Source of the DNA: Flavobacterium ginsengisoli | Lineage (GTDB): Bacteria > Bacteroidota > Bacteroidia > Flavobacteriales > Flavobacteriaceae | Direction of reading: 5' to 3' | Assembly: GCF_029625315.1 (NCBI RefSeq) | Contig: NZ_CP121110.1 | Span: 2,985,001 to 3,049,000 of the forward strand | Length of the DNA stretch: 64,000 nt | Part shown: positions 1-64,000 of the stretch, piece after piece | Layout: each line of letters begins with the position of its first letter | Numbering within the stretch: position 1 is the first letter of the stretch | Notes under the pieces: generated by a model | What the model saw: the letters and a program-made list of their open reading frames with translations, nothing else | Told to the model about the DNA's origin: nothing | Databases searched by the model: none | Program-made: the position numbers and the translations under genes

Positions 1-1749
1 TGGTTTTCTGCCAAAGCTTTTCGCAATTCCTTGTAGAAACCATAACTCAAAGTATTAGCCACTTTATTTGAAGAAATCAAATCGAAACTACTTTCTACTA
101 GCGGTATATAATTTTCAACGAAACTTGCACTTGCGGTGTTATCAATCGCAATTAAGTTTTCTAAGTGATGTTCATTCGCGTAAGCAATAATATCTTTGAT
201 TGTATAAGCCTCACCTTTAGTTGCAATTTCATTCTTCCAATTACTGTTAACACCGTATTTGTTTAAAAGCAATTTTTTAGAATTCGCTATAGCGAAAACA
301 TTCAGCTTAATGTCTTTACGTTTTTCGATTGCTGCAGCCGATTCTAAAATCTGATTGATTAAAGTTCCACCAACTAATCCGTGACCAAAAATCGCAATAT
401 TGATTTTCTTCGAAACTCCAAAAATCTCTCCGTGAATTACGTTAAGCGCTTTATTTAATTCCTCTTTTTTAACAACCAAACTCACGTTTTTACCCGTTAC
501 CGTGTTGTTGAACAAAATCGGAACAATTTTGTTTTTGATTAAAGCGGTGTATGGTTTGTGGAAAGTACTCAAATCTTGTCCGATAATTGAAATTACCGAT
601 ACATTATCTGTTACCGTAATCTGATTTACATCTTTAGAATAAAAGTCATTTTCAAACTCTTTTTCTAATTCAACCATTGCAAGAGTAGCTTTTTCTGTTG
701 CTACCACAAGTCCGATTCCTCTTTCTGAAGAACCTTGCGAAATGATACTCACACTGATATTGTGATCACCCATTACTTTAAAAATTCTGGCATCTACTCC
801 TGCTTTTCCAAGTAATCCGCGTCCTTCAAGATTTACAAGAGAGACATTTTCTAAAACAGAAAGTGTTTTAATTCCTTCTTTAGAAGAATCCGATGTAATT
901 AAAGTTCCGCGATTTTCGTGGTTGAAAGTATTTAAAATTCGTAACGGAATGTTTTTTTCTAATAAAGGAATAATCGTCTTAGCATGAAGAATCGTTGCTC
1001 CAAAATTAGCTAATTCGTTTGCTTCATTAAATGATAAATATTCAATTTTCTTAGCATCGGCAACTAAATCTGGATTTGCCGTATAGATTCCATCTACGTG
1101 CGTGAAGTTCTGTAATTCTTCTGCATTTAAATAATTTGCAATTAACGAAGCGGTATAGTTACTGCCATTTCTACCTAAAGTAGTTGTGTCGTTGTTGTTG
1201 TTTGAGCCAATGAAGCCTGTAACTATATTAACCGTTTCGCCGTTATGTTCTTTAAAATAATTTACTACGTTTTTCTTTGAAAGCTGCTCCAAAGGCTGTG
1301 CATCACCAAATTTAGAATCGGTTTTCAACAAATCTCTTGTATCTACAAAATTGGCAGGAATTCCTTTTTCCTGTAAAATTGCTGTCAATAATTTAGCTGA
1401 AAGCAATTCTCCTTTTGACAAAATCTGATCTTTGATTTTTTTGCTGTAATCTCCAATTAAGCTTACACCTTCAAAAAGCTTGTCTAAAACGCTAAATTCT
1501 TCAGACAAATCAACTTGTGGGTAATCTGATATTTGATATTTTTTAAAATTCTCTAATAATTCTTTGTAACTGCCGTTTTTAGCGACGAATGCTTAAGATA
1601 AATTCTAATTCGTCAGTAGCATTTCCTCGTGCAGAAACTACAACGGCAATTTTTTCACCTTGATTTACTTTATCTGAAATGATTGAAACAACTTTGTTAA
1701 GTCCTTCTCCGTTTGCTAACGATTTACCTCCAAATTTTAATACTTTCAT
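1..1749 (-). CDS. thrA: Bifunctional aspartokinase / homoserine dehydrogenase, partial at window edge and frameshifted
   Basis: First and third steps of the aspartate pathway: phosphorylation of aspartate and NAD(P)H reduction of aspartate semialdehyde to homoserine. The N-terminus MKVLKFGGKSLANGEG is the aspartokinase start. A Rossmann motif FGHGLVGGTLINQ begins the homoserine dehydrogenase module near residue 450, and the rest of that module lies off the window. A single-base shift near 1583-1596 puts a stop after about 56 codons. The other frame continues VAKNGSYKELLENF without a gap, so I read one gene with an indel. It starts 1 bp after the metX stop and is probably translationally coupled to it, under the same SAM-I riboswitch. 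Confidence 0.9.
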
Positions 1750-1750
1750 T

Positions 1751-2740
1751 TTATTTCTTTATTGTTTCTGCCTTAAAAATGTCGGCAAGTAAATGATCTA
1801 ATTGTTTGTACTCGATTAAAAAAGCGTCATGTCCGTGAACCGAATCAATTTCGCTATAGAAAACATTATCTTTAAACTTCTTCAATTCTTCGTAGGTTTC
1901 TACATTTTCTTTTGCTGTAAAAAACAAATCTGAATTGATTCCGACAATGTGAATTGAAGCTTTTGTTTTAGACATTAAGTTTTCAAAACTTTCACTATTT
2001 CTAGTAATATCAATTGTTTTAAGCAACTGATTCATTAATTTATAAGAAGACAACTGAAATCTTTTCTGCAATTTTTTTCCGTGATGTGCCAACCAGCTTT
2101 CGATATTAAAAATCAAAAGATCTTGGTTTATGGTACGCTGAAATTTTTCCTTGAATGATTCTGGCGAGCGGTAGCACAGCATTGCGTGAATTCTTGCATC
2201 TTCGATTGGTTTTGAAGAATTGTTTAGAATTTGCTCTTGTAAAAAGCAATTGGCGATAAGCCAATCAGTCGATTTCCAGTCACTCGCAATCGGAATAAGA
2301 TTTTCTGTGATATTTGGCGCTAAAGCTAAAATTTCCCAAGCAATTCCGCCACCAACAGAACCTCCGATAACTGCAAAAAGTTTTTCGATATTTAACGTTT
2401 TTACGCCCTCGATAAAGATTCTTGCAACGTCTCTAGCTGTAAAGTCTAAATAGTTGTCAATTAAAAAGGAATTGCTTCCGTTTCCTGGAATATCGAAAGC
2501 CAAAATGGTATAAACAGCAGTATCAATGGTTTTGCCTTCACCAATCAAGTCATTCCACCAGCCGTTTTCGCCAGTAACTTGCGAATTTCCAGTTAAAGCA
2601 TGGTTAACCAAAACAATAGGCGCGCTGTGCAAAGGTTGTCCTGCCAGCGTAAAACTTAATGGTATAGAATGATAAGTTGCACCACTTTCTGTGATGAAAT
2701 CTTGAATTATAATGGGATTTGGTATATTTTCCAATTTCAA
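1751..2740 (-). CDS. metX: Homoserine O-acetyltransferase
   Basis: Alpha/beta-hydrolase that acetylates homoserine with acetyl-CoA, supplying O-acetylhomoserine to MetY. The family signature NHALTGNSQVTG is followed by GWWNDLIGEG. The nucleophile serine lies in the elbow GGSVGGG near residue 127, with the likely acid in NSDLFF and the histidine in HGHDAF near the C-terminus. At 329 residues it is slightly shorter than many MetX proteins but intact. It is the first gene after the SAM-I riboswitch and is followed at once by thrA. A succinyl-transferring homologue cannot be excluded from sequence, but pairing with an O-acetylhomoserine sulfhydrylase favours acetyl. Confidence 0.93.
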   Translation of the reverse strand: MKLENIPNPIIIQDFITESGATYHSIPLSFTLAGQPLHSAPIVLVNHALTGNSQVTGENGWWNDLIGEGKTIDTAVYTILAFDIPGNGSNSFLIDNYLDFTARDVARIFIEGVKTLNIEKLFAVIGGSVGGGIAWEILALAPNITENLIPIASDWKSTDWLIANCFLQEQILNNSSKPIEDARIHAMLCYRSPESFKEKFQRTINQDLLIFNIESWLAHHGKKLQKRFQLSSYKLMNQLLKTIDITRNSESFENLMSKTKASIHIVGINSDLFFTAKENVETYEELKKFKDNVFYSEIDSVHGHDAFLIEYKQLDHLLADIFKAETIKK

Positions 2741-2810
2741 ATCTGTTGTATTATTGATTTGTATATGGAAATATTAGAAAGAAAAACTAGGTTTAACTAG
2801 AAAAAATCTT

Positions 2811-2917
2811 GTTGTTATCTTTCCACGTTTGGCGTGGTAGAATGTAGCACCTTCTTCGTTTTACCGAAGGGTTGCTAAGGCTTCATCGGGTCTAATCCCT
2901 CGTCCTTTCTTTATAAC
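2811..2917 (-). promoter_or_regulatory. SAM-I (S-box) riboswitch upstream of metX
   Basis: The minus-strand RNA carries the S-box core in order: GAGGGATTAGACCCGATGAA, then GCCTTAGCAACC, a variable hairpin, GGTGCTACATTCTACC and a closing AAAGATAAC. The ends GTTAT and ATAAC form P1. This is the SAM-binding aptamer, expected to turn off metX-thrA when SAM is high. No T-rich terminator follows before metX, so control may act on translation or by an overlapping structure I cannot fold here. Confidence 0.93.
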
Positions 2918-2946
2918 ATTTCAATACGTGTTTGAACTTAACGGTG

Positions 2947-2978
2947 CAAATTAACTACTAATTTCTCAAACAAACAAA
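2947..2978 (-). promoter_or_regulatory. Candidate promoter for the SAM-I riboswitch/metX transcript
   Basis: On the minus strand TTAATTTG (7 of 8 to TAnnTTTG) is preceded 20 bp upstream by TTTG. This is the spacing seen at other promoters of this window. It would start the RNA a few bases before the riboswitch. Confidence 0.5.
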
Positions 2979-3109
2979 TTTTATCTAAAAGTGTTTGTTA
3001 AATTTCTGAGACTTATTTTAGCAAAAACTATTATACGCAAAAATTTACCGAACAAAAATGCCCAGTAAAATTAAGCAGGTTTTACCCTAAATTTATGATG
3101 CTTTTCCGT

Positions 3110-3310
3110 TTAGATAAAAAGCGTTTCATTTTCTTTTGAATACATCAAAAACAATAAAGAGTTTGGCACTTTTTTCTCAGCGCTTTTATCTTCCTCTGTG
3201 ATTCCGAATCTTGGATGAGCCAATTCGTTTGTTGGCGGCGGATTACTATTTTTTGTCCTTCTGTTTTTCAATTTAGAAATTTTTTCTGCGAAGTAGTTCA
3301 ATTTGCTCAT
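3110..3310 (-). CDS. Small unknown protein (66 aa) behind a tandem leader/terminator region
   Basis: No family recognised. The protein is charged and basic in its first half (KISKLKNRRTKN), proline-rich in the middle (NPPPTNE), and contains EEDKSAEKK and then SLLFLMY near the end. It has no signal peptide or membrane span. The SAE...SLLFxxY layout recurs in the 58-aa protein at 6636-6812, which likewise sits behind a leader peptide and terminator. Here it lies between two leader/terminator units and the SAM-I riboswitch of metX. A role linked to sulfur amino-acid control is inferred from position only. Confidence 0.6.
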   Translation of the reverse strand: MSKLNYFAEKISKLKNRRTKNSNPPPTNELAHPRFGITEEDKSAEKKVPNSLLFLMYSKENETLFI

Positions 3311-3387
3311 GATATTAAGTTTTAGTTAAGTTGTGTTTTATAATCTTTATTTCTCGTTTATCTTTTTGTTAAGTCATTTTCTAGAAT

Positions 3388-3426
3388 AAAAAAACCCTTT
3401 TGGATTTTTAGATACCAAAAGGGTTT
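3388..3426 (-). terminator. Attenuator terminator before the 66-aa gene
   Basis: Perfect 12-bp stem AAACCCTTTTGG / CCAAAAGGGTTT with an 11-nt loop, followed on the minus strand by a run of T. It lies between leader ORF 3457-3525 and the 66-aa gene. Its 5' arm CUUUUGGUAUC can instead pair with GAUACUAAAAG at the end of that leader (3448-3458). Confidence 0.85.
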
Positions 3427-3456
3427 AAGTTTTTAAACTCATTTATACTTTTAGTA

Positions 3457-3525
3457 TCAACAGACGTTCACGCAAATAAGCGCGACAGCAAACATCTTAG
3501 TGTTCATCTGTAAGGATTTATTCAT
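3457..3525 (-). CDS. Leader peptide 2 (22 aa), candidate attenuation leader
   Basis: A 22-codon ORF whose product starts MNKSLQMNTKMF and ends ALICVNVC, with three Met and two Cys. It is too short for a stable protein, and an internal ATG would give 16 residues. The stop codon UGA begins the segment GAUACUAAAAG, which is complementary to the 5' arm of the terminator immediately downstream (10 Watson-Crick pairs and one G-U). This is the geometry of a ribosome-controlled antiterminator. The KMF core resembles leader peptide 1 upstream. Confidence 0.65.
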   Translation of the reverse strand: MNKSLQMNTKMFAVALICVNVC

Positions 3526-3573
3526 CTGTGATTTATATTGTATTTTATTTAAATTCTGCATTTGTTGTAAATT

Positions 3574-3607
3574 AAAAAGCCTCCTAAATATTTCTTAGGA
3601 GGCTTTT
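3574..3607 (-). terminator. Intrinsic terminator after leader peptide 1
   Basis: 13-bp stem AAAAGCCTCCTAA / TTAGGAGGCTTTT with a short loop and a T-rich minus-strand tail. It separates the two tandem leader ORFs. Confidence 0.85.
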
Positions 3608-3627
3608 ACTATATTATTATTGTATTC

Positions 3628-3708
3628 TTACAATTTTTTAGCAATAGACACCCCCGCCTCGGTCTTAACCGAAATGGCACAAAACATTTTGTTGACTTTT
3701 AAGTTCAT
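3628..3708 (-). CDS. Leader peptide 1 (26 aa)
   Basis: A 26-codon ORF starting MNLKVNKMFCAISV and ending AKKL. The KMF-CA core matches the KMF-A core of leader 2. A terminator follows its stop by about 20 nt. The frame stays open upstream to 3858, but the promoter at 3736-3767 lies inside that extension, so the ATG at 3708 is chosen. Complementarity between this leader and its terminator is only about 5 bp (GAGGC with GCCUC), so attenuation is less well supported here than for the other leaders. Confidence 0.5.
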   Translation of the reverse strand: MNLKVNKMFCAISVKTEAGVSIAKKL

Positions 3709-3735
3709 TTGATTTCTAGTAGTTTTTGGGTATAA

Positions 3736-3767
3736 CAAATATGCAAATATTTTTCTTATTACACAAA
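3736..3767 (-). promoter_or_regulatory. Candidate promoter for the tandem leader region
   Basis: On the minus strand TTTGTGTA, 16 bp, CATATTTG. The spacer is A-rich and aligns well with the spacers of the metY and TonB-receptor leader promoters (7039-7070 and 10208-10239), which have the same 16-bp distance. Confidence 0.55.
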
Positions 3768-3960
3768 TAAAATTCAAGAATTTAATTACAAAATCCGTTG
3801 AAAATGTGTTTTTTAACGTCAAAAAACATCTTACAAAAACGAAAACGAAATAACACAAGTAAAAAACTTACAAAATAAGCCAATTTTCCTTCATAATTCC
3901 ATTTGACAAATCAATTTATCAAAGAACTTTTTTCTCTTTTATATTTTTTTAACTAAAAAA

Positions 3961-5049
3961 TTACAGCCAAACGGCTTCTTTACTCCTAATTCGCTCCGCA
4001 ATTTTCAGAATATCGGTTATAATTCCTCTAGAAATTGCTTGTTTGCAAGGTGGAGCGCTCTGAATTACGATTGGAATATCGGCATAAGATTTAGTGAAAA
4101 TTTCAAAAATGGTATCAGAACCTTTTAATTGTCCGATTGGAGAATTTATTGGTTCCGAAATTAATTTGACTTCTAAAGTTCCTTTTTCTACATCAAACTC
4201 TCCTACATATCTCAATACATGATTTTCTGCTTGAGTAATTTTGGCGATTTTAAAAGATTTATCGACAGCATCTTTGTTTAGCACTCCATTTTTCTCCAAA
4301 TGTTCTTCGGTTATAAAGGGCTTGATTGTAATGTCTGAAAACTCAAAATCTTTTCCTATTTCTCTGGCCAATATCAGAAGCTTTCTTGCAGAATCGTTTC
4401 CAGACAGATCTTCTTTAAAATTAGATTTCATTAAACCTAAAAGGCTCGCATCTTTTAAAACAGAAGAAAACGAAACATCTTCTGATGAAAATCGATTAAA
4501 GACATAACTCAAATTATCAGATAAAACACCTCGAATCTTCGTGATTTTTTCTCCAGAATAATATAGATCTCTTAAGGTCTGCAAAACAGGAATTCCAGTT
4601 TCAACCGACGTTTCGTACAAAAACTCCTTGTCATACTTTTTAAGATCTGCTCGTAGTTCTTTATATAAGTCAATCGGGAGCGTATTGGCTTTTTTGTTTA
4701 CTGCTACAATATGGAATCCATTTTTAATTAACGTATTGTAATGCTTCACCAATTCATCGCTGGCTGTTGCGTCTACGGCAATCAAGTTTTCGAATTCATT
4801 TTCTTGTGCAAATTCGACAATATCTTCTACTTTAAAAGGAACAGCCAATTGTCTAAAATTGGTTTCCCAAGCATAACCAACACCTTCTTTCTCAAAAAAG
4901 GCAACCGTCGAATTGGTTATTATTGGAAAATGAAAATCGACATTTTTACTTTCCAGAAAAAACTCCTGACTTTCAACAATTTGATTAATCAAAGTACTTC
5001 CGATATTTCCAATTCCGAAAAGGATAATGTTTATTTTAAGCTTTGACAT
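3961..5049 (-). CDS. hom: Homoserine dehydrogenase, stand-alone
   Basis: Reduces aspartate semialdehyde to homoserine. The N-terminal Rossmann motif FGIGNIGSTLINQ, the cofactor-domain segment VAVNKKANTLP and the catalytic-domain segment SGNDSARKLL are all present. The length (362 aa from MSKLKINI; the ATG 12 bp upstream is less likely) matches the dehydrogenase half of ThrA-type proteins with no C-terminal ACT domain, so no threonine-feedback domain is visible. It is a second copy beside the fused enzyme thrA. It lies downstream of metY on the same strand, separated by a hairpin-forming repeat. Confidence 0.85.
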   Translation of the reverse strand: MSKLKINIILFGIGNIGSTLINQIVESQEFFLESKNVDFHFPIITNSTVAFFEKEGVGYAWETNFRQLAVPFKVEDIVEFAQENEFENLIAVDATASDELVKHYNTLIKNGFHIVAVNKKANTLPIDLYKELRADLKKYDKEFLYETSVETGIPVLQTLRDLYYSGEKITKIRGVLSDNLSYVFNRFSSEDVSFSSVLKDASLLGLMKSNFKEDLSGNDSARKLLILAREIGKDFEFSDITIKPFITEEHLEKNGVLNKDAVDKSFKIAKITQAENHVLRYVGEFDVEKGTLEVKLISEPINSPIGQLKGSDTIFEIFTKSYADIPIVIQSAPPCKQAISRGIITDILKIAERIRSKEAVWL

Positions 5050-5073
5050 AATTTCTAACATTTTAATTTTTTA

Positions 5074-5177
5074 AAACCATATAAGTGATGTAAGTTCATT
5101 TAATATCCAAACGTTTATCAAGGTAGACGCACTGCAGTGCGTCTCTACAAAATGCACTTATATTCCTTATATGGTTT
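5074..5177. repeat. Inverted-repeat element with a central palindrome
   Basis: The ends are an imperfect 25-bp inverted repeat: aaaccatataag at 5074-5085 and cttatatggttt at 5166-5177, with about 21 of 25 matching over the full arms. The centre holds a perfect 20-bp palindrome, agacgcactgcagtgcgtct (5125-5144). A third copy of the arm lies at 40216-40240. It may be a REP/MITE-like intergenic element and could also end the metY transcript. Confidence 0.7.
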
Positions 5178-5264
5178 AAATTTTATAATGGTGTTTTTCA
5201 TAAAAAATTACCTTTAGCAAAACCACTCGCTAAAGGCAATTTTTCAAACAAAAAACAAAAAAAC

Positions 5265-6567
5265 CTAATTTTTATTGATGCTGAATTGAGAAAGCGAAAC
5301 GTTCTCAAAAACAGTCTGAAGATCAGCAATTAAATCTTCAATATCTTCAATTCCCACAGACAGACGAATCAAATCTTTAGAAACTCCTGTTTCTATTTGT
5401 TCTGCTTCTGTCAATTGTTGGTGTGTTGTACTTGCTGGGTGAATAATCAGCGATTTTGTGTCACCAATATTCGCTAGCAGAGAGAATAATTTTGTGTCAT
5501 CTACCACTTTTTTAGCCGCATCAAAACCTCCTTTTAATCCGAAAGTGATAATGCCGCTTTGCCCTTCTGGCAGATATTCTTTAGCCAAATCATAATATTT
5601 ATTTGATTTTAAACCTGGATAATTTACCCAGACTACCTCATCTTGTTTTTCTAACCATTCAGCTAGAGCCAAAGCATTTTCACTGTGTTTCTTGATTCGA
5701 ATTGGAAGTGTTTCTAGTCCCTGAATAATCTGAAAAGCATTAAATGGACTCAAAGCAGAACCAAAATCACGTAGTCCTTCAATTCGAGCTTTTGCTATAA
5801 AAGCCGCATTTCCTAAGGCTTCATGATATACTAATCCGTGGTATCCTGCAGATGGCTCGGTAAATTCGGAATTTTCCGTTTGCCCAATCAAAGTTTCCAG
5901 CATCAATGATAACGCCTCCTAATGAAGTTCCGTTTCCTGCGATATATTTAGTTAAGGAATGAATTACAATATCGGCACCATATTTAATTGGGTTTAATAA
6001 ATAAGGTGTCGCAACTGTATTGTCTACTATAAATGGTACTTTGAATGCTTTGGCTTCTGCCGAAATTGCTTTTAAGTCTAATACATCTAATTTTGGATTT
6101 CCTAGAGACTCAACAAAGAAAGCTCTTGTGTTTTCTTTTGTCGCTTTTGTAAAGTTTTCAGGTTTTGAAGGATCTACAAATGTGGTAGTAATTCCTAATC
6201 TTGGCAAGGTAACTTTTAGAAGATTATAAGTTCCTCCGTATAAACTATTTGACGCAACAATATGATCTCCCGCTTTTAGCAAAGTCAATAAAGTTGTTGA
6301 AATTGCAGATGCTCCAGAAGCAGTTACTACAGCTCCAATTCCTCCTTCGAGTGCTGCCAAACGCTGTTCTAAAATGTCATTTGTTGGGTTATTTAATCTC
6401 GTGTAGATAAATCCAGCTTCGGCAAGACCAAATAAATTGGCCGCATGATCGGCGTTATTAAATACATATGATGATGTCTGATAAATAGGCACGGCTCTTG
6501 TTCCTGCGTTTTTAGTTACGTCGTGTCCTGCGTGTAATGCGTTTGTTGCAAATTTTTGTGTGCTCAT
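5265..6567 (-). CDS. metY: O-acetylhomoserine sulfhydrylase, frameshifted
   Basis: PLP enzyme that makes homocysteine from O-acetylhomoserine and sulfide. The first fragment carries family motifs YTRLNNPTNDILEQRLA, ASGASA, SLYGGTYNLL and the PLP-lysine region SLTKYIAGNGTS. The second carries GYHGLVYHEALG and the C-terminal IRLSVGIEDIEDLI. The frame changes near 5875-5885 (after GNFDWANGK), and the two parts join without missing sequence, so this is one gene of about 434 residues with an indel. A cystathionine gamma-synthase activity is less likely given the MetY-specific layout. It is preceded by a small ORF and a leader/attenuator. Confidence 0.9.
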
Positions 6568-6635
6568 GATTTTTAAGTTTTTAGGTATTGTTAATACGTT
6601 TTATATTGTAATTGATATTGATTTTTAAAATTGAT

Positions 6636-6812
6636 TTAAGCTAAAATATCTTCAGCTTCTTCTTCAAGATCATATAAATGAAATAGTAATGATTTTTGTG
6701 TTTTTGTCTGCTGTGCAGGATCATATTTTAGTGTTTCAGCCGATGTCTCTTCCGAATTATTATTTCTTAATAAGTATTGAAATGCGATTGTATTTATATC
6801 TAGTGTATTCAT
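6636..6812 (-). CDS. Small unknown protein (58 aa) between attenuator and metY
   Basis: An acidic protein starting MNTLDINTIAFQYLLRNNN, with SEETSAETLKYDP in the middle and KSLLFHLYDLEEEAEDILA at the end. No family recognised, and no signal peptide or membrane span. It shares the SAE and SLLFxxY motifs with the 66-aa protein at 3110-3310, which has the same position behind an attenuator. Its stop is 68 bp before the metY start, so it is probably in the metY operon. Confidence 0.6.
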   Translation of the reverse strand: MNTLDINTIAFQYLLRNNNSEETSAETLKYDPAQQTKTQKSLLFHLYDLEEEAEDILA

Positions 6813-6838
6813 GATTTAAAATTTAAAATGTTGGAAAT

Positions 6839-6874
6839 AAAAAAGCCCTTTCGGATGGCGACCAAAAGGGCTTA
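6839..6874 (-). terminator. Attenuator terminator before the metY operon
   Basis: Minus-strand stem AAGCCCTTT / AAAGGGCTT with an inner GG/CC pair, followed by six T. Its 5' arm CUUUUGGU can alternatively pair with GCCAAAAG, the last codons of the leader ORF (6907-6914). A further hairpin, tatagtttaactata (6873-6887), lies between leader and terminator. Confidence 0.8.
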
Positions 6875-6903
6875 TAGTTTAACTATAACAAAGATTGTCT
6901 CTT

Positions 6904-6984
6904 TCACTTTTGGCAACAGCAAATTGGGATGCACATTTGCATCATCTTACAACACATCATATTTCTTTTTGCTATTGTTTTCAT
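6904..6984 (-). CDS. Met/Cys-rich leader peptide of metY (26 aa)
   Basis: A 26-codon ORF starting MKTIAKRNMMCCKMMQMC and ending IPICCCQK: six Met and six Cys. Such density of the pathway's own end-product codons is the hallmark of a ribosome-mediated attenuation leader. The last three sense codons (GCCAAAAG within them) are complementary to the 5' arm of the terminator downstream. Stalling at the Met/Cys codons would free this segment to act as antiterminator, while a ribosome reaching the stop would mask it. Function is inferred. Confidence 0.75.
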   Translation of the reverse strand: MKTIAKRNMMCCKMMQMCIPICCCQK

Positions 6985-7038
6985 TTTTATTTAAAATTTG
7001 AATTCGATTATTTTTTAAATTCGACTAATTCGATAGAG

Positions 7039-7070
7039 TAAATGTAATAAGTATTTTTTGAACGACCAAA
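7039..7070 (-). promoter_or_regulatory. Promoter of the metY leader transcript
   Basis: On the minus strand TTTGGTCG, 16 bp containing AAAAAATA, TACATTTA (7 of 8 to TAnnTTTG). The TTTGGTCG element, the A-tract and the exact spacing are shared with the TonB-receptor leader promoter at 10208-10239. Confidence 0.7.
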
Positions 7071-7099
7071 TTAAAATTGAAATTTTATACTATTTTTTT

Positions 7100-7142
7100 A
7101 AATTTCTTTCAAGCCTTTCAAATAAAGACTTGAAAGAAATTT
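7100..7142 (-). terminator. Hairpin after the TonB receptor gene, probable terminator
   Basis: 14-bp perfect stem aaatttctttcaag / cttgaaagaaattt immediately after the receptor stop codon. The expected T-run is only the TTT at the stem end, so efficiency is uncertain. Confidence 0.6.
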
Positions 7143-7148
7143 ATTTAA

Positions 7149-9995
7149 TTAGAATTTAAAGCTTAAACGGGCAAAACCAAATCTTCCGTTTAATCCGAAT
7201 TGAGAAACTGCTCTTGAATACGCAAACTGATTCGCATTTGTCAAATCTGTACTTGGCGCTGGCGACAAAGTTGGCGTTGTGTTTGTAAATGCAGGAGTTG
7301 CAGGATTATTTCTGTCTGGATAAACATCTCCTATATTATTAACTCCAATTGTAGCTCTAAAATGCTTGTTGATCTGATATCCTAAAGATAAATCTGTAAC
7401 CAATTTTGCGCTGTATTCCGGATGTTCGTACACAGAAGAAAATCCGTCTAAATTCACATCTGTTGCTCCTGGGTCTGTAACTTTTCCGAAATAGCTGTTT
7501 CTTAAATAAATATCCAGTTTTTTAATGCTGAATGTTGTCATCAAATTGGCCTTTACTTTCGGAATTGCTTCTTCTAAATATACTCTGCTTGATTCTGGAA
7601 AGAATGAATAAATATACGGCTCTCCACCTGCATCTACTATAGATTTTGGAATATGCAAATCGCCTACTCTTTTGGTTTCGTTGAAACTAAAAGCAAAATC
7701 ATTTCTAATTGTGAAATCCTGAATTACATCGTATTTCTGAGAAATTACCAAATCAATCCCTTTTGTTTCAGAATCAATTCCGTTTGTCCAGAATGAAGCT
7801 CTTTCTACTCCTTTCAAATCAAATGCTTGCTGAAATAAAGTCAACGCCTCTGCCTGTTCTGGCGAAGTTGCAGCACCAATTTGCGCATCTGTTGGTCTAG
7901 AATATTGTCCAGACAATACAATTCTGTCGTTGATTCTTGTAAAATAAGCATCAGTTGCAATTGTTATGTTAGCTTCAGGAATTTTGAATGTAAATCCTGT
8001 ACTAATGCTTTTTGATTTTTCTGGTTTTAAACTTTCAATTCCAATGCTTTTTGCCGCTTGCGAATCGTTTGTAAAATACCCCACTTGATATGGAGAACCG
8101 TTTATAAACTGAGTAGAACTTGACTCAAAATATCTTTGCTGTAAAGACGGCGCTCTAAAACCTGTCTGTCCAGAAATTCTCCAATTAATATTATCATTTA
8201 ATTTTAAAAGAGAAGCCAGTTTAAACGTAACCGTATTTCCAAAATCTGAATAGTTTTCATAACGTGCAGCTCCATTTATAAGCCATTTTTCAGTGGCATT
8301 CAATTCTAAATCAACATAAGCAGCACCACTTTTTCTGTTTTTTTCTTTAGCATCCGAAGGCTGAAATCCTGAAAATCCTTGTGCTCCTGCTCCACGTTTG
8401 TTTCCAAAGAAGTCAGTTACAATTAATGGTGAATTGCTTGGCAGAATTCCTGAAACTAAATTTCCGTTTACATCATACAATCCGTAAGAAGCTTCTTCTC
8501 CTGCTTTAATTTCGTAGTTTTCATATCTGAATTCACCTCCAAAAGCAACATTCAGTCCAGCAAGAACATCTAGTTTTTTACTAAAATCCAAATTGGTTGT
8601 GCTTTGTAAAAACGAAACTTTTCCTGCATCAAAACTAAAAGGAGAATTTGTCCCTAAAGTTGCATTGATGGAATTATTTACATCATAATTAAAAGAGTTT
8701 GTTCCTAAATTTGTGCTTAAATCAGTATCAAATCCAAATAATTGCGTAGTTACACCAACTGCTGCAGAAGCATCTAAAATTTTTGATTCAATTTCTGGCA
8801 AAAATCCGTTTTGGTACACTTGAGTGAAAGTTCCAGAACCATTTGGCAATCTATTAAAGGCATATGATTTTCCGCTTCTATACGATATTCCACCAAAAGA
8901 ATACAAAGAAGTTGTTTCTGTTAAAGGATATTTTGCATTGTAATATGCTTGTCCTGAAGCCAATTCTGACTGACCAACACTCATATTATAATCACTTCTC
9001 TGCTGTCCTCTGTAAGCTAATTCATTATTAGTAACATCAAAATTCAAAGCGGTCTGCATCTGCGCAATTGTTGAAGCTGATGCAATAGCACTTTGTTGAG
9101 CTGTTGTAAAATAACCTACTTGTGGAGCATATTGTTTTAAAGAAGACAAAATCTGAGCTGAATTTGTAGTCGTATTAATGTTGCTAAACAAAGAGTTAAT
9201 TTCTACACCATCTTGTGCGACTCTATTTTCTACTGCATTGTAAGCATTAAAAATAGCATTGCTTCTAATTCCTGCTCTACTTGTTGCTTGTCTCGTTACC
9301 GCAGTTCCAGTAATATTCAAGAAACTTCCCGGTTTGCCCAATGAAGTTCCGTAGTTTAAATCTATTTGGGCAGTTTGTCCGTCTGCTCCTCCTTCAAAAT
9401 TATTTGATCCCGAAGATAAATTTGCTCCATATTGAATTCCTCCTGTTAGATAATTAGCGTTTTTCTTTAGAACAATATTAATAACTCCCGCAATCGCATC
9501 AGAACCGTATTGTGCGGCAGCTCCATCTCTTAAAACTTCAATTCTTTCTATGGCAAAAGACGGAATGGCATTTAGGTCTGTTCCAACAGATCCTCTTCCT
9601 GGCGATCCGTTTATGTTTACTAAAGCACTTGTGTGTCTTCTTTTTCCGTTTACTAAAATCAGAACCTGATCCGGCCCTAATCCTCTTAATTGTGCAGGAT
9701 CTACGTGATCTGTTGCATCTGCTGTAGAAGTTGGATTACTCGTAAACGAAGGAGCAACATAATTTAAAATTTGAGTTACGCTTGTTTGCGGCGCTCCTTT
9801 TGTTATTTCTGATACATTAAAAACATCTACCGGAACTGGCACATCTGTTTTAACTCTGTTTTTACTTCTTGATCCAATAATAGTAACTTCAGACAGTTCG
9901 TTGTTTTTTAAACTGTCTTGCTCTTTTTTATTGTCTTGAGCATAAAGTCCTGAAAAAGTCACAAGACCTAAAACGATTAGTACATTTTTCTTCAT
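7149..9995 (-). CDS. TonB-dependent outer-membrane receptor, sulfur-regulated by context
   Basis: 948-residue outer-membrane active transporter. Signal peptide MKKNVLIVLGLVTFSGLYAQ, a short TonB-box-like segment (SEVTIIGSR), then a plug domain with QLRGLGPDQVLILVNGKRR and IERIEVLRDGAAAQYGSDAI, then a long 22-strand-type barrel ending in aromatic RLSFKF. There is no N-terminal carboxypeptidase-like domain and no SusD partner. The substrate is not visible. The Met/Cys leader and attenuator in front, and its place between metY and metK, suggest a sulfur compound such as methionine, a peptide or an organosulfur metabolite. That is inference. Confidence 0.88.
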   Translation of the reverse strand: MKKNVLIVLGLVTFSGLYAQDNKKEQDSLKNNELSEVTIIGSRSKNRVKTDVPVPVDVFNVSEITKGAPQTSVTQILNYVAPSFTSNPTSTADATDHVDPAQLRGLGPDQVLILVNGKRRHTSALVNINGSPGRGSVGTDLNAIPSFAIERIEVLRDGAAAQYGSDAIAGVINIVLKKNANYLTGGIQYGANLSSGSNNFEGGADGQTAQIDLNYGTSLGKPGSFLNITGTAVTRQATSRAGIRSNAIFNAYNAVENRVAQDGVEINSLFSNINTTTNSAQILSSLKQYAPQVGYFTTAQQSAIASASTIAQMQTALNFDVTNNELAYRGQQRSDYNMSVGQSELASGQAYYNAKYPLTETTSLYSFGGISYRSGKSYAFNRLPNGSGTFTQVYQNGFLPEIESKILDASAAVGVTTQLFGFDTDLSTNLGTNSFNYDVNNSINATLGTNSPFSFDAGKVSFLQSTTNLDFSKKLDVLAGLNVAFGGEFRYENYEIKAGEEASYGLYDVNGNLVSGILPSNSPLIVTDFFGNKRGAGAQGFSGFQPSDAKEKNRKSGAAYVDLELNATEKWLINGAARYENYSDFGNTVTFKLASLLKLNDNINWRISGQTGFRAPSLQQRYFESSSTQFINGSPYQVGYFTNDSQAAKSIGIESLKPEKSKSISTGFTFKIPEANITIATDAYFTRINDRIVLSGQYSRPTDAQIGAATSPEQAEALTLFQQAFDLKGVERASFWTNGIDSETKGIDLVISQKYDVIQDFTIRNDFAFSFNETKRVGDLHIPKSIVDAGGEPYIYSFFPESSRVYLEEAIPKVKANLMTTFSIKKLDIYLRNSYFGKVTDPGATDVNLDGFSSVYEHPEYSAKLVTDLSLGYQINKHFRATIGVNNIGDVYPDRNNPATPAFTNTTPTLSPAPSTDLTNANQFAYSRAVSQFGLNGRFGFARLSFKF

Positions 9996-10059
9996 TTCTT
10001 TTTTACTGATTAATTATTGTTTTTGGCTTAAAAAAATCTTACAGGTTTATTTTTGGCAT

Positions 10060-10090
10060 AAAAAAAACCTCTGCGGTTCGGCAGAGGTTC
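10060..10090 (-). terminator. Attenuator terminator before the TonB receptor
   Basis: Stem AACCTCTGC / GCAGAGGTT around a 6-nt loop, followed on the minus strand by eight T. The 5' arm CUCUGC can pair with GCAGAG inside the leader ORF (10127-10132), and the leader repeats the 8-mer CCGCAGAG of the terminator 3' arm. Confidence 0.85.
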
Positions 10091-10114
10091 TATTTATATT
10101 TTATTGAAAAATAA

Positions 10115-10183
10115 CTACAATAGCGTCTCTGCGGATAACTCCGGCATCTTACAAGACATCATATTGCAAACTGTAAATTTCAT
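10115..10183 (-). CDS. Met/Cys leader peptide of the TonB receptor (22 aa)
   Basis: A 22-codon ORF, MKFTVCNMMSCKM followed by PELSAETLL. The core CNMMSCKM resembles RNMMCCKM of the metY leader. The segment GCAGAG in its last codons is complementary to the 5' arm of the terminator about 35 nt downstream and lies within reach of a ribosome sitting on the stop codon. Candidate attenuation leader sensing Met/Cys tRNA charging. Confidence 0.7.
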   Translation of the reverse strand: MKFTVCNMMSCKMPELSAETLL

Positions 10184-10207
10184 TTTGTTTCTTTTATTTT
10201 AACGGGG

Positions 10208-10239
10208 CAAAGTTGCAAACTATTTTTTAATCGACCAAA
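10208..10239 (-). promoter_or_regulatory. Promoter of the TonB-receptor leader transcript
   Basis: On the minus strand TTTGGTCG, 16 bp with AAAAAATAGTT, CAACTTTG. It has the same TTTGGTCG element and 16-bp spacing as the metY leader promoter. Confidence 0.7.
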
Positions 10240-10328
10240 CAAAAAACAAAATATTTTCCATTACCCTATCAAAATAGTATGTTATTGTTAAATTTCTGCT
10301 AGAAAAAATAAAAAAAGTTGAACTTTAA

Positions 10329-10358
10329 TTTGCAAATCAAAATGGTTTCATACCTTTG
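10329..10358 (+). promoter_or_regulatory. metK promoter
   Basis: TTTG at 10329-10332, 18 bp, then TACCTTTG at 10351-10358, a full match to the Flavobacterium -7 consensus. It starts transcription just before the SAM-II-like element. Confidence 0.75.
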
Positions 10359-10367
10359 CACCCGAAA

Positions 10368-10470
10368 CAGAGGAAAAATTTGAACTGATTGCAACCTCTT
10401 CATAATGAAAGGATTTCATTATGAATGCCGAAAGATTCATTTCAGCAGTAAAAAATGCTAAAGCAGGAAC
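10368..10470 (+). promoter_or_regulatory. SAM-II-type riboswitch with an enlarged loop, upstream of metK
   Basis: P1 AGAGG (10369-10373) pairs with CCTCT (10395-10399) around AAAAATTTGAACTGATTGCA. The conserved ATTGCAACC block and the downstream AAAAAATGCTAAAGCAGG block correspond to the SAM-II core, whose 3' strand forms the H-type pseudoknot. Between them is an extra perfect 10-bp hairpin, CATAATGAAA / TTTCATTATG (10401-10423), consistent with long-loop SAM-II variants. The assignment rests on motif order, not on a covariance search. Confidence 0.7.
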
Positions 10471-10541
10471 TCTCCTTTAGCTCTTTTTAGCAATCATTTT
10501 TCTCGCTTAAATTAAAATTAATACATTTTTATTACATTATT

Positions 10542-11792
10542 ATGGCTTATTTATTTACGTCAGAATCTGTTAGTGAAGGGCATCCAGACAAAGTTGCAGA
10601 TCAAATTTCGGACGCATTAATTGACAACTTTTTGGCATTTGACGCTGACTCAAAAGTAGCTTGTGAAACATTAGTTACAACTGGTCAGGTTATTTTAGCA
10701 GGTGAAGTAAAATCGAATACTTATCTTGATGTTCAGCAAATTGCACGTGAGGTAATCCGTAAAATTGGATATACTAAAAGTGAATATATGTTTGAAGCGA
10801 ATTCTTGTGGAATTCTTTCAGCTATTCACGAGCAGTCTGCAGATATTAACCAAGGTGTTGACAGAGCTAAGCCAGAAGAGCAAGGTGCTGGTGACCAAGG
10901 AATGATGTTTGGTTACGCTACAAACGAAACTGAAAACTACATGCCATTGGCATTAGATTTATCTCATAAATTATTACAAGAGTTAGCTATTTTAAGACGT
11001 GAAAACAAAGAAATCACATATTTACGTCCGGATGCTAAATCTCAGGTTACTTTAGAATACAGCGACGATAACAAACCAACTCGTATTGATGCGATTGTTA
11101 TCTCAACTCAACATGATGATTTTGATGAAGAAGCTGCGATGTTGGCTAAAATCAAAAAAGATATTATCGAGATTTTGATTCCAAGAATTATCGCTAAAAA
11201 CCCAGAGCATGCTCATTTATTTAACGATAAAATCAACTACCATATTAACCCAACAGGAAAATTCGTTATTGGAGGACCTCACGGAGATACTGGTTTAACA
11301 GGAAGAAAAATTATCGTTGATACTTACGGTGGAAAAGGTGCTCACGGTGGTGGTGCATTCTCTGGAAAAGATCCAAGTAAAGTAGACAGAAGTGCTGCTT
11401 ATGCAACTCGTCATATTGCTAAAAACTTAGTTGCCGCTGGTGTTGCTGACGAAATCTTAGTTCAGGTTTCTTACGCAATTGGAGTTGCTGAACCAATGGG
11501 AATTTTCATTGAAACTTACGGAACTTCTAAAGTAAACTTAACTAACGGTGAAATCGCTAAAAAAGTAGAAGCTATCTTTGATATGCGTCCTTACTTTATT
11601 GAGCAAAGATTAAAATTAAGAAACCCAATTTATAGCGAAACTGCTGCTTACGGACACATGGGACGTAAACCAGAAACGGTTACTAAAACTTTCTCTGCTC
11701 CAGGCGGAAACGAAAAAACAGTTACTGTTGAATTGTTTACATGGGAAAAACTTGATTTTGTTGACCAAGTAAAAGCTGCATTTGGATTGTAA
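10542..11792 (+). CDS. metK: S-adenosylmethionine synthetase
   Basis: Makes SAM from methionine and ATP in the cytoplasm. The N-terminus has [20 protein letters not shown], and the glycine-rich P-loop-like stretch [20 protein letters not shown] and [12 protein letters not shown] are the two family signatures. The 416-residue length is typical of Bacteroidota MetK. It is intact and followed by a strong terminator. Regulation by the SAM-II-like element upstream would make the gene product-inhibited through its own product. Confidence 0.97.
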
Positions 11793-11814
11793 TTCAATCT
11801 AAATTTTAAATACT

Positions 11815-11850
11815 AAAAAAGGCTTTCTAAAATTTTAGAAAGCCTTTTTT
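11815..11850 (+). terminator. metK terminator
   Basis: Stem ggctttctaaaat / attttagaaagcc followed by a T run. It is A/T symmetrical and so could work in both directions. Confidence 0.85.
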
Positions 11851-11867
11851 AGTTTTAGCTCTTAAAA

Positions 11868-11902
11868 AAATAAAACCCGACAAAGTTTAACTTGTCGGGT
11901 CT
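11868..11902 (-). terminator. Terminator of the 11921-14198 gene
   Basis: Stem ACCCGACAA / TTGTCGGGT; the minus-strand tail is T-rich. Confidence 0.8.
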
Positions 11903-11920
11903 ATTATTTATTTATTAAAC

Positions 11921-14198
11921 TTAGTATGTTCCATTACTCATCTTAGTTAGAACTTCTTTCATTTGATTTGCAGTTTCTTCATCAACATCACTAGTAATAT
12001 ATTTTACTGCTAAAACCTGTGTTTCGATAGCTTTTTGTGCCTGTCCATCTTTATAATACAATTGTGCTAAAGTGTCTAAATAATATGGATTGTTTTTACT
12101 TAAAACCAAACTATATTCTGACCATTTAATGGCATCCTTTAAGAAGTTTGCATTCTGAGGTTTTAAAACTACTGTCCAAGCTGCGTTATTACAAATATCT
12201 GAGTGGTAAAGTTTAAACGAACTCCATCCATCATAAGAATAACTCGAGCTAGAATCTAAACCTGAAAAAATAGCGTCTAATTTTTCTATTGGGCTTGTTC
12301 CTGCCAATGTTGCATCAAAATAGGTATTAAACTCTCTTAAATAAGTTGTATTAGAACCATCTTGATCTTCAACCTGAGTCAAATAATAGAAATAATTTCT
12401 ATAAGCATCAAAATTACCTTTCCCAGATTCGATAATCTTTTTATAAACAGAATTGATTTTTTCTTTGTTCATTTTACCTGTAAGTCCGTCCTGCGAAGCA
12501 TATAGGTTTTGCTGTAATGCATTAGAAACTTCTGAAACAGGATTACCAAAACTATGAATCGCATTTTCTGTATTATTGTATGCCACCCTATTGTTTTCAA
12601 TTTCATCAGAATGTTTTAACAGATAATCAATAGCAAGAAAATCGGTATCATTAAGAATTCTTTCTTCATTAAAGAATTGTTTAGTAAACCCTTGATTTTT
12701 GATTTCTTTTATAATGGTTTCGGCCAATTGCATATTCACATTTTTATCTTTCTGATGCGCTTCAATCAATTTTTTCCAACTTTGAGCTACTTCTTTTTGA
12801 TCTAATTTCGTTTTTGTCATTACAAATTCAGTCCCGTTTTTTTCATTTATCAAAACATCTTCTGATTCATATTCATAAACTGCTTCCAAAAGAGCAGACT
12901 TTATTAAAAGCTGTAATTAGATCTGCATCTGAAGTTTTTTTGTTCTTTAACACTTTATCTATAGAAAGAAAAGCACTTGCTCTTTGAAGTTTTCTATACA
13001 AATCACCATAATAGCTAAACTGATATTGCTGTGTTGTTAAATCTGATTTTGCAGCAGCAACTACATCACCGTTTCCATTTAAAACCAATACGCTTGGATC
13101 ATTAGTAATTTTATTATTTTTTAGCCATTTTTGATCATCGGCTCCAGCCAAATAATAATTGTAAGTATCATACAGTGCATTATACGAATCGTACATATTA
13201 TATCCTGTCTGAGTTTCCTGCTCTTTTACAAAAGCATTAAAACCTTCCTTAGCCGATTTATTCTTGCTGTCAACCACAACTACCAAAAATTTGTTACTAG
13301 CTGTTTTCGTAGATTCTATTGCCTTTTTTAGATTGTCTTCGATTTTTAGTTTAAAATCGTATTTGGTGTAAGAAGCTGGAGGATCAAGAGAATAATCTGC
13401 AGCAGGTACCGCAGTACTATCAACTGGCAGACTATTATATATACTATCTACTACAGTATTTCCATAAGAATCTTGAAATGAATCTTTCCCTGGATACGTC
13501 CAATTTGAAATACTTTCAGTTTGTATTGGAACGACTGCTGGAGTCTTAGCTGGCTTTTCATCTTTTTCGTTTACAAATACCAAAGGATCTTTTCCTGCTT
13601 GATCAGAAATTCTCAATTCTTTTGTATTCTTATCAAAAGATCCTGCAAGATTTAAATCGTTAACAATTGCAACATCATAATCGATTATTACTTCTGAAAC
13701 ATCTTTTGGCAATGTATATTTATTAACATCACTTTTTCCATTATAATCTTCGTAAACCAAATAAAGGAAATCCGTTTTTTCTATTTCAAAATCTAAATCT
13801 ATTTTTATATAATCAGGATCTACTTTTGTTTTTATGTCTGAAAGTCTCTGGTATTGAACTGCTTCTGTTCCTTTTTGAGTTCCTATGTAAAAAGAATAAT
13901 AAGACGGATTCAAAAACTTAATCTTAACTTTTTTTGCTTTTTTATCTTTAAAAAAAGAGAGATCAAATCTATTATTTACGGTATTTTCACTTTTTAAGAA
14001 AACCAAAGAATCGCCTTTAATTTCATATCCTCCCGAATAAAAAACCAATTCATATTTATTATCATCCAATAAATTTAACTTGATTTTCCCTCCTTTATTT
14101 GTAGATAAATAAGTTCCTTTTTCCAATCCATTTGTCTGGGCAAAAGAGATAGAAATTCCAGCAAATAGGAGTGATAAGCTCCAAATAAAATCGCGCAT
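11921..14198 (-). CDS. Exported protein of unknown function with thioredoxin-like and repeat-like parts, frameshifted
   Basis: Signal peptide MRDFIWSLSLLFAGISISFAQ. The N-terminal third is beta-rich. A middle region (KFLVVVVDSKNKSAKEG ... DPSVLVLNGNGDVV) looks like a thioredoxin-fold segment but has no CxxC. The C-terminal part is helical, with one TPR-like stretch (YYLDTLAQLYYKDGQAQKA). The frame changes near 12885-12900, where DLITAFNKV would continue SALLEAVYEYESEDV, so I join two open frames into about 760 residues. Function not recognised; probably periplasmic. Confidence 0.6.
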
Positions 14199-14291
14199 AA
14201 CTACGTATTTTGTTGTTAATAATATAGCGCAAAGATATCTGATTCTCCTTTAAACAAATCACAAAAAATCATAATATTTGCAATTAAAATA

Positions 14292-16979
14292 CTACAAATT
14301 ATACTTCATCGAAAATATGATATAACGTGGCTGTACAGTGTATTGAGAAACTCTTGTAGAGAACTGTGAGAAGCTGTCGTCGTTAAGATATTTTGTATTT
14401 AATAAATTGGTTGCGGAAACTTTATATTCCCATTTGCTGTTTTTCTTTTGATAAATTAAACTGGCACTTAAGAAATCATATTCGTTATCAACTGTTTTAT
14501 CTCCATTATAATAGTGATAGAATTCATATTCTGAAACAAAAGAGAAACTATCTAAAAAATAGTAATCTAATTTTGCAAAAGGCTTATCGGTATAAAAAGT
14601 GGAACCACTATATTTATTAATTAAAAGATTATATCCAAATTCGATATTGGGAAGGTTTTTATAATTCGTAGAAGCTTTTACAGTATAGCTCTGAACAAAA
14701 CTTTCTGTTGTTCTCAAGTCATCATTTTGAATGTTATTAAACTTTGACCAGTTTAAACTTGCATTAACAGAAGCTTTGTAGTTTTTTAAAAATGAACGTC
14801 CATAAGCTCCCATTCCTGAGAAAGTTTCATCTGCCAAATTAGAATTATATGGAACAGAAGATTGATTGATTCCGTCAAAATCTGCTTTTGTTTTAATCGC
14901 ATCTACCTTTTTTGTATAAGTCGCATTGGCAAAAATGTTCTCAAAATTAAACATGTTATATTTAAAATAACGAAGCGTATGCACTTGCGAAGTTGCATTT
15001 TCTAAGAAACGATTTCCATGAAATAAACTACTGTAATCAGACAAAACATATCCTGCTGCCAATTGGTTAATATCTGTAAAATCATTCGTTAAAGAGAAAT
15101 TATAAGTAAGTGTTTCAGATTTTTTGATTTGGTATAAGGCAAAGAAATCTGGCAGTATTTTGCTAAAACTTTGAGAATAATCTGTTCCCTCTTGTCCGTT
15201 TGTCATTTGATACGTATGCAGGCTTACTCCTGGCGTCAATGTAAATTTTCCAGTTAGAATTTTATAATGGAAGCCTACGAACGCATCATTGAACCTATAA
15301 TCTACATCGTTATTATTTTCAGGATTATTTAAATCATTTCTGCCTCCATTATCTAACATTTGAAAAATATGAGAATTGAAATTCTGATAAGAATAGGTGT
15401 TTCCTAAAGTAACATTGAAATTACTTTTAGGTGTTACCATATAATAATAATCCAGTTTAGCATCGAGCTTATTCGTTTTTACAAAACGATCCTGATTGTA
15501 ATCATTTCTAGATTGTGTAACATCATATCCTGACAAAGCAAAAGGAAGCGTTTGCAGGTTAGCATTATAAAACGGATTCTCATCTTGATACAAATGCTGC
15601 ATTTCAAAAGCAAAAATATTTTTAGCGTTTTGCGTGTAATACAAATTCAAATTCTGATTAATTGAAGTCGGATCTTGTTTTTTGGTGGTAAAAATATCTT
15701 CCGAAGTTGCTACATTCTGTACAATTTGCTCTCTAAACAAATCTGAATATTCTTCTTGTTTAGTAAGTTTGGTCAAAATATCATAATCAAACTGAAATTT
15801 GTCGTTTGGTTTATAGATTGAGCTTAATTTAAAAAGTCCCAAATTATTTTTTTGACTTGTATTTTCGTTACTTTTCTGCTGATCTCCAGAATCTAAAATT
15901 GTGGTTTGCGATTTGGTTTCCAATTCTGTTTTTGAAGTTGATAGAATTCCAAAACCGCTTATATTCCAAGCTTTATTAATCGAATAAGCAAAGTTTGTAG
16001 CTCCGAATTTAGTTTCAATTTCTTTTGCACGATTATTTCGAAGCAATGAAATTCCCAAATCATTTGAAGAAACATTAAAACTGCTCCCTCCTTTTTTCAT
16101 CAAGTTTTTAAACCCACCCGTAAACTTAAAATAATCTTGAGCCGTAAGAGGCAACTCACCAATATTGTTAAAATTGGTAATTAAATTTATACTATATTTT
16201 GGACTGTAATAGAACAATTTCGGATTAATGATATATCGGCTATCCAATTCTGCAACACCAATTCCTGCGGTAACGTCGCCAAACCAAAAATTCTTTTTCC
16301 CTTCTTTCAGTTTAATATTCATTGCCACATTATCCTGATCGTTTTCAAGTCCTTTTAATTGACTAATTTCATTATAATTTCTTAAAACCTGAACTTTATC
16401 AATAGCATCAGCAGGAATATTTTTTACGCCTAATTTAGTATCTCCGTCAAAAAAGTCTTTTCCTTCCACCATTAATTTACTGACTTTTTTCCCCTCTACT
16501 TCTATTTCTCCGTCAGCATTTACCTCAACTCCTGGCAGTTTTTTTAGAACATCTTCAAGTTTTTTTTCTGTTCCAGATTTAAAAGAATCAGCATTATAAA
16601 CAATCGTATCTCCTTTTATAGAAACGGGCATTTCTCGGACAATTTCTACTCCTTCCAACTCTATTCCATCTCCATCCAAAACAATATTTTGAGTCATGTT
16701 TTCAGCTTTTGTAGATACAGCCATTTCCTTAGATTTCATTCCCAAATAACTCACTTTAATAGTATAAGCAGTATTTGGCTTTAAAGTGAGCTGAAACTTT
16801 CCTTTGTCGTTCGTAATTCCATACGAATCCATCGCTTTGGTTCCGTTATTAACAGCCATGATATTAGCCATTTCTAACGGATTTTTCTGTTCATCTTGAA
16901 TAAGACCATCAAAACGAACACTTTGTGCAAAAGAAAAAGAAGTAATTAAAAAGGCGACGAAAAAATATAGCTTGTTCAT
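14292..16979 (-). CDS. Outer-membrane beta-barrel protein, TonB-receptor-like with carboxypeptidase-regulatory domain
   Basis: 895 residues: signal peptide (MNKLYFFVAFLITSFSFAQ), an N-terminal carboxypeptidase-regulatory-like domain (NDKGKFQLTLKPNTAYTIKV), a plug-like segment (LEDVLKKLPGVEVNADGEIE) and a long barrel ending FSMKYNL. This is the outer membrane beta-barrel family that in Flavobacteria commonly accompanies GLPGLI proteins, as here, where the GLPGLI gene lies 39 bp upstream on the same strand. Substrate unknown. Canonical TonB-box not identified. Confidence 0.8.
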   Translation of the reverse strand: MNKLYFFVAFLITSFSFAQSVRFDGLIQDEQKNPLEMANIMAVNNGTKAMDSYGITNDKGKFQLTLKPNTAYTIKVSYLGMKSKEMAVSTKAENMTQNIVLDGDGIELEGVEIVREMPVSIKGDTIVYNADSFKSGTEKKLEDVLKKLPGVEVNADGEIEVEGKKVSKLMVEGKDFFDGDTKLGVKNIPADAIDKVQVLRNYNEISQLKGLENDQDNVAMNIKLKEGKKNFWFGDVTAGIGVAELDSRYIINPKLFYYSPKYSINLITNFNNIGELPLTAQDYFKFTGGFKNLMKKGGSSFNVSSNDLGISLLRNNRAKEIETKFGATNFAYSINKAWNISGFGILSTSKTELETKSQTTILDSGDQQKSNENTSQKNNLGLFKLSSIYKPNDKFQFDYDILTKLTKQEEYSDLFREQIVQNVATSEDIFTTKKQDPTSINQNLNLYYTQNAKNIFAFEMQHLYQDENPFYNANLQTLPFALSGYDVTQSRNDYNQDRFVKTNKLDAKLDYYYMVTPKSNFNVTLGNTYSYQNFNSHIFQMLDNGGRNDLNNPENNNDVDYRFNDAFVGFHYKILTGKFTLTPGVSLHTYQMTNGQEGTDYSQSFSKILPDFFALYQIKKSETLTYNFSLTNDFTDINQLAAGYVLSDYSSLFHGNRFLENATSQVHTLRYFKYNMFNFENIFANATYTKKVDAIKTKADFDGINQSSVPYNSNLADETFSGMGAYGRSFLKNYKASVNASLNWSKFNNIQNDDLRTTESFVQSYTVKASTNYKNLPNIEFGYNLLINKYSGSTFYTDKPFAKLDYYFLDSFSFVSEYEFYHYYNGDKTVDNEYDFLSASLIYQKKNSKWEYKVSATNLLNTKYLNDDSFSQFSTRVSQYTVQPRYIIFSMKYNL

Positions 16980-17018
16980 TAAAAAAGGATGCTTAGAATA
17001 AATAATAAAGGCTGCGAG

Positions 17019-17909
17019 TTATCTTCCCGGAGGAGGAGGAGGTCCGCCAGCACGACCGCGGTTCATCTCTCTAAATTCTTCCATTTTTTTAATCACTGTT
17101 TCGTCATATTCTTTTTGAGAAATTACTTTTCCTTTTTTAGAAGGTTTAATATCCACTTTCTCTTTAGCATTCAAAACAATTTTCGAGCATAAAATTGTAG
17201 TTGTTCCATCATTAATTTCTAAAATTAAACCAGGAAGCCCCCAGTAATTTTCTGGCCCTTGATTAATCGGGATTTCTGGTGTATACCAAGCCGTTACCAC
17301 AATTTCTTTTGGCATTTCAAAGTTGTCTGCAAAGTTGGTTTTAGTATCTCCTGACGTCTTTTTAGCTTCATCCTTTTTATCATCGTTATTCTTAGGTCTA
17401 AAGTTTCTAAAATCGGTTTTGCTTGCTTGTTTTACAGCCGTCGCTTTATAACAATTATATCCTCCAATTTGTTTGGTTTCTTGTTCTAATTTCCAGTTTA
17501 ATTTTGGCAATGAATCGACAACAAGAAATTCTTTGCCCATAAATTCTTTATCTACAGTATACGTTTTTGTTTTTACGTCTTTATAAAAAGTTCCTCCGCC
17601 TCCCGTAAGAGAGCCAAACATCATTCTAAAACCCCCTTGCTGTTGGCCAGGCGCTTCTAGTTTTTCTTCTTCTTTATAAATTGATGTCGCTTTATCGAAG
17701 TTTAAGATGAATGTTTTTTCTAGCATTTTTTTCATGCGCTCCTCCATGTTTTTCTGCATCTCTGGCGTGATGTCTCTATTTCCGCGCATTCCTTCAAATT
17801 TTGGCGCTTGCGTTTTCGATTCGTAAACAGCCATTCCTTGAAAATCTTTTTGCGCTTGAATTTGTGTTGAAACAAGCATCAAAGTCATATAAAAAAATAT
17901 CTTTTTCAT
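17019..17909 (-). CDS. GLPGLI family protein
   Basis: Exported protein with the family-defining motif WGLPGLILEINDG near residue 215. The start at MKKIFFYMTLMLV is chosen because it begins a signal peptide (cut after IQAQ); the ATG 45 bp upstream would put a charged extension in front. The C-terminus is Gly/Pro-rich (GGPPPPPGR). It forms a likely operon with the beta-barrel protein downstream. The molecular role of the family is unknown. Confidence 0.88.
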   Translation of the reverse strand: MKKIFFYMTLMLVSTQIQAQKDFQGMAVYESKTQAPKFEGMRGNRDITPEMQKNMEERMKKMLEKTFILNFDKATSIYKEEEKLEAPGQQQGGFRMMFGSLTGGGGTFYKDVKTKTYTVDKEFMGKEFLVVDSLPKLNWKLEQETKQIGGYNCYKATAVKQASKTDFRNFRPKNNDDKKDEAKKTSGDTKTNFADNFEMPKEIVVTAWYTPEIPINQGPENYWGLPGLILEINDGTTTILCSKIVLNAKEKVDIKPSKKGKVISQKEYDETVIKKMEEFREMNRGRAGGPPPPPGR

Positions 17910-18135
17910 TTCGTTTTTCTTTAAGTGAGCAAATTCAATAAAACTTACATTCAAATGTATTATTAATTTTAAAATTCAAAAAACTAAATATATTAATCGC
18001 ATAATGGCATAGATAGAACCGTCTATTTTTTAGACAATTAGTATAAAAAAAGGTTTAAACCTTAAAATTGATGTTTTAATGCGAGTTTTTTGTAATTTGG
18101 TAATCTTGTAAATCAATTTTCTAATCTGTAAAACC

Positions 18136-18939
18136 GTGCAAAAAATTTTATTCTCCATACTTCTTTTCTGCACTTTTCAGGCGCTTTCGGCTCAGGATTT
18201 GAAAATAAATCCGACCTTAATTTCGCAGTACAAAAATACTTCAGATGAATTTTTAGGATATGATTCATTTGGGTATTCGTATCAGATAACAAACAACGTT
18301 TTTAGTAAAATTAAAGGAAAAGAAATTTTCGAATACAAGAATATATCTTTAGGAAAAATAACAAAAGTTGATCTACAAAATCCGTTAAAAATTGTTTTGT
18401 TTTATGAAGATTTTAATAGCGTTGTCTTATTAGATAATCAATTAAATAAAATGACTGAAATTAACTTTTCGCAGAATACAACCCCAATTGTAGTAAGCGC
18501 AATCGGAATGTCAACACAAAATCAACTATGGATTTACAACACTTTAAATCAGCAGATTGGTCTATTTGATTATTTGAAAAATGAATACAAAACGGTTTCA
18601 ATTCCGTTGACTGAACCAATTCAATATTATCAAACCGATTTTAATGCTTTTTATTGGATTGATAAGAAAAACAACTGGTTCTCTTGTGACATTTTCGGAA
18701 AAATCACTTCGTTAGGAAAAATAACCGATTTCGATAAAATTGCCATTGTTAATTCTTCACAATATCTTTTCAGTAAGGGTAATTTATTGTATTTTAAAGG
18801 TTTCAACAAATCAAATCCAGAAGTAATTTCTGAGATTAAAATTTCAGAAAAAACCTTTGACAATTTTTATTACAAAGACCAAATTTTATCTATTTTTACA
18901 GCTACAGATATTTCCAATTATAAAATCGTAACACCGTAA
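18136..18939 (+). CDS. Exported beta-propeller-like protein of unknown function
   Basis: GTG start giving MQKILFSILLFCTFQALSAQ, a clear signal peptide. The 267 residues are beta-rich with recurrent strand-turn units (VVLLDNQLNKMTEI, QIGLFDYLKNEYKTV, WFSCDIFGKITSLG), suggesting a small propeller, but no catalytic motif is seen. The stop overlaps the next ATG (TAATG), so it is translationally coupled to the deoxynucleoside kinase. Such coupling of an exported protein and a nucleoside kinase is not explained by known function. Confidence 0.65.
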   Translation: MQKILFSILLFCTFQALSAQDLKINPTLISQYKNTSDEFLGYDSFGYSYQITNNVFSKIKGKEIFEYKNISLGKITKVDLQNPLKIVLFYEDFNSVVLLDNQLNKMTEINFSQNTTPIVVSAIGMSTQNQLWIYNTLNQQIGLFDYLKNEYKTVSIPLTEPIQYYQTDFNAFYWIDKKNNWFSCDIFGKITSLGKITDFDKIAIVNSSQYLFSKGNLLYFKGFNKSNPEVISEIKISEKTFDNFYYKDQILSIFTATDISNYKIVTP

Positions 18940-19552
18940 TGCACATAGCAATAGCAGGAAACATAGGCGCAGGAAAAACTACTTTGACCAAATTATTGGC
19001 GAAACACTTCAAATGGGAACCTCATTATGAAGATGTAGTTGATAATCCGTACCTAGATGATTTCTACCATCAAATGGAGCGTTGGTCATTTAATCTTCAG
19101 ATTTATTTCCTTAATAGCCGTTTTCGTCAAGTGCAACAAATTCGCGAAAGCGGAAAAAAATCATTCAGGATAGAACGATCTATGAAGATGCTCATATTTT
19201 CGCACCCAATTTATATGCAATGGGATTAATGACAAGCCGTGATTTTGAAAATTATACGTCTTTATTCGAATTAATGGAATCTTTGGTTAAAGCTCCAGAT
19301 TTATTGATTTATTTAAGAAGTTCTATTCCTAATTTAGTGGGACAAATTCACAAACGCGGACGCGAATATGAAAACTCTATTTCTATCGATTATTTAAGCC
19401 GTTTGAACGAAAGATACGAGGCTTGGATTCAGACTTATAGTAAAGGAAAATTACTAATCATTGACGTTGACAACATTAATTTTGTTGACAACCCTGAGGA
19501 TTTAGGAGATATCATTAATAAAATTGATGCTGAATTGAACGGATTGTTCTAA
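18939..19552 (+). CDS. Deoxynucleoside kinase, frameshifted in an A-run
   Basis: Phosphorylates deoxynucleosides for salvage. P-loop GNIGAGKTT at residues 7-15; FNLQIYFLNSRF and then, in the other frame, QDRTIYEDAHIFA (the DRS/ERS-like substrate motif) and RGREYE in the lid. The sequence has seven A after GG near 19153-19159, where eight restore GKKIIQDRT. This is a classic homopolymer deletion, so one gene of about 204 residues is annotated. Specificity (dA/dG versus dC) cannot be read. Confidence 0.88.
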
Positions 19553-19576
19553 AAATATAGTTTATATACGAATACG

Positions 19577-19609
19577 AAAAAGCCTCTAAAATATTTTTAG
19601 AGGCTTTTT
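19577..19609. terminator. Bidirectional terminator
   Basis: Stem aaaaagcctctaaaa / ttttagaggcttttt, with T on one side and A on the other. It sits between the convergent kinase and pyrophosphatase genes. Confidence 0.85.
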
Positions 19610-19620
19610 CTGTTTTAAGA

Positions 19621-19653
19621 AACTTTGTCAAAGTTTTAAACTTTGACAAAGTT
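19621..19653. repeat. Short inverted repeat next to the hppA stop
   Basis: 13-bp arms aactttgtcaaag / ctttgacaaagtt separated by 7 bp. It may add a second hairpin to hppA transcript ends; it has no T tail. Confidence 0.6.
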
Positions 19654-19654
19654 G

Positions 19655-22174
19655 TTATTTTGCGACTTCAACTTTTGCTAAAACTTCTTCTTCAGTTCCT
19701 TCAAAAACTTCGGTTGTTGTTTTTCCATCTACTGTTTTAGTAACCGTTCCCGTAGTTTTTCCGTTAATATTTTTAACTTCAACACGAACCGATTGGCTTT
19801 CTGTATGCGCATATTTTCCGTTTGCATCAAAATGAGCCAGACACTTTGCTGTTTCTTCTTCAGAACAACCTTTTTCTTTACACATCTTGATACATTCTTC
19901 TTTTGTCATTCCAGACATATCGCCACATTTAGACATCCCTGCATGCATTTCTGTTTTAGCACAGCAAGAAGCTTTTCCTGCGATATCTGATGATTCGTGG
20001 CCTTCTCCTAAAATTGGAGCAATTACCAATCCAATCAAACAAGTTAATTTGATTAAAATATTCATTGATGGTCCAGAAGTATCTTTAAACGGATCTCCAA
20101 CTGTATCTCCTGTTACCGCTGCTTTATGCGCATCAGAACCTTTATAAGTCATTTCTCCGTTAATCATAACTCCTGCCTCAAAAGATTTTTTAGCATTATC
20201 CCAAGCACCTCCAGCATTGTTTTGAAAAACTGCCCAAAGTACGCCAGAAACAGTAACTCCTGCCATATATCCTCCTAACATTTCAGCAATTAACTGATTG
20301 TTGTCTGAGTAAACTAATTTTCCTAAAAGAACAATTAAAATTGGGAAACCAATCGTTAAAATCCCTGGAAGCATCATTTCACGTAAAGCCGCTTTTGTAG
20401 AAATCTCAACACATTTTCCGTATTCTGGCTTTCCTGTTCCTTCCATAATTCCAGGAATTTCTTTGAACTGACGGCGAACTTCGTACACCATATCCATTGC
20501 GACTTTTCCAACAGAATTCATTGCCAAAGCAGAGAAAACTACTGGAATCATTCCACCAACAAATAACATCGCTAAAACTGGCGCTTTAAAAATATTAATT
20601 CCGTCGATTCCTGTAAAGGTTACATAAGCGACAAATAATGCCAATGAAGTTAAGGCTGCAGAAGCAATTGCAAATCCTTTTCCTGTTGCTGCAGTTGTAT
20701 TTCCAACTGAATCTAAAATATCGGTTCTAGTACGAACTTCTTTTGGCAATTCGCTCATTTCGGCAATACCTCCAGCATTATCAGAAATTGGTCCGAAAGC
20801 ATCGATTGCCAATTGCATTGCTGTTGTAGCCATCATTGCAGAAGCTGCTAAAGCTACTCCATAGAATCCTGCTAAAGCATACGAAATCCAAATTGCCACC
20901 GCAAACAATAATACGGTTGGGAAAGTAGAAATCATTCCGGTTGCCAAACCTGCAATTACGTTTGTTCCCGCTCCTGTAGATGATTTTTGAACAATTGCCA
21001 TAACTGGTTTTGTTCCTAATCCTGTATAATATTCTGTTACTGATGAAATAGCGCCACCTACAACTAATCCGACTAATGTAGCGTAGAAAACACGCATTGA
21101 TGAAATCGCTTTAGAACCTTCTCCAAAGAAAGTCATTTGCATTGTTTCAGGAAGCATGTGCTGTACTAAGAAGAAACAAGCCACAGCGGTTAAAACAATA
21201 GAAACCCAGTTCCCTATATTTAATGCTTTCTGTACTTGTGCTTCTTTAGCATTGTCATCTGAGATTTTTACTAAAGTTGTTCCGATAATTGAAAACAAAA
21301 TTCCGAAACCAGCAATTGCCATTGGAAGCAAAATTGGTCCAATTCCGCCAAAAGCATCATTGATACTTCCACCCATATCTTTTATCACATAGTTTCCAAG
21401 AACCATTGCGACCAAAACAGTTGCTACATAAGAACCAAATAAATCGGCTCCCATACCTGCAACGTCTCCCACGTTGTCTCCTACGTTATCTGCAATTGTA
21501 GCAGGATTACGTGGATCATCTTCTGGAATTCCAGCTTCAACTTTACCAACTAAATCTGCTCCAACATCGGCTGCTTTTGTGTAGATTCCACCACCCACTC
21601 TAGCAAACAAAGCGATTGATTCTGCACCAAGCGAAAATCCCGCTAATGTCTCTAAAACAACTGTCATTGTATCTGTATCTTTCCAAACTCCACCAGAGAA
21701 TAAATGAAAGAAAATTATAAAAAATGATGTTAATCCTAAAACGGCTAATCCAGCAACACCTAATCCCATTACTGTTCCGCCACCAAAAGAAACTTTAAGA
21801 GCTTGGGGTAAACTTGTACGAGCTGCCTGAGTAGTTCTAACGTTTGTTTTTGTTGCGATTTTCATTCCCATATTTCCTGCTAAAGCAGAAAAGAATGCAC
21901 CAAAAATAAAGGCAATTACGATTAATAAATGTGTTTTTACTCCTGGAATAAAAGTAATTCCTGCCAAAGCTAAACTGGCAATAATTACAAAGATGGTTAA
22001 TAGTTTATATTCGGCTTTTAGAAAGGCTAAGGCTCCTTCGTAAATGTAATCTGAAATCTCTTTCATCTTACCGTCTCCAGCGTCTTGTTTTAAAACCCAA
22101 GTCCTTTTTATTCCCATGAAAAGTAATCCTAAAACTGCCATTATAATTGGCAGGTAAATCATAAATGCATTCAT
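19655..22174 (-). CDS. hppA: Membrane-bound (ion-translocating) pyrophosphatase with Cys-rich C-terminal extension
   Basis: Couples PPi hydrolysis to H+ and/or Na+ export across the inner membrane. About 16 membrane helices; catalytic motifs [34 protein letters not shown] and the C-terminal [13 protein letters not shown] are intact. [10 protein letters not shown] has Ala where K+-independent enzymes have Lys, so it should be K+-dependent. After the last helix there is an unusual 116-residue tail with seven Cys plus His/Met ([31 protein letters not shown]), then a soluble beta-rich end. ppa lies upstream on the same strand. Confidence 0.93.
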
Positions 22175-22229
22175 AATATATTAATGGTTTTGGTTAATAG
22201 TCAACAATCTAACTGAAACGAATTTAAAC

Positions 22230-22268
22230 AAAAAAGCAATACTCCTGACGGCAGTATTGCTTTTTTTA
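22230..22268 (-). terminator. ppa terminator
   Basis: Stem agcaatact / agtattgct flanked by A and T runs; the minus-strand tail is TTTTTTG. Confidence 0.8.
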
Positions 22269-22287
22269 TATTAGAATGCGGTTAAAA

Positions 22288-22818
22288 TTATTTAATGCTA
22301 AATAATCCAGCCGGTTTATTTTCAATGTCATCAAAACGTTTTGTACACTCAGCGATAATGTCGTAAGCTTCTTTTACGTCTCCCCATCCTTCTACATCTA
22401 CTTTTTTGTTTTCAAGGTCTTTGTAAACTTGGAAAAAGTGCTCGATTTCTTTTAATAAGTGAGCGTTAATATCAGAAAGATCGTTTAATGAATTCCAGAT
22501 TGGATCTGAAACTGGTACACAAATAATTTTCTCGTCTGGTCCTTTATCATCTGCCATGTGGAATACACCAATTGGTTTCACTTCCATAACACATCCAGGG
22601 AAAGTTGGCTCGTTTACCAAAACTAATACGTCAAGAGGATCACCATCTAAAGCTAAAGTTTCTGGAATAAATCCGTAATCAGCTGGGTACATCATTGAAG
22701 AGAATAACATTCTGTCAAAACGCATTCTTTTAATTTCAAAATCGTACTCATATTTATTTCTGCTTCCTCGTGGTATTTCGATTAACACATCGAAAGTCGT
22801 TAATTTGTCTGCGGTCAT
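22288..22818 (-). CDS. ppa: Inorganic pyrophosphatase, soluble family I
   Basis: Cytoplasmic Mg-dependent hydrolase of PPi. The signature DGDPLDVLVL holds the metal-binding aspartates; upstream EIPRGSRNKYEYD and MMYPADYGFIP are typical. At 176 residues it is the normal bacterial length. It lies upstream of hppA with a terminator between, so the cell can either waste PPi energy or store it as an ion gradient. Confidence 0.96.
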   Translation of the reverse strand: MTADKLTTFDVLIEIPRGSRNKYEYDFEIKRMRFDRMLFSSMMYPADYGFIPETLALDGDPLDVLVLVNEPTFPGCVMEVKPIGVFHMADDKGPDEKIICVPVSDPIWNSLNDLSDINAHLLKEIEHFFQVYKDLENKKVDVEGWGDVKEAYDIIAECTKRFDDIENKPAGLFSIK

Positions 22819-22929
22819 TTTCGTTTTTTATTGTTTCTATAATTTCGGTTGCAAAAATAACTAAAGAATCTAGTTTTACAATAAAAAACAAGGTTAAATT
22901 ATGCGCATTAAAGTTTAAAAAACAAGCAT

Positions 22930-23529
22930 TTAATAGGTAATACTTCGATTTCTCTTCTTTAAATAATAATGCCAAAGCAAATAGGTTGCATAAGATCGAT
23001 ACGGACTCCACTGTTCTGCATGAATTTCCATTTCCTGTTTGTCATGAATATCCAGCAATTCTTTGATCGTATTTATTACTGCTATATCGCCAAGCGGAAT
23101 TAAATCGGGTTCTTCCAAACAAAACATCAGATAAATATCAATTGTCCAATTACCGATTCCCTTTAGTTTAATGAGTTCTTCACGAACTTGTTTTGCCGAT
23201 TTTGAAGCTAAACTTTCAATATCTAATTCTTTGTTTAAAACCGCTTCCGCTAAAATCTTTATATATTTTGTTTTCTGGCGACTTACTCCCAAATTTCTAA
23301 ATTCCTCATCAGTCAAAACAGCCATATTTTCGGGATTGCAAGTTTTGTAAGCTTTGATTTTTAAAAATGTGGCTTTCGCCGAATCTATAGAAACTTGCTG
23401 TTCAAGTATTAATAAAACCAAAGTTTCAAATCCAGGCGGACGTCTTGGAATTGGAGGCAATCCGTATTTCTCAATAATTTCTAAAAATACAGGATTTTTA
23501 TTGGTTAAAAAATCGATGGCTTCTTGCAT
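22930..23529 (-). CDS. DNA-3-methyladenine glycosylase-type HhH-GPD protein
   Basis: Base-excision repair glycosylase. The helix-hairpin-helix LKGIGNWTIDIYL is followed by the loop with the catalytic Asp in PLGDIAV, the HhH-GPD signature of the AlkA branch. The protein is 199 residues and lacks the N-terminal AlkA domain, as in shorter Bacteroidota members. C-terminal WSPYRSYATYLLWHYY fits AlkA-like proteins. No Fe-S cysteine cluster, which argues against EndoIII/MutY. Confidence 0.85.
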   Translation of the reverse strand: MQEAIDFLTNKNPVFLEIIEKYGLPPIPRRPPGFETLVLLILEQQVSIDSAKATFLKIKAYKTCNPENMAVLTDEEFRNLGVSRQKTKYIKILAEAVLNKELDIESLASKSAKQVREELIKLKGIGNWTIDIYLMFCLEEPDLIPLGDIAVINTIKELLDIHDKQEMEIHAEQWSPYRSYATYLLWHYYLKKRNRSITY

Positions 23530-23586
23530 AAGTCATTAAAGTCTTTATCAAAATTAAACAAAAAACACTATAAACTAATTTTTAGT

Positions 23587-23669
23587 TCTCGCAGATCTAG
23601 CAGATTTAGCAGATAAATTAAACGTTTTAAAGAATATCAAATCTGCCTTATCTGCAAAATCTGCGTGAG
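23587..23669. repeat. Imperfect inverted repeat of cagat/atctg units
   Basis: The left arm (23587-23614, gcagatctagcagatttagc core) and right arm (23641-23669, atctgccttatctgcaaaat core) are roughly reverse complements with three to five mismatches. It is an AT-rich intergenic element of the type often scattered in Flavobacterium genomes; no coding. Confidence 0.55.
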
Positions 23670-23684
23670 GTAAAACATTTAAAC

Positions 23685-23718
23685 AAAAAAAATCGCAAAG
23701 ATTTTTAAACCTTTGCGA
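23685..23718 (-). terminator. Terminator of the DUF5686 gene
   Basis: Stem TCGCAAAG / CTTTGCGA with an A/T-rich loop, followed on the minus strand by eight T. Confidence 0.8.
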
Positions 23719-23753
23719 CTCTGTAACTTTGAACCTTTGCCTCTAAAATATAA

Positions 23754-26254
23754 TTAAAAATAAAACCCGAAAGATCCTTTAATTGCAAATTTGTGTGCGT
23801 CTGGCATATCTAAATAATTTCCTCTCCAAGAGAAATCAAGACGGAAAACTTTAAAAATATTTCCAATTCCTGCATTATATTCCCAGTATACTTTTTCAGG
23901 AGCGTTATAAGGTAATCCTGAAGCATTGATGGCGCGATTGGCATCAGAAATAGTTCCGTGAACGGCTCTAATTCCGATAAACTCTCTCCAGTTCAGTTTT
24001 CTCATGAATGGAATTCTGGCAAACAATCTTCCGCCAAAATCATGATTCCACTGCAAGGTTGTATATTGATCTGTAACGAATTCATAGAAATTCAAGTTAC
24101 TGAATGTATTTTCGATTGTAAAATAAGTCTGGTTACCCGAATTACGCTCATCAAACCTAACGGAATTGTACCAAAAGTTTTTCCTGTTTCGATTGTAATA
24201 TTTGTTCTTCCTAAAGGCCCGATAATAATTGGCTGTCTATAGAAAACTTGAATTTTTTCGTACGCAAAATCACTATCAAAAACTCCTTTTAATCCGTAAC
24301 TGAAATTCACGAAGAAATGGCTAAAAGGACTATCAACTAAACTCCTTTCTACACCATAACCAATCGTTTTTCTGTTTGGCATAAACTCAAACTGAATATT
24401 GGCTTCAGATTGCTTTACCATACTTTCGACAACACCTGCTGGATTTGCTGCGGTTGGTAAAGTTGTATAATAATCCAAACTAAAGGTCTTCGATGCCGAT
24501 TCTAGTGTTCGATATGAGAGCCCTGCCGAGACAATAAAATTCTTTTTAGGCTCCATTTCTACAGAAATGTTACTCAAATTAATATTGGTCAATTTCCCAT
24601 TACTTCCAGTAGTAAATAAGGCCGAAGATGCAAAACTTCGTCCTAAAACGTCATTTGTAGTGGTTAAACTTGCACCAATCTGTTCAATATCTCGTCTATT
24701 TCCTCCAGAAATGATAACTCGGTTTTTCTTGTCAACCATCCATTTTCCGGAAACACCATATTTGAATTTATTATCATCAAATCCGTAAGCGGTATAAGCT
24801 TGAAGACGCCATGGATCATTTGGTCCAAAATAGGTTCTTCCTCCTACTCTCAATCTCAAACCTTCGACTTCGTTATATCCAAAAGTTGAAAATATAGGCC
24901 CGTAATCGAAGTTTTTAAATTCGATGTAACCACTTCCTAAAATAGAGACCAGATTATATAGTCGCTTAAATCGCTTGACTGTCTGCAGTGTATCAAGCAT
25001 TTTATAAATACCCTGCTCATCTTTATTTAATTTTTCAAAACGATTTTCTTCCCAAAACTCAGGCGGTCGTTCGTAAACAGCATTATCAATAAAATTGACT
25101 TCTTCTTTATAAAACTTCTCCGGTTTCTGAATGTTGAATTTATGATTGCGGTATAAAGTTGTTCTTTTACCATAAACTCCTTTTGATTTTTCTTTTTTAT
25201 TTAAAGCAAAATCAGACATCATGTAATCACGTGTCAAAAGGAAAACTGAGTCGTTTTCTACTTCAAATTCCTGTTCAATATAAATATCTTTTACCCAGTT
25301 AATATTGGCGCTTTTCGTCACACCCATATTAATTTTCTTGATCGCAAAAGTGGTATCGTTAACCCAAAAATCTCCCTTAAAAGTTAATTCGTTTTTACGT
25401 CTAGGATAAAAAACAATATTATAACACCATTTTTTATCGATATAAGCACTGTCTTTTAAAACATAATTGTAAACATCGATTCCTGTTCTTGAAAGCGGAC
25501 TTGTAAAACTCTTATCAAAGAATTTCAGGTGATTGTCATAAATATTATAGTCAGAATAAAGATCTTTAACGAAAGATAAAATCTGCTGATTTCCATTGAA
25601 ACCAGACATTTTATTTCCAGTAAGATTTTCTTTTACCTTTTTTAATTTATTATCTCCGTAAACATCATAAACCGATTCGTTGATAAAAATTGGCAAATAG
25701 GTTTTTCCCGTAACGTCTGAAGTATCAACGTGATTAAAGATAAACTCCATTCCCTTAAAAAGCTTATTCTTCATGAAAGCACTATCAATTGTGTTCATGT
25801 CAAACTCCACTTTTTCATACTTCTGCATTTGATACTGATTAAATAGGTATAATCCGTTTTTACGTTTTCTTTCCCAAATTTTTCTCAAAATATCCAATGC
25901 TGGATTATTCTTTTTAGAAGTTTTTCCAGTATAAATTACAACTTCGTTAAGCACTTGCTCTTCGAACAAAACAATTTTAAAATTATAATTAACTGCTTTG
26001 TCTAAAGGAACTTCTTTATCTGAAAATCCTGCTGAAGTAACCAAAAGTGCGGTATAAGTATTTGGCGATTCTAAATAAAAACGACCGTCTTCATTGGAAA
26101 CAATCCCAATATTAGAACCTTTAAAAACTACATTTGCAAAAGGTATTGGCTGATTCGATTTGTCCAAAACAACTCCACTCACTTTGGTTTGTGCAGTAAC
26201 AACATTCGCAAATGCAAATACAATATATAAGAGAAGTAGAGTTAATTTGTTCAT
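23754..26254 (-). CDS. DUF5686 / carboxypeptidase-regulatory-like outer-membrane protein, frameshifted
   Basis: Signal peptide (MNKLTLLLLYIVFAFANVVTAQ), a carboxypeptidase-regulatory-like domain (GVVLDKSNQPIPFANVVFKG), the DUF5686 body, and a BamA/FadL-like barrel ending KGSFGFYF. The frame breaks near 24135-24142, where one extra C would give VIPGNQTYFTIENTFSNLNF and join the last 113 residues, so one gene of about 833 residues is listed. It is an outer-membrane protein common in Flavobacteria; its role is unknown. Confidence 0.82.
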
Positions 26255-26262
26255 TATAAAGT

Positions 26263-26302
26263 AAAAAAAACTTCACCAATCCATGTTGTCTGATGAAGTT
26301 TT
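26263..26302 (-). terminator. pdhB terminator
   Basis: Stem aaaacttca / tgaagtttt; the minus-strand tail is T-rich (TTTTTTTTAC). Confidence 0.7.
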
Positions 26303-26322
26303 ATGAGTATTTTGTATTTGTA

Positions 26323-27300
26323 TTATTTGTATAATACTTTTTTAACTGCTTTTACTACATCACCAGCATTTGGCAACCAGTCTTTAAGCAATACTGGAGA
26401 ATACGGTGCAGGAGTATCTGCTGTTGTAATACGTTGAATTGGCGCATCAAGGAAGTCGAATGCTTGTTCTTGAACGATATAAGAGATTTCAGAAGAAAGG
26501 CTGGCAACTGGCCAAGCTTCTTCAAGAATTACTAAACGGTTTGTTTTTTTAACCGATTTTAAGATCGCATCTTTATCCATTGGACGAACTGTTCTTAAAT
26601 CGATAATCTCACAAGAAATACCTTCTTTTGCTAATTCATCAGCGACAATAAAAGCTTCTTTGATGATTTTTCCGAATGAAACGATAGTTACATCTGTTCC
26701 TTCACGTTTAACATCAGCAACACCTAACGGGATTGTATATTCTCCATCTGGCACTTCACCTTTGTCTCCGTACATTTGCTCAGATTCCATGAAAATAACT
26801 GGATCGTTATCACGGATAGCTGATTTTAAAAGTCCTTTTGCATCATAAGGAGTTGAAGGAACAACAACTTTTAAACCTGGAGTATTAGCAAACCAGTTTT
26901 CTAAAGCTTGTGAGTGAGTAGCTCCTAATTGACCAGCAGAAGCTGTTGGTCCACGGAAAACGATAGGCACATTAAACTGTCCTCCTGTCATTTGACGCAT
27001 TTTAGCGACGTTATTTATAATTTGATCAATACCAACTAAACAGAAGTTGAATGTCATATATTCTACAATAGGGCGGTTTCCGTTCATTGCAGAACCTACT
27101 GCAATTCCTGAAAATCCAAGCTCAGCAATTGGAGTATCGATTACTCTTTTTTCACCAAACTCAGCAAGCATTCCTTTAGAAGCTTTGTAAGCTCCATTGT
27201 ATTCTGCAACCTCTTCTCCCATTAAATATATGGATTCATCGCGACGCATTTCTTCGCTCATTGCTTCACAAATGGCCTCTCTAAATTGTATTGTTCTCAT
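26323..27300 (-). CDS. pdhB: Pyruvate dehydrogenase E1 component, beta subunit
   Basis: Beta chain of the thiamine-diphosphate E1 that decarboxylates pyruvate. Motifs MGEEVAEYNGAYKASKG near the N-terminus, DTPIAELGFSGIAVGSAMNG, and the C-terminal transketolase domain (VSFGKIIKEAF, EISYIVQEQAF). 325 residues, intact. E1 alpha and E2 are not adjacent in the window, so the gene is monocistronic here. Related branched-chain E1 beta is possible, but YNGAYKASKG favours PDH. Confidence 0.92.
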   Translation of the reverse strand: MRTIQFREAICEAMSEEMRRDESIYLMGEEVAEYNGAYKASKGMLAEFGEKRVIDTPIAELGFSGIAVGSAMNGNRPIVEYMTFNFCLVGIDQIINNVAKMRQMTGGQFNVPIVFRGPTASAGQLGATHSQALENWFANTPGLKVVVPSTPYDAKGLLKSAIRDNDPVIFMESEQMYGDKGEVPDGEYTIPLGVADVKREGTDVTIVSFGKIIKEAFIVADELAKEGISCEIIDLRTVRPMDKDAILKSVKKTNRLVILEEAWPVASLSSEISYIVQEQAFDFLDAPIQRITTADTPAPYSPVLLKDWLPNAGDVVKAVKKVLYK

Positions 27301-27803
27301 ATTTTATATTGTATGTTGAATTTTCTGAAAAGCAAAAATAAATATTTTAAATAACTTAAATGCAAAAATTGAATTTAAAATCGCATGAACTTCTATCTGT
27401 TCTCTGGTTTTAACTTTTTAAACTTTATTGTGATATTAACGAAATCGATATAATAACGTACAATTCACACTTAATCTATTCCAGAATATTTTTTAGACAA
27501 ACTTTTATTCATTTGTTTAATTCTTATTTTTCTTCAAATTCATTCATCATAACGTAAAAAACCAAAAAATAGTATTTCTCAGACAAAAATTAATCTACTC
27601 CTCAACTGTCAGTTATTGCAAAATTCCTAACAATCAGACAAAATGAGTATTATTTTATTTTTAGATTCCGATGAAAATCATTCAAAACTGAACAATCTGC
27701 GAAATCGTAATAGTTTTGAAAAATATTATGCATGCATAGTATAATTATTCCAAATTAAATTCTAAATTTGTAAAAGCATATTATAAATTCAAAATATATA
27801 CTT
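27301..27803. other. 503-bp AT-rich intergenic region between divergent pdhB and etfB
   Basis: No ORF or RNA family recognised. It holds a perfect 12-bp palindrome TATGCATGCATA at 27728-27739 and a TAAATTTG -7-like box at 27763-27770, about 33 bp before etfB. The rest looks like unstructured AT-rich sequence. Confidence 0.5.
27763..27770 (+). promoter_or_regulatory. -7 element of the etfB promoter
   Basis: TAAATTTG matches TAnnTTTG; the -33 box is not clear. The palindrome TATGCATGCATA ends 23 bp upstream and could be an operator. Confidence 0.45.
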
Positions 27804-28550
27804 ATGAAAATACTAGTTTGCATCAGCCATGTGCCTGATACTACTTCAAAAATTAACTTTACCAACGGTGACTCAGAATTTGACACTAATGGAGTACAAT
27901 ATGTAATTAACCCTAACGACGAATTTGGTCTTACACGCGCTATCTGGTTTCAAGAACAACAAGGTGCAAATGTAACGGTTGTAAACGTTGGAGGTCCTGA
28001 TACTGAACCAACTTTGCGTAAAGCATTAGCAATTGGTGCAAACGAAGCAATTCGTGTGAATGCAAATCCAACTGACGGATTTTTTGTTGCTAAGCAATTA
28101 GCAGAAGTTATTAAAAACGGAGGTTATGATCTTGTAATAGCGGGAAAAGAATCTTTGGATTATAACGGAGGAATGGTTCCTGGAATGATCGCAGGAATTT
28201 TAGGTTCTAACTTCTTAAACTCTTGTACAGCTTTAACAATTGACGGAAACAATGTAAAAGCAGTTCGTGAAATTGACGGTGGAAAAGAAACTGTAAGCAC
28301 TACTCTTCCATTAATTATTGGAGGTCAAAAAGGTCTTGTTGAGGAAAAAGATTTACGTATCCCGAACATGAGAGGAATTATGACTGCAAGAACAAAAGCT
28401 TTAACTATCCTTGAGCCAGTTGATGCGACTGTAAACACAAAAGCGGTGAAATTTGAAAAACCAGCTCCAAAATCAGCAGTGAAATTAGTTTCTGCAGATA
28501 ATTTAGATGAGTTAATCAATTTATTACACAACGAAGCGAAGGTAATCTAG
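27804..28550 (+). CDS. etfB: Electron transfer flavoprotein, beta subunit
   Basis: Small subunit of the FAD/AMP-containing electron carrier that takes electrons from acyl-CoA dehydrogenases. MKILVCISHVPDTTSKI start, DLVIAGKESLDYNGG and LPLIIGGQKGL are typical ETF-beta motifs. 248 residues, intact. 60 bp upstream of etfA on the same strand, one operon. Confidence 0.95.
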   Translation: MKILVCISHVPDTTSKINFTNGDSEFDTNGVQYVINPNDEFGLTRAIWFQEQQGANVTVVNVGGPDTEPTLRKALAIGANEAIRVNANPTDGFFVAKQLAEVIKNGGYDLVIAGKESLDYNGGMVPGMIAGILGSNFLNSCTALTIDGNNVKAVREIDGGKETVSTTLPLIIGGQKGLVEEKDLRIPNMRGIMTARTKALTILEPVDATVNTKAVKFEKPAPKSAVKLVSADNLDELINLLHNEAKVI

Positions 28551-28610
28551 TATTCAGTAATCAGTTTTCAGTCTCAATTTATGAACTTTAAACTTTAAAC
28601 AAAAAAAATT

Positions 28611-29579
28611 ATGTCAATATTAATATATGCAGAATCTGCAGAAGGAAAATTTAAAAAAGTTGCTTTCGAATTAGCTTCTTATGCAAAAAAAGTAGCTGAA
28701 TCATTAGGAACAACTGTTACAGCTTTAACTGTAAACATCAGCGATGTGAGCGAATTAGGCAAATACGGAGTTGATAAAGTTTTAAAAGTAAGCAATGATA
28801 AATTAGCTGGTTTTAACGCAAAAGCTTACGCTGATGTTATTAAACAAGTTGCTGAGAAAGAAGGAACAAAAGTAGTATTGCTTTCTTCTACAACAGACAG
28901 TATTTACCTTTCTCCACTAGTTGCGGTAGCTTTAAATGCTGGTTTCGCTTCAAATGTAGTTGGGTTGCCAGTTAGCACTTCTCCTTTTCAAGTAAAAAGA
29001 AATGCTTTTTCAAACAAAGCTTTCAACATTACACAAATCGATACAGATGTAAAAGTTCTTGGTCTAGCTAAAAATTCTTACGGACTTTTTGAAAGCGCAG
29101 GAGCGGCTGCAGCAGAAGATTTCAATCCAACAATTGGAGACAATGATTTTGGTGTAAAAGTAGAATCTGTAGAAAAAGTTTCTGGAAAAGTTTCTATTGC
29201 TGATGCAGATATCGTAGTTTCTGGCGGACGCGGACTAAAAGGTCCAGAAAACTGGGGGTTAGTAGAAGATCTTGTTGCTGTTCTTGGCGCTGCTACTGCT
29301 TGTTCTAAGCCAGTTTCAGATTTAGGATGGAGACCTCACAGCGAGCACGTTGGACAAACAGGAAAACCAGTTGCAACAAACTTATATATTGCCATCGGTA
29401 TTTCTGGAGCTATCCAACACATTGCAGGTATTAACTCTTCTAAAGTAAAAGTAGTAATCAACAATGATCCTGAAGCTCCTTTCTTTAAAGTGGCTGATTA
29501 TGGTGTAGTTGGGGATGCTTTTGAAATTGTACCACAATTAACAGAGAAATTAAAAGCTTTTAAAGCTCAGCACTCTTAA
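28611..29579 (+). CDS. etfA: Electron transfer flavoprotein, alpha subunit
   Basis: FAD-binding subunit of ETF. The C-terminal FAD domain shows VVSGGRGLKGPENW, ACSKPVSDLGWRPHSEHVGQ, YIAIGISGAIQHIAGI and VVINNDPEAPFF, the classical ETF-alpha signature. 322 residues, intact. With etfB it feeds electrons from beta-oxidation to the quinone pool via an ETF dehydrogenase not in the window. Confidence 0.96.
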   Translation: MSILIYAESAEGKFKKVAFELASYAKKVAESLGTTVTALTVNISDVSELGKYGVDKVLKVSNDKLAGFNAKAYADVIKQVAEKEGTKVVLLSSTTDSIYLSPLVAVALNAGFASNVVGLPVSTSPFQVKRNAFSNKAFNITQIDTDVKVLGLAKNSYGLFESAGAAAAEDFNPTIGDNDFGVKVESVEKVSGKVSIADADIVVSGGRGLKGPENWGLVEDLVAVLGAATACSKPVSDLGWRPHSEHVGQTGKPVATNLYIAIGISGAIQHIAGINSSKVKVVINNDPEAPFFKVADYGVVGDAFEIVPQLTEKLKAFKAQHS

Positions 29580-29606
29580 CACAAAGAATTCTCTTTAAAA
29601 ATATTG

Positions 29607-29635
29607 TTGCCTAAAAACAAGATGTTGTATCTTTG
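29607..29635 (+). promoter_or_regulatory. Promoter of the bifunctional nuclease gene
   Basis: TTG at 29607-29609, 18 bp, TATCTTTG at 29628-29635: a full -7 match with good spacing. Confidence 0.65.
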
Positions 29636-29744
29636 TTTATAGGCGACTTTTTTGTTCCATATTTTTTGATTAAAATTGCGACTTTATTTTTTAAACCAAA
29701 ACAGTATTAAAATAAGGTGCTAAGTGCCTTTTTTACAAACATAT

Positions 29745-30368
29745 ATGAGTCTAGTAAAATTATCCATAAAAGGAATTTCATACAGTCAAACTCAAAATGG
29801 CGCCTATGCCTTAATTTTGAATGAAGTGGATGGCGAAAGAAAATTACCTATTGTTATTGGTGCTTTTGAAGCCCAGTCAATCGCTATTGCTTTAGAAAAA
29901 GAAATAAAACCGCCACGTCCGTTAACACATGATTTATTCAAAAATTTTGCTGAAAGATTTGACATTGTGGTTAAGCAAGTTATCATTCACAAATTAGTTG
30001 ATGGTGTTTTTTATTCTAGCTTAATCTGCGAAAGAGATAAAATCGAAGAGATTATAGATGCTAGAACTTCTGATGCAATTGCCTTAGCATTACGTTTCAA
30101 CGCTCCTATTTTTACTTATAAAAACATTTTAGATAAAGCTGGTATTTATTTAAAATCAAACACTGCTGAAACAGATTCTGGCGCTCAAGAAATTGATGAT
30201 GTTCTTTCAAACCCTGAAACTTTTGGACACGAAGAAGAAAGCAACCAATCTGGAGACGTTTACGCAAAACATAGTTTACAAGAACTAAACGAGCTTTTAG
30301 ATCAAGCCGTTTCTCAGGAAGATTACGAAAAAGCGACAAAAATTAGAGACGAAATCTCTAGAAGATAA
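29745..30368 (+). CDS. Bifunctional nuclease (DUF151) family protein with UVR motif
   Basis: An N-terminal DUF151/BFN domain (residues 1-135: LPIVIGAFEAQSIAIALEKE, DARTSDAIALALRFNAPIF) is joined to a C-terminal UvrB/UvrC-type helical motif (LQELNELLDQAVSQEDYEKA). The start at MSLVKLSIKGIS is chosen over an ATG 21 bp upstream because homologues begin there. Family members have been described with RNase/DNase activity in plants; the bacterial role is unsettled. Confidence 0.85.
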   Translation: MSLVKLSIKGISYSQTQNGAYALILNEVDGERKLPIVIGAFEAQSIAIALEKEIKPPRPLTHDLFKNFAERFDIVVKQVIIHKLVDGVFYSSLICERDKIEEIIDARTSDAIALALRFNAPIFTYKNILDKAGIYLKSNTAETDSGAQEIDDVLSNPETFGHEEESNQSGDVYAKHSLQELNELLDQAVSQEDYEKATKIRDEISRR

Positions 30369-30373
30369 ATTTT

Positions 30374-30457
30374 GATGTTTAATCGTTAAACCGTTTATTC
30401 GTTAAATCGATTAAACAAATTTACAATTAAACAGATCCACGATTAAACGATTAAACA
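30374..30457. repeat. Inverted repeat made of gattaaac units
   Basis: tgtttaatcgtt near the left end and aacgattaaaca at the right end are exact reverse complements, with further cgttaaa / attaaac units between. It lies in the 92-bp gap before thyA. Confidence 0.6.
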
Positions 30458-30460
30458 AAG

Positions 30461-31312
30461 ATGAAGCAATACTTAGATTTAGTAAAACACGTTTTAGAAA
30501 ACGGCAATCAAAAAGGAGACCGAACTGGAACTGGAACAAAAAGTGTTTTTGGTTACCAAATGCGTTTTGATTTAAGTGAGGGCTTCCCAATGGTTACAAC
30601 AAAAAAACTTCATTTAAAATCGATCATTTACGAATTGCTTTGGTTTTTAAAAGGCGATACAAACGTAAAATACCTTCAAGAAAATGGAGTCAAAATTTGG
30701 GACGAATGGGCAGATTCTAATGGTGATTTAGGACCTGTTTACGGCCACCAATGGCGTAATTGGAATAGTGAAGAAATAGATCAGATTTCTGAATTAATTA
30801 AAGAATTAAAAACAAATCCGAATAGCCGAAGAATGCTAGTTTCCGCATGGAACCCATCGGTTTTACCAGATACTAAAAAATCTTTTGAGGATAATGTAGC
30901 CAATAACAAAGCGACTTTGCCTCCATGCCATGCTTTTTTCCAGTTTTATGTAGCAAGTCCAGATCTTGAAAAAGGAGAAACAAAAGGAAAATTATCTTGC
31001 CAATTGTATCAGCGAAGTGCCGATATCTTTTTAGGAGTTCCTTTTAACATTGCTTCTTATGCATTGCTAACTATGATGATTGCACAAGTATGCGATTTAG
31101 AGCCAGGCGAATTTATTCACACTTTTGGTGATGCACATATTTATAATAATCATTTTGAACAATTGGAACTGCAATTAACGCGTGAACCAAAACCATTACC
31201 AAAAATGATTTTAAATCCTGAGATTAAAAACATTTTTGATTTTGATTTTAATGATTTCACACTTGTAGATTACGATCCACACCCTGCCATTAAAGGAAGT
31301 GTTGCAGTATAA
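30461..31312 (+). CDS. thyA: Thymidylate synthase
   Basis: Makes dTMP from dUMP and methylene-tetrahydrofolate, yielding dihydrofolate. Catalytic Cys in [12 protein letters not shown], preceded by [10 protein letters not shown], and the folate/dUMP-binding [20 protein letters not shown]. 283 residues with a small insertion ([12 protein letters not shown]), normal for Bacteroidota. It is followed after a short interval by folA, which recycles its product. Confidence 0.97.
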
Positions 31313-31318
31313 AAAACA

Positions 31319-31343
31319 AAAATCCGCTTTAATAGCGGATTTT
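31319..31343 (+). terminator. thyA terminator
   Basis: Stem aaatccgct / agcggattt with a T run; converging on the CBM48 gene. Confidence 0.85.
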
Positions 31344-31345
31344 TT

Positions 31346-31642
31346 TTATACAACTAAAACACTGTTTTCACTTCCAGCGTAATCATTCCATTTATAAGAA
31401 TCGGCTTCTGGATCGTTCACATAATTTCCGTCAATCAGATACTTAAATTCATAAATAGCATCTTTAACCAAGTCATAAGTTGCTTTAAAAGTTCCATTTT
31501 TCAATTTACTCAGAGTTCCTTCTTCAGCATTCCAATTATTGAAATCTCCAACAACAGCTGCCGAATTTGCATCTTTAGCATCTATTGAAAACGTCACTTT
31601 ACATACGGGTTTCGTTTTCACAAATTGTTTCTTTAAAGACAT
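31346..31642 (-). CDS. CBM48 / isoamylase-N-like glycogen-binding domain protein
   Basis: A single small beta-sandwich domain: KVTFSIDAKDANSAAVVGDF, NNWNAEEGTLSKL, YEFKYLIDGNYVNDPEADSY. NNW and the conserved YEFKYLIDG are typical of AMPK-beta/CBM48 glycan-binding modules. 98 residues from MSLKKQFVKTK; an upstream in-frame ATG adds 9 less likely residues. It has no catalytic domain, so perhaps a glycogen-associated accessory protein. Confidence 0.8.
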   Translation of the reverse strand: MSLKKQFVKTKPVCKVTFSIDAKDANSAAVVGDFNNWNAEEGTLSKLKNGTFKATYDLVKDAIYEFKYLIDGNYVNDPEADSYKWNDYAGSENSVLVV

Positions 31643-31881
31643 AACTATTTCGTTTTTAGATTTATACATCTAAAATTAATTAAATTCAATGAAACACTAA
31701 CTACCTTCAGAAGCGATTTATGATAATACCAAAAACAGCTTAATATTTTCGCTTTATCTGCAATTTAAAGTGGTTAAAATTTTGTTTTTCAAATTCTTAT
31801 ATCTGCAAAAGGCAAATATTCCATATTCAAAATATTGACTTTCAAAAATAAATTTTAACTTTATAATCTCATTTTTATCTT

Positions 31882-32226
31882 ATGGAAAAAGAAGTACACG
31901 AACAATACGAATACGCTAGACGCCGATTAAGACAAAAAAAGGTCTTATATTTTCATTTTGTTCTTTTCCTGCTTGGAAGTTTATTTTTATTTATTGCCAA
32001 TAAATTTTTTGGATTTGGAGAGGGTACAACTCAAAATTGGTGTATTTGGGGTATTACAATTTGGCTTTTCCTTTTTATTCTACATTTTATAAAGGTATAT
32101 ATAACGGACCGTTTTATGAATAAGAAATGGGAAAGAGAACAAATTGACCGATTAGTTGCTTTACAGCAAAAAAGAATCAGTCAGCTAGAATCTTCTATTA
32201 ATGAAGAGAATGAAAATAAAATTTAG
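31882..32226 (+). CDS. 2TM domain-containing membrane protein
   Basis: Small membrane protein: charged N-terminus (YEYARRRLRQKK), two hydrophobic helices (VLYFHFVLFLLGSLFLFIA and IWGITIWLFLFILHFIKVYI), then a charged coiled tail with KKWEREQIDRLV. This is the 2TM family found in Bacteroidota, sometimes fused to or beside histidine kinases; here it stands between thyA and folA, 12 bp from folA. Role unknown. Confidence 0.8.
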   Translation: MEKEVHEQYEYARRRLRQKKVLYFHFVLFLLGSLFLFIANKFFGFGEGTTQNWCIWGITIWLFLFILHFIKVYITDRFMNKKWEREQIDRLVALQQKRISQLESSINEENENKI

Positions 32227-32237
32227 TTAAGCATACC

Positions 32238-32720
32238 ATGATTATAATGATAGCGGCTGCAGCCGAAAATAATGCGCTTGGAAAAAACAACGAATTAGTA
32301 TGGCATTTGCCAAATGATTTTAAAAGATTTAAATCGCTTACTACTGGTCATCATATCATTATGGGAAGAAAAACTTTTGAAAGTTTTCCAAAACCGTTAC
32401 CAGATCGCGTTCATATTGTAATTTCTCGTCAAGAAAATTACAACCCAGAAGGATGTATTGTAGTAGACAGCATTGAAAAGGCAATTGCGCTATGTCCTGA
32501 AAATGATGATAGTTATGTTATTGGCGGTGGAGAAATTTATAATCTTGCTCTTCCGTTTACCGATATTATTGAATTAACAAAAGTTCATCATTCGTTTGAT
32601 GCAGATGCTTTTTTTCCGAAAATCAATAAAAATGAATGGATTTTGGTCGAATCTGAAGAAAATTATAAAGATGAAAAGCATCTTTATGATTACACCTATG
32701 AAACTTACATTAGAAAATAA
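32238..32720 (+). CDS. folA: Dihydrofolate reductase
   Basis: Reduces dihydrofolate to tetrahydrofolate with NADPH. Motifs AAAENNALGKNNELVWHLPN (substrate/loop region), MGRKTFESFPKPLP and the NADPH-binding VIGGGEIYNLALP. 160 residues, intact. Probably an operon with the 2TM gene; closes the folate cycle with ThyA. Confidence 0.96.
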   Translation: MIIMIAAAAENNALGKNNELVWHLPNDFKRFKSLTTGHHIIMGRKTFESFPKPLPDRVHIVISRQENYNPEGCIVVDSIEKAIALCPENDDSYVIGGGEIYNLALPFTDIIELTKVHHSFDADAFFPKINKNEWILVESEENYKDEKHLYDYTYETYIRK

Positions 32721-32725
32721 ATAAA

Positions 32726-32756
32726 AAACATCCTCTTTTAAGGGAGGATGTTTTTA
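32726..32756 (+). terminator. folA terminator
   Basis: Stem aacatcctc / gaggatgtt and a T run. Confidence 0.8.
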
Positions 32757-32757
32757 A

Positions 32758-33295
32758 ATAATTGATTTTGAAGCCTAACTCGCTCAAGAAAAATTTTGTC
32801 TAAAAAAAATCACAAATGTCAAGAAACATTTGTAAAACTGAATAACATTTAATGTTATTGGGACCTAAATCCCAAAGGCCTTTAATAACAAATACCACTA
32901 AGATATTAAAGGCAGAAAATTAAAATTTCCAAAAACAAATTTAATCCTAAGAACGTACTTTGCACTTAAATACAGTATTTCCCCCCAAGAACAATACTTT
33001 ACAAACTCTTTCAAGAACAAATGAATTACCAGCGCAAAAAAGCAACCACTTGTTTAAGTTATAGCAACTTTATCAATCATTAAACTTTAATCATTTTTAC
33101 TTGAACAAAGTTGCTCATAATAACGTGATTGCACAATACCGCGTTTTAGGGATTTTACCAAAATCCCTAAATTTAGGGATGCCAAAACAGCCTGTAAATC
33201 TGTTCTAAAACAAACTCTGCAAAACATTTATTTTACAAATTAAAAAACTCAATTACAGTTAAACTAGATTGTTTATATTTGCCTAAATAAAAAAA
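32758..33295. other. 538-bp intergenic region with several hairpins, no ORF
   Basis: No gene recognised. It contains agcaacttt (33063-33071) with its complement aaagttgct (33107-33115), a perfect 10-bp stem tagggatttt / aaaatcccta (33147-33169), and a hairpin around aatgttattggg near 32850-32890. The menG promoter lies at its far end, so most of it is not menG leader. It could encode a small RNA; this is unproved. Confidence 0.4.
33274..33281 (+). promoter_or_regulatory. -7 element of the menG/ubiE-porT promoter
   Basis: TATATTTG, a full match to TAnnTTTG, 14 bp before the start codon. No clear -33 box. The transcript would have a nearly leaderless start. Confidence 0.55.
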
Positions 33296-34027
33296 ATGTC
33301 TGAAAAAGTAACTCCGTATAAAGACTCTACCTTAGGTAAAAAAGAGCAAGTAACCCAAATGTTTGATACCATTTCTGGGAATTACGACAATTTGAATCGT
33401 GTAATTTCATTTGGAATTGATGTTAAATGGCGCAAAAAAGTATTAAAGATCGTATCAGACAAAAAACCAAAAGTCATTTTGGATATTGCAACAGGAACTG
33501 GCGATTTAGCAATTTTGATGGCACAAACTAATGCTGAAAAAATTGTTGGTCTAGATATTTCTGCCGGAATGCTGGAAGTTGGAAAAAAGAAAGTTGAAGA
33601 AAAAAAGCTTTCTAATGTTATTGAACTAGTTTTGGGCGATTCTGAAAACATGCCATTTGAAGACAATTATTTTGATGCTATTACTGTTGGCTTTGGTGTG
33701 AGAAATTTTGAAAACTTAGAAAAAGGTTTTGCAGAAATTTTAAGAGTTTTAAAACCAAACGGAGTATTTGTTATATTAGAAACTTCTGTTCCAAATAAAT
33801 TCCCTTATAAACAAGGTTATAATTTTTACAGTAAAAATATACTTCCTCTAATCGGAAAATTATTTTCTAAAGATAATGATGCCTATGGTTATTTATCCGA
33901 ATCGGCGGCAGCTTTTCCTTATGGTGAAGCCTTAAACAATATTTTAAGAAAAACTGGGTTTATAGATGTTGTGGCAATGCCCCAAACTTTTGGTGTCGCA
34001 ACAATTTATTCTGCATCTAAAAAATAG
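33296..34027 (+). CDS. ubiE: Demethylmenaquinone methyltransferase (UbiE/MenG family)
   Basis: SAM-dependent methylation in menaquinone biosynthesis. SAM motif [30 protein letters not shown], and the family signatures [20 protein letters not shown] and [12 protein letters not shown]. 243 residues, intact. Bacteroidota use menaquinone, so the menG function is more likely than ubiquinone. One base separates it from porT. Confidence 0.95.
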
Positions 34028-34028
34028 T

Positions 34029-34739
34029 ATGAAAAAAGTTGTAATCTTATTTTTATTGGTCTTAACGACAAAAGGACATTCTCAATTTGCTAAAAATATG
34101 TTTAGCAAAGATCCTATCATTAATCTTGAAAACTGGCAAAAGCAGCGCATCTACTTTGGCTATTATCTAGGTTTTAATAGTTTCGACTTTAAATTTGACT
34201 ACAAAACTCCTGTACAGCAAGATATTCAGGTTAAAAAAACTACTGGTTTTAATGTTGGTGTTGTAGCCGATTTAAGACTTCAGGAATATATCAACCTGCG
34301 TTTTGAACCTGGTTTGTATTATACTAAACGAGATTTATATTTTCCTGGAATAAGCAACAAAGAGACCGACTATTTAAGAGAAGTAAATAGTACTTATATT
34401 CACTTCCCTTTATTATTGAAATTTTCTGCCTTGCGTACAGGAAATATACGTCCGTATTTAGTTGGCGGTATGTCTACAACTTTAAATTTATCTAGCAATG
34501 CCAAATCTCAAGACGATAACTTTGAGCAAAAATTCAGAGTAAAACAATGGACTGCTGCTTACGAGTTAGGTTTAGGGATTGATATCTTTACCGAATACTT
34601 TATTTTTTCTCCTTCTGTTAGAGGAATGTTCGGCATAACAGATGAACTTATTAGAGATAAAACTCCAGACAGCCCTTGGACTGGAAATATCGATTCGATG
34701 AAATCTAGAGCTATTTTAATAAATTTCACTTTTCATTAA
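34029..34739 (+). CDS. porT: PorT, type IX secretion / gliding outer-membrane protein
   Basis: Outer-membrane beta-barrel subunit needed for type IX secretion. The start at MKKVVILFLLVLTTKGHSQ gives a signal peptide; the longer frame back to 33966 overlaps ubiE and is rejected. The body shows the PorT opening (LENWQKQRIYFGYYLGFNSF) and barrel strands such as LRFEPGLYYTKRDLYF. The ubiE-porT neighbourhood is conserved in Flavobacteria. A generic porin-family protein is the alternative. Confidence 0.87.
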   Translation: MKKVVILFLLVLTTKGHSQFAKNMFSKDPIINLENWQKQRIYFGYYLGFNSFDFKFDYKTPVQQDIQVKKTTGFNVGVVADLRLQEYINLRFEPGLYYTKRDLYFPGISNKETDYLREVNSTYIHFPLLLKFSALRTGNIRPYLVGGMSTTLNLSSNAKSQDDNFEQKFRVKQWTAAYELGLGIDIFTEYFIFSPSVRGMFGITDELIRDKTPDSPWTGNIDSMKSRAILINFTFH

Positions 34740-34748
34740 AACAAAATA

Positions 34749-35478
34749 TCAACTATTTCGTTTAAATTCACTAAGAATAATTGCTGTTGCAGTAGCTACA
34801 TTTAAACTTTCCGTTTTTTGAAGCTCTCCAAATCTAGGAATTGTTAGACGATTAGTTACTATTTTTTCAATTTCTCCAGAAATTCCGTTGGCTTCATTAC
34901 CCATAATAATGATTCCTTCTTGAGGCAATTTGGATTGATAAATATTTTCTCCGTCCATAAAAGTTCCAAAAACTGGCAGTTTAGTTTGAGCAAGAAAAAG
35001 TTTTAAATCAACATAGCTTACATTTACTCTGGTAATTGATCCCATGGTAGCTTGTACGACTTTCGGGTTATAAATATCTACCGTTTCTTTAGAACAGACA
35101 ATCTGCTTAATACCAAACCAATCGCACAGACGCAAAATAGTTCCTAGATTTCCTGGGTCTCTAATATCGTCTAGCGCCACAATCAAGCCTGAATCGATTG
35201 CCTTCTTTTCGGCTGGAATTTTAAAAACCGCCAAACAAGAATTTGGAGTCGACAAAGCACTTATTTTTTTCAGTTCTTGTTCATTAATAAGTGTTCGTTT
35301 TGAAGCTTGAACCGTTTCAAAATCATTCAATGTGGTGTATAAATGTTCTAATTCAAAATTGGATTGCAGCAATTCTTGAATTACTTTTACTCCTTCAGCA
35401 AAGAATAATTGATTGGCAAAACAGCCGCTTTTTTTGATGCAAACTAGAGATAAGCTTTATTTGGTTTTTACTAACCAT
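34749..35478 (-). CDS. TrmH/SpoU-family RNA 2'-O-methyltransferase, frameshifted near the N-terminus
   Basis: SPOUT knot motifs: LDDIRDPGNLGTILRLCDWF (motif 1), IIMGNEANGIS (motif 2), IPRFGELQKTESLNVATATA (motif 3). The ATG at 35478 gives MVSKNQIKLISSLHQKK; a fourth T at 35418-35421 (AAAA on plus) breaks the frame, and removing it continues RLFANQLFFAEGVKVIQELL. One gene of about 242 residues. It targets rRNA or tRNA ribose, specificity unknown. Divergent from the tamL-like gene. Confidence 0.88.
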
Positions 35479-35487
35479 AAAATAATG

Positions 35488-35495
35488 TACTTTTG
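35488..35495 (+). promoter_or_regulatory. -7 element upstream of the tamL-like gene
   Basis: TACTTTTG, full match; a TTTG lies 24 bp upstream (35460-35463), slightly longer spacing than usual. Confidence 0.5.
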
Positions 35496-35515
35496 AATTA
35501 AATATTAAAAAACAC

Positions 35516-38090
35516 TTGAAAAATAATTCCACAAAAATAATAGCATTTCTTCTAATTGCAATATTAATTTGCGCTTGTAATGCCGTAAAAAGAGTTCCCG
35601 ATGGAAAAAACCTTCTTGTAAAAAATAATATTCTAGTTAACGGAAAATCTACAAGTGACGAAACGGCTTCAAACCAAATGTACCAAAAGCCAAATGGTAA
35701 ATTATTAGGTTATAAGCTTCGATTAAATTTATACAATTTAGCCAATTTAAATCCAGATTCTACTTATCAGGCAAAATTTAAAAACAATCCTGGAAAGTAT
35801 GAGCGTATGTCTAAAATTTTTTCTGCAAAACAAGTAGATCGTCTTGGGCAATCTTTTTATTATAAAGGAATTCATGAATTTCTAAAAAACACTGGCGAAC
35901 CACCTGTAATAATTGACACTTCAAAAACCAAAAAATCATTATTACGTTTAAAATACTACTATTTCAACAATGGTTTTTTCAATGTTCAAACAGGATATAC
36001 AATTGATACTGTTGGTATAAAAAGAGCCGCGATTAATTACAATATTACAACAGGACCTGCTTATAAATTGGATACTATTAGAACCAAAATAATGACTCCT
36101 GCACTAGACTCATTATATAGAACTAATAATGAGCCTTCTCTATTAAAATCTGGAAATCAGTACAAAACTACAGATTTTGAAGAAGAGAAAAACCGTATTA
36201 CAACTTACTTTAGAAATCACGGAGCTTATTATTTTCAACCTACTTATGTAACTTTTGACATTGACACGATTGGCAAAAAAGCAAAAGCCGATGTCACCTT
36301 AATTATTAATAACAATAATATACAGGAAAAAGATTCAAGCCGTACCGAACCTTTTAAATTATATAAGATTAGTGATGTAAATATCTACACCGATTATTCT
36401 GCTCGCCAATGCTAAGAAAAAACCAACAGATAGCGTAAGTTACAACAACTTTAACCTTTACAGTTACAAAGGGTTAAAATATAGACCGCGCGCCATTACT
36501 GATGCTATTTTTATTACAAAAGGAAGTACGTTTGCCGATTTTAGAACAACTCTTTCTTCTCGTTCTTTGAACAATTTAAGGATTTTCAACTATCCTTCTA
36601 TTCAGTACGAAGTAGACAAGAGAGATTCTACAGCACAATCTCTTATCGCTAATGTTTATTTGACTCCGAGAAAAAAATACAGTTTTGGAACTACTCTTGA
36701 CGTAACACACTCTAACATTCAGGATTTCGGAATTGGAGCCAGTATTTCTGAAACGATTCGAAATGTATTTAATCGAGCAGAGACCCTTGAAATTTCAGCT
36801 CGTTTAAATATTGGTTCATCTAGAGATATGGCTAATCCGAACAATAATTTCTTTAACGTTTCGGAATATGGTTTGGATATGAAATTGAATTTTCCGAGAA
36901 TTTTACTGCCTTTTGGAACCGAGAAAATCATTCCGAAAAGTATGATTCCGTACACTTCTATATCATCTGGTTTTTCCAAACAGCGAAATATAGGCTTGGA
37001 TAAAGAAAACTTCACAGGAGGTATCTCATATAATTGGAGCCCAAAACGTCATAATACTGCAAAACTAGAATTATTGAACGCACAGTTTGTTCGAAACTTA
37101 AATCCAGGGAACTACTTTAATGTATATACATCTTCTTATGATGATTTGAACGGTATTGGAAAAGACTACAATGTCAACCCTGACAACTGGGGAGAAACTA
37201 CAGAAGAACAAGCAAGAAAAGATCTAACCATACCTAAAGGAACAACAGGATTTACTAATGATGTTTTAACAAACAAAACTGCTTTAACACCAAGTGACGC
37301 ACAATACCAGGAAGTTTCAAGTATAGAAGAAAGACGAATTCGTTTGACTGAAAATGATTTCATTCTAGCAACAAGTTTTTCTTTTACCAAAACAACTAAA
37401 AAAGATTTAGCAGATAACAACTTCTATCAATTTAGAACAAAAATAGAATCAGCTGGAACTTTATTGACTCTGGTTTCTGAAATTGGAAATCTTCAAAAAA
37501 ATTCGAAAGGAAACTATGAGATTTTCAACCTAGAATATTCAGAATACGTTAAAACAGAGTTTGATTATATCAAGCACTGGGATTTTGGAAAAGAAAAAGT
37601 TTTAGCCGTTAGAAGCTTCTTTGGAATTGCTATTCCATTTGGAAACTCAAATTATATTCCGTTTTCACGAAGTTATTATGGTGGAGGTTCTAATGATAAC
37701 CGTGCTTGGCAACCTTATGCTTTAGGGCCAGGAAGCACAAATGCTGTAAACGACTTTAATGAGGCCAATATGAAACTTGCAGCAAGTGCCGAATTTCGTT
37801 TCAAACTTTTTGGAGATGTAAAGGGAGCATTGTTTGCAGATGCCGGAAATATCTGGAATGTCCTCGATAATGTTACAGATTCCAAAGCAAAATTTGACAA
37901 CTTAAACGATTTAGAAGAAATTGCTTTGGGTACAGGATTTGGTTTAAGATACGATTTAAGCTTTTTTGTTATTCGTTTAGATTTAGGCTTTAAGACTTAT
38001 AATCCGGCGCATGAGAAGGGAGATCGATGGTTTAAAGAATACAATTTTGGACACTCGGTTTTAAATTTTGGTATAAATTATCCGTTCTAA
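35516..38090 (+). CDS. tamL: TamL-like BamA/TamA-family outer-membrane lipoprotein, frameshifted
   Basis: TTG start giving a lipoprotein signal ending LICAC. After the lipobox come RVPDGKNLLVKNNILVNGK, POTRA-like domains to about residue 320, and a 16-strand BamA-type barrel ending HSVLNFGINYPF. The frame breaks at 36404-36410; removing one base turns the early stop into SANAKKKPTDSVSYNNF and joins the second part, giving about 857 residues. Lipid-anchored TamA paralogues of this kind beside a TrmH gene are typical of Bacteroidota. The name TamL rests on lipobox and architecture. Confidence 0.8.
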
Positions 38091-38150
38091 TGCTAATTAA
38101 TTCTTATTTTTGCAACCTAAAAACTAAAAACAACTATAAAAAAAATTACA

Positions 38151-39219
38151 ATGGCACATAACATTAAACCAGGAGTAGCTACAGGAGATCAAGTACAAGA
38201 GATCTTTAATTATGCGAAAGAGAAGGGTTTTGCTCTTCCAGCAGTAAACGTTACTGGATCTAGCACAATTAATGGAGTTCTTGAAACTGCAGCGAAACTA
38301 AACGCGCCAGTTATCATTCAATTTTCTAACGGAGGAGCTCAATTCAACGCTGGAAAAGGATTATCAAATGCAGGTGAAAAAGCAACGAATCGCGGGAGGA
38401 ATCGCAGGAGCAAAACATATTCATACTTTGGCAGAAGCTTACGGTGCAACTGTAATCTTACACACTGACCACTGTGCAAAAAAACTTTTACCTTGGATTG
38501 ATGGTTTATTAGATGCTTCTGAAAAACATTTCGCAGAAACAGGAAAACCATTATTCAGCTCTCACATGATCGATTTATCTGAAGAACCAATCGAAGAAAA
38601 CATCGAAATCTGTAAAGAATACTTAGCTAGAATGAGCAAAATGGGTATGACACTAGAAATCGAGCTTGGTATTACAGGTGGTGAAGAAGATGGTGTTGAT
38701 AACTCTGATGTTGACAGCTCAAAATTATATACTCAACCAGAAGAAGTAGCTTACGCTTACGAAGAATTATCTAAAGTAAGCCCTAAATTTACAATTGTCG
38801 CCGCTTTCGGAAACGTTCACGGTGTTTACAAACCAGGAAACGTAAAATTAACTCCAAAAATCTTAAAAAATTCTCAAGATTTCGTACAAAACAAATTCAA
38901 CACAGGACACAATCCAGTTGATTTCGTATTCCACGGAGGTTCAGGTTCTACACTTGAAGAAATCAGAGAAGGAATTAGCTACGGAGTTATCAAAATGAAC
39001 ATCGATACAGATTTACAATTTGCATACACTGAAGGAATCCGTGATTACATGGTTAAAAACCTTGACTATTTGAAATCTCAAATTGGAAATCCAGAAGGTC
39101 CAGATGCTCCAAACAAAAAATATTACGATCCAAGAAGATGGGTTCGTGAAAGCGAAGTAACATTCAACGCAAGACTTGAACAAGCTTTTGCTGATTTAAA
39201 TAACGTGAATACACTATAA
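38151..39219 (+). CDS. fbaA: Class II fructose-bisphosphate aldolase, frameshifted
   Basis: Zn-dependent aldol cleavage of fructose 1,6-bisphosphate. N-terminal ALPAVNVTGSSTINGVLE; Zn/catalytic region VILHTDHCAKKLLPWIDG; later FVFHGGSGSTLEEI and KMNIDTDLQFAYTEG bind substrate phosphate. The frame shifts at 38376-38390, where an A-run (GAAAAAG) shortened by one restores GEKQRIAGGIAGAKHIH. About 355 residues, the normal length of the E. coli/yeast type. A core glycolytic gene, so an indel artefact is much likelier than loss. Confidence 0.93.
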
Positions 39220-39239
39220 TAAAAAGTTTCAAGTTTAAA

Positions 39240-39277
39240 GTTTCAAGTTTCAGGTTTCGCAACTTGAAACTTGAAAC
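39240..39277. repeat. Hairpin-forming repeat of gtttcaa units
   Basis: gtttcaagtttcaggttt and aacttgaaacttgaaac form a near-perfect inverted repeat between fbaA and accD. No T tail, so perhaps a repeat rather than a terminator. Confidence 0.6.
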
Positions 39278-39300
39278 CTCAAACAAATAAAACATTCAAT

Positions 39301-40155
39301 ATGGCTTGGTTTAAAAGACAAGAAAAAGGGATTACGACCGCGACAGAAGATAAGATGGACGTTCCGAAAGGATTGTGGTACAAATCTCCTACTGGAAAAA
39401 TTATTGATGCTGACGAATTAGCGAGAAATTTATTCGTAAGCCCTGAAGATGATTTTCACGTTCGAATTGGAAGCGCAACCTATTTTGAAATTTTATTCGA
39501 CAACAACGAATTTGTTGAGTTAGACAAAAACATGACTTCTAAAGATCCTTTGCACTTTGTTGACACAAAGAAATATGCAGACAGATTGAAAGATGTGATG
39601 GAGAAAACTCACCTTAAAGACGCTGTACGTACGGGAGTAGGAAAATCTAAAGGAAAAGAACTTGTAATCTGCTGTATGGATTTTGCATTCATCGGTGGAT
39701 CTATGGGAGCAGTTGTAGGTGAGAAAATCGCAAGAGGTATTGATCACGCGATCAAAAACAAACTTCCTTTTGTAATGATTTCTAAATCTGGTGGGGCTCG
39801 TATGATGGAAGTCGCTTATTCTTTAATGCAATTAGCAAAAACTTCTGTAAAACTAGCTCAATTAGCTGAAGCTAAATTACCTTACATCTCTCTTTGTACA
39901 GATCCAACAACGGGTGGAACAACTGCATCTTACGCAATGTTAGGAGACATCAATATCTCTGAACCAGGCGCTTTGATTGGTTTTGCTGGTCCTCGTGTTG
40001 TTCGCGATACTACAGGAAAAGATTTGCCAGAAGGTTTCCAAACTGCTGAGTTCTTATTAGAGCACGGTTTCTTAGACTTTATCACGCCAAGAAAAGAATT
40101 GAAAGATAAGATTAACTTATATATCGATTTGATTCAAAATAATGATATTAGATAG
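39301..40155 (+). CDS. accD: Acetyl-CoA carboxylase carboxyltransferase, beta subunit, lacking the zinc ribbon
   Basis: Transfers the carboxyl group from carboxybiotin to acetyl-CoA in fatty-acid synthesis. Carboxyltransferase motifs [40 protein letters not shown] and [17 protein letters not shown] are intact. The start [10 protein letters not shown] matches homologues. The N-terminal zinc ribbon is present in outline ([10 protein letters not shown] ... [14 protein letters not shown]) but all four Cys are replaced (mostly by Ser), so it cannot bind Zn as in E. coli. 284 residues, intact. Confidence 0.94.
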
Positions 40156-40176
40156 TTTTAAAACTACTTAAAATAG

Positions 40177-40209
40177 AAATCCCAAGAAAATTGCTTCTTG
40201 GGATTTTTT
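40177..40209 (+). terminator. accD terminator
   Basis: Stem aaatcccaag / cttgggattt with a T run. It is closely similar in stem and loop to the terminator at 40797-40830 beyond the XRE gene. Confidence 0.85.
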
Positions 40210-40215
40210 GTTTTC

Positions 40216-40240
40216 AAACCATATAAGTTTTATAAGTTCA
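40216..40240 (+). repeat. Single arm of the aaaccatataag repeat
   Basis: aaaccatataagttttataa and the following gttca match the left arm of the element at 5074-5177 in about 21 of 25 positions. No partner arm is seen nearby. Confidence 0.6.
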
Positions 40241-40366
40241 ATTAATAACTTGTCTGAAAAATTGTATTTTTGTTTTTGCATAAATGATAATAGCGTATCA
40301 TACTAATGCAAACCTGTTTTTTACGGAAATCTATTTTTTCTAAAGTAATATAAATATCTTTGAATT

Positions 40367-40768
40367 ATGAGCACAGCAACAAAACCAAAACACATAGGAC
40401 GACAAATAAGCCGTATTCGCGAACTTAAAGATATGAAACAAGAAGCGTTGGCACAAGCATTAGGAATATCTCAACAATCTGTGTCAGCAATAGAAAATAG
40501 CGAAACTATTGACGACGCAAAACTTGCAGAAGTAGCAAAAGCTCTTGGAGTAAGTGCCGAAGCAATTAAAAACTTTACAGAAGAAAACATGATAAATTAT
40601 TTCAATAATTTTTACGATAACAGCACAAGTACTGGAATAAATGGAATGTTCAATCCAACTCATTGCACATTTAATCCGTTAGATAAAGTAGTTGAACTTT
40701 ACGAACGTTTGGTTTTGGCAGAAAAAGAAAAAAATGAATATTTGGAAAAATTAATGAAAGAGAAATAA
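40367..40768 (+). CDS. XRE-family helix-turn-helix regulator
   Basis: Residues 9-65 form a Cro/CI HTH (RIRELKDMKQEALAQALGIS then QQSVSAIENSETIDDAKLAE). The C-terminus has an asparagine-rich stretch (NYFNNFYDNSTSTGINGMFN) and a final helix LYERLVLAEKEKNEYLEKL that looks like a coiled coil for dimerisation. 133 residues, intact. No partner toxin adjacent. It is flanked by near-identical terminator hairpins. Confidence 0.88.
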   Translation: MSTATKPKHIGRQISRIRELKDMKQEALAQALGISQQSVSAIENSETIDDAKLAEVAKALGVSAEAIKNFTEENMINYFNNFYDNSTSTGINGMFNPTHCTFNPLDKVVELYERLVLAEKEKNEYLEKLMKEK

Positions 40769-40796
40769 TCTTTCTAAAAACATACAAATTCAATAC

Positions 40797-40830
40797 AAAA
40801 TCTCAAGAAATTGCTTCTTGAGATTTTTTT
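40797..40830 (+). terminator. Terminator of the XRE gene
   Basis: Stem aaaatctcaag / cttgagatttt with a T run. Confidence 0.85.
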
Positions 40831-40857
40831 ATATCTTTATTTTAAATCTTATTCTTT

Positions 40858-41472
40858 ATGGCTAGAATTTTTATTGGTTTTATGATTTGTTTTCTCTTTT
40901 TGAATTGTAGCAAGAAAGAAAATCAAGCTGAAAACATTCCATATATAATTTCTCAGAATAACAAAGAAATAATTCGTGGCAAAGACACAATTCCACCACC
41001 ACCACCACCTATTCCTGGCTGGCTATTTTATGGGACTAATACTTTCATCATAAACTCAGATTCTACTGCATATTATTTGCAAAATAAAGGCATAGGAATG
41101 ATATGCGGAACACCAAATACAGACACAATTCCATACTTCGCTGATTTAGATCCAAGAGGTTTGATTGAAATTTCAAATAAAAACATTTATGATTTTATTA
41201 AATTGAATTATAAAGATGATTTTCGAAATCAAACTTTTATTGCATCCCAATCTGATACTTTAAATTCTAAAATATTTTTCGATTTATATAAATCTTTAAA
41301 TTATTTCAAAAAAGATCGAGATTTTGTTATTATAAGAAGAACGACACAAGAAGAAGACACGGTCATTTATTATAAAAGAAACAACAAACATTACAACTCG
41401 GAAAACATTAAATGGGATAAAACAAGAATCAAATTTCCTGAACATGTCAAATTTGTCAAAAGAAAGAAATAA
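40858..41472 (+). CDS. Lipoprotein of unknown function
   Basis: Lipoprotein signal MARIFIGFMICFLFLNCSKK with Cys at position 17. After the lipid anchor comes a proline run (DTIPPPPPPIPGW). The rest is a mixed domain with no recognised motif (IGMICGTPNTDTIPYF, DFVIIRRTTQEEDTVIYY). 204 residues. Codon composition looks AT-rich like the following accessory genes. Function not inferable. Confidence 0.65.
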   Translation: MARIFIGFMICFLFLNCSKKENQAENIPYIISQNNKEIIRGKDTIPPPPPPIPGWLFYGTNTFIINSDSTAYYLQNKGIGMICGTPNTDTIPYFADLDPRGLIEISNKNIYDFIKLNYKDDFRNQTFIASQSDTLNSKIFFDLYKSLNYFKKDRDFVIIRRTTQEEDTVIYYKRNNKHYNSENIKWDKTRIKFPEHVKFVKRKK

Positions 41473-41573
41473 AACTAAGTCAATATATGTCGTTCCTATG
41501 GAATTTATGAATACCAGCTCTTATTTCCCAAAGGAATAAGTTCTGTTTCTACCAATATTTTATTCCTACGAAA
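41473..41573. other. Intergenic region with recurrent attcct/aggaat units
   Basis: tcctatggaa, cccaaaggaa and attcctacgaa recur within 100 bp in alternating orientation, a decayed repeat rather than a clear terminator. Confidence 0.35.
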
Positions 41574-42461
41574 TTACCCTGCTTTTTTCAAATCCTTCTT
41601 CAATTCCTTCTCAGCGATTTTAAAGACTAATTTTTCACGCCAAATTGCATAACGTTCTCTAAAAACTACTTTTATAGCGCTATCTACAGCACCATGCATA
41701 AAAAGACTCCATACGCTAGCAATTTTTCTAGAAACAGATTGATCCCATGCGCGAAGTGTTAGAGAAAAAGAACCATCTATATAACGCATCCAGTGCCACA
41801 TTCCTGTTGGCATGAATAAAGTATCTCCATGCTCGAGAAAAACTTCATAGCCTTCTACTCCTTTCAACGCTGGAAATTTTTCAAAATCGGGATTGGCAAC
41901 ATCATAATCTTCTAATGCATAAGTGGTATTTGGAAGACAGTAAAGTCTTTTCTTCCATTTGTTATCAAATAAGATAATATGCTTTCTTCCGCCGAAATGA
42001 GTATGAAAAAGATGTGGCAAATCGATATCATAATGCAGAAAAGTAATCGCTTTAGAACCGCCAAAAAACATAGCAGGCATGCTTTCTATAAAACCTCCCA
42101 TTAATTCTTTGGGAACTTTTACATCGTCAATTAATTCGGGTCTGTGCTTGAAAAGATTGAAGAAAAAAATACGTAACTGGGTTGGTTCACGCTTTATCAA
42201 ATCCAGATATTCTCCAAATTTCATACTCGCAATCGAAGCATTGATTACTTTTTTCGGATCTGCCTTTGAATTATCTACAAGTTTAACCTCTATATCTCCA
42301 GCAATCTGCTTGAAATACTCCGTTGACCATTTTTCTCTTGCTGGCCAATCTTTTGTAAGTCCCTTTATGATTAAAGGTTTTCTTTTATCTAGGTAATTCT
42401 TTTTAAAATCTTCCTTGGAAATCGACTCAACAGTATCAACAGATTTAAGATTAAAGCTCAT
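41574..42461 (-). CDS. Cupin-like (JmjC-type) Fe(II)/2-oxoglutarate-dependent oxygenase family protein
   Basis: N-terminal RKPLIIKGLTKDWPAREKW is the usual opening of cupin_8 proteins. The metal site HxD is in FLHYDIDLPHLFH and the distal His in GMWHWMRYI; HIILFDNKWKKRLYCLP lies between. These are factor-inhibiting-HIF/JmjC-like features, implying hydroxylation of a protein or small molecule. 295 residues, intact. Substrate unknown. Confidence 0.85.
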   Translation of the reverse strand: MSFNLKSVDTVESISKEDFKKNYLDKRKPLIIKGLTKDWPAREKWSTEYFKQIAGDIEVKLVDNSKADPKKVINASIASMKFGEYLDLIKREPTQLRIFFFNLFKHRPELIDDVKVPKELMGGFIESMPAMFFGGSKAITFLHYDIDLPHLFHTHFGGRKHIILFDNKWKKRLYCLPNTTYALEDYDVANPDFEKFPALKGVEGYEVFLEHGDTLFMPTGMWHWMRYIDGSFSLTLRAWDQSVSRKIASVWSLFMHGAVDSAIKVVFRERYAIWREKLVFKIAEKELKKDLKKAG

Positions 42462-42544
42462 TTATCTTGTGTTTTAATTTGTTGTCTATCAAATGTATCT
42501 AATTATTCTCACCCAACAAAATTTACAGTAAAATAACACAAAAA

Positions 42545-42574
42545 CAATATTACATTCCTGTTCGAATGGCTTCA
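42545..42574. repeat. Direct repeat, distal copy
   Basis: 30 bp identical to 43363-43392, followed by a diverged but recognisable extension (7 or 8 of 12 matching). The two copies bracket the gene at 42609-43349. Confidence 0.85.
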
Positions 42575-42585
42575 GCCGGATTTAA
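42550..42585 (-). pseudogene. Remnant of an ABC permease 3' end
   Basis: Translates as LNPAEAIRTGM followed by stop, the same C-terminus as the permease at 43368-44615 (LDPVEAIRTGM). There is no upstream frame, so it is only a displaced or second copy of the gene end. Confidence 0.75.
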
Positions 42586-42608
42586 AAATATTTATAAAAC
42601 TTAAATAA

Positions 42609-43349
42609 TTAAAACAAGTCAAGTCTATAAACTAGATTATTATAATCCCCAATATTTTCTTTCAAAGATCTGATCTTCCATAAATATGATTCTGAACATT
42701 CAAGCATATATACTAAATCATCATTGTATAAATTTAAAAAATCACTTTTATTCAAAATACTTTCCAAAAACCTACTACTACTTAAATACATCTCTTTATC
42801 TTGGGACAAATCTGCCAATATTTCTTTTAACTCATTTTCATAATCACTTTCCAACTCTTCATCTTTTAATATAATATTTAGAAGCACAATGGAAAGAAAA
42901 TCTATAACTAGTTTAAATTCATCAGGCTTATAAGGTGAATTTAAATTGTTCCATGAGGCATCACTATTTGTTAATTTATCATCAAAGTCATTTATTCCAT
43001 ATTCTCCAAAACAAATAAATATTGATATCTCTTCTCTACTATGCAAGTCTCCAATTTCGTATAAACCTAGATTATCCAAAAAATCCGCATCCCAATCTAA
43101 CTCTTCATCGTAGCATTCAAATATCCACTTGAAAATCACTTCAAATTCATTATGATTTATTTTAAAAAAATTGGACTTTATTTTCTCTATAATATTCTCA
43201 TATGAAACTTTGAAATATTCTGTATCCAAATTAGATGAAAAAACAAATTCTTTAAAGTTTTTAGAAATATTATTATCCGATATTAATGGTAATAAATTTG
43301 CCTCAATTTTTAATTTATCTATTTTATAAAATTCTATCCTACCACTCAT
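42609..43349 (-). CDS. Unknown acidic protein in an inserted cassette
   Basis: 246 residues, strongly acidic and helical, no signal peptide or membrane span. Segments include FKWIFECYDEELDWDADFLD and ILKDEELESDYENELKEIL. No family recognised; the composition resembles contact-toxin immunity proteins or phage-defence accessory proteins, but this is only an impression. It is alone on its insert, which is bracketed by 30-bp direct repeats of a permease end, and by eye it is more AT-rich than its neighbours. Confidence 0.6.
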   Translation of the reverse strand: MSGRIEFYKIDKLKIEANLLPLISDNNISKNFKEFVFSSNLDTEYFKVSYENIIEKIKSNFFKINHNEFEVIFKWIFECYDEELDWDADFLDNLGLYEIGDLHSREEISIFICFGEYGINDFDDKLTNSDASWNNLNSPYKPDEFKLVIDFLSIVLLNIILKDEELESDYENELKEILADLSQDKEMYLSSSRFLESILNKSDFLNLYNDDLVYMLECSESYLWKIRSLKENIGDYNNLVYRLDLF

Positions 43350-43362
43350 TTCTTAAAAATAT

Positions 43363-43392
43363 CAATATTACATTCCTGTTCGAATGGCTTCA
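43363..43392. repeat. Direct repeat, proximal copy (permease stop region)
   Basis: Includes the stop codon and last codons of the permease gene plus 5 bp beyond it. Identical to 42545-42574. Confidence 0.85.
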
Positions 43393-44615
43393 ACAGGATC
43401 TAAATTTGTCGCTGAAATCGCAGGAAGAATTCCAGAAACCAGACCAATAAAAGCAGACTAAACCAGTTCCTAAAAGAATATTTCCTAAACTTAAAACAAA
43501 TTCAAAATCTAGCAGTTTTGTCAGAGCAAAAGCAATTCCCCAAACCATCAAAAGACCAATAATTCCGCCAATAACAGACAAAATAACGGCTTCAAACAAA
43601 AATTGGAATAAGATAAATTTATTTTTTGCTCCTAGAGATTTCTGAATTCCGATAAGATTGGTTCTTTCTTTAACCGAAACAAACATAATATTTGCAATTC
43701 CGAAACCACCAACAAGAAGAGAAAATCCGCTGATGATCCAGCCCACAAAATTCATCTGCCCTAAAATTCCATCTATAAAATCGGTAAATCCAGAAAGCAC
43801 ATTAATAAAGAAATTATCCATTTCTCCCGCTTTCATCCCGCGTATTGCTCTAAGCTTTTGAGCTATTTCCGCTTTATAAGCATCCATATCTACACCTTTA
43901 ACGGGTTTTAAGACAATTACTGGCGTCATAGAATCGCTATCTCCGTACATTCTTCTTAAAAAATTGGCTGGAAGATAAACCGAAGTATCATTACTGTCTC
44001 CAAAGAAACCGCTCCTTGTTTTGCCATTACGCCAATTACAGTAAATCGTTGTCCGTACAAGCGAATATTTTTTCCAATCGGATCACTTGAACCAAAAAGC
44101 CCATCAGCTATATCATATCCCAGAACAATAACGGGAGTTCCCGAATTTGATTCAGATTCATTATAAAATCTTCCTTTATCAAAACTCAATCCGTCAATAT
44201 CGACCATTTCGCTTGACGACGGAATAATATTTACATCGCTAACAGTTTTAGAATCGTATTTTAAACTTTCTCTATTTACAAAAAGCTGGTATCCGACTTG
44301 ATCGGTATCATTCATTGAATTTTTCAATCCGATATACTCGTCATATTTCACATTTGGAAACTGTTCTCTCTTCCATTGTGGAATTTCAGACGGCCCAAAG
44401 CAATATTTCATTAAATAAATTGTATTTTTATCTAAACTGCTCAAATCTTTTGAGATTTTTTTGTCTAAAGAGTCAACGGCAGCCAAAACAGCGATAATCG
44501 AAAAAATACCGATTGTTACACCTAATAGCGATAATAAAGTGCGTAATTTATTATTTCGCAAAGCATTGATGGCAAAGCTCAGACTTTCCTTTAATAATCT
44601 CAGATAAACGATCAT
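43368..44615 (-). CDS. MacB/FtsX-type ABC transporter permease, two frameshifts
   Basis: N-terminal helix (NKLRTLLSLLGVTIGIFSII), a large periplasmic MacB-like domain, then FtsX helices (VGWIISGFSLLVGGFGIANI, ILFQFLFEAVILSVIGGIIG). The first break is at about 43990-44010, where one extra A gives KQGSGFFGDSNDTSVYLPA; the second is at about 43458-43465, after which SAFIGLVSGILPAISATN and the final LDPVEAIRTGM follow. About 415 residues. No ATPase gene adjacent. The 3' end is the insertion site of the 42609-43349 cassette. Confidence 0.82.
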
Positions 44616-44748
44616 ATTTTTGTATTTTTCAATAAAGTAAAATTCAATAATTTAAATTCAATAACCTAATAAAAGTTAACTTACTCATCAGTAGATTTTT
44701 TTAGCATTTTGTTACACTATTTTTTTTTAATATAATATATAAAAAAAC

Positions 44749-44756
44749 TACTTTTG
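44749..44756 (+). promoter_or_regulatory. -7 element of the purH promoter
   Basis: TACTTTTG, full match to TAnnTTTG, 25 bp before the chosen ATG; the -33 region is T-rich. Confidence 0.5.
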
Positions 44757-44780
44757 CAGTCTCAAAATCATAACTACACA

Positions 44781-46307
44781 ATGAGCACAACAAAAAAAAT
44801 ACAATCGGCATTAATTTCTGTTTTTTCTAAAGATGGATTAGAACCAATTGTTAGAAAATTACACGAACAAAATGTAACACTTTATTCAACTGGAGGAACT
44901 GAAGATTTTATCAAAAACCTTGGTATTCCAGTAGTTCCTGTTGAAGATATTACTTCTTTCCCTGAAATTCTTGGAGGAAGAGTAAAAACTTTACACCCAA
45001 AAATCTTTGGAGGTATTTTAAATCGTCAGGATAATGAAAGCGATGTTCAGCAAATGAAGGAATTTGACATTCCTCAGATTGATTTGGTAATTGTTGATTT
45101 ATATCCTTTTGAAAAAACAGTTGCTTCTGGAGCAAGCGAACAAGATATTATTGAAAAAATTGACATTGGCGGAATTTCATTAATTCGTGCTGGTGCAAAA
45201 AATTTCAAAGACACTGTAATTGTGGCTTCTGTAAACGAGTATAGCTTACTTTTAGATTTGATTACAGAGCAAGATGGAGCAACAACTTTGGAGAACAGAA
45301 GATTGTTGGCAACTAAAGCATTCCACGTTTCATCTCACTACGATGGAGCTATTTTTAATTATTTCAATACAGACGAGACTATTTACAAAGAAAGTATTGC
45401 AAACGGTCAAGTTTTAAGATACGGTGAAAACCCTCACCAAAAAGGATTCTTCTTTGGAGATTTTGATGCAATGTTCAAAAAACTTCACGGAAAAGAATTA
45501 TCATACAACAACTTACTAGATGTTGATGTTGCAGTTAATTTAATTGCTGAGTTTAAAACTGACGGACCAACGTTCGCAATTTTGAAACACAACAATGCTT
45601 GCGGATTGGCTTCAAGAAAAACAATCAGCGAAGCTTATTTAGCGACTTTAGCTTGTGATCCTACTTCAGCTTTTGGAGGAGTGTTAATTTCTAACGCAAA
45701 AATTGATTTAGAAACTGCACAGGAAATCAACAAACTATTTTGCGAAGTTGTAATTGCTCCAGCTTATGATGATGAGGCTGTTACAGTGTTACAAGAAAAG
45801 AAAAACAGAATTATATTAGTTCAAAATGAAGTTGAATTACCAGCTCGTCAAGTAAGAACTTGTCTTAATGGTTTGTTAATTCAGGACAGAAATAATATTA
45901 CGGATAATAAAGAGCATTTAAAAACCGTTACAATTACAGAACCTACTGCTCAAGAGATCGAAGATTTGATCTTTGCTTCTAAAATCTGCAAGAATACAAA
46001 ATCAAACACTATTGTATTTGCTAAAAATGGAACATTGATTTCATCAGGTACAGGTCAGACTTCAAGAGTTGACGCTTTAATTCAAGCTGTTGACAAAGCA
46101 AAAGCTTTTGGATTTGATTTAAATGGAGCTTCGATGGCTAGCGATGCATTTTTCCCATTTCCGGATTGTGTAGAATTAGCTAAAAAAGCAGGAATAACTG
46201 CTGTAATTCAGCCAGGAGGTTCGATTAAAGACGAATTAAGTATAAATTATTGCAACGAAAATAATCTTGCAATGGTATTTACAGGAACTCGTCATTTTAA
46301 ACATTAA
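44781..46307 (+). CDS. purH: Bifunctional AICAR transformylase / IMP cyclohydrolase
   Basis: Last two steps of IMP synthesis. The N-terminal MGS-like cyclohydrolase domain has STGGTEDFIKN and GGRVKTLHPKIFGG; the transformylase domain has ILKHNNACGLASR and DAFFPFPDCVELA and ends FTGTRHFKH. The start MSTTKKIQSAL is chosen over a frame 27 bp longer because of the promoter position. 508 residues, intact. Confidence 0.96.
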   Translation: MSTTKKIQSALISVFSKDGLEPIVRKLHEQNVTLYSTGGTEDFIKNLGIPVVPVEDITSFPEILGGRVKTLHPKIFGGILNRQDNESDVQQMKEFDIPQIDLVIVDLYPFEKTVASGASEQDIIEKIDIGGISLIRAGAKNFKDTVIVASVNEYSLLLDLITEQDGATTLENRRLLATKAFHVSSHYDGAIFNYFNTDETIYKESIANGQVLRYGENPHQKGFFFGDFDAMFKKLHGKELSYNNLLDVDVAVNLIAEFKTDGPTFAILKHNNACGLASRKTISEAYLATLACDPTSAFGGVLISNAKIDLETAQEINKLFCEVVIAPAYDDEAVTVLQEKKNRIILVQNEVELPARQVRTCLNGLLIQDRNNITDNKEHLKTVTITEPTAQEIEDLIFASKICKNTKSNTIVFAKNGTLISSGTGQTSRVDALIQAVDKAKAFGFDLNGASMASDAFFPFPDCVELAKKAGITAVIQPGGSIKDELSINYCNENNLAMVFTGTRHFKH

Positions 46308-46363
46308 TTTGTTTAACTTTGTTCGATAAATAATTTATAACATTTTAAACCCCTAAAAAACTT

Positions 46364-47392
46364 ATGGGATTTTTTGATTTCATGACCGAGGATATTGCGA
46401 TAGACCTTGGAACCGCAAACACTTTAATCATTCATAATGATAAAGTTGTCATTGATAGTCCATCTATCGTTGCACGTGATAGAGTATCAGGCAAAATCAT
46501 TGCTGTTGGTAAGGAAGCCAATATGATGCAAGGTAAAACACATGAAAACATCAAAACTATAAGGCCTTTGAAAGATGGTGTAATCGCTGATTTTGATGCT
46601 TCGGAAAAAATGATCAATATGTTCATTAAAAGTATTCCTGCATTGAAAAAAAGAATGTTTACTCCAGCTTTACGTATGGTTGTATGTATTCCTTCTGGTA
46701 TTACTGAAGTGGAGATGAGAGCGGTGAAGGAATCTTGTGAGAGAGTAAACGGAAAAGAAGTTTACTTGATTCATGAGCCAATGGCAGCGGCAATTGGTAT
46801 TGGTATTGACATTATGCAACCAAAAGGAAACATGATTGTGGATATTGGAGGTGGTACAACAGAAATTGCTGTTATCGCATTAGGCGGAATTGTATGTGAC
46901 AAATCTGTAAAAATTGCAGGTGACGTTTTCACAAACGATATCGTTTATTATATGCGTACACAACACAACTTATTTGTTGGAGAAAGTACTGCTGAAAAAA
47001 TTAAAATTCAAATTGGAGCGGCAATCGAAGATTTAGACGGCCCGCCAGAAGATATGTCAGTTCAAGGTAGAGATTTGCTTACGGGTAAACCAAAGCAAGT
47101 AGATGTTTCTTACCGTGAAATTGCAAAAGCTTTAGACAAATCTATTCAGCGTATTGAAGATGCGGTAATGGAAACATTATCTCAAACTCCTCCTGAATTA
47201 GCGACAGATATCTACAACACCGGTATCTATTTAGCAGGTGGAGGATCTATGTTAAGAGGTCTTGACAAACGTATTTCTCAAAAAACAGATTTACCTGTTT
47301 ACATTGCTGAAGATCCTTTGAGAGCTGTTGTACGTGGTACAGGAATGGCCCTTAAAAACATTGCTAAATTTAAAAGTATCTTAATCAAATAA
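46364..47392 (+). CDS. mreB: Rod-shape actin homologue MreB
   Basis: Cytoskeletal ATPase that positions the elongation machinery. Phosphate-1 motif AIDLGTANTLI, phosphate-2 VDIGGGTTEIAVI, adenosine motif YLAGGGSMLRGLD. 342 residues, intact. First gene of mreBCD-mrdA-rodA. A hairpin aagggtcaaa / tttgaccctt follows the stop (47422-47450) without a T run and may dampen read-through. Confidence 0.97.
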   Translation: MGFFDFMTEDIAIDLGTANTLIIHNDKVVIDSPSIVARDRVSGKIIAVGKEANMMQGKTHENIKTIRPLKDGVIADFDASEKMINMFIKSIPALKKRMFTPALRMVVCIPSGITEVEMRAVKESCERVNGKEVYLIHEPMAAAIGIGIDIMQPKGNMIVDIGGGTTEIAVIALGGIVCDKSVKIAGDVFTNDIVYYMRTQHNLFVGESTAEKIKIQIGAAIEDLDGPPEDMSVQGRDLLTGKPKQVDVSYREIAKALDKSIQRIEDAVMETLSQTPPELATDIYNTGIYLAGGGSMLRGLDKRISQKTDLPVYIAEDPLRAVVRGTGMALKNIAKFKSILIK

Positions 47393-47502
47393 GATCAAAA
47401 TAAAAATCAATTTACTTTTATAAGGGTCAAATTATTACTATTTGACCCTTGTAAAAACTGAAACCTTTAAGCATATCCTGAAACAAAATAACCAGACAAG
47501 AA

Positions 47503-48328
47503 ATGCAACAAATATTTAATTTCATTATAAGAAACAGTAATCGATTGCTGTTTTTGCTCGCTTTTAGGTATATCGTTAGGACTCACGATTCAATCTCACT
47601 CTTACCACAGAAGCAAAATAATCAGTTCAGCAAATTTCTTAAGCGGAGGTGTTTATGAAAAAATCAATCGTGTTAATGAATACATGAATTTAAGAGCTGA
47701 AAACGACGAACTTGTACTTGAGAACGCAAGATTAAAAAGTCTTTTATTTAATAAAGAAGACACAGCCAAATTACCTTTACCAGATACCATTAAAGGGGTA
47801 AAACCTGCTGATATCATTGTGTCAAAAGTAATTCATAACACATACAGCACACACGAAAACTTCCTTACTTTAAATTCTGGATCCAATGACGGCGTAAAAC
47901 CAGACATGGGAGTAATAAACAGTTTAGGAATTGTTGGTATAGTAGATGATACATCACCTAGATATTCTACTGTTGTGAGTATTTTGAACATGAAATCTCA
48001 GATTAATGCCAAGTTAAAAAAATCAAATCACTTTGGTTCTTTAACGTGGGATGGAAAAAGTACTGGTTTTGTACAGCTAAGAGACGTTCCAAGATTAGCT
48101 TCGGTTAGAAAAGGAGATACAATTGTAACAGGAGGACAATCGGTAATTTTCCCTGAAGGAATCAACATCGGAACTGTTGAAACAATTTACAAAGAAACCC
48201 AAACAAGTTTTTATGTTATAAAAGTTAAGTTATTTAACGATATGACAAACTTAGGACACGTCTATATTATCAAGAGTAAGGACAGAGAGGAACTTATTAA
48301 TTTAGAAAACAAAGAAAAAAATGAATAG
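47503..48328 (+). CDS. mreC: Rod-shape protein MreC, frameshifted in the membrane segment
   Basis: Bitopic periplasmic scaffold of the elongasome. The ATG at 47503 gives MQQIFNFIIRNSNRLLFLLA; the frame then breaks near 47563-47570, and the next frame continues LGISLGLTIQSHSYHRSKII, the rest of the membrane helix, then the coiled coil NLRAENDELVLENARLKSLL and the beta-rich MreC domain. About 274 residues. It overlaps mreD by 8 bp. Confidence 0.9.
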
Positions 48329-48827
48329 CGCTCTGTTAGTCAATATTTTTCGATTTATTATGTTACTGGCAATTCAGATTGTTATTTTCAACAATATGAA
48401 TTTCTTAGGATATATAAGTCCGTTTCCGTACATCTTATATATTATTCTGTATCCAGTAAACAGCAATAAAGCGGGATTGATTATTTCTAGTTTTTTCTTA
48501 GGATTAGTAATGGATATGTTCTGTAATTCTGGCGGAATACATGCAACTGCCTGTGTTATTTTAGCATATTACAGGCCTTACATTTTTAAATTTTCTTTTG
48601 GTTTAAGTTATGAATATCAAACCATTAAACTGAATGAATCTTTAACTCCGGAGCGATTTTCATTTATTTTAGTGTCCGTTCTATTGCATCATACTGTATT
48701 ATTCATTCTTCAAGCTTTTCAATTTAATTTTATTTGGGATGTTTTACTCCGAATTTTGTTTAGCTCGATATTTACAATAATTACTTCAATCATAATAATT
48801 TATCTTATTAAGCCCAATAAACGATGA
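48321..48827 (+). CDS. mreD: Rod-shape protein MreD
   Basis: Integral membrane protein of the elongasome, 168 residues with five to six helices (IMLLAIQIVIFNNMNFLGYI, FLGLVMDMFCNSGGIHATAC). Position between mreC and mrdA and overlaps on both sides (8 bp and ATGA) make the call secure despite low sequence conservation of the family. Confidence 0.92.
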   Translation: MNSALLVNIFRFIMLLAIQIVIFNNMNFLGYISPFPYILYIILYPVNSNKAGLIISSFFLGLVMDMFCNSGGIHATACVILAYYRPYIFKFSFGLSYEYQTIKLNESLTPERFSFILVSVLLHHTVLFILQAFQFNFIWDVLLRILFSSIFTIITSIIIIYLIKPNKR

Positions 48828-50798
48828 GAAAAGTCCTGCTGCCCACTATAATTATTATTGCAGCTGTCTTTGCTAGTGATTAGGATTTTTTACCTGCAGA
48901 TTATTGATGATTCTTTTAAACTGAAATCGGAAAATAATGCGATAAAAAAGGTCTATGACTATCCTGAGAGGGGTTATATCTATGATCGTAACGGAAAGCT
49001 TCTTGTTGCAAATCAGGCTTCTTACGATATTATGGTTATTCCTAGAGAAATAAAAAAAGATCTTAATATTGCCGAGTTCTGTGCTCTTCTAAACATTACT
49101 GAAGAAGAATACCACAAACGTATTGAAAAAGCAAAGGTCTATAGTCCAAGGCTTCCTTCTGTGTTTTTATCTCAGCTGAATAAAAATGAGTTTGCCGCTT
49201 TTCAGGAAAAAATTAGAAAATATGAAGGCTTTTATTTCCAGAAAAGATCTTTACGTGATTATGAAGTAGATTACGGAGCAAATATATTTGGCTTTATTAC
49301 TCAAGTAAATGAAAAACAAATTGCTAAAAATCCATACTACAATAGTGGTGATTTAATTGGAAAGCAAGGTGTAGAAGAAAGCTACGAAGAAACTTTACGT
49401 GGTATAAAAGGGGTAAAATATATTCAGAAAGATAAATATAACCGAGAAATTGGTCCTTATAAAGAAGGAAAATACGATACTATCGCCGTAGCTGGAGAAG
49501 ACATTAATTTAACGATTGATGCCACACTTCAAAAATATGGAGAGGAATTGATGATTAATAAAAGAGGTGGTATTGTGGCAATTGAACCTAAGTCGGGGGA
49601 AATTCTTGCTTTAATTACCGCTCCTTCTTATGATCCTGGTATTTTGGTAGGACGTCAAAGATCTAAAAACTACACCCTTTTATATAACGATTCTATTTCG
49701 AAACCTTTATATGACAGAGGACTTTTGGCAGAGTATCCACCAGGTTCTCCATTCAAAATCCTGACTGGTTTAGTTGCACTTCAAGAAGGCGTAATCAATG
49801 AGCAAACTACTTTTATGTGTCATCACGGATTTAGTTATGGTGGAGGCCGATTCATGAAATGTCACGGTTTTGGTCCGCACCAATTGCACAACGGAATTTA
49901 CAATTCTTGTAATACTTATTTTGGACAGGCCTATATGCTTACCATCAACAAGTACAAAGATCCTGGTCAAGCTGTTGATGTTTGGAGCAGTCATGTAAAA
50001 AGTTTTGGATTAGGTCAGTTCATGGGTTATGATTTACCTACTGGAAAACGAGGAAATATACCAACCTCTAAAACCTACAAAAGGATTTACCCTAACGGAG
50101 GATGGAGAAGCTCAACCATTGTATCTAATGCAATTGGCCAAGGAGAGGTTTTAATGACACCTATTCAATTAGCCAATATGATGGCGACTGTTGCCAATCA
50201 GGGTTATTATTACACTCCTCATATCATTAAAAAAATTGAAGGAGAAAAAATCGACGAAAAGTTCACCACAAAACACGTGACTACGGTTGATCAAAAATAT
50301 TTCCCGCCAGTTATCAGTGGACTATTTGATGTTTACAACAAAGGTACAGCTTACAGTCTTCGAGTAGAAGGAATTGATATTTGCGGAAAAACAGGTACTG
50401 CTGAGAACTTTGCCAAAATAAACGGTAAAAGAACCCAGCTTAAAGACCACTCTATATTTGTTGCTTTTGCCCCAAAAGACAATCCGAAAATTGCTATTGC
50501 AGTTATGATTGAAAATGGTGGTTTTGGAGCAACAGTTGCAGGTCCGATTGCGAGTTTAATGATTGAAAAATATCTAAGAAAGAAAATTACAAGAACAGAT
50601 CTAGAAATAAGAGTACTAAACAAAAGCTTACTTTCGGAATATGCTAAAGTAGGCGGAATAAGTGATGCTCTTAAAATTGAATCTGTGCCAAAAGATTCTG
50701 TTTTACAAGCAAAAATTGTTAAGCCAAAAGCACCAGTTACAACGGCACCAAAAACTGAAGTAAAAAAAACAGCAGTAGACACAACTAAGAAAAACTAA
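48824..50798 (+). CDS. mrdA: Penicillin-binding protein 2, frameshifted near the N-terminus
   Basis: Transpeptidase of the elongasome. The ATG at 48824 (overlapping the mreD stop) gives the membrane helix MRKVLLPTIIIIAAVFAS; a missing base near 48878 stops it, and restoring one continues LVIRIFYLQIIDDSF. Catalytic Ser in YPPGSPFKIL (SxxK), SxN as SCN in YNSCNTYFGQ, and KTG in ICGKTGTAEN. About 658 residues. The C-terminal tail is Lys/Thr/Pro-rich. Confidence 0.93.
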
Positions 50799-50813
50799 GA
50801 AAGATTATTTCAA

Positions 50814-52049
50814 ATGAAAAATCAAAGTGTAAAAAATAATATCGATTGGATAAGTGTCTTTATCTACATTGCGCTGGTAACTTTAGGTTGGCTTAATATA
50901 TATTCGTCTTCTTTATTATCAACCGATGGAACTTATCAAAAACAGCTGATTTTTATCTGCTGCACTATTCCATTGATATTTGTTGTGCTTTTTGTTGATG
51001 GTAAATTTTACGAAAAATATGCCAGTATAATCTTTGGAGTTTCCTTATTATCTCTTGCTGGATTATTTCTCTTTGGAAAAACCATAGCAGGACAGCGATG
51101 CTGGTACGCGATAGGAAGTTTTACTTTACAGCCTTCTGAGTTTGCAAAAGCAGCTACTTCTTTGGCATTGGCAAAATATTTAAGTGATACACAAATTAAT
51201 TTAAAAGAAACGAATAGACAAATTCAGGCTTTAGCCATTATGCTATTACCTGTAATGCTTATTCTACCACAGCCCGATCCTGGAAGTGCTTTAATCTATA
51301 GTGCTTTTATCCTTGTTTTATACAGAGAAGGCTTGCCATCTTGGTACGTTTGGACAGCATTTATAACTATCGTTCTTTTTGTTCTTACTTTAGTTTTAGA
51401 ACCATATGCTGTTATCGGAATGGCTTTTATCGTGTTGGCCATTATACATTTTAAAGGCAGAGTAGTTGACAGAAATATTATTTTAAGCGGAATTTTACTG
51501 GTCTTAATTTCTGGATTTGTTTTCTCTGTTGATTACGTATTTGACAACGTTTTTAAACAGCACCACAGAGATCGTTTCAATATTTTACTAGGTAAAACTG
51601 TAGATATGAAAGGGATTGGATACAATACCAACCAATCTGAAATTGCCATTGGATCTGGAGGATGGATTGGAAAAGGTTTTCTTGAAGGCACACAAACCAA
51701 AGGAGGATTTGTACCCGAGCAACATACCGATTATATTTTTACAACTGTTGGCGAAGAATGGGGTTTTGCAGGCTCTTTTGTAGTTATCTTACTTTTTGTC
51801 TGCTTATTGCTTAGAGTAATTTACTTAGCAGAAAGACAGAAGACAAAGTTTAGTCGGGTTTACGGCTATTGTGTCGCTGCAATTCTTTTTATACACTTCT
51901 TTGTAAATATTGCAATGGTAATCGGAATTTTCCCTACAATTGGGGTTCCTCTGCCGTTCTTTTCATATGGAGGTTCTGGACTCTGGGGATTCACCATTTT
52001 GCTGTTTATTTTCCTTAAAATGGATGCAAATAAAGTGAATGAATGGTAA
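50814..52049 (+). CDS. rodA: SEDS glycosyltransferase RodA
   Basis: Peptidoglycan polymerase partner of PBP2. Ten or so membrane helices; SEDS motifs LQPSEFAKAATSLALAKYLS, LPQPDPGSALIYSAFILVLY, EQHTDYIFTTVGEEWGFAGS and GVPLPFFSYGGSGLWGFTIL. 411 residues, intact, last gene of the cluster, followed by a terminator. Confidence 0.96.
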   Translation: MKNQSVKNNIDWISVFIYIALVTLGWLNIYSSSLLSTDGTYQKQLIFICCTIPLIFVVLFVDGKFYEKYASIIFGVSLLSLAGLFLFGKTIAGQRCWYAIGSFTLQPSEFAKAATSLALAKYLSDTQINLKETNRQIQALAIMLLPVMLILPQPDPGSALIYSAFILVLYREGLPSWYVWTAFITIVLFVLTLVLEPYAVIGMAFIVLAIIHFKGRVVDRNIILSGILLVLISGFVFSVDYVFDNVFKQHHRDRFNILLGKTVDMKGIGYNTNQSEIAIGSGGWIGKGFLEGTQTKGGFVPEQHTDYIFTTVGEEWGFAGSFVVILLFVCLLLRVIYLAERQKTKFSRVYGYCVAAILFIHFFVNIAMVIGIFPTIGVPLPFFSYGGSGLWGFTILLFIFLKMDANKVNEW

Positions 52050-52125
52050 TGCTTAAAATATTCAATTTTTAAATACCCAAATTCCAATTAGAAATTACTT
52101 TTATACAACTATAATAATTTAACCT

Positions 52126-52166
52126 AAAGCTGTAATTACGTTTTAAAAACTAATTACAGCTTTTTT
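52126..52166 (+). terminator. rodA / mre operon terminator
   Basis: 13-bp stem aaagctgtaatta / taattacagcttt followed by T. Confidence 0.85.
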
Positions 52167-52251
52167 GATTTTACACTTACTTCATTAACTTCGATTCTAT
52201 TTGCTAAGCAATATATAAATCATGTAATAGAAATGTCGATAATAACTAAAC

Positions 52252-52302
52252 AACAAGCATAAAAAATCCGAAGTTGTAGCTTCGGATTTTTTTATGCTTG
52301 TT
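52252..52302. terminator. Bidirectional terminator next to dedA
   Basis: Long stem: aacaagcat plus aaatccgaag paired with cttcggattt plus atgcttgtt, with A and T runs inside the stem. It serves dedA on the minus strand. Confidence 0.85.
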
Positions 52303-52307
52303 ATTGA

Positions 52308-52988
52308 TTATATCTGTTCGTTTGGTGTCTTTTTAAGTAGTTTTATTAGAACCGGGAACGTTGAAATTATAATGATAATAATAATGATGTACTCAATATG
52401 TTTCTTTAAATCTATTCCTTGTTTTAAGAAAATGCCATATAAATAATGTCCTGCGAAAATTAATATAAATGACCAAAGAAATGAACTTAAAACATTAAAG
52501 AACATAAACTTTTTTTTGTCCATCGAAACGATTCCTGCAACAATTGGAGCAAAAGTTCTAAAGATTGGCAGGAAGCGCGCATAAATAATTGCTTTGCCAC
52601 CATACTTTTCAAAGAAATCTTTTGACTGAAGCAAGTATTTTTTCTTAAACCAGAATGTATCTTCTTTTTTAAACAAATAATAACCACTCTTTGCACCGAA
52701 CCAATAACCAGTCATATTACCTAAAACTCCCATTATTGCAACTGCAGTAGCAAGAAGAAATACATTCAGAAAATCATTCGGAATATAGGCAACATTCTCA
52801 ATTAGATCACGACTGTAAATACCTGCCAAAAAAAGTAAACTATCTCCAGGCAGAAAAAAACCTGCAAAAAGTCCTGTTTCAGCAAAAACTATAAACAGAA
52901 CAATAAACAACCCAATCTGAAAACCTCCGACGCTTAAAGTAATATAAAATTCAGGGTTTAATAACTGGGTCCATTCAAAATTATTCAT
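52308..52988 (-). CDS. DedA-family membrane protein
   Basis: SNARE-associated/VTT family inner-membrane protein. Signature ETGLFAGFFLPGDSLLFLAG in the N-terminal half and FGAKSGYYLF, YARFLPIFRTFAPIVAGI in the re-entrant region. 226 residues with five to six membrane segments. The family is tied to undecaprenyl-phosphate or other lipid flipping and envelope homeostasis; which one cannot be told here. Confidence 0.92.
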   Translation of the reverse strand: MNNFEWTQLLNPEFYITLSVGGFQIGLFIVLFIVFAETGLFAGFFLPGDSLLFLAGIYSRDLIENVAYIPNDFLNVFLLATAVAIMGVLGNMTGYWFGAKSGYYLFKKEDTFWFKKKYLLQSKDFFEKYGGKAIIYARFLPIFRTFAPIVAGIVSMDKKKFMFFNVLSSFLWSFILIFAGHYLYGIFLKQGIDLKKHIEYIIIIIIIISTFPVLIKLLKKTPNEQI

Positions 52989-53082
52989 AAAAGGGGAATT
53001 GGTTATCTATATAAGTTCGTGAAAGTAACAATAATTTACCTTAACCACAATAAAATGCAGTATTTTAAACATAAATTAACTA

Positions 53083-53114
53083 TTAAAAAAAGCCCAGACT
53101 CTATTGTCTGGGCT
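53083..53114 (-). terminator. Terminator of the HMA gene
   Basis: Stem AGCCCAGAC / GTCTGGGCT followed on the minus strand by seven T. Confidence 0.85.
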
Positions 53115-53124
53115 TCACTTTGTA

Positions 53125-53467
53125 TTATTCTCTCACATACTTGCAACAGCTATGCAAATTATCATAATCTTCAGTTGTTGCTTTAACTTCCTTAGTATCA
53201 TGACCTGCCTTTGCAATTGCTTTATTTAAGTCCGAAGGCGAACATTTCTCTTCGTTTAAAATAACCGAAAGTTGATGCGAACTTACATCCCAACTTGCAG
53301 TTTTTACGCCAGGAACACCATAAGTCTGCTTTTTCAATTCTTTTCTTGCATTGTTCGCAATTGCCATTTACTTCTGTCGTATATTTTAAGTTCTTATTTT
53401 TCTTAGTTTGAGCTTGAGCTGAAAAACCTAAAAAAACCATCATTGCGATTAAAACTATCTTATTCAT
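53125..53467 (-). CDS. Exported heavy-metal-associated (HMA) protein, frameshifted
   Basis: Signal peptide MNKIVLIAMMVFLGFSAQAQ, then an HMA ferredoxin-like fold with GNCEQCKKRIEKA (CxxC metal site), and after the frame change YGVPGVKTASWDVSSHQLSV and KAGHDTKEVKA. The break is near 53318-53325, and removing one base gives IEKAAYGVPGVK. About 113 residues. C-terminal HSCCKYVRE adds two Cys. It follows the TonB receptor and probably handles copper or a similar ion in the periplasm. Confidence 0.88.
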
Positions 53468-53508
53468 TTTATAATTATTTATTGTTGTTGAAATTTATTT
53501 TTTTCTCT

Positions 53509-55518
53509 TTATTTAATTTTAAATCTTAATCCCGCATAATACATTTGTCCAAAAATTGGAGCGTATGCTATTGAAGCATCAAAATTAGGTCCAAAAGGAT
53601 CATTTGCTCCTAAAATTGCTTTTTGCTGTTTGTAGTTGCCAATATTTTCTCCTCCAACATATACTTCAAAAACAGACGAAAAAACACGAGTTACTTGCGC
53701 ATTCATCACCGCATACGCTGGCGAAAAATCAGGAAATTGATCTTCTACTGGATTCGATGCAGTATAAGGTAATTGTTGTTTCCCTGACCAATTATAAGTA
53801 AAATCAAATCTCCATTGCTTATCATTGTTCATCGTTGTTTCATATTCTAAATTCCCTAAAAAACGATGTTTTGCTTGAAGCGGACGTTGAAATGTTCCTC
53901 TTAAATAATCAGTTTGTATATCGTAGTATTTATAAGCTGTTCTTAAATTTAAATTATGAACCAACTCATAATTAAATTCAACCTGAAGACTATTAGCAAA
54001 AGAGCTTCCTTTTAAGTCATAAAACAAAACTTGCTCGCGGACTTTGCATTACATCTACAATAGCTTGATTTTGGAAATCGGTACGATATAAATCAAAACC
54101 AGCATCGGCATTTCTATTAAAAAGACGGAATTTCTGTGAAAAACTCACGCCATAATTCCAAGCAATCTCTGGATTCAGACCATATACTTTTCCGTTAGAA
54201 TCTAAAATTGAGAATGTTCTTGAACTGGCAAAAAGTCTGCTGATTTTCAGCAAAAATGTTAGCAGAACGTTTTCCTCTTCCTGCAGAAAAACGAATTACT
54301 CCATTTTTCCAAGGATTATATCTCATGTGCAATCTTGGTGTAACAAAAAAACCTAATCGGTTATGATTGTCCACTCTTCCACCTAAAATCAAACTGAAAT
54401 TATCGGTATTATCATAAGTATACTCAAAGAAAGCGCCAACCGAATTATCAATTCTGCTTACATCTGTTAGGTTGACAAATTCCTGATATTGGTCGTAAGT
54501 AAAATTTAATCCAGTTGTAAACTTGTGCATTGTATTATTTATAATCGAATTGAAAATCAAATTAGAATAAAAACTATTCTGTTTGATATCGTACTGATTT
54601 AAACCATAATAAGAATCTTGTTTGTGGCTATTAAAAGCATTTTGAAATCCGATACTTTGATAAGGCATATCTTTAAATACATATCCGATTTTTGTCGAAA
54701 CATCAAATCGTTCTGTGTTAATTTCAGAACCCCAATGATTGGTCGTTCCGCGATCACGATCTTTATCAAAGTCAACTTCTCCTGTTTGCTTTTTATCATT
54801 CATATATCTGAAATTGATAAAACTAACCAAACCGCTTTCTGGATCGTAATATTGATAACGATTTAAAACATTGATTTGTTTTCCTAACGGATTATCCAAA
54901 AATCCATCATTATTCATATCGTTTTTTGCAACACGCGCATTTCCATGAACAAATAAACTGGTTGCCCATTTATCTGATAATTTTTTATTGAAATGGGTAT
55001 TCAATTCAAAACGAGAATCGGTTGAACCATAAGCATTCAGAAAAAACGGAATATCATTTAAGGGTTTTAAAAGCTCTGTATTAATTTGGCCAGAGATACT
55101 TTCGTAACCATTTACAACACTCCCCGCTCCTTTGGTAATCTGAACACTTTCAATCCATGTTCCAGGAGTAAATGATAATCCGTATGCTTGGGAAGCACCT
55201 CGAACAGAAGGAATATTTTCTTCTGTAATCATTAAATACGGACTAGTCAATCCAAGCATCTTGATTTGCTTAGTCCCTGTTAAGGCATCAGAAAAATTGA
55301 CATCGATTGACGGATTGGTTTCAAAACTTTCTGCTAGATTACAGCAGAGCCGCTTTAAGCAACTCTTTACTAGTAATAACAGAAGTATTGGATGTTAACG
55401 TATAGGATTTTTTAATTCCTTTTTGCTTTTTAGTGATTTTCACTTCTTCTAGATCTTCTTGCGAAAACACAGATACAGAAAGCAAAAACGCTACAAAAAG
55501 CATTATATTTTTTTGCAT
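53509..55518 (-). CDS. TonB-dependent receptor of a heavy-metal-type locus, three frameshifts
   Basis: The ATG at 55518 gives signal peptide MQKNIMLFVAFLLSVSVFSQ. The plug domain begins with KAACCNLAESFETNPS and has VQITKGAGSVVNGYESISGQ; a barrel ends YAGLRFKIK. Extra bases near 55343 (KAACCN), 54231 (ENQQLFASSRTFS) and 54033 (SPREVLFYDLKGSS) split it; the frames otherwise join perfectly into about 669 residues. The CCNLAESFETN plug type and the adjacent HMA and HYC_CC_PP genes point to metal, probably copper, transport or homeostasis. Confidence 0.85.
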
Positions 55519-55635
55519 AAAAAATGATTTTAATGTTGAAAAGAATTACATTCTTGCATTTTGCGCAAAGCAAAAGCAATTAAAATGTAAATACGAAGTC
55601 TTAATCAAGACTTGCGGTGCATCTTAACATTAAAA

Positions 55636-56033
55636 TCAGGAATAGAAAATATACTGATGGTATAATTTAAATAAGGGGGGCGCATTCGCATCAGCGTAAT
55701 ACGAAAGAACTTCTTTCTTTTTAAAATTTGGAATTTCTAAAAAGACAAGAGGCTTGTAATCTTGTATAACTGCAGGGAAAGCAAATTGAAAAAGAAAAAT
55801 TTAATCGTCGCATCATCAGATTTCTTTTCAAAATGAACAACTTTATCTTTGCGACAAGAATTTTTTTTCTCTTTAGAACCGCAACATTTCTTTTCAACAA
55901 CAGGCTCTGCCGTAGTTTTTAAAGATACTGAAGCAATTTCTCCTCCACAATAGTGCACATCAAAAGCAAACCCAATATTGGAAACCAATAAAAGGAACGC
56001 TAAAAATAGACCTGTACACTTTTTTAAATTCAT
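55636..56033 (-). CDS. HYC_CC_PP family protein, frameshifted
   Basis: Signal peptide (MNLKKCTGLFLAFLLLVSNIG) then the three marks of the family: FDVHYCGGEIASVSL (HYC), EKKCCGSKEKK (CC) and, in the second frame, ANAPPLFKLYHQYIF (PP). One A missing at 55797-55803 causes the shift; restored, the protein is 132 residues. Such small Cys proteins sit upstream of TonB receptors in metal loci, as here. Likely periplasmic metal binder; function not proved. Confidence 0.82.
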
Positions 56034-56079
56034 ACTGCAAAGCTATTCAAAAACTGCCTATAAAAAACTAAATCAAATG

Positions 56080-56526
56080 TTATTTTTTAGTTTTTTGAAG
56101 CTGATAGTAAAATCCGGGAATAAACAATAGCACAAAAATTGGCTGAATTATAAATCTTCTAACATAAAAAAGAAGCCAAGCGCCATCTGGAAAAAAGTTC
56201 AGTATGATGTAAAATGAACTCAAAAGCAAAACCAAAAAGAAGATGTAGACAATCAGGCTAAACTTAAGAATATCACGATCCTTAAACAAGGCATAAATCA
56301 ACCAAAGAGATAACACGGTATTTAAAAAATAGCGAAGAAAAAGCGACCAGAAAAGTCTTAAATTCTGCACTACAGGATAAGGACTTGAATTGAAATCTGC
56401 TTCAAAATATTTTAGAAAAGGATCGTAAAACAATTTTCTTTCAAATGTTCTAATAATGGCAAAACCTATAACAACTATAATTGCTGTAAAGATTTTAAGC
56501 TTATTTTCTTTTAAATTACTTAGCAT
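56080..56526 (-). CDS. Exosortase F system-associated membrane protein
   Basis: Hydrophobic protein of 149 residues with about four membrane helices (IFTAIIVVIGFAIIRTFE, FSLIVYIFFLVLLLSSFYII, RFIIQPIFVLLFIPGFYYQL). FERKLFYDPFLKYFEADFNS is characteristic of the partner always found next to XrtF. The start MLSNLKENKLK is chosen; it overlaps the end of xrtF by 11 bp, implying translational coupling. Confidence 0.85.
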   Translation of the reverse strand: MLSNLKENKLKIFTAIIVVIGFAIIRTFERKLFYDPFLKYFEADFNSSPYPVVQNLRLFWSLFLRYFLNTVLSLWLIYALFKDRDILKFSLIVYIFFLVLLLSSFYIILNFFPDGAWLLFYVRRFIIQPIFVLLFIPGFYYQLQKTKK

Positions 56527-57053
56527 ATTTTGAAAATCTATTGATCCAGAAAACCCATAAAATAAAAACATATCCGTAAATCACCAAAGGAAAAAAAGTT
56601 CCATGCAGAAATCGGTAATATTGAGGAAAGTTATACGAAAGGACAATCAAAGTCGCAATTCTTAGAATATTAAACATATAAATAGATACAACTCCAAAAA
56701 ATATAAATAGTAATGTTTTTTTTAAGCCTCTCGAAAAAGTCTGCTACAAACGAAACAAAGAGTATCATCACACTTACAGCATTGCATCCCTCTATAATAC
56801 GGGCTATAAATCTTCCATTTAATATTATCTCCAGCCACGGATTTTGCGAACTTTTCTGAATTATGATATCATAATTAAAAAGCTTTAGCGACTGTTCTGC
56901 ATTTCGTCCAGCCATTGTGGTCACAGCATCAAGCTCTTCAGCTTGGTAGCTATTTAAATAAAATTTATAAAGCAGTGTAAGGACAATATATGTCAAGAAA
57001 AAGATGCTTACAAAAACGAGAAATGGCTTAAACTGGACTAAATATTTTTTCAA
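56516..57053 (-). CDS. xrtF: Exosortase F, frameshifted
   Basis: Membrane transpeptidase-like sorting enzyme. The catalytic Cys is in IIEGCNAVSVMILFVSFVAD; after an extra base near 56738 the other frame gives RGLKKTLLFIFFGVVSIY and the Arg-bearing NILRIATLIVLSY and then the His-containing YRFLHGTFFPLVIYG. C, R and H of the exosortase active site are therefore all present. About 178 residues, the short XrtF class of Flavobacteria. Confidence 0.87.
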
Positions 57054-57099
57054 GAGATTTTTTTTTCAAATTTATGTATTTTTTGAGTTTAGCTTTAAA

Positions 57100-57107
57100 T
57101 ACTTTTG
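57100..57107 (+). promoter_or_regulatory. -7 element of the msrC promoter
   Basis: TACTTTTG, full match, 17 bp before the ATG; a TTTTG lies 14 bp upstream, shorter than usual. Confidence 0.45.
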
Positions 57108-57123
57108 CATAAATTTTTACATT

Positions 57124-57579
57124 ATGACATTTCAAGAATTACAACCAAAAATAAGCGCAATTATCTCTGAAAATGAATCAAATAGAGATGAAAAATTATT
57201 GGCAATATGCCAACTTTTGAACGAAAACGTAGAGTATTACAACTGGGTCGGATTTTATTTTGCCAATCATGACGCTAAAACTTTACATTTAGGACCTTAT
57301 GTTGGTGCTGAAACAGACCATACCGTTATTCCGTTTGGAAAAGGAATTTGCGGTCAAGTAGCCGAGAGCAATGCTAATTTTGTTGTTCCAGACGTTAAAG
57401 CTCAAGACAATTATATTGCTTGCAGTTTAACTGTAAAATCAGAAATTGTTGTGCCTCTTTTTGTTAATGGAGTAAATATTGGCCAAATCGATATTGACAG
57501 CCACGTTATTGATCCTTTTACAGAAGCCGACGAAAGATTTTTAGAATTTGTAAATCAAGAAGTTGCTAAATTATTCTAG
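57124..57579 (+). CDS. msrC: Free methionine-(R)-sulfoxide reductase (GAF type)
   Basis: A single GAF domain, 151 residues from MTFQELQPKISAI; the longer frame from 57004 overlaps xrtF and is rejected. The fRMsr cysteines are in GKGICGQVAES and NYIACSL, followed by KSEIVVPLFVNGVNIGQIDI and DIDSHVIDPFTEAD. It repairs oxidised free methionine, complementing the methionine genes at the start of the window. Divergent from xrtF. Confidence 0.88.
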   Translation: MTFQELQPKISAIISENESNRDEKLLAICQLLNENVEYYNWVGFYFANHDAKTLHLGPYVGAETDHTVIPFGKGICGQVAESNANFVVPDVKAQDNYIACSLTVKSEIVVPLFVNGVNIGQIDIDSHVIDPFTEADERFLEFVNQEVAKLF

Positions 57580-57612
57580 AAGAACTATTTTTAAGAGAAA
57601 AAATAGCACAGA

Positions 57613-58308
57613 ATGAAAAGAAACTTCCTTCTTTTTTTGCTTCTAACAATTTCAGTTCATCTGTCTGGGCAAATTAATTTGGTTTCTAAAAAGATTTTTT
57701 TAGACTCCTTAAATCGTGAATGCACTCCAGAAAACTATGCCTATACAAGAGTAATTACCAATTATTCTCAGAAAAGCATGCGTTATGTTGTAACTGACTT
57801 TTATAAAAATGGAAGAAAGAGAATGACGGGCTCTACTTTGGATCGCGATGTTTTAAAAAAAGACGGAGAGTTTATTTACTATTATAAAAACGGAGCAAAA
57901 GAAACCGTTGTCAATTATTCTGAAGATCACAAAAACGGAAAAGAGATTAATTGGTACGATAACCAAAATAAAAAGTGTGAAAAGCAGAATCTTTGGGATC
58001 CGAAAACTAAAAAAGCACAAACTTTGATTCTTAATTGCTGGGATGAAAATAAAAGTCAGACCGTCGTTGATGGAAACGGAGATTATGAAGAAACCGATTT
58101 ATTTGTAACACAAAAAGGAACTCTCAAAGACGGATTGAAACAAGGCGTTTGGGAAGGAAATGATGTGGCTCGAAAAATTACATTTGTAGACAATTACGAT
58201 CGGGGAATTTTAATTTCGGGAGTAAGCACTGATGCCAACAATGTAAAATTCTCTTATTCTTCTTTAAGTGAAAAGCAATCTGGCAAAAAAGCTCCGAAGT
58301 TAAAGTAA
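57613..58308 (+). CDS. Exported MORN-like repeat protein of unknown function
   Basis: Signal peptide MKRNFLLFLLLTISVHLSGQ. Several MORN-type/antitoxin-like repeats: VTDFYKNGRKRMTG, GEFIYYYKNGAKETVVNYSE, HKNGKEINWYDNQNKK, and later LKDGLKQGVWEGND. 231 residues, no other domain. Such repeats are common in exported Bacteroidota proteins; role unknown. It lies 33 bp after msrC on the same strand. Confidence 0.75.
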   Translation: MKRNFLLFLLLTISVHLSGQINLVSKKIFLDSLNRECTPENYAYTRVITNYSQKSMRYVVTDFYKNGRKRMTGSTLDRDVLKKDGEFIYYYKNGAKETVVNYSEDHKNGKEINWYDNQNKKCEKQNLWDPKTKKAQTLILNCWDENKSQTVVDGNGDYEETDLFVTQKGTLKDGLKQGVWEGNDVARKITFVDNYDRGILISGVSTDANNVKFSYSSLSEKQSGKKAPKLK

Positions 58309-58395
58309 AAGAACAACCGAAATCAAAGAAAAAGAGGATCGCAAATCATTAAAAACAAATTTCTTACCCCTAATTTTTAGATTCTTTTATTTTTT

Positions 58396-58427
58396 TTTGA
58401 TTTTTCTGTTTTTTTAATCTAATTTTG
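58396..58427 (+). promoter_or_regulatory. rpsO promoter
   Basis: TTTG at 58396-58399, 20 bp, TAATTTTG at 58420-58427: full consensus with ideal spacing. It serves as an internal standard for the promoter calls in this window. Confidence 0.75.
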
Positions 58428-58483
58428 CACCCGTCTTACAAAAGTTGTATGACATACATAAAAATCATTAAAACAATATTGGA

Positions 58484-58749
58484 ATGTATTTAACTAAAGA
58501 AAAGAAAGAAGAAATCTTCGCACAACACGGTGATGCAAAAAACACTGGTAAAGCTGAAGGTCAAATCGCGTTGTTCACTTACAGAATTTCTCACTTAACT
58601 GAACACTTGAAAAAAATCGTCACGATTACAACACTGAGCGTTCTCTTGTACTATTAGTAGGTAAAAGAAGAGCTTTGTTGGACTACTTGAAAAAGAAAGA
58701 TATCAACAGATATCGTGAGATTATCAAAGTATTGAATATCAGAAAATAA
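58484..58749 (+). CDS. rpsO: Ribosomal protein S15, frameshifted in an A-run
   Basis: MYLTKEKKEEIFAQHGDAKN, GKAEGQIALFTYRISHLTEH and, after the break, NRHDYNTERSLVLLVGKRRA are S15. The run at 58610-58616 has seven A where eight give HLKKNRHDYN. As a ribosomal gene this must be intact in a living cell (88 residues), which is strong evidence that the indels in this window are sequencing errors. rpsO-pnp order is conserved. Confidence 0.95.
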
Positions 58750-58756
58750 TCAATAT

Positions 58757-58786
58757 AGAAAAGAGGTGCGAAAGTGCCTCTTTTTG
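58757..58786 (+). terminator. rpsO terminator
   Basis: Stem agaggtgc / gtgcctct-like (aaagaggtgcgaaagtgcct core) with a T run, allowing separate control of pnp. Confidence 0.75.
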
Positions 58787-58927
58787 TTTTTACATTATAG
58801 CTATTTATAATAAGCACGTTACAAGAAAAAAGTTTGGTTTTTCATTGGGTTTTAGATAACAACAACTACACACAACAACAACTACAACACAACTAAAACC
58901 CATTGTATAATCAAAAAGGAAAAATTT

Positions 58928-61073
58928 ATGATTCCACAAGTTTCACAAGAAATTATCGATTTAGGAGATGGAAGAAGCATCTCAATCGAGACTGGTAAAT
59001 TAGCAAAACAAGCCGATGGTTCAGTTGTTGTACGTTTAGGAAACTGTATGCTTTTGGCAACTGCAGTTTCTGCAAGAACATCTAACCCAGGTGTTGACTT
59101 TTTACCATTAACGGTAGATTACCGTGAAAAATTTCTTCGCTGCAGGACGTTTCCCAGGAGGATTTTTCAAAAGAGAAGCAAGACCAAGCGACAGCGAAGT
59201 ATTAACAATGAGATTAGTTGACCGTGTTTTACGTCCGCTTTTCCCAGACGATTACCACGCAGAAACTCAGGTTATGATTCAATTAATGTCTCATGACGAT
59301 AACGTTATGCCAGACGCATTAGCTGGTTTAGCGACATCTGCTGCATTAGCTGTTTCTGACATTCCGTTTTACAACTTAATCTCTGAAGTACGTGTTGCAC
59401 GTATTGACGGAAAATTAGTAATCAACCCAAGTCGAGAAGAATTAGAAAAATCTGATATCGATATGATGATCGGAGCTTCTATGGATTCTGTTGCAATGGT
59501 TGAAGGTGAGATGAAAGAAATCTCAGAAGCTGAAATGGTTGAAGCAATTAAATTTGCTCACGAAGCTATTAAAGTTCAAATTGTTGCTCAACAAAAATTA
59601 AGAGCAAAATTAAACTCTCAAGAATACAGAACTTACGAAGGTGAAATTGAAGACGAAGCTGTTTACGCAAAAGTAAAAGCTGCTGCTTACGATAAATGCT
59701 ATGCAATTGCTCAAGAGGCTTCTGGAAAAGCTGAAAGAGGCGAAAAATTTCTTGCTGTAAAAGAAGAAGCAAAAGCTTTATTTACTGAAGAAGAATATGC
59801 TGAAAATGCTGACCTTGCTGGTTTAGTTGGAAAATATTTCTACAAAACAAACAAAGAAGCTGTTCGTAATGTAATTCTTGAAAAAGGAATTCGTCTAGAC
59901 GGTAGAAAAACTACAGAAATCAGACCAATCTGGTGTGAAACTGATTATTTACCATCTGTACACGGATCTTCTTTATTTACTCGTGGAGAAACTCAAGCTT
60001 TGGCAACAGTAACTTTAGGAACTTCTAAAGAAGCTAACCAGATCGATTCTCCATCTGAACAAGGTGAAGAGAAATTCTACTTACACTATAACTTCCCTCC
60101 TTTCTCTACTGGTGAAGCAAAACCATTAAGAGGAACTTCAAGAAGAGAAGTTGGTCACGGTAACTTAGCTCAAAGAGCTTTAAAAAACATGATACCTGCT
60201 GATTGTCCTTATACAATTCGTGTTGTTTCTGAGGTTTTAGAATCTAACGGTTCTTCTTCTATGGCAACGGTTTGTGCTGGAACAATGGCTCTTATGGATG
60301 CTGGAGTTCAAATGACAAAACCAGTTTCTGGTATTGCTATGGGATTAATTACTGACGGTGAGAAATTTGCTGTATTGTCTGACATCTTAGGAGACGAAGA
60401 TCACTTAGGAGATATGGACTTTAAAGTAACTGGAACTGCTGACGGTATTACTGCTTGCCAAATGGATATCAAAATCGAAGGATTACGTTATGACATTATG
60501 GAACAAGCTTTAGCACAAGCTCGTGACGGACGTTTGCACATTTTAGGAAAATTAACTGAAACTATTGCAGCGCCAAGAGCAGAAGTGAAAGCTCACGCAC
60601 CAAAAATCATTACAAGAACTATTCCTGGAAACTTTATTGGAGCATTGATCGGACCTGGTGGAAAAGTAATTCAAGAATTACAAAAAGCTACTGGAACTAC
60701 AATCGTAATCAACGAAGTAGACGAGCAAGGTGTAGTTGAAATCTTAGGAACTAATCCTGATGGTATCAAAGCTGTATTAGCTAAAATTGATTCATTAACT
60801 TTCAAACCACAAGTTGGCGAGGCTTACGAAGTTAAAGTAATTAAAATGCTTGATTTTGGAGCTGTAGTAGAATATACTGCTGCGCCAGGAAACGAAGTAT
60901 TGCTTCACGTATCTGAATTAGCTTGGGAACGCACAGAAAATGTTGCTGATGTAGTTAAAATGGGAGATGTTTTCCAAGTGAAATACTTAGGAGTTGACCC
61001 TAAAACTAAAAAAGAAAAAGTGTCTAAAAAAGCACTTGTTCCAAGACCTCCACGTGAGGACAAAAAAGAGTAA
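58928..61073 (+). CDS. pnp: Polynucleotide phosphorylase, frameshifted
   Basis: 3'-5' phosphorolytic exoribonuclease. Two RNase PH domains (RDEKF region, then [35 protein letters not shown]), KH domain ([19 protein letters not shown]) and S1 domain ([20 protein letters not shown]). An extra T at 59130-59133 breaks the frame at DYREKF; removing it continues [19 protein letters not shown]. About 714 residues, normal. The 140-bp gap before it has an AC-rich stretch (acaacaactacaacac). Confidence 0.95.
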
Positions 61074-61106
61074 TCAGATCTTAGTTTACTAAAGGTTTAT
61101 TCATAG

Positions 61107-61142
61107 AAAACCCCAATTCATATTTTTGAATTGGGGTTTTTA
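61107..61142. terminator. Terminator between convergent pnp and desaturase genes
   Basis: Stem aaaaccccaattca / tgaattggggtttt, symmetrical and so usable in both directions. Confidence 0.85.
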
Positions 61143-61153
61143 AGTTTTATAAT

Positions 61154-62230
61154 TCAAACTTGAGGATTACCCATTTTATGCAAATGTGTAAAATGAGAAA
61201 ACATCATTTGCAATAACGTTTTATGATGATAGGGTTGTTTGTATTCTTTTGTTGTTTCTTCAATTATTGAATTTATTTCACTGTAGTTGGTATGGCAGAT
61301 ATTAGGAAAAAGATGGTGAGCTTGCATGACAGTTTGAACCACCGCTTAAAAACCTCGCCCAACTTTTGTCTGCATTCCAATCGCAGCTTGTATGAAGCTG
61401 ATGCACTGCCCATGTGTGTTCAAGAAATTCTCCTTCTGGCTGCGGATAATCTGCGCCATCAAAAAAATGCGTTCCTACAAGCATTATAATAAAAACCATT
61501 GACGTAAAAGCACTCGCAGTAAAATAACTCAAGACAATAAAACTCCACGAAAAACCACAATATAATATTGGAAAAAGCAACACTAAAGAAAAATAAAATA
61601 TTTTATACAATATAAATCTTACATACAATTCAACCTTTGGAACACCTCTTTTCATCCAATCATATTCGTTGGAAAACAAATAAACCCAATCGCTCATAAA
61701 AACAGAATGGAGCAACGTAAACATATAAACAAATGGCGCATAATAAGCCTGGTATTTATGTTTTGGTTTCCAAGGATGGGTTGGGCTTAATCTTAAAAAG
61801 GGATTTTTATCAATATCTACATCGCTTCCTTCTACATTTGCATACAAATGATGTGAACGAATATGTCTCAATCCCCAAAGCAATGGATCGATACCGACGG
61901 TAAGAAAACTAAAAAAATGCAATACCGAGTTTATTTTTTTGTTTTTGAATGCCGTATTGTGAGAAGCATCATGTCCAAAACTGAATCCTATCAATAATCC
62001 TGATAATTGAAAAACAACATACAGAAGCCAAAAACTTATTTTATTTATGGATTCACAAAAGAGCAATGAATAGGAGAAATAACAAATCAATGTCCAGAAT
62101 AATCCTTTAAACCAAAATCTGAAATCTCCGTAAGAAATATTTTTACCTTGAAGTTTTTGGTGAACACGATGTTTTAGAGTAGAAAAAAAAGTTTTTCTTC
62201 TTCTGATTTATTGAAATATTTAGCTTTCAT
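61154..62230 (-). CDS. Membrane fatty-acid desaturase, two frameshifts
   Basis: Di-iron acyl desaturase. Three histidine boxes: HDASH (FGHDASHNTAF), HxxxHH (RHIRSHHLYAN) and the C-terminal xxHH in the second frame (AHHLFPNICH). Four hydrophobic segments lie between. The ATG at 62230 gives MKAKYFNKSEEEK; one A is missing near 62190 (restored: KTFFSTLKHRVHQKLQG) and one extra A near 61326 interrupts GGSNCHA before AHHLFPN. About 358 residues. Divergent from a regulator, which may control it. Confidence 0.87.
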
Positions 62231-62256
62231 AAAGTGTCTTTTTTAAAATTACAAGA

Positions 62257-62284
62257 CAAACCTATTGCATTTATCGCGTATCAA
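62257..62284 (-). promoter_or_regulatory. Desaturase promoter candidate
   Basis: Minus-strand TTG, 17 bp, TAGGTTTG (full -7 match, 62257-62264). The -33 side touches the palindrome TTTGCGCAAA. Confidence 0.5.
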
Positions 62285-62331
62285 TTTGCGCAAACCAATT
62301 AAAGAAATATTTATATTTGCGATTATCGCAA
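62285..62331. promoter_or_regulatory. Operator-like palindromes over the regulator promoter
   Basis: TTTGCGCAAA (62285-62294) covers the -33 box and TTGCGATTATCGCAA (62317-62331) covers the end of the -7 box TATATTTG (62312-62319) and the predicted transcription start. Both share TTGCG/CGCAA half-sites, as expected for a dimeric regulator acting on its own gene and on the divergent desaturase. Confidence 0.65.
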
Positions 62332-62334
62332 ATT

Positions 62335-63009
62335 ATGAAACATCAGGAATCTTTTTTAAAAGCAATTAGACAAAAAGCACCTAAGTCAGTTTCTTTAATA
62401 GAAGAAATTGCAGGTATTTTAGAAATTAAATATGACGCCTCTCATCGAAGGATTTCAGGAAAAAGCAAATTCTCTATTGATGAAACGATTAAACTGGCGG
62501 AACATTTCAACATTTCGCTAGATAATTTATTCTCAAATAAAGAAAAGGTGGTTATTGAGAAAACAATCGAGATTGAAAACTTAAAAGACATGCTTCATTA
62601 TTTCAAATCATCATCTGAAAATATTGAAGCATTAATAAAAAATAAGACAGCAACACTTTTCTATTCAGCAAAAGACATTCCGCTGTTTTATTTTATGGAT
62701 GGTACAATTTTATCCAAATTTAAAGCCTTTGTATGGCTGAATCTATTAAACTCAAATCAGAAAAAAGTTGCTTTTGAAAATTTTGTAATTGATGAATCAT
62801 TTACAGAATACATGCAAAAATTAAAAGAAATATACGAGAATACTCCTGTAAATGAAGTATGGAATGACACCACCATAAACAGTAGCTTGCAACAAATTCT
62901 ATATTTTTATGAGGCTGGACTTTTAAATCTAAAAAGTGCAAATGCTCTTTGTTTAGATTTAAAACGAATTATTAGCTTAATAAAAGAAAAATGCAGACAA
63001 ACCCAATAA
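62335..63009 (+). CDS. HTH-type transcriptional regulator, divergent from desaturase
   Basis: 224 residues from MKHQESFLKAIRQKAP; an upstream TTG frame at 62317 would start inside the operator and promoter, so it is rejected. Residues 10-65 resemble a degenerate XRE-like HTH (VSLIEEIAGILEIKYDASHR, RRISGKSKFSIDETIKLAEH, FNISLDNLFSN). The remaining 150 residues are helical with FYSAKDIPLFYFMDGT, typical of Bacteroidota regulators with an unknown sensor domain. The palindromes at 62285-62331 are its likely site. Confidence 0.75.
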   Translation: MKHQESFLKAIRQKAPKSVSLIEEIAGILEIKYDASHRRISGKSKFSIDETIKLAEHFNISLDNLFSNKEKVVIEKTIEIENLKDMLHYFKSSSENIEALIKNKTATLFYSAKDIPLFYFMDGTILSKFKAFVWLNLLNSNQKKVAFENFVIDESFTEYMQKLKEIYENTPVNEVWNDTTINSSLQQILYFYEAGLLNLKSANALCLDLKRIISLIKEKCRQTQ

Positions 63010-63055
63010 TCAGTTTTCGATTTATTATAATGAGCTAATATTATTGAATAATAAC

Positions 63056-63298
63056 ATGCTTATAGAAACAGAAGAAAAGCTGACGATGTTTGTACCTTAC
63101 ACTCTTTTAGGGTATTTTATAACCGACAATAAAGAAAGTCGCAAGAATGTTCATCAATTTTTCAAACAGCAAATTACAAATTCTATACCCTTAGGACAAT
63201 CTGGAATAAAGGAACAAAATCTTTTCTTTAATCGAGCCATTCGAAAAATAGACTATTATCTAGAAAAAATAAATTCTCAGGTAGATTTATTGTTTTAA
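63056..63298 (+). CDS. Small unknown protein
   Basis: 80 residues from MLIETEEKLTMF; a TTG 12 bp upstream in frame is possible. Contains FVPYTLLGYFITDNKESRKN and a helical end (FFNRAIRKIDYYLEKINSQV). No family recognised. It follows the regulator by 46 bp on the same strand, so it may be cotranscribed. Confidence 0.5.
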   Translation: MLIETEEKLTMFVPYTLLGYFITDNKESRKNVHQFFKQQITNSIPLGQSGIKEQNLFFNRAIRKIDYYLEKINSQVDLLF

Positions 63299-63305
63299 AA
63301 AAATT

Positions 63306-63342
63306 GAAAAACCCCAAATTCTTAACCAAATTAGGGTTTTTC
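63306..63342 (+). terminator. Terminator after the regulator pair
   Basis: Stem gaaaaaccc / gggtttttc with an 18-nt loop; moderate. Confidence 0.5.
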
Positions 63343-63548
63343 AACCTTATGTATTTCTTCATTTTTTACATTTCCTACAAAAGGAATCTATTTCGTACCA
63401 AATTTAAAATTTACTATTGCAAAGTCATTTTCGAATATTTTTAATAAATATTCTAAATTTTAATAGTTATATAACGCCTTTTAAGAGGCTGTAGCAACTT
63501 TTTATCACAATTTAACAAATTAGCGTTTTATTTGTAACCTTTTTTTTA

Positions 63549-63556
63549 TACTTTTG
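63549..63556 (+). promoter_or_regulatory. -7 element before the last gene
   Basis: TACTTTTG, full match to TAnnTTTG, 38 bp before the TTG start; the upstream TTTG is only 14 bp away. The remainder of 63343-63594 shows no gene. Confidence 0.4.
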
Positions 63557-63594
63557 AAATCTTCCGAAAACAACTAATAAAACCATTAAATCCT

Positions 63595-64000
63595 TTGAAA
63601 AATTACCAAAAAAAAATCGTTTTTCTCATTTTATTTGAATTATTCTTAAACATTCATCCTATCCAGAGTCAAACTAGTAATGATATCAATACTTACAATT
63701 GGTTTGATACTACTGTTGGCAGAATTAATTTGGATATTAATAATGGGATACCACACACCAATTCATTTCGAACTTTAAGCACTGACATCCATTTGTATTT
63801 AATTAATAAATACGAATCAGGAAAAGTTACGTACGAAAACCAAACTTATTATGATGTCAAACTCAAATATGACATTTATAGAGATATATTGGTTTTGAAC
63901 CCTGATGGAGGGTCAGAAAATATTGGTATAAATCTAATACAGAATAAAGTTAGTTCGTTTTCTATACTTGATAAAAACTTTATCAAAAGAGAAAAAAGAG
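63595..64000 (+). CDS. Exported protein of unknown function, cut by window end
   Basis: TTG start gives a signal-peptide-like start (KNYQKKIVFLILFELFLN ... IQSQ). The next residues, NTYNWFDTTVGRINLDINNG and RTLSTDIHLYLINKYESGKV, then VKLKYDIYRDILVLNPDGGS, look like a beta-rich exported domain. The reading frame is open to the window end (135 codons seen). No family recognised. Confidence 0.6.
   Translation, partial: MKNYQKKIVFLILFELFLNIHPIQSQTSNDINTYNWFDTTVGRINLDINNGIPHTNSFRTLSTDIHLYLINKYESGKVTYENQTYYDVKLKYDIYRDILVLNPDGGSENIGINLIQNKVSSFSILDKNFIKREKR

Follow-up and report, generated by a model that had tools for sequence, protein, structure and literature searches.

The trp-, his-, leu- and phe-type attenuators work by ribosome-mediated transcription attenuation. 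Methionine pathways are usually cited as being controlled by riboswitches or repressors, and leaders rich in cysteine and methionine are known from the CutF-like kind, which serves in copper sensing.

Within the genus Flavobacterium, strong clues that leader peptides attenuate amino-acid operons are reported in passages of a 2021 study of F. psychrophilum (PMC9723704), which also places structured 5' elements upstream of pheA and hisG; the words "methionine" and "metY" are absent from its main text, and its supplementary tables may list metY. For Bacteroides thetaiotaomicron, the relevant passages of PMC7366714 describe short ORFs reminiscent of leader peptides and name no methionine ones. Actinobacterial Cys leaders, according to passages of PMC1262725, come without conserved terminator-capable hairpins, and no conserved RNA structure is given there before methionine operons. 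The exchange of one sensor for another has been worked out for hisS in the part of PMC2965389 that bears on it, and the main text of that paper contains no words starting "bacteroid" or "flavobacter". Searches of open-licence PubMed Central full texts brought up no account of attenuation by a Met or Met/Cys leader in Bacteroidota. An initial annotation of the DNA studied here had taken a combined Met/Cys sensor in flavobacteria for an undescribed class; as far as the literature was searched this is true of its response to Met/Cys, whereas attenuation by leader peptides as such is already on record for flavobacteria in those passages of PMC9723704.

Results

The window is a stretch of 64,000 nucleotides of Flavobacterium ginsengisoli contig NZ_CP121110.1 (Table 1). 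Upstream of metY, the initial annotation had read a 26-codon ORF with six Met and six Cys codons, an intrinsic terminator behind it and an 8-bp pairing (one G-U) between the end of the ORF and the terminator, and all of this was recovered here. The ORF, leader A, contains 6 Met, the start counted, and 6 Cys. It is followed by a terminator-like hairpin with 12 pairs, a 7-nt loop and a T-run, and on refolding the leader end pairs with the terminator 5' arm CUUUUGGU as described. The order of leader A, terminator, 58-aa ORF and metY likewise agrees. In addition, a distal attenuator (leader B), absent from the initial annotation, shares the plan of attenuator A and lies upstream of a TonB receptor.

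Table 1. Features of the two attenuators and their surroundings, in window positions
Feature	Position	Strand	Basis or remark
Leader A, proximal leader ORF MKTIAKRNMMCCKMMQMCIPICCCQK	6904..6984	-	metY of relatives is preceded by related leaders
Segment 1 (CAATAGCAAA), pairs with 5' part of segment 2	6968..6977	-	permutation test, fold
Segment 1 partner (TTTGCTGTTG), last codons of leader A	6914..6923	-	permutation test, fold
Segment 2 core (GCCAAAAG), antiterminator 5' strand	6907..6914	-	duplex tests, folds
Small hairpin TTATAGT-TAA-ACTATAA within antiterminator loop	6872..6888	-	folds; similar sequence at several loci
Segment 3 core (CTTTTGGT), terminator 5' arm common to terminator and antiterminator	6861..6868	-	folds
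Intrinsic terminator hairpin A	6843..6873	-	T-rich tail 6842-6835; covariation
Weak Bacteroidota-type promoter-like site TTTG-20-TACATTTA upstream of leader A	7039..7070	-	motif; 21% of shuffled sequences match too
58-aa ORF, first gene past attenuator A; conserved small protein	6636..6812	-	97 homologues
metY (O-acetylhomoserine sulfhydrylase), frameshift-split in assembly	5265..6567	-	frames 5821-6567 and 5265-5906
Homoserine dehydrogenase, gene after metY	3961..5061	-	
SAM-I riboswitch upstream of metX (1751-2740), same gene cluster	2812..2919	-	Rfam
Leader B, distal leader ORF MKFTVCNMMSCKMPELSAETLL	10115..10183	-	profile gives no second place in genome
Leader B segment 2 (GCAGAG)	10127..10132	-	read from sequence; same segment in relatives
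Terminator B (AACCTCTGC..GCAGAGGTT)	10066..10089	-	T-run to 10059; folds; covariation in relatives
TonB-dependent receptor, between attenuators B and A	7149..9995	-	

Of the 255 window ORFs that start with ATG and have 18-40 codons, both strands counted, leader A has the highest Met+Cys count (12, the next best being 7); for non-start residues, Met stands at 20.7% and Cys at 15.4%, as against 2.4% and 3.4% in the window's short ORFs. A profile of 14 proximal leaders, including the window's own, gave no second place for leader A in the 5.4-Mb genome up to E 10, nor did a profile including the window's own leader B give one for leader B. Further copies of the two leaders were thus not found by a kind of search that would overlook leaders of unlike sequence, given that in some of nine other genomes searched such profiles gave weak matches or none. 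No SAM aptamer matched at leader A, either at the Rfam gathering score or in the relaxed list for 6800-7120. Both leaders fall below the gathering cut-offs of the Rfam leader families (for leader A, Phe_leader 22.5 bits against 55 and Trp_leader 15.5 against 41; for leader B, His_leader 18.6 against 49), and the relaxed-threshold scan across both attenuators returned sub-threshold matches only.

The 58-aa protein has no Pfam or NCBIfam match, and those of its homologues that bear source names are nearly all from Flavobacterium; a role as a regulator was considered and found no support among its 97 homologues. While metY lies in two frames in this assembly, in close relatives the gene is uninterrupted, at about 436 aa. 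The hisG gene (G000:C1:970776-971239) is frame-split in the same manner as metY (5821-5906), relatives' genes again being open, and sequencing error seems likelier for both than two pseudogenes. A SAM-II riboswitch lies at 10364-10471 (+) upstream of metK and, together with the SAM-I element before metX, flanks the leader-controlled genes, so that three kinds of Met-related sensor fall within about 8 kb. Rfam also places an S15-Flavobacteria ribosomal protein leader at 58420-58486 (+), and PAPS-reductase genes and pattern matches beyond the met locus were located. In this genome, a His-rich ORF (MISNQLHHHHFHYCSQAMC) precedes hisG and a Phe/Tyr-rich ORF ending NRFYFSNSFYFFFSRSEDCAMVI precedes pheA (L258, L259, L262); these ORFs have relatives in the three other genus genomes tested, in a search that covered ORFs, and agree with the attenuation described for F. 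psychrophilum in passages of PMC9723704.

The initial annotation had hung its reading in part on the presence of the ORF and of the leader-arm pairing in relatives, and both proved to be conserved. Some MetY homologue is present in 101 of 101 genomes of the genus sample, whose assignment to Flavobacterium rests on named relatives of 99-100% identity. Loci of at least 71% identity occur in 59 of these genomes, one of which has two, giving 60 loci; in up to 1000 nt of upstream sequence at each, we looked for an ORF rich in Met and Cys codons with a terminator behind it. Leader attenuators precede metY at 59 of the 60, under a label that demanded at least 4 Met+Cys plus a terminator and hence was not blind. 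F. psychrophilum is among the carriers of a Met/Cys leader with terminator (L210). The sole genus locus with neither a terminator-linked leader nor SAM-I, L036, has a small upstream ORF ending MCFCC.

Family-wide, metY was found in 99 of 149 genomes, 97 of them outside the genus, and the 69 loci examined comprise 9 with a leader, 59 with a SAM-I motif and 1 with neither. Among 80 named loci, 67 have a leader and 13 SAM-I; the counts by recorded genus follow (leader/SAM: Flavobacterium 53/0, Christiangramia 3/0, Gillisia 2/0, Lutibacter 1/0, Salegentibacter 1/0, Winogradskyella 0/7, Aquimarina 0/3, none recorded 7/3). At none of the 209 loci in these partly overlapping Flavobacteriaceae sets (the 60 genus loci coming from 59 genomes) do a leader and SAM-I occur together upstream of metY. 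SAM-I was called by matching a sequence pattern within 600 nt, an approach that recovered 18 of 18 Rfam matches in the family and missed some outside it (e.g. L114, L123); rescanning leader loci to 1000 nt gave no match, three of them offering less than 600 nt of sequence. Rfam itself placed SAM-I upstream of metY at 18 of 18 leaderless loci tested and at none of the 40 leader-bearing loci tested, the window included. At four of these 40 (L084, L106, L214, L220), Rfam SAM-I stands just 3' of metY, like the window's before metX, so that both sensor types can share one cluster, before different genes.

The leader element occupies the position where many relatives have a SAM-I riboswitch. On a MetY tree of 129 fragments, the leader and SAM labels need four changes, whose direction the tree does not give. 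Well-supported branches by themselves already require three or four, according to which label is counted.

For the tests below, 201 element rows were reduced to 174 distinct ones and 173 were kept, 95 proximal (A) and 78 distal (B); a sequence rule gave the A/B labels, of which those of L234 and L250 were corrected by hand. Dropped before counting were L065 (a paralogue of 51% identity), five rows, representing four peptides, of ORFs lying far upstream, and one L025 element, the last two kinds being judged spurious.

Methionine is the constant feature of the leaders. In 90 distinct proximal leaders the internal Met codons never number fewer than 3, and Cys ranges from 0 to 7; B elements have at least 1 internal Met throughout, and 0 to 4 Cys. 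In one lineage with Met runs (L058-L064), Cys drops to 0-2 per proximal leader, and 14 aligned proximal leaders share no invariant Cys of the kind a metal-binding motif would have. Proximal leaders vary widely in sequence and length (19-40 aa), with an N-terminus MKTIA common to many close relatives. Segment 2 follows at a distance of 12 nt or more for 505 of 541 internal Met codons, and each of the 95 A elements has at least one such codon. Given its presence throughout, and the range of Cys in both A and B, methionine is the main candidate signal and cysteine a lineage-dependent second one.

Leaders pair better with their own terminator arm than with permuted ones. The own duplex comes to -11.89 kcal/mol against -9.81 for permuted partners in A (28 representatives), and -12.30 against -9.96 in B (50 representatives), with P 5e-5 in each, the floor of 20,000 permutations. 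When the codons of the leader ends were shuffled, pairing was as good in 7.8% of trials for A and in 11% for B. Compensatory changes between leader and terminator, which the initial annotation had suggested looking for, are found in the B antiterminator and are weaker in fixed columns of A. In an alignment of 32 of the 78 B elements, hand-picked and without a group that pairs in a different register (terminator arm CCTCCC), 90.2% of cells are paired and 12 are changed on both sides, as against 2.4 when shuffled (0/500). One pair shows A-U 19, C-G 7, G-C 3 and G-U 3 times; such changes fall at only 2 of 7 pairs, as against 1.2 shuffled (129/500 as high), and 18 of the 32 elements lack the outermost pair. 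For A (26 of 95 elements, L045 and L053 being left out of 28 listed), fixed columns are 81.7% paired, with shuffles at 79.7, and contain 4 both-side cells against 1.6 (16/500), at 2 pairs against 1.4 shuffled (226/500). The A register slides, and the duplex reaches 9-11 bp in L090, L230, L237, L241 and L242.

The terminators covary strongly in both A and B, the A helix being 100% paired with 38 both-side changes in 26 elements. B elements conserve the motif CCGCAGAG in differing reading frames, which give PQR in some elements and SAE in others, and in 9 of 95 A elements the pairing segment starts at or after the stop codon and is nevertheless kept. This frame independence points to selection on the RNA and not on the peptide.

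Folds were computed with an assumed ribosome footprint of 12 nt ahead of the A site. In the window, stalls at Met9, 10, 14, 15 or 17 or at Cys11, 12 or 18 are predicted to give the antiterminator at -14.3 kcal/mol or better, while stalls at Cys22-24, too near segment 2, give none, and a ribosome at the stop codon gives the terminator fold. When the ribosome is stalled at the first internal Met and the 3' arm is still to be made, the antiterminator is the minimum-energy fold of 91 of 95 A and 74 of 78 B elements; with a ribosome at the stop it is never so (0/95 A, 0/78 B), by construction, since the segment is masked there. The control codons are therefore placed as the proposal requires: under the assumed footprint, stalling would leave segment 2 exposed in the folds, and its masking by a ribosome at the stop follows from position.

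Untranslated leaders fold as antiterminators in 78 of 95 A and 38 of 78 B elements, so that, unlike trp, the operon may stay on when translation is lost. The segment 1:2 helix is better in own than in permuted combinations in A (62 representatives, P 5e-5), with no gain in B (P 0.76), and in the window it stacks beside 2:3 and does not exclude it. A trp-like 1:2 protector is therefore not claimed, despite its permutation support in A, and given this stacking and the folds of untranslated leaders, a trp-like off state without translation is unsupported.

Two attenuators stand in series at 30 of the 60 genus metY loci. In many relatives the distal one lies directly upstream of the proximal one, without the intervening TonB receptor, and transcription from an upstream promoter would then have to pass both. 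A promoter motif precedes 43 of 78 B, 38 of 58 separate A and 5 of 36 close-tandem A elements, and matches 21% of shuffled sequences as well; the pattern suggests, short of proof, that a close tandem is served by a single promoter. One contig (G030, C8) has two metY copies about 3 kb apart (L028, L037), each with its own leader attenuator pair of differing sequence.

Outside the family, we examined 26 metY-like loci of other Bacteroidia, about 50% identical. At 11 of them, an ORF within 500 nt upstream has 4 or more Cys among its 12 final codons, as compared with 0.2% of block-shuffled controls and 0 of 59 SAM-only Flavobacteriaceae loci. Rfam SAM-I was found at 14 of the first 20 loci run. 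At eight of these 14 (L112, L114, L115, L116, L119, L123, L131, L133) a Cys-run ORF begins 2-14 nt past the aptamer; it lies 13 nt past it at L118 and L125 when two scans are combined, and was not found just past it at L120, L121, L122 and L127. With this spacing, SAM might gate translation of a candidate cysteine-sensing leader, making a possible two-input switch. Two Met/Cys-rich leaders in tandem precede the metY-like genes of L109, L111, L117 and L126, which belong to other Bacteroidia families and have no Rfam SAM hit. In our own scan, a leader joined to an intrinsic terminator occurs at only L109 and L117 of the 26.

Discussion

We propose, with a probability of roughly 0.85, that the element is a ribosome-mediated transcription attenuator that senses methionine, and in the window's lineage probably cysteine too, and controls the operon of the 58-aa ORF, metY and homoserine dehydrogenase. 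We infer that when charged tRNA-Met is short (or charged tRNA-Cys at Cys11, 12 and 18), the ribosome would stall within the leader, the leader end would pair with the terminator 5' arm and RNA polymerase would read through; in good supply, a ribosome reaching the stop codon would cover segment 2 and the terminator would form. In the window, a second attenuator, of the same presumed design but different sequence, would act ahead of the TonB receptor. The attenuation interpretation of the initial annotation thus gains support from comparison of sequences, through the conservation of the leader, own-versus-permuted pairing and codon spacing. Its combined Met/Cys sensor stands in part: Met is constant in all proximal leaders, but Cys is not (0-7), and Cys22-24 are inactive in the folds.

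Three other readings have to be weighed. The leader might act chiefly on translation or mRNA stability, by coupling to the 58-aa ORF or through Rho, with the hairpin as a processing or pause site. The 58-aa ORF does lie close behind the leader in the window's lineage, and leader plus terminator is found at only 2 of 26 metY-like loci outside the family, though Cys-run ORFs are common there. However, the strong covariation is that of terminator hairpins with T-runs, and terminators are kept where no 58-aa ORF lies between leader and metY (e.g. L028, L033, L024), and we consider this reading improbable. We give somewhat less credit still to the possibility that a thiophilic metal such as copper binds the Met/Cys-rich nascent peptide, so that metal-dependent stalling and not amino-acid supply sets the switch. 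Although Met and Cys clusters look like soft-metal ligands and a TonB receptor follows leader B in the window, proximal leaders of the L058-L064 lineage carry only 0-2 Cys, the RNA is kept while the C-terminal residues change with reading frame, the genes downstream (metY, homoserine dehydrogenase) belong to the methionine pathway, and what replaces the element in relatives is a SAM sensor and no metal sensor. That the ORF encodes a functional small protein (e.g. a metal-binding one) and pairs incidentally is very improbable, for despite the common MKTIA its length and sequence vary widely, its N-terminal codons make up segment 1, for which own pairing is better than permuted, as it is for the leader and the terminator arm.

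On the reading as a Met-sensing attenuator, the leader is unusual in that its own start codon needs Met-tRNA, and this may bear on both the apparent rarity of Met leaders and the stacking of two different attenuators. For Bacteroidota as a whole, we would give about even odds to a wider picture in which Met/Cys-sensing leaders are widespread at metY and are exchanged with or fused to SAM sensing, one or two attenuators replacing SAM-I in Flavobacterium and some relatives and a SAM-gated Cys leader serving in other Bacteroidia. Within one family, the same gene has either a riboswitch or a translated sensor upstream, with about four switches on the gene tree, and this alternation opens the choice of SAM or charged tRNA as the sensed signal to direct test.

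Like the trp, his, leu and phe attenuators, the metY element combines a short leader ORF rich in codons for the pathway product, an antiterminator over the terminator 5' arm and a biosynthetic operon downstream. It differs from them in its Met (and Cys) codons, in often coming as two in series, in alternating with a SAM riboswitch and in that its untranslated leader is often predicted to antiterminate. Unlike a CutF-type copper leader, it has no conserved Cys motif, none being invariant in 14 leaders and Cys ranging from 0 to 7 in 90. The actinobacterial Cys leader peptides, as described in passages of PMC1262725, resemble it in their runs of Cys codons near the stop before sulfur genes. It shares gene, position and pathway with the SAM-I (S-box) riboswitch before metY in other Flavobacteriaceae, whereas SAM-I is a SAM-binding aptamer that is absent upstream of metY at the leader-bearing loci tested. 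In this respect the locus is like the exchange between T-box or riboswitch and leader peptide treated in part of PMC2965389, in which different sensors replace one another at one gene.
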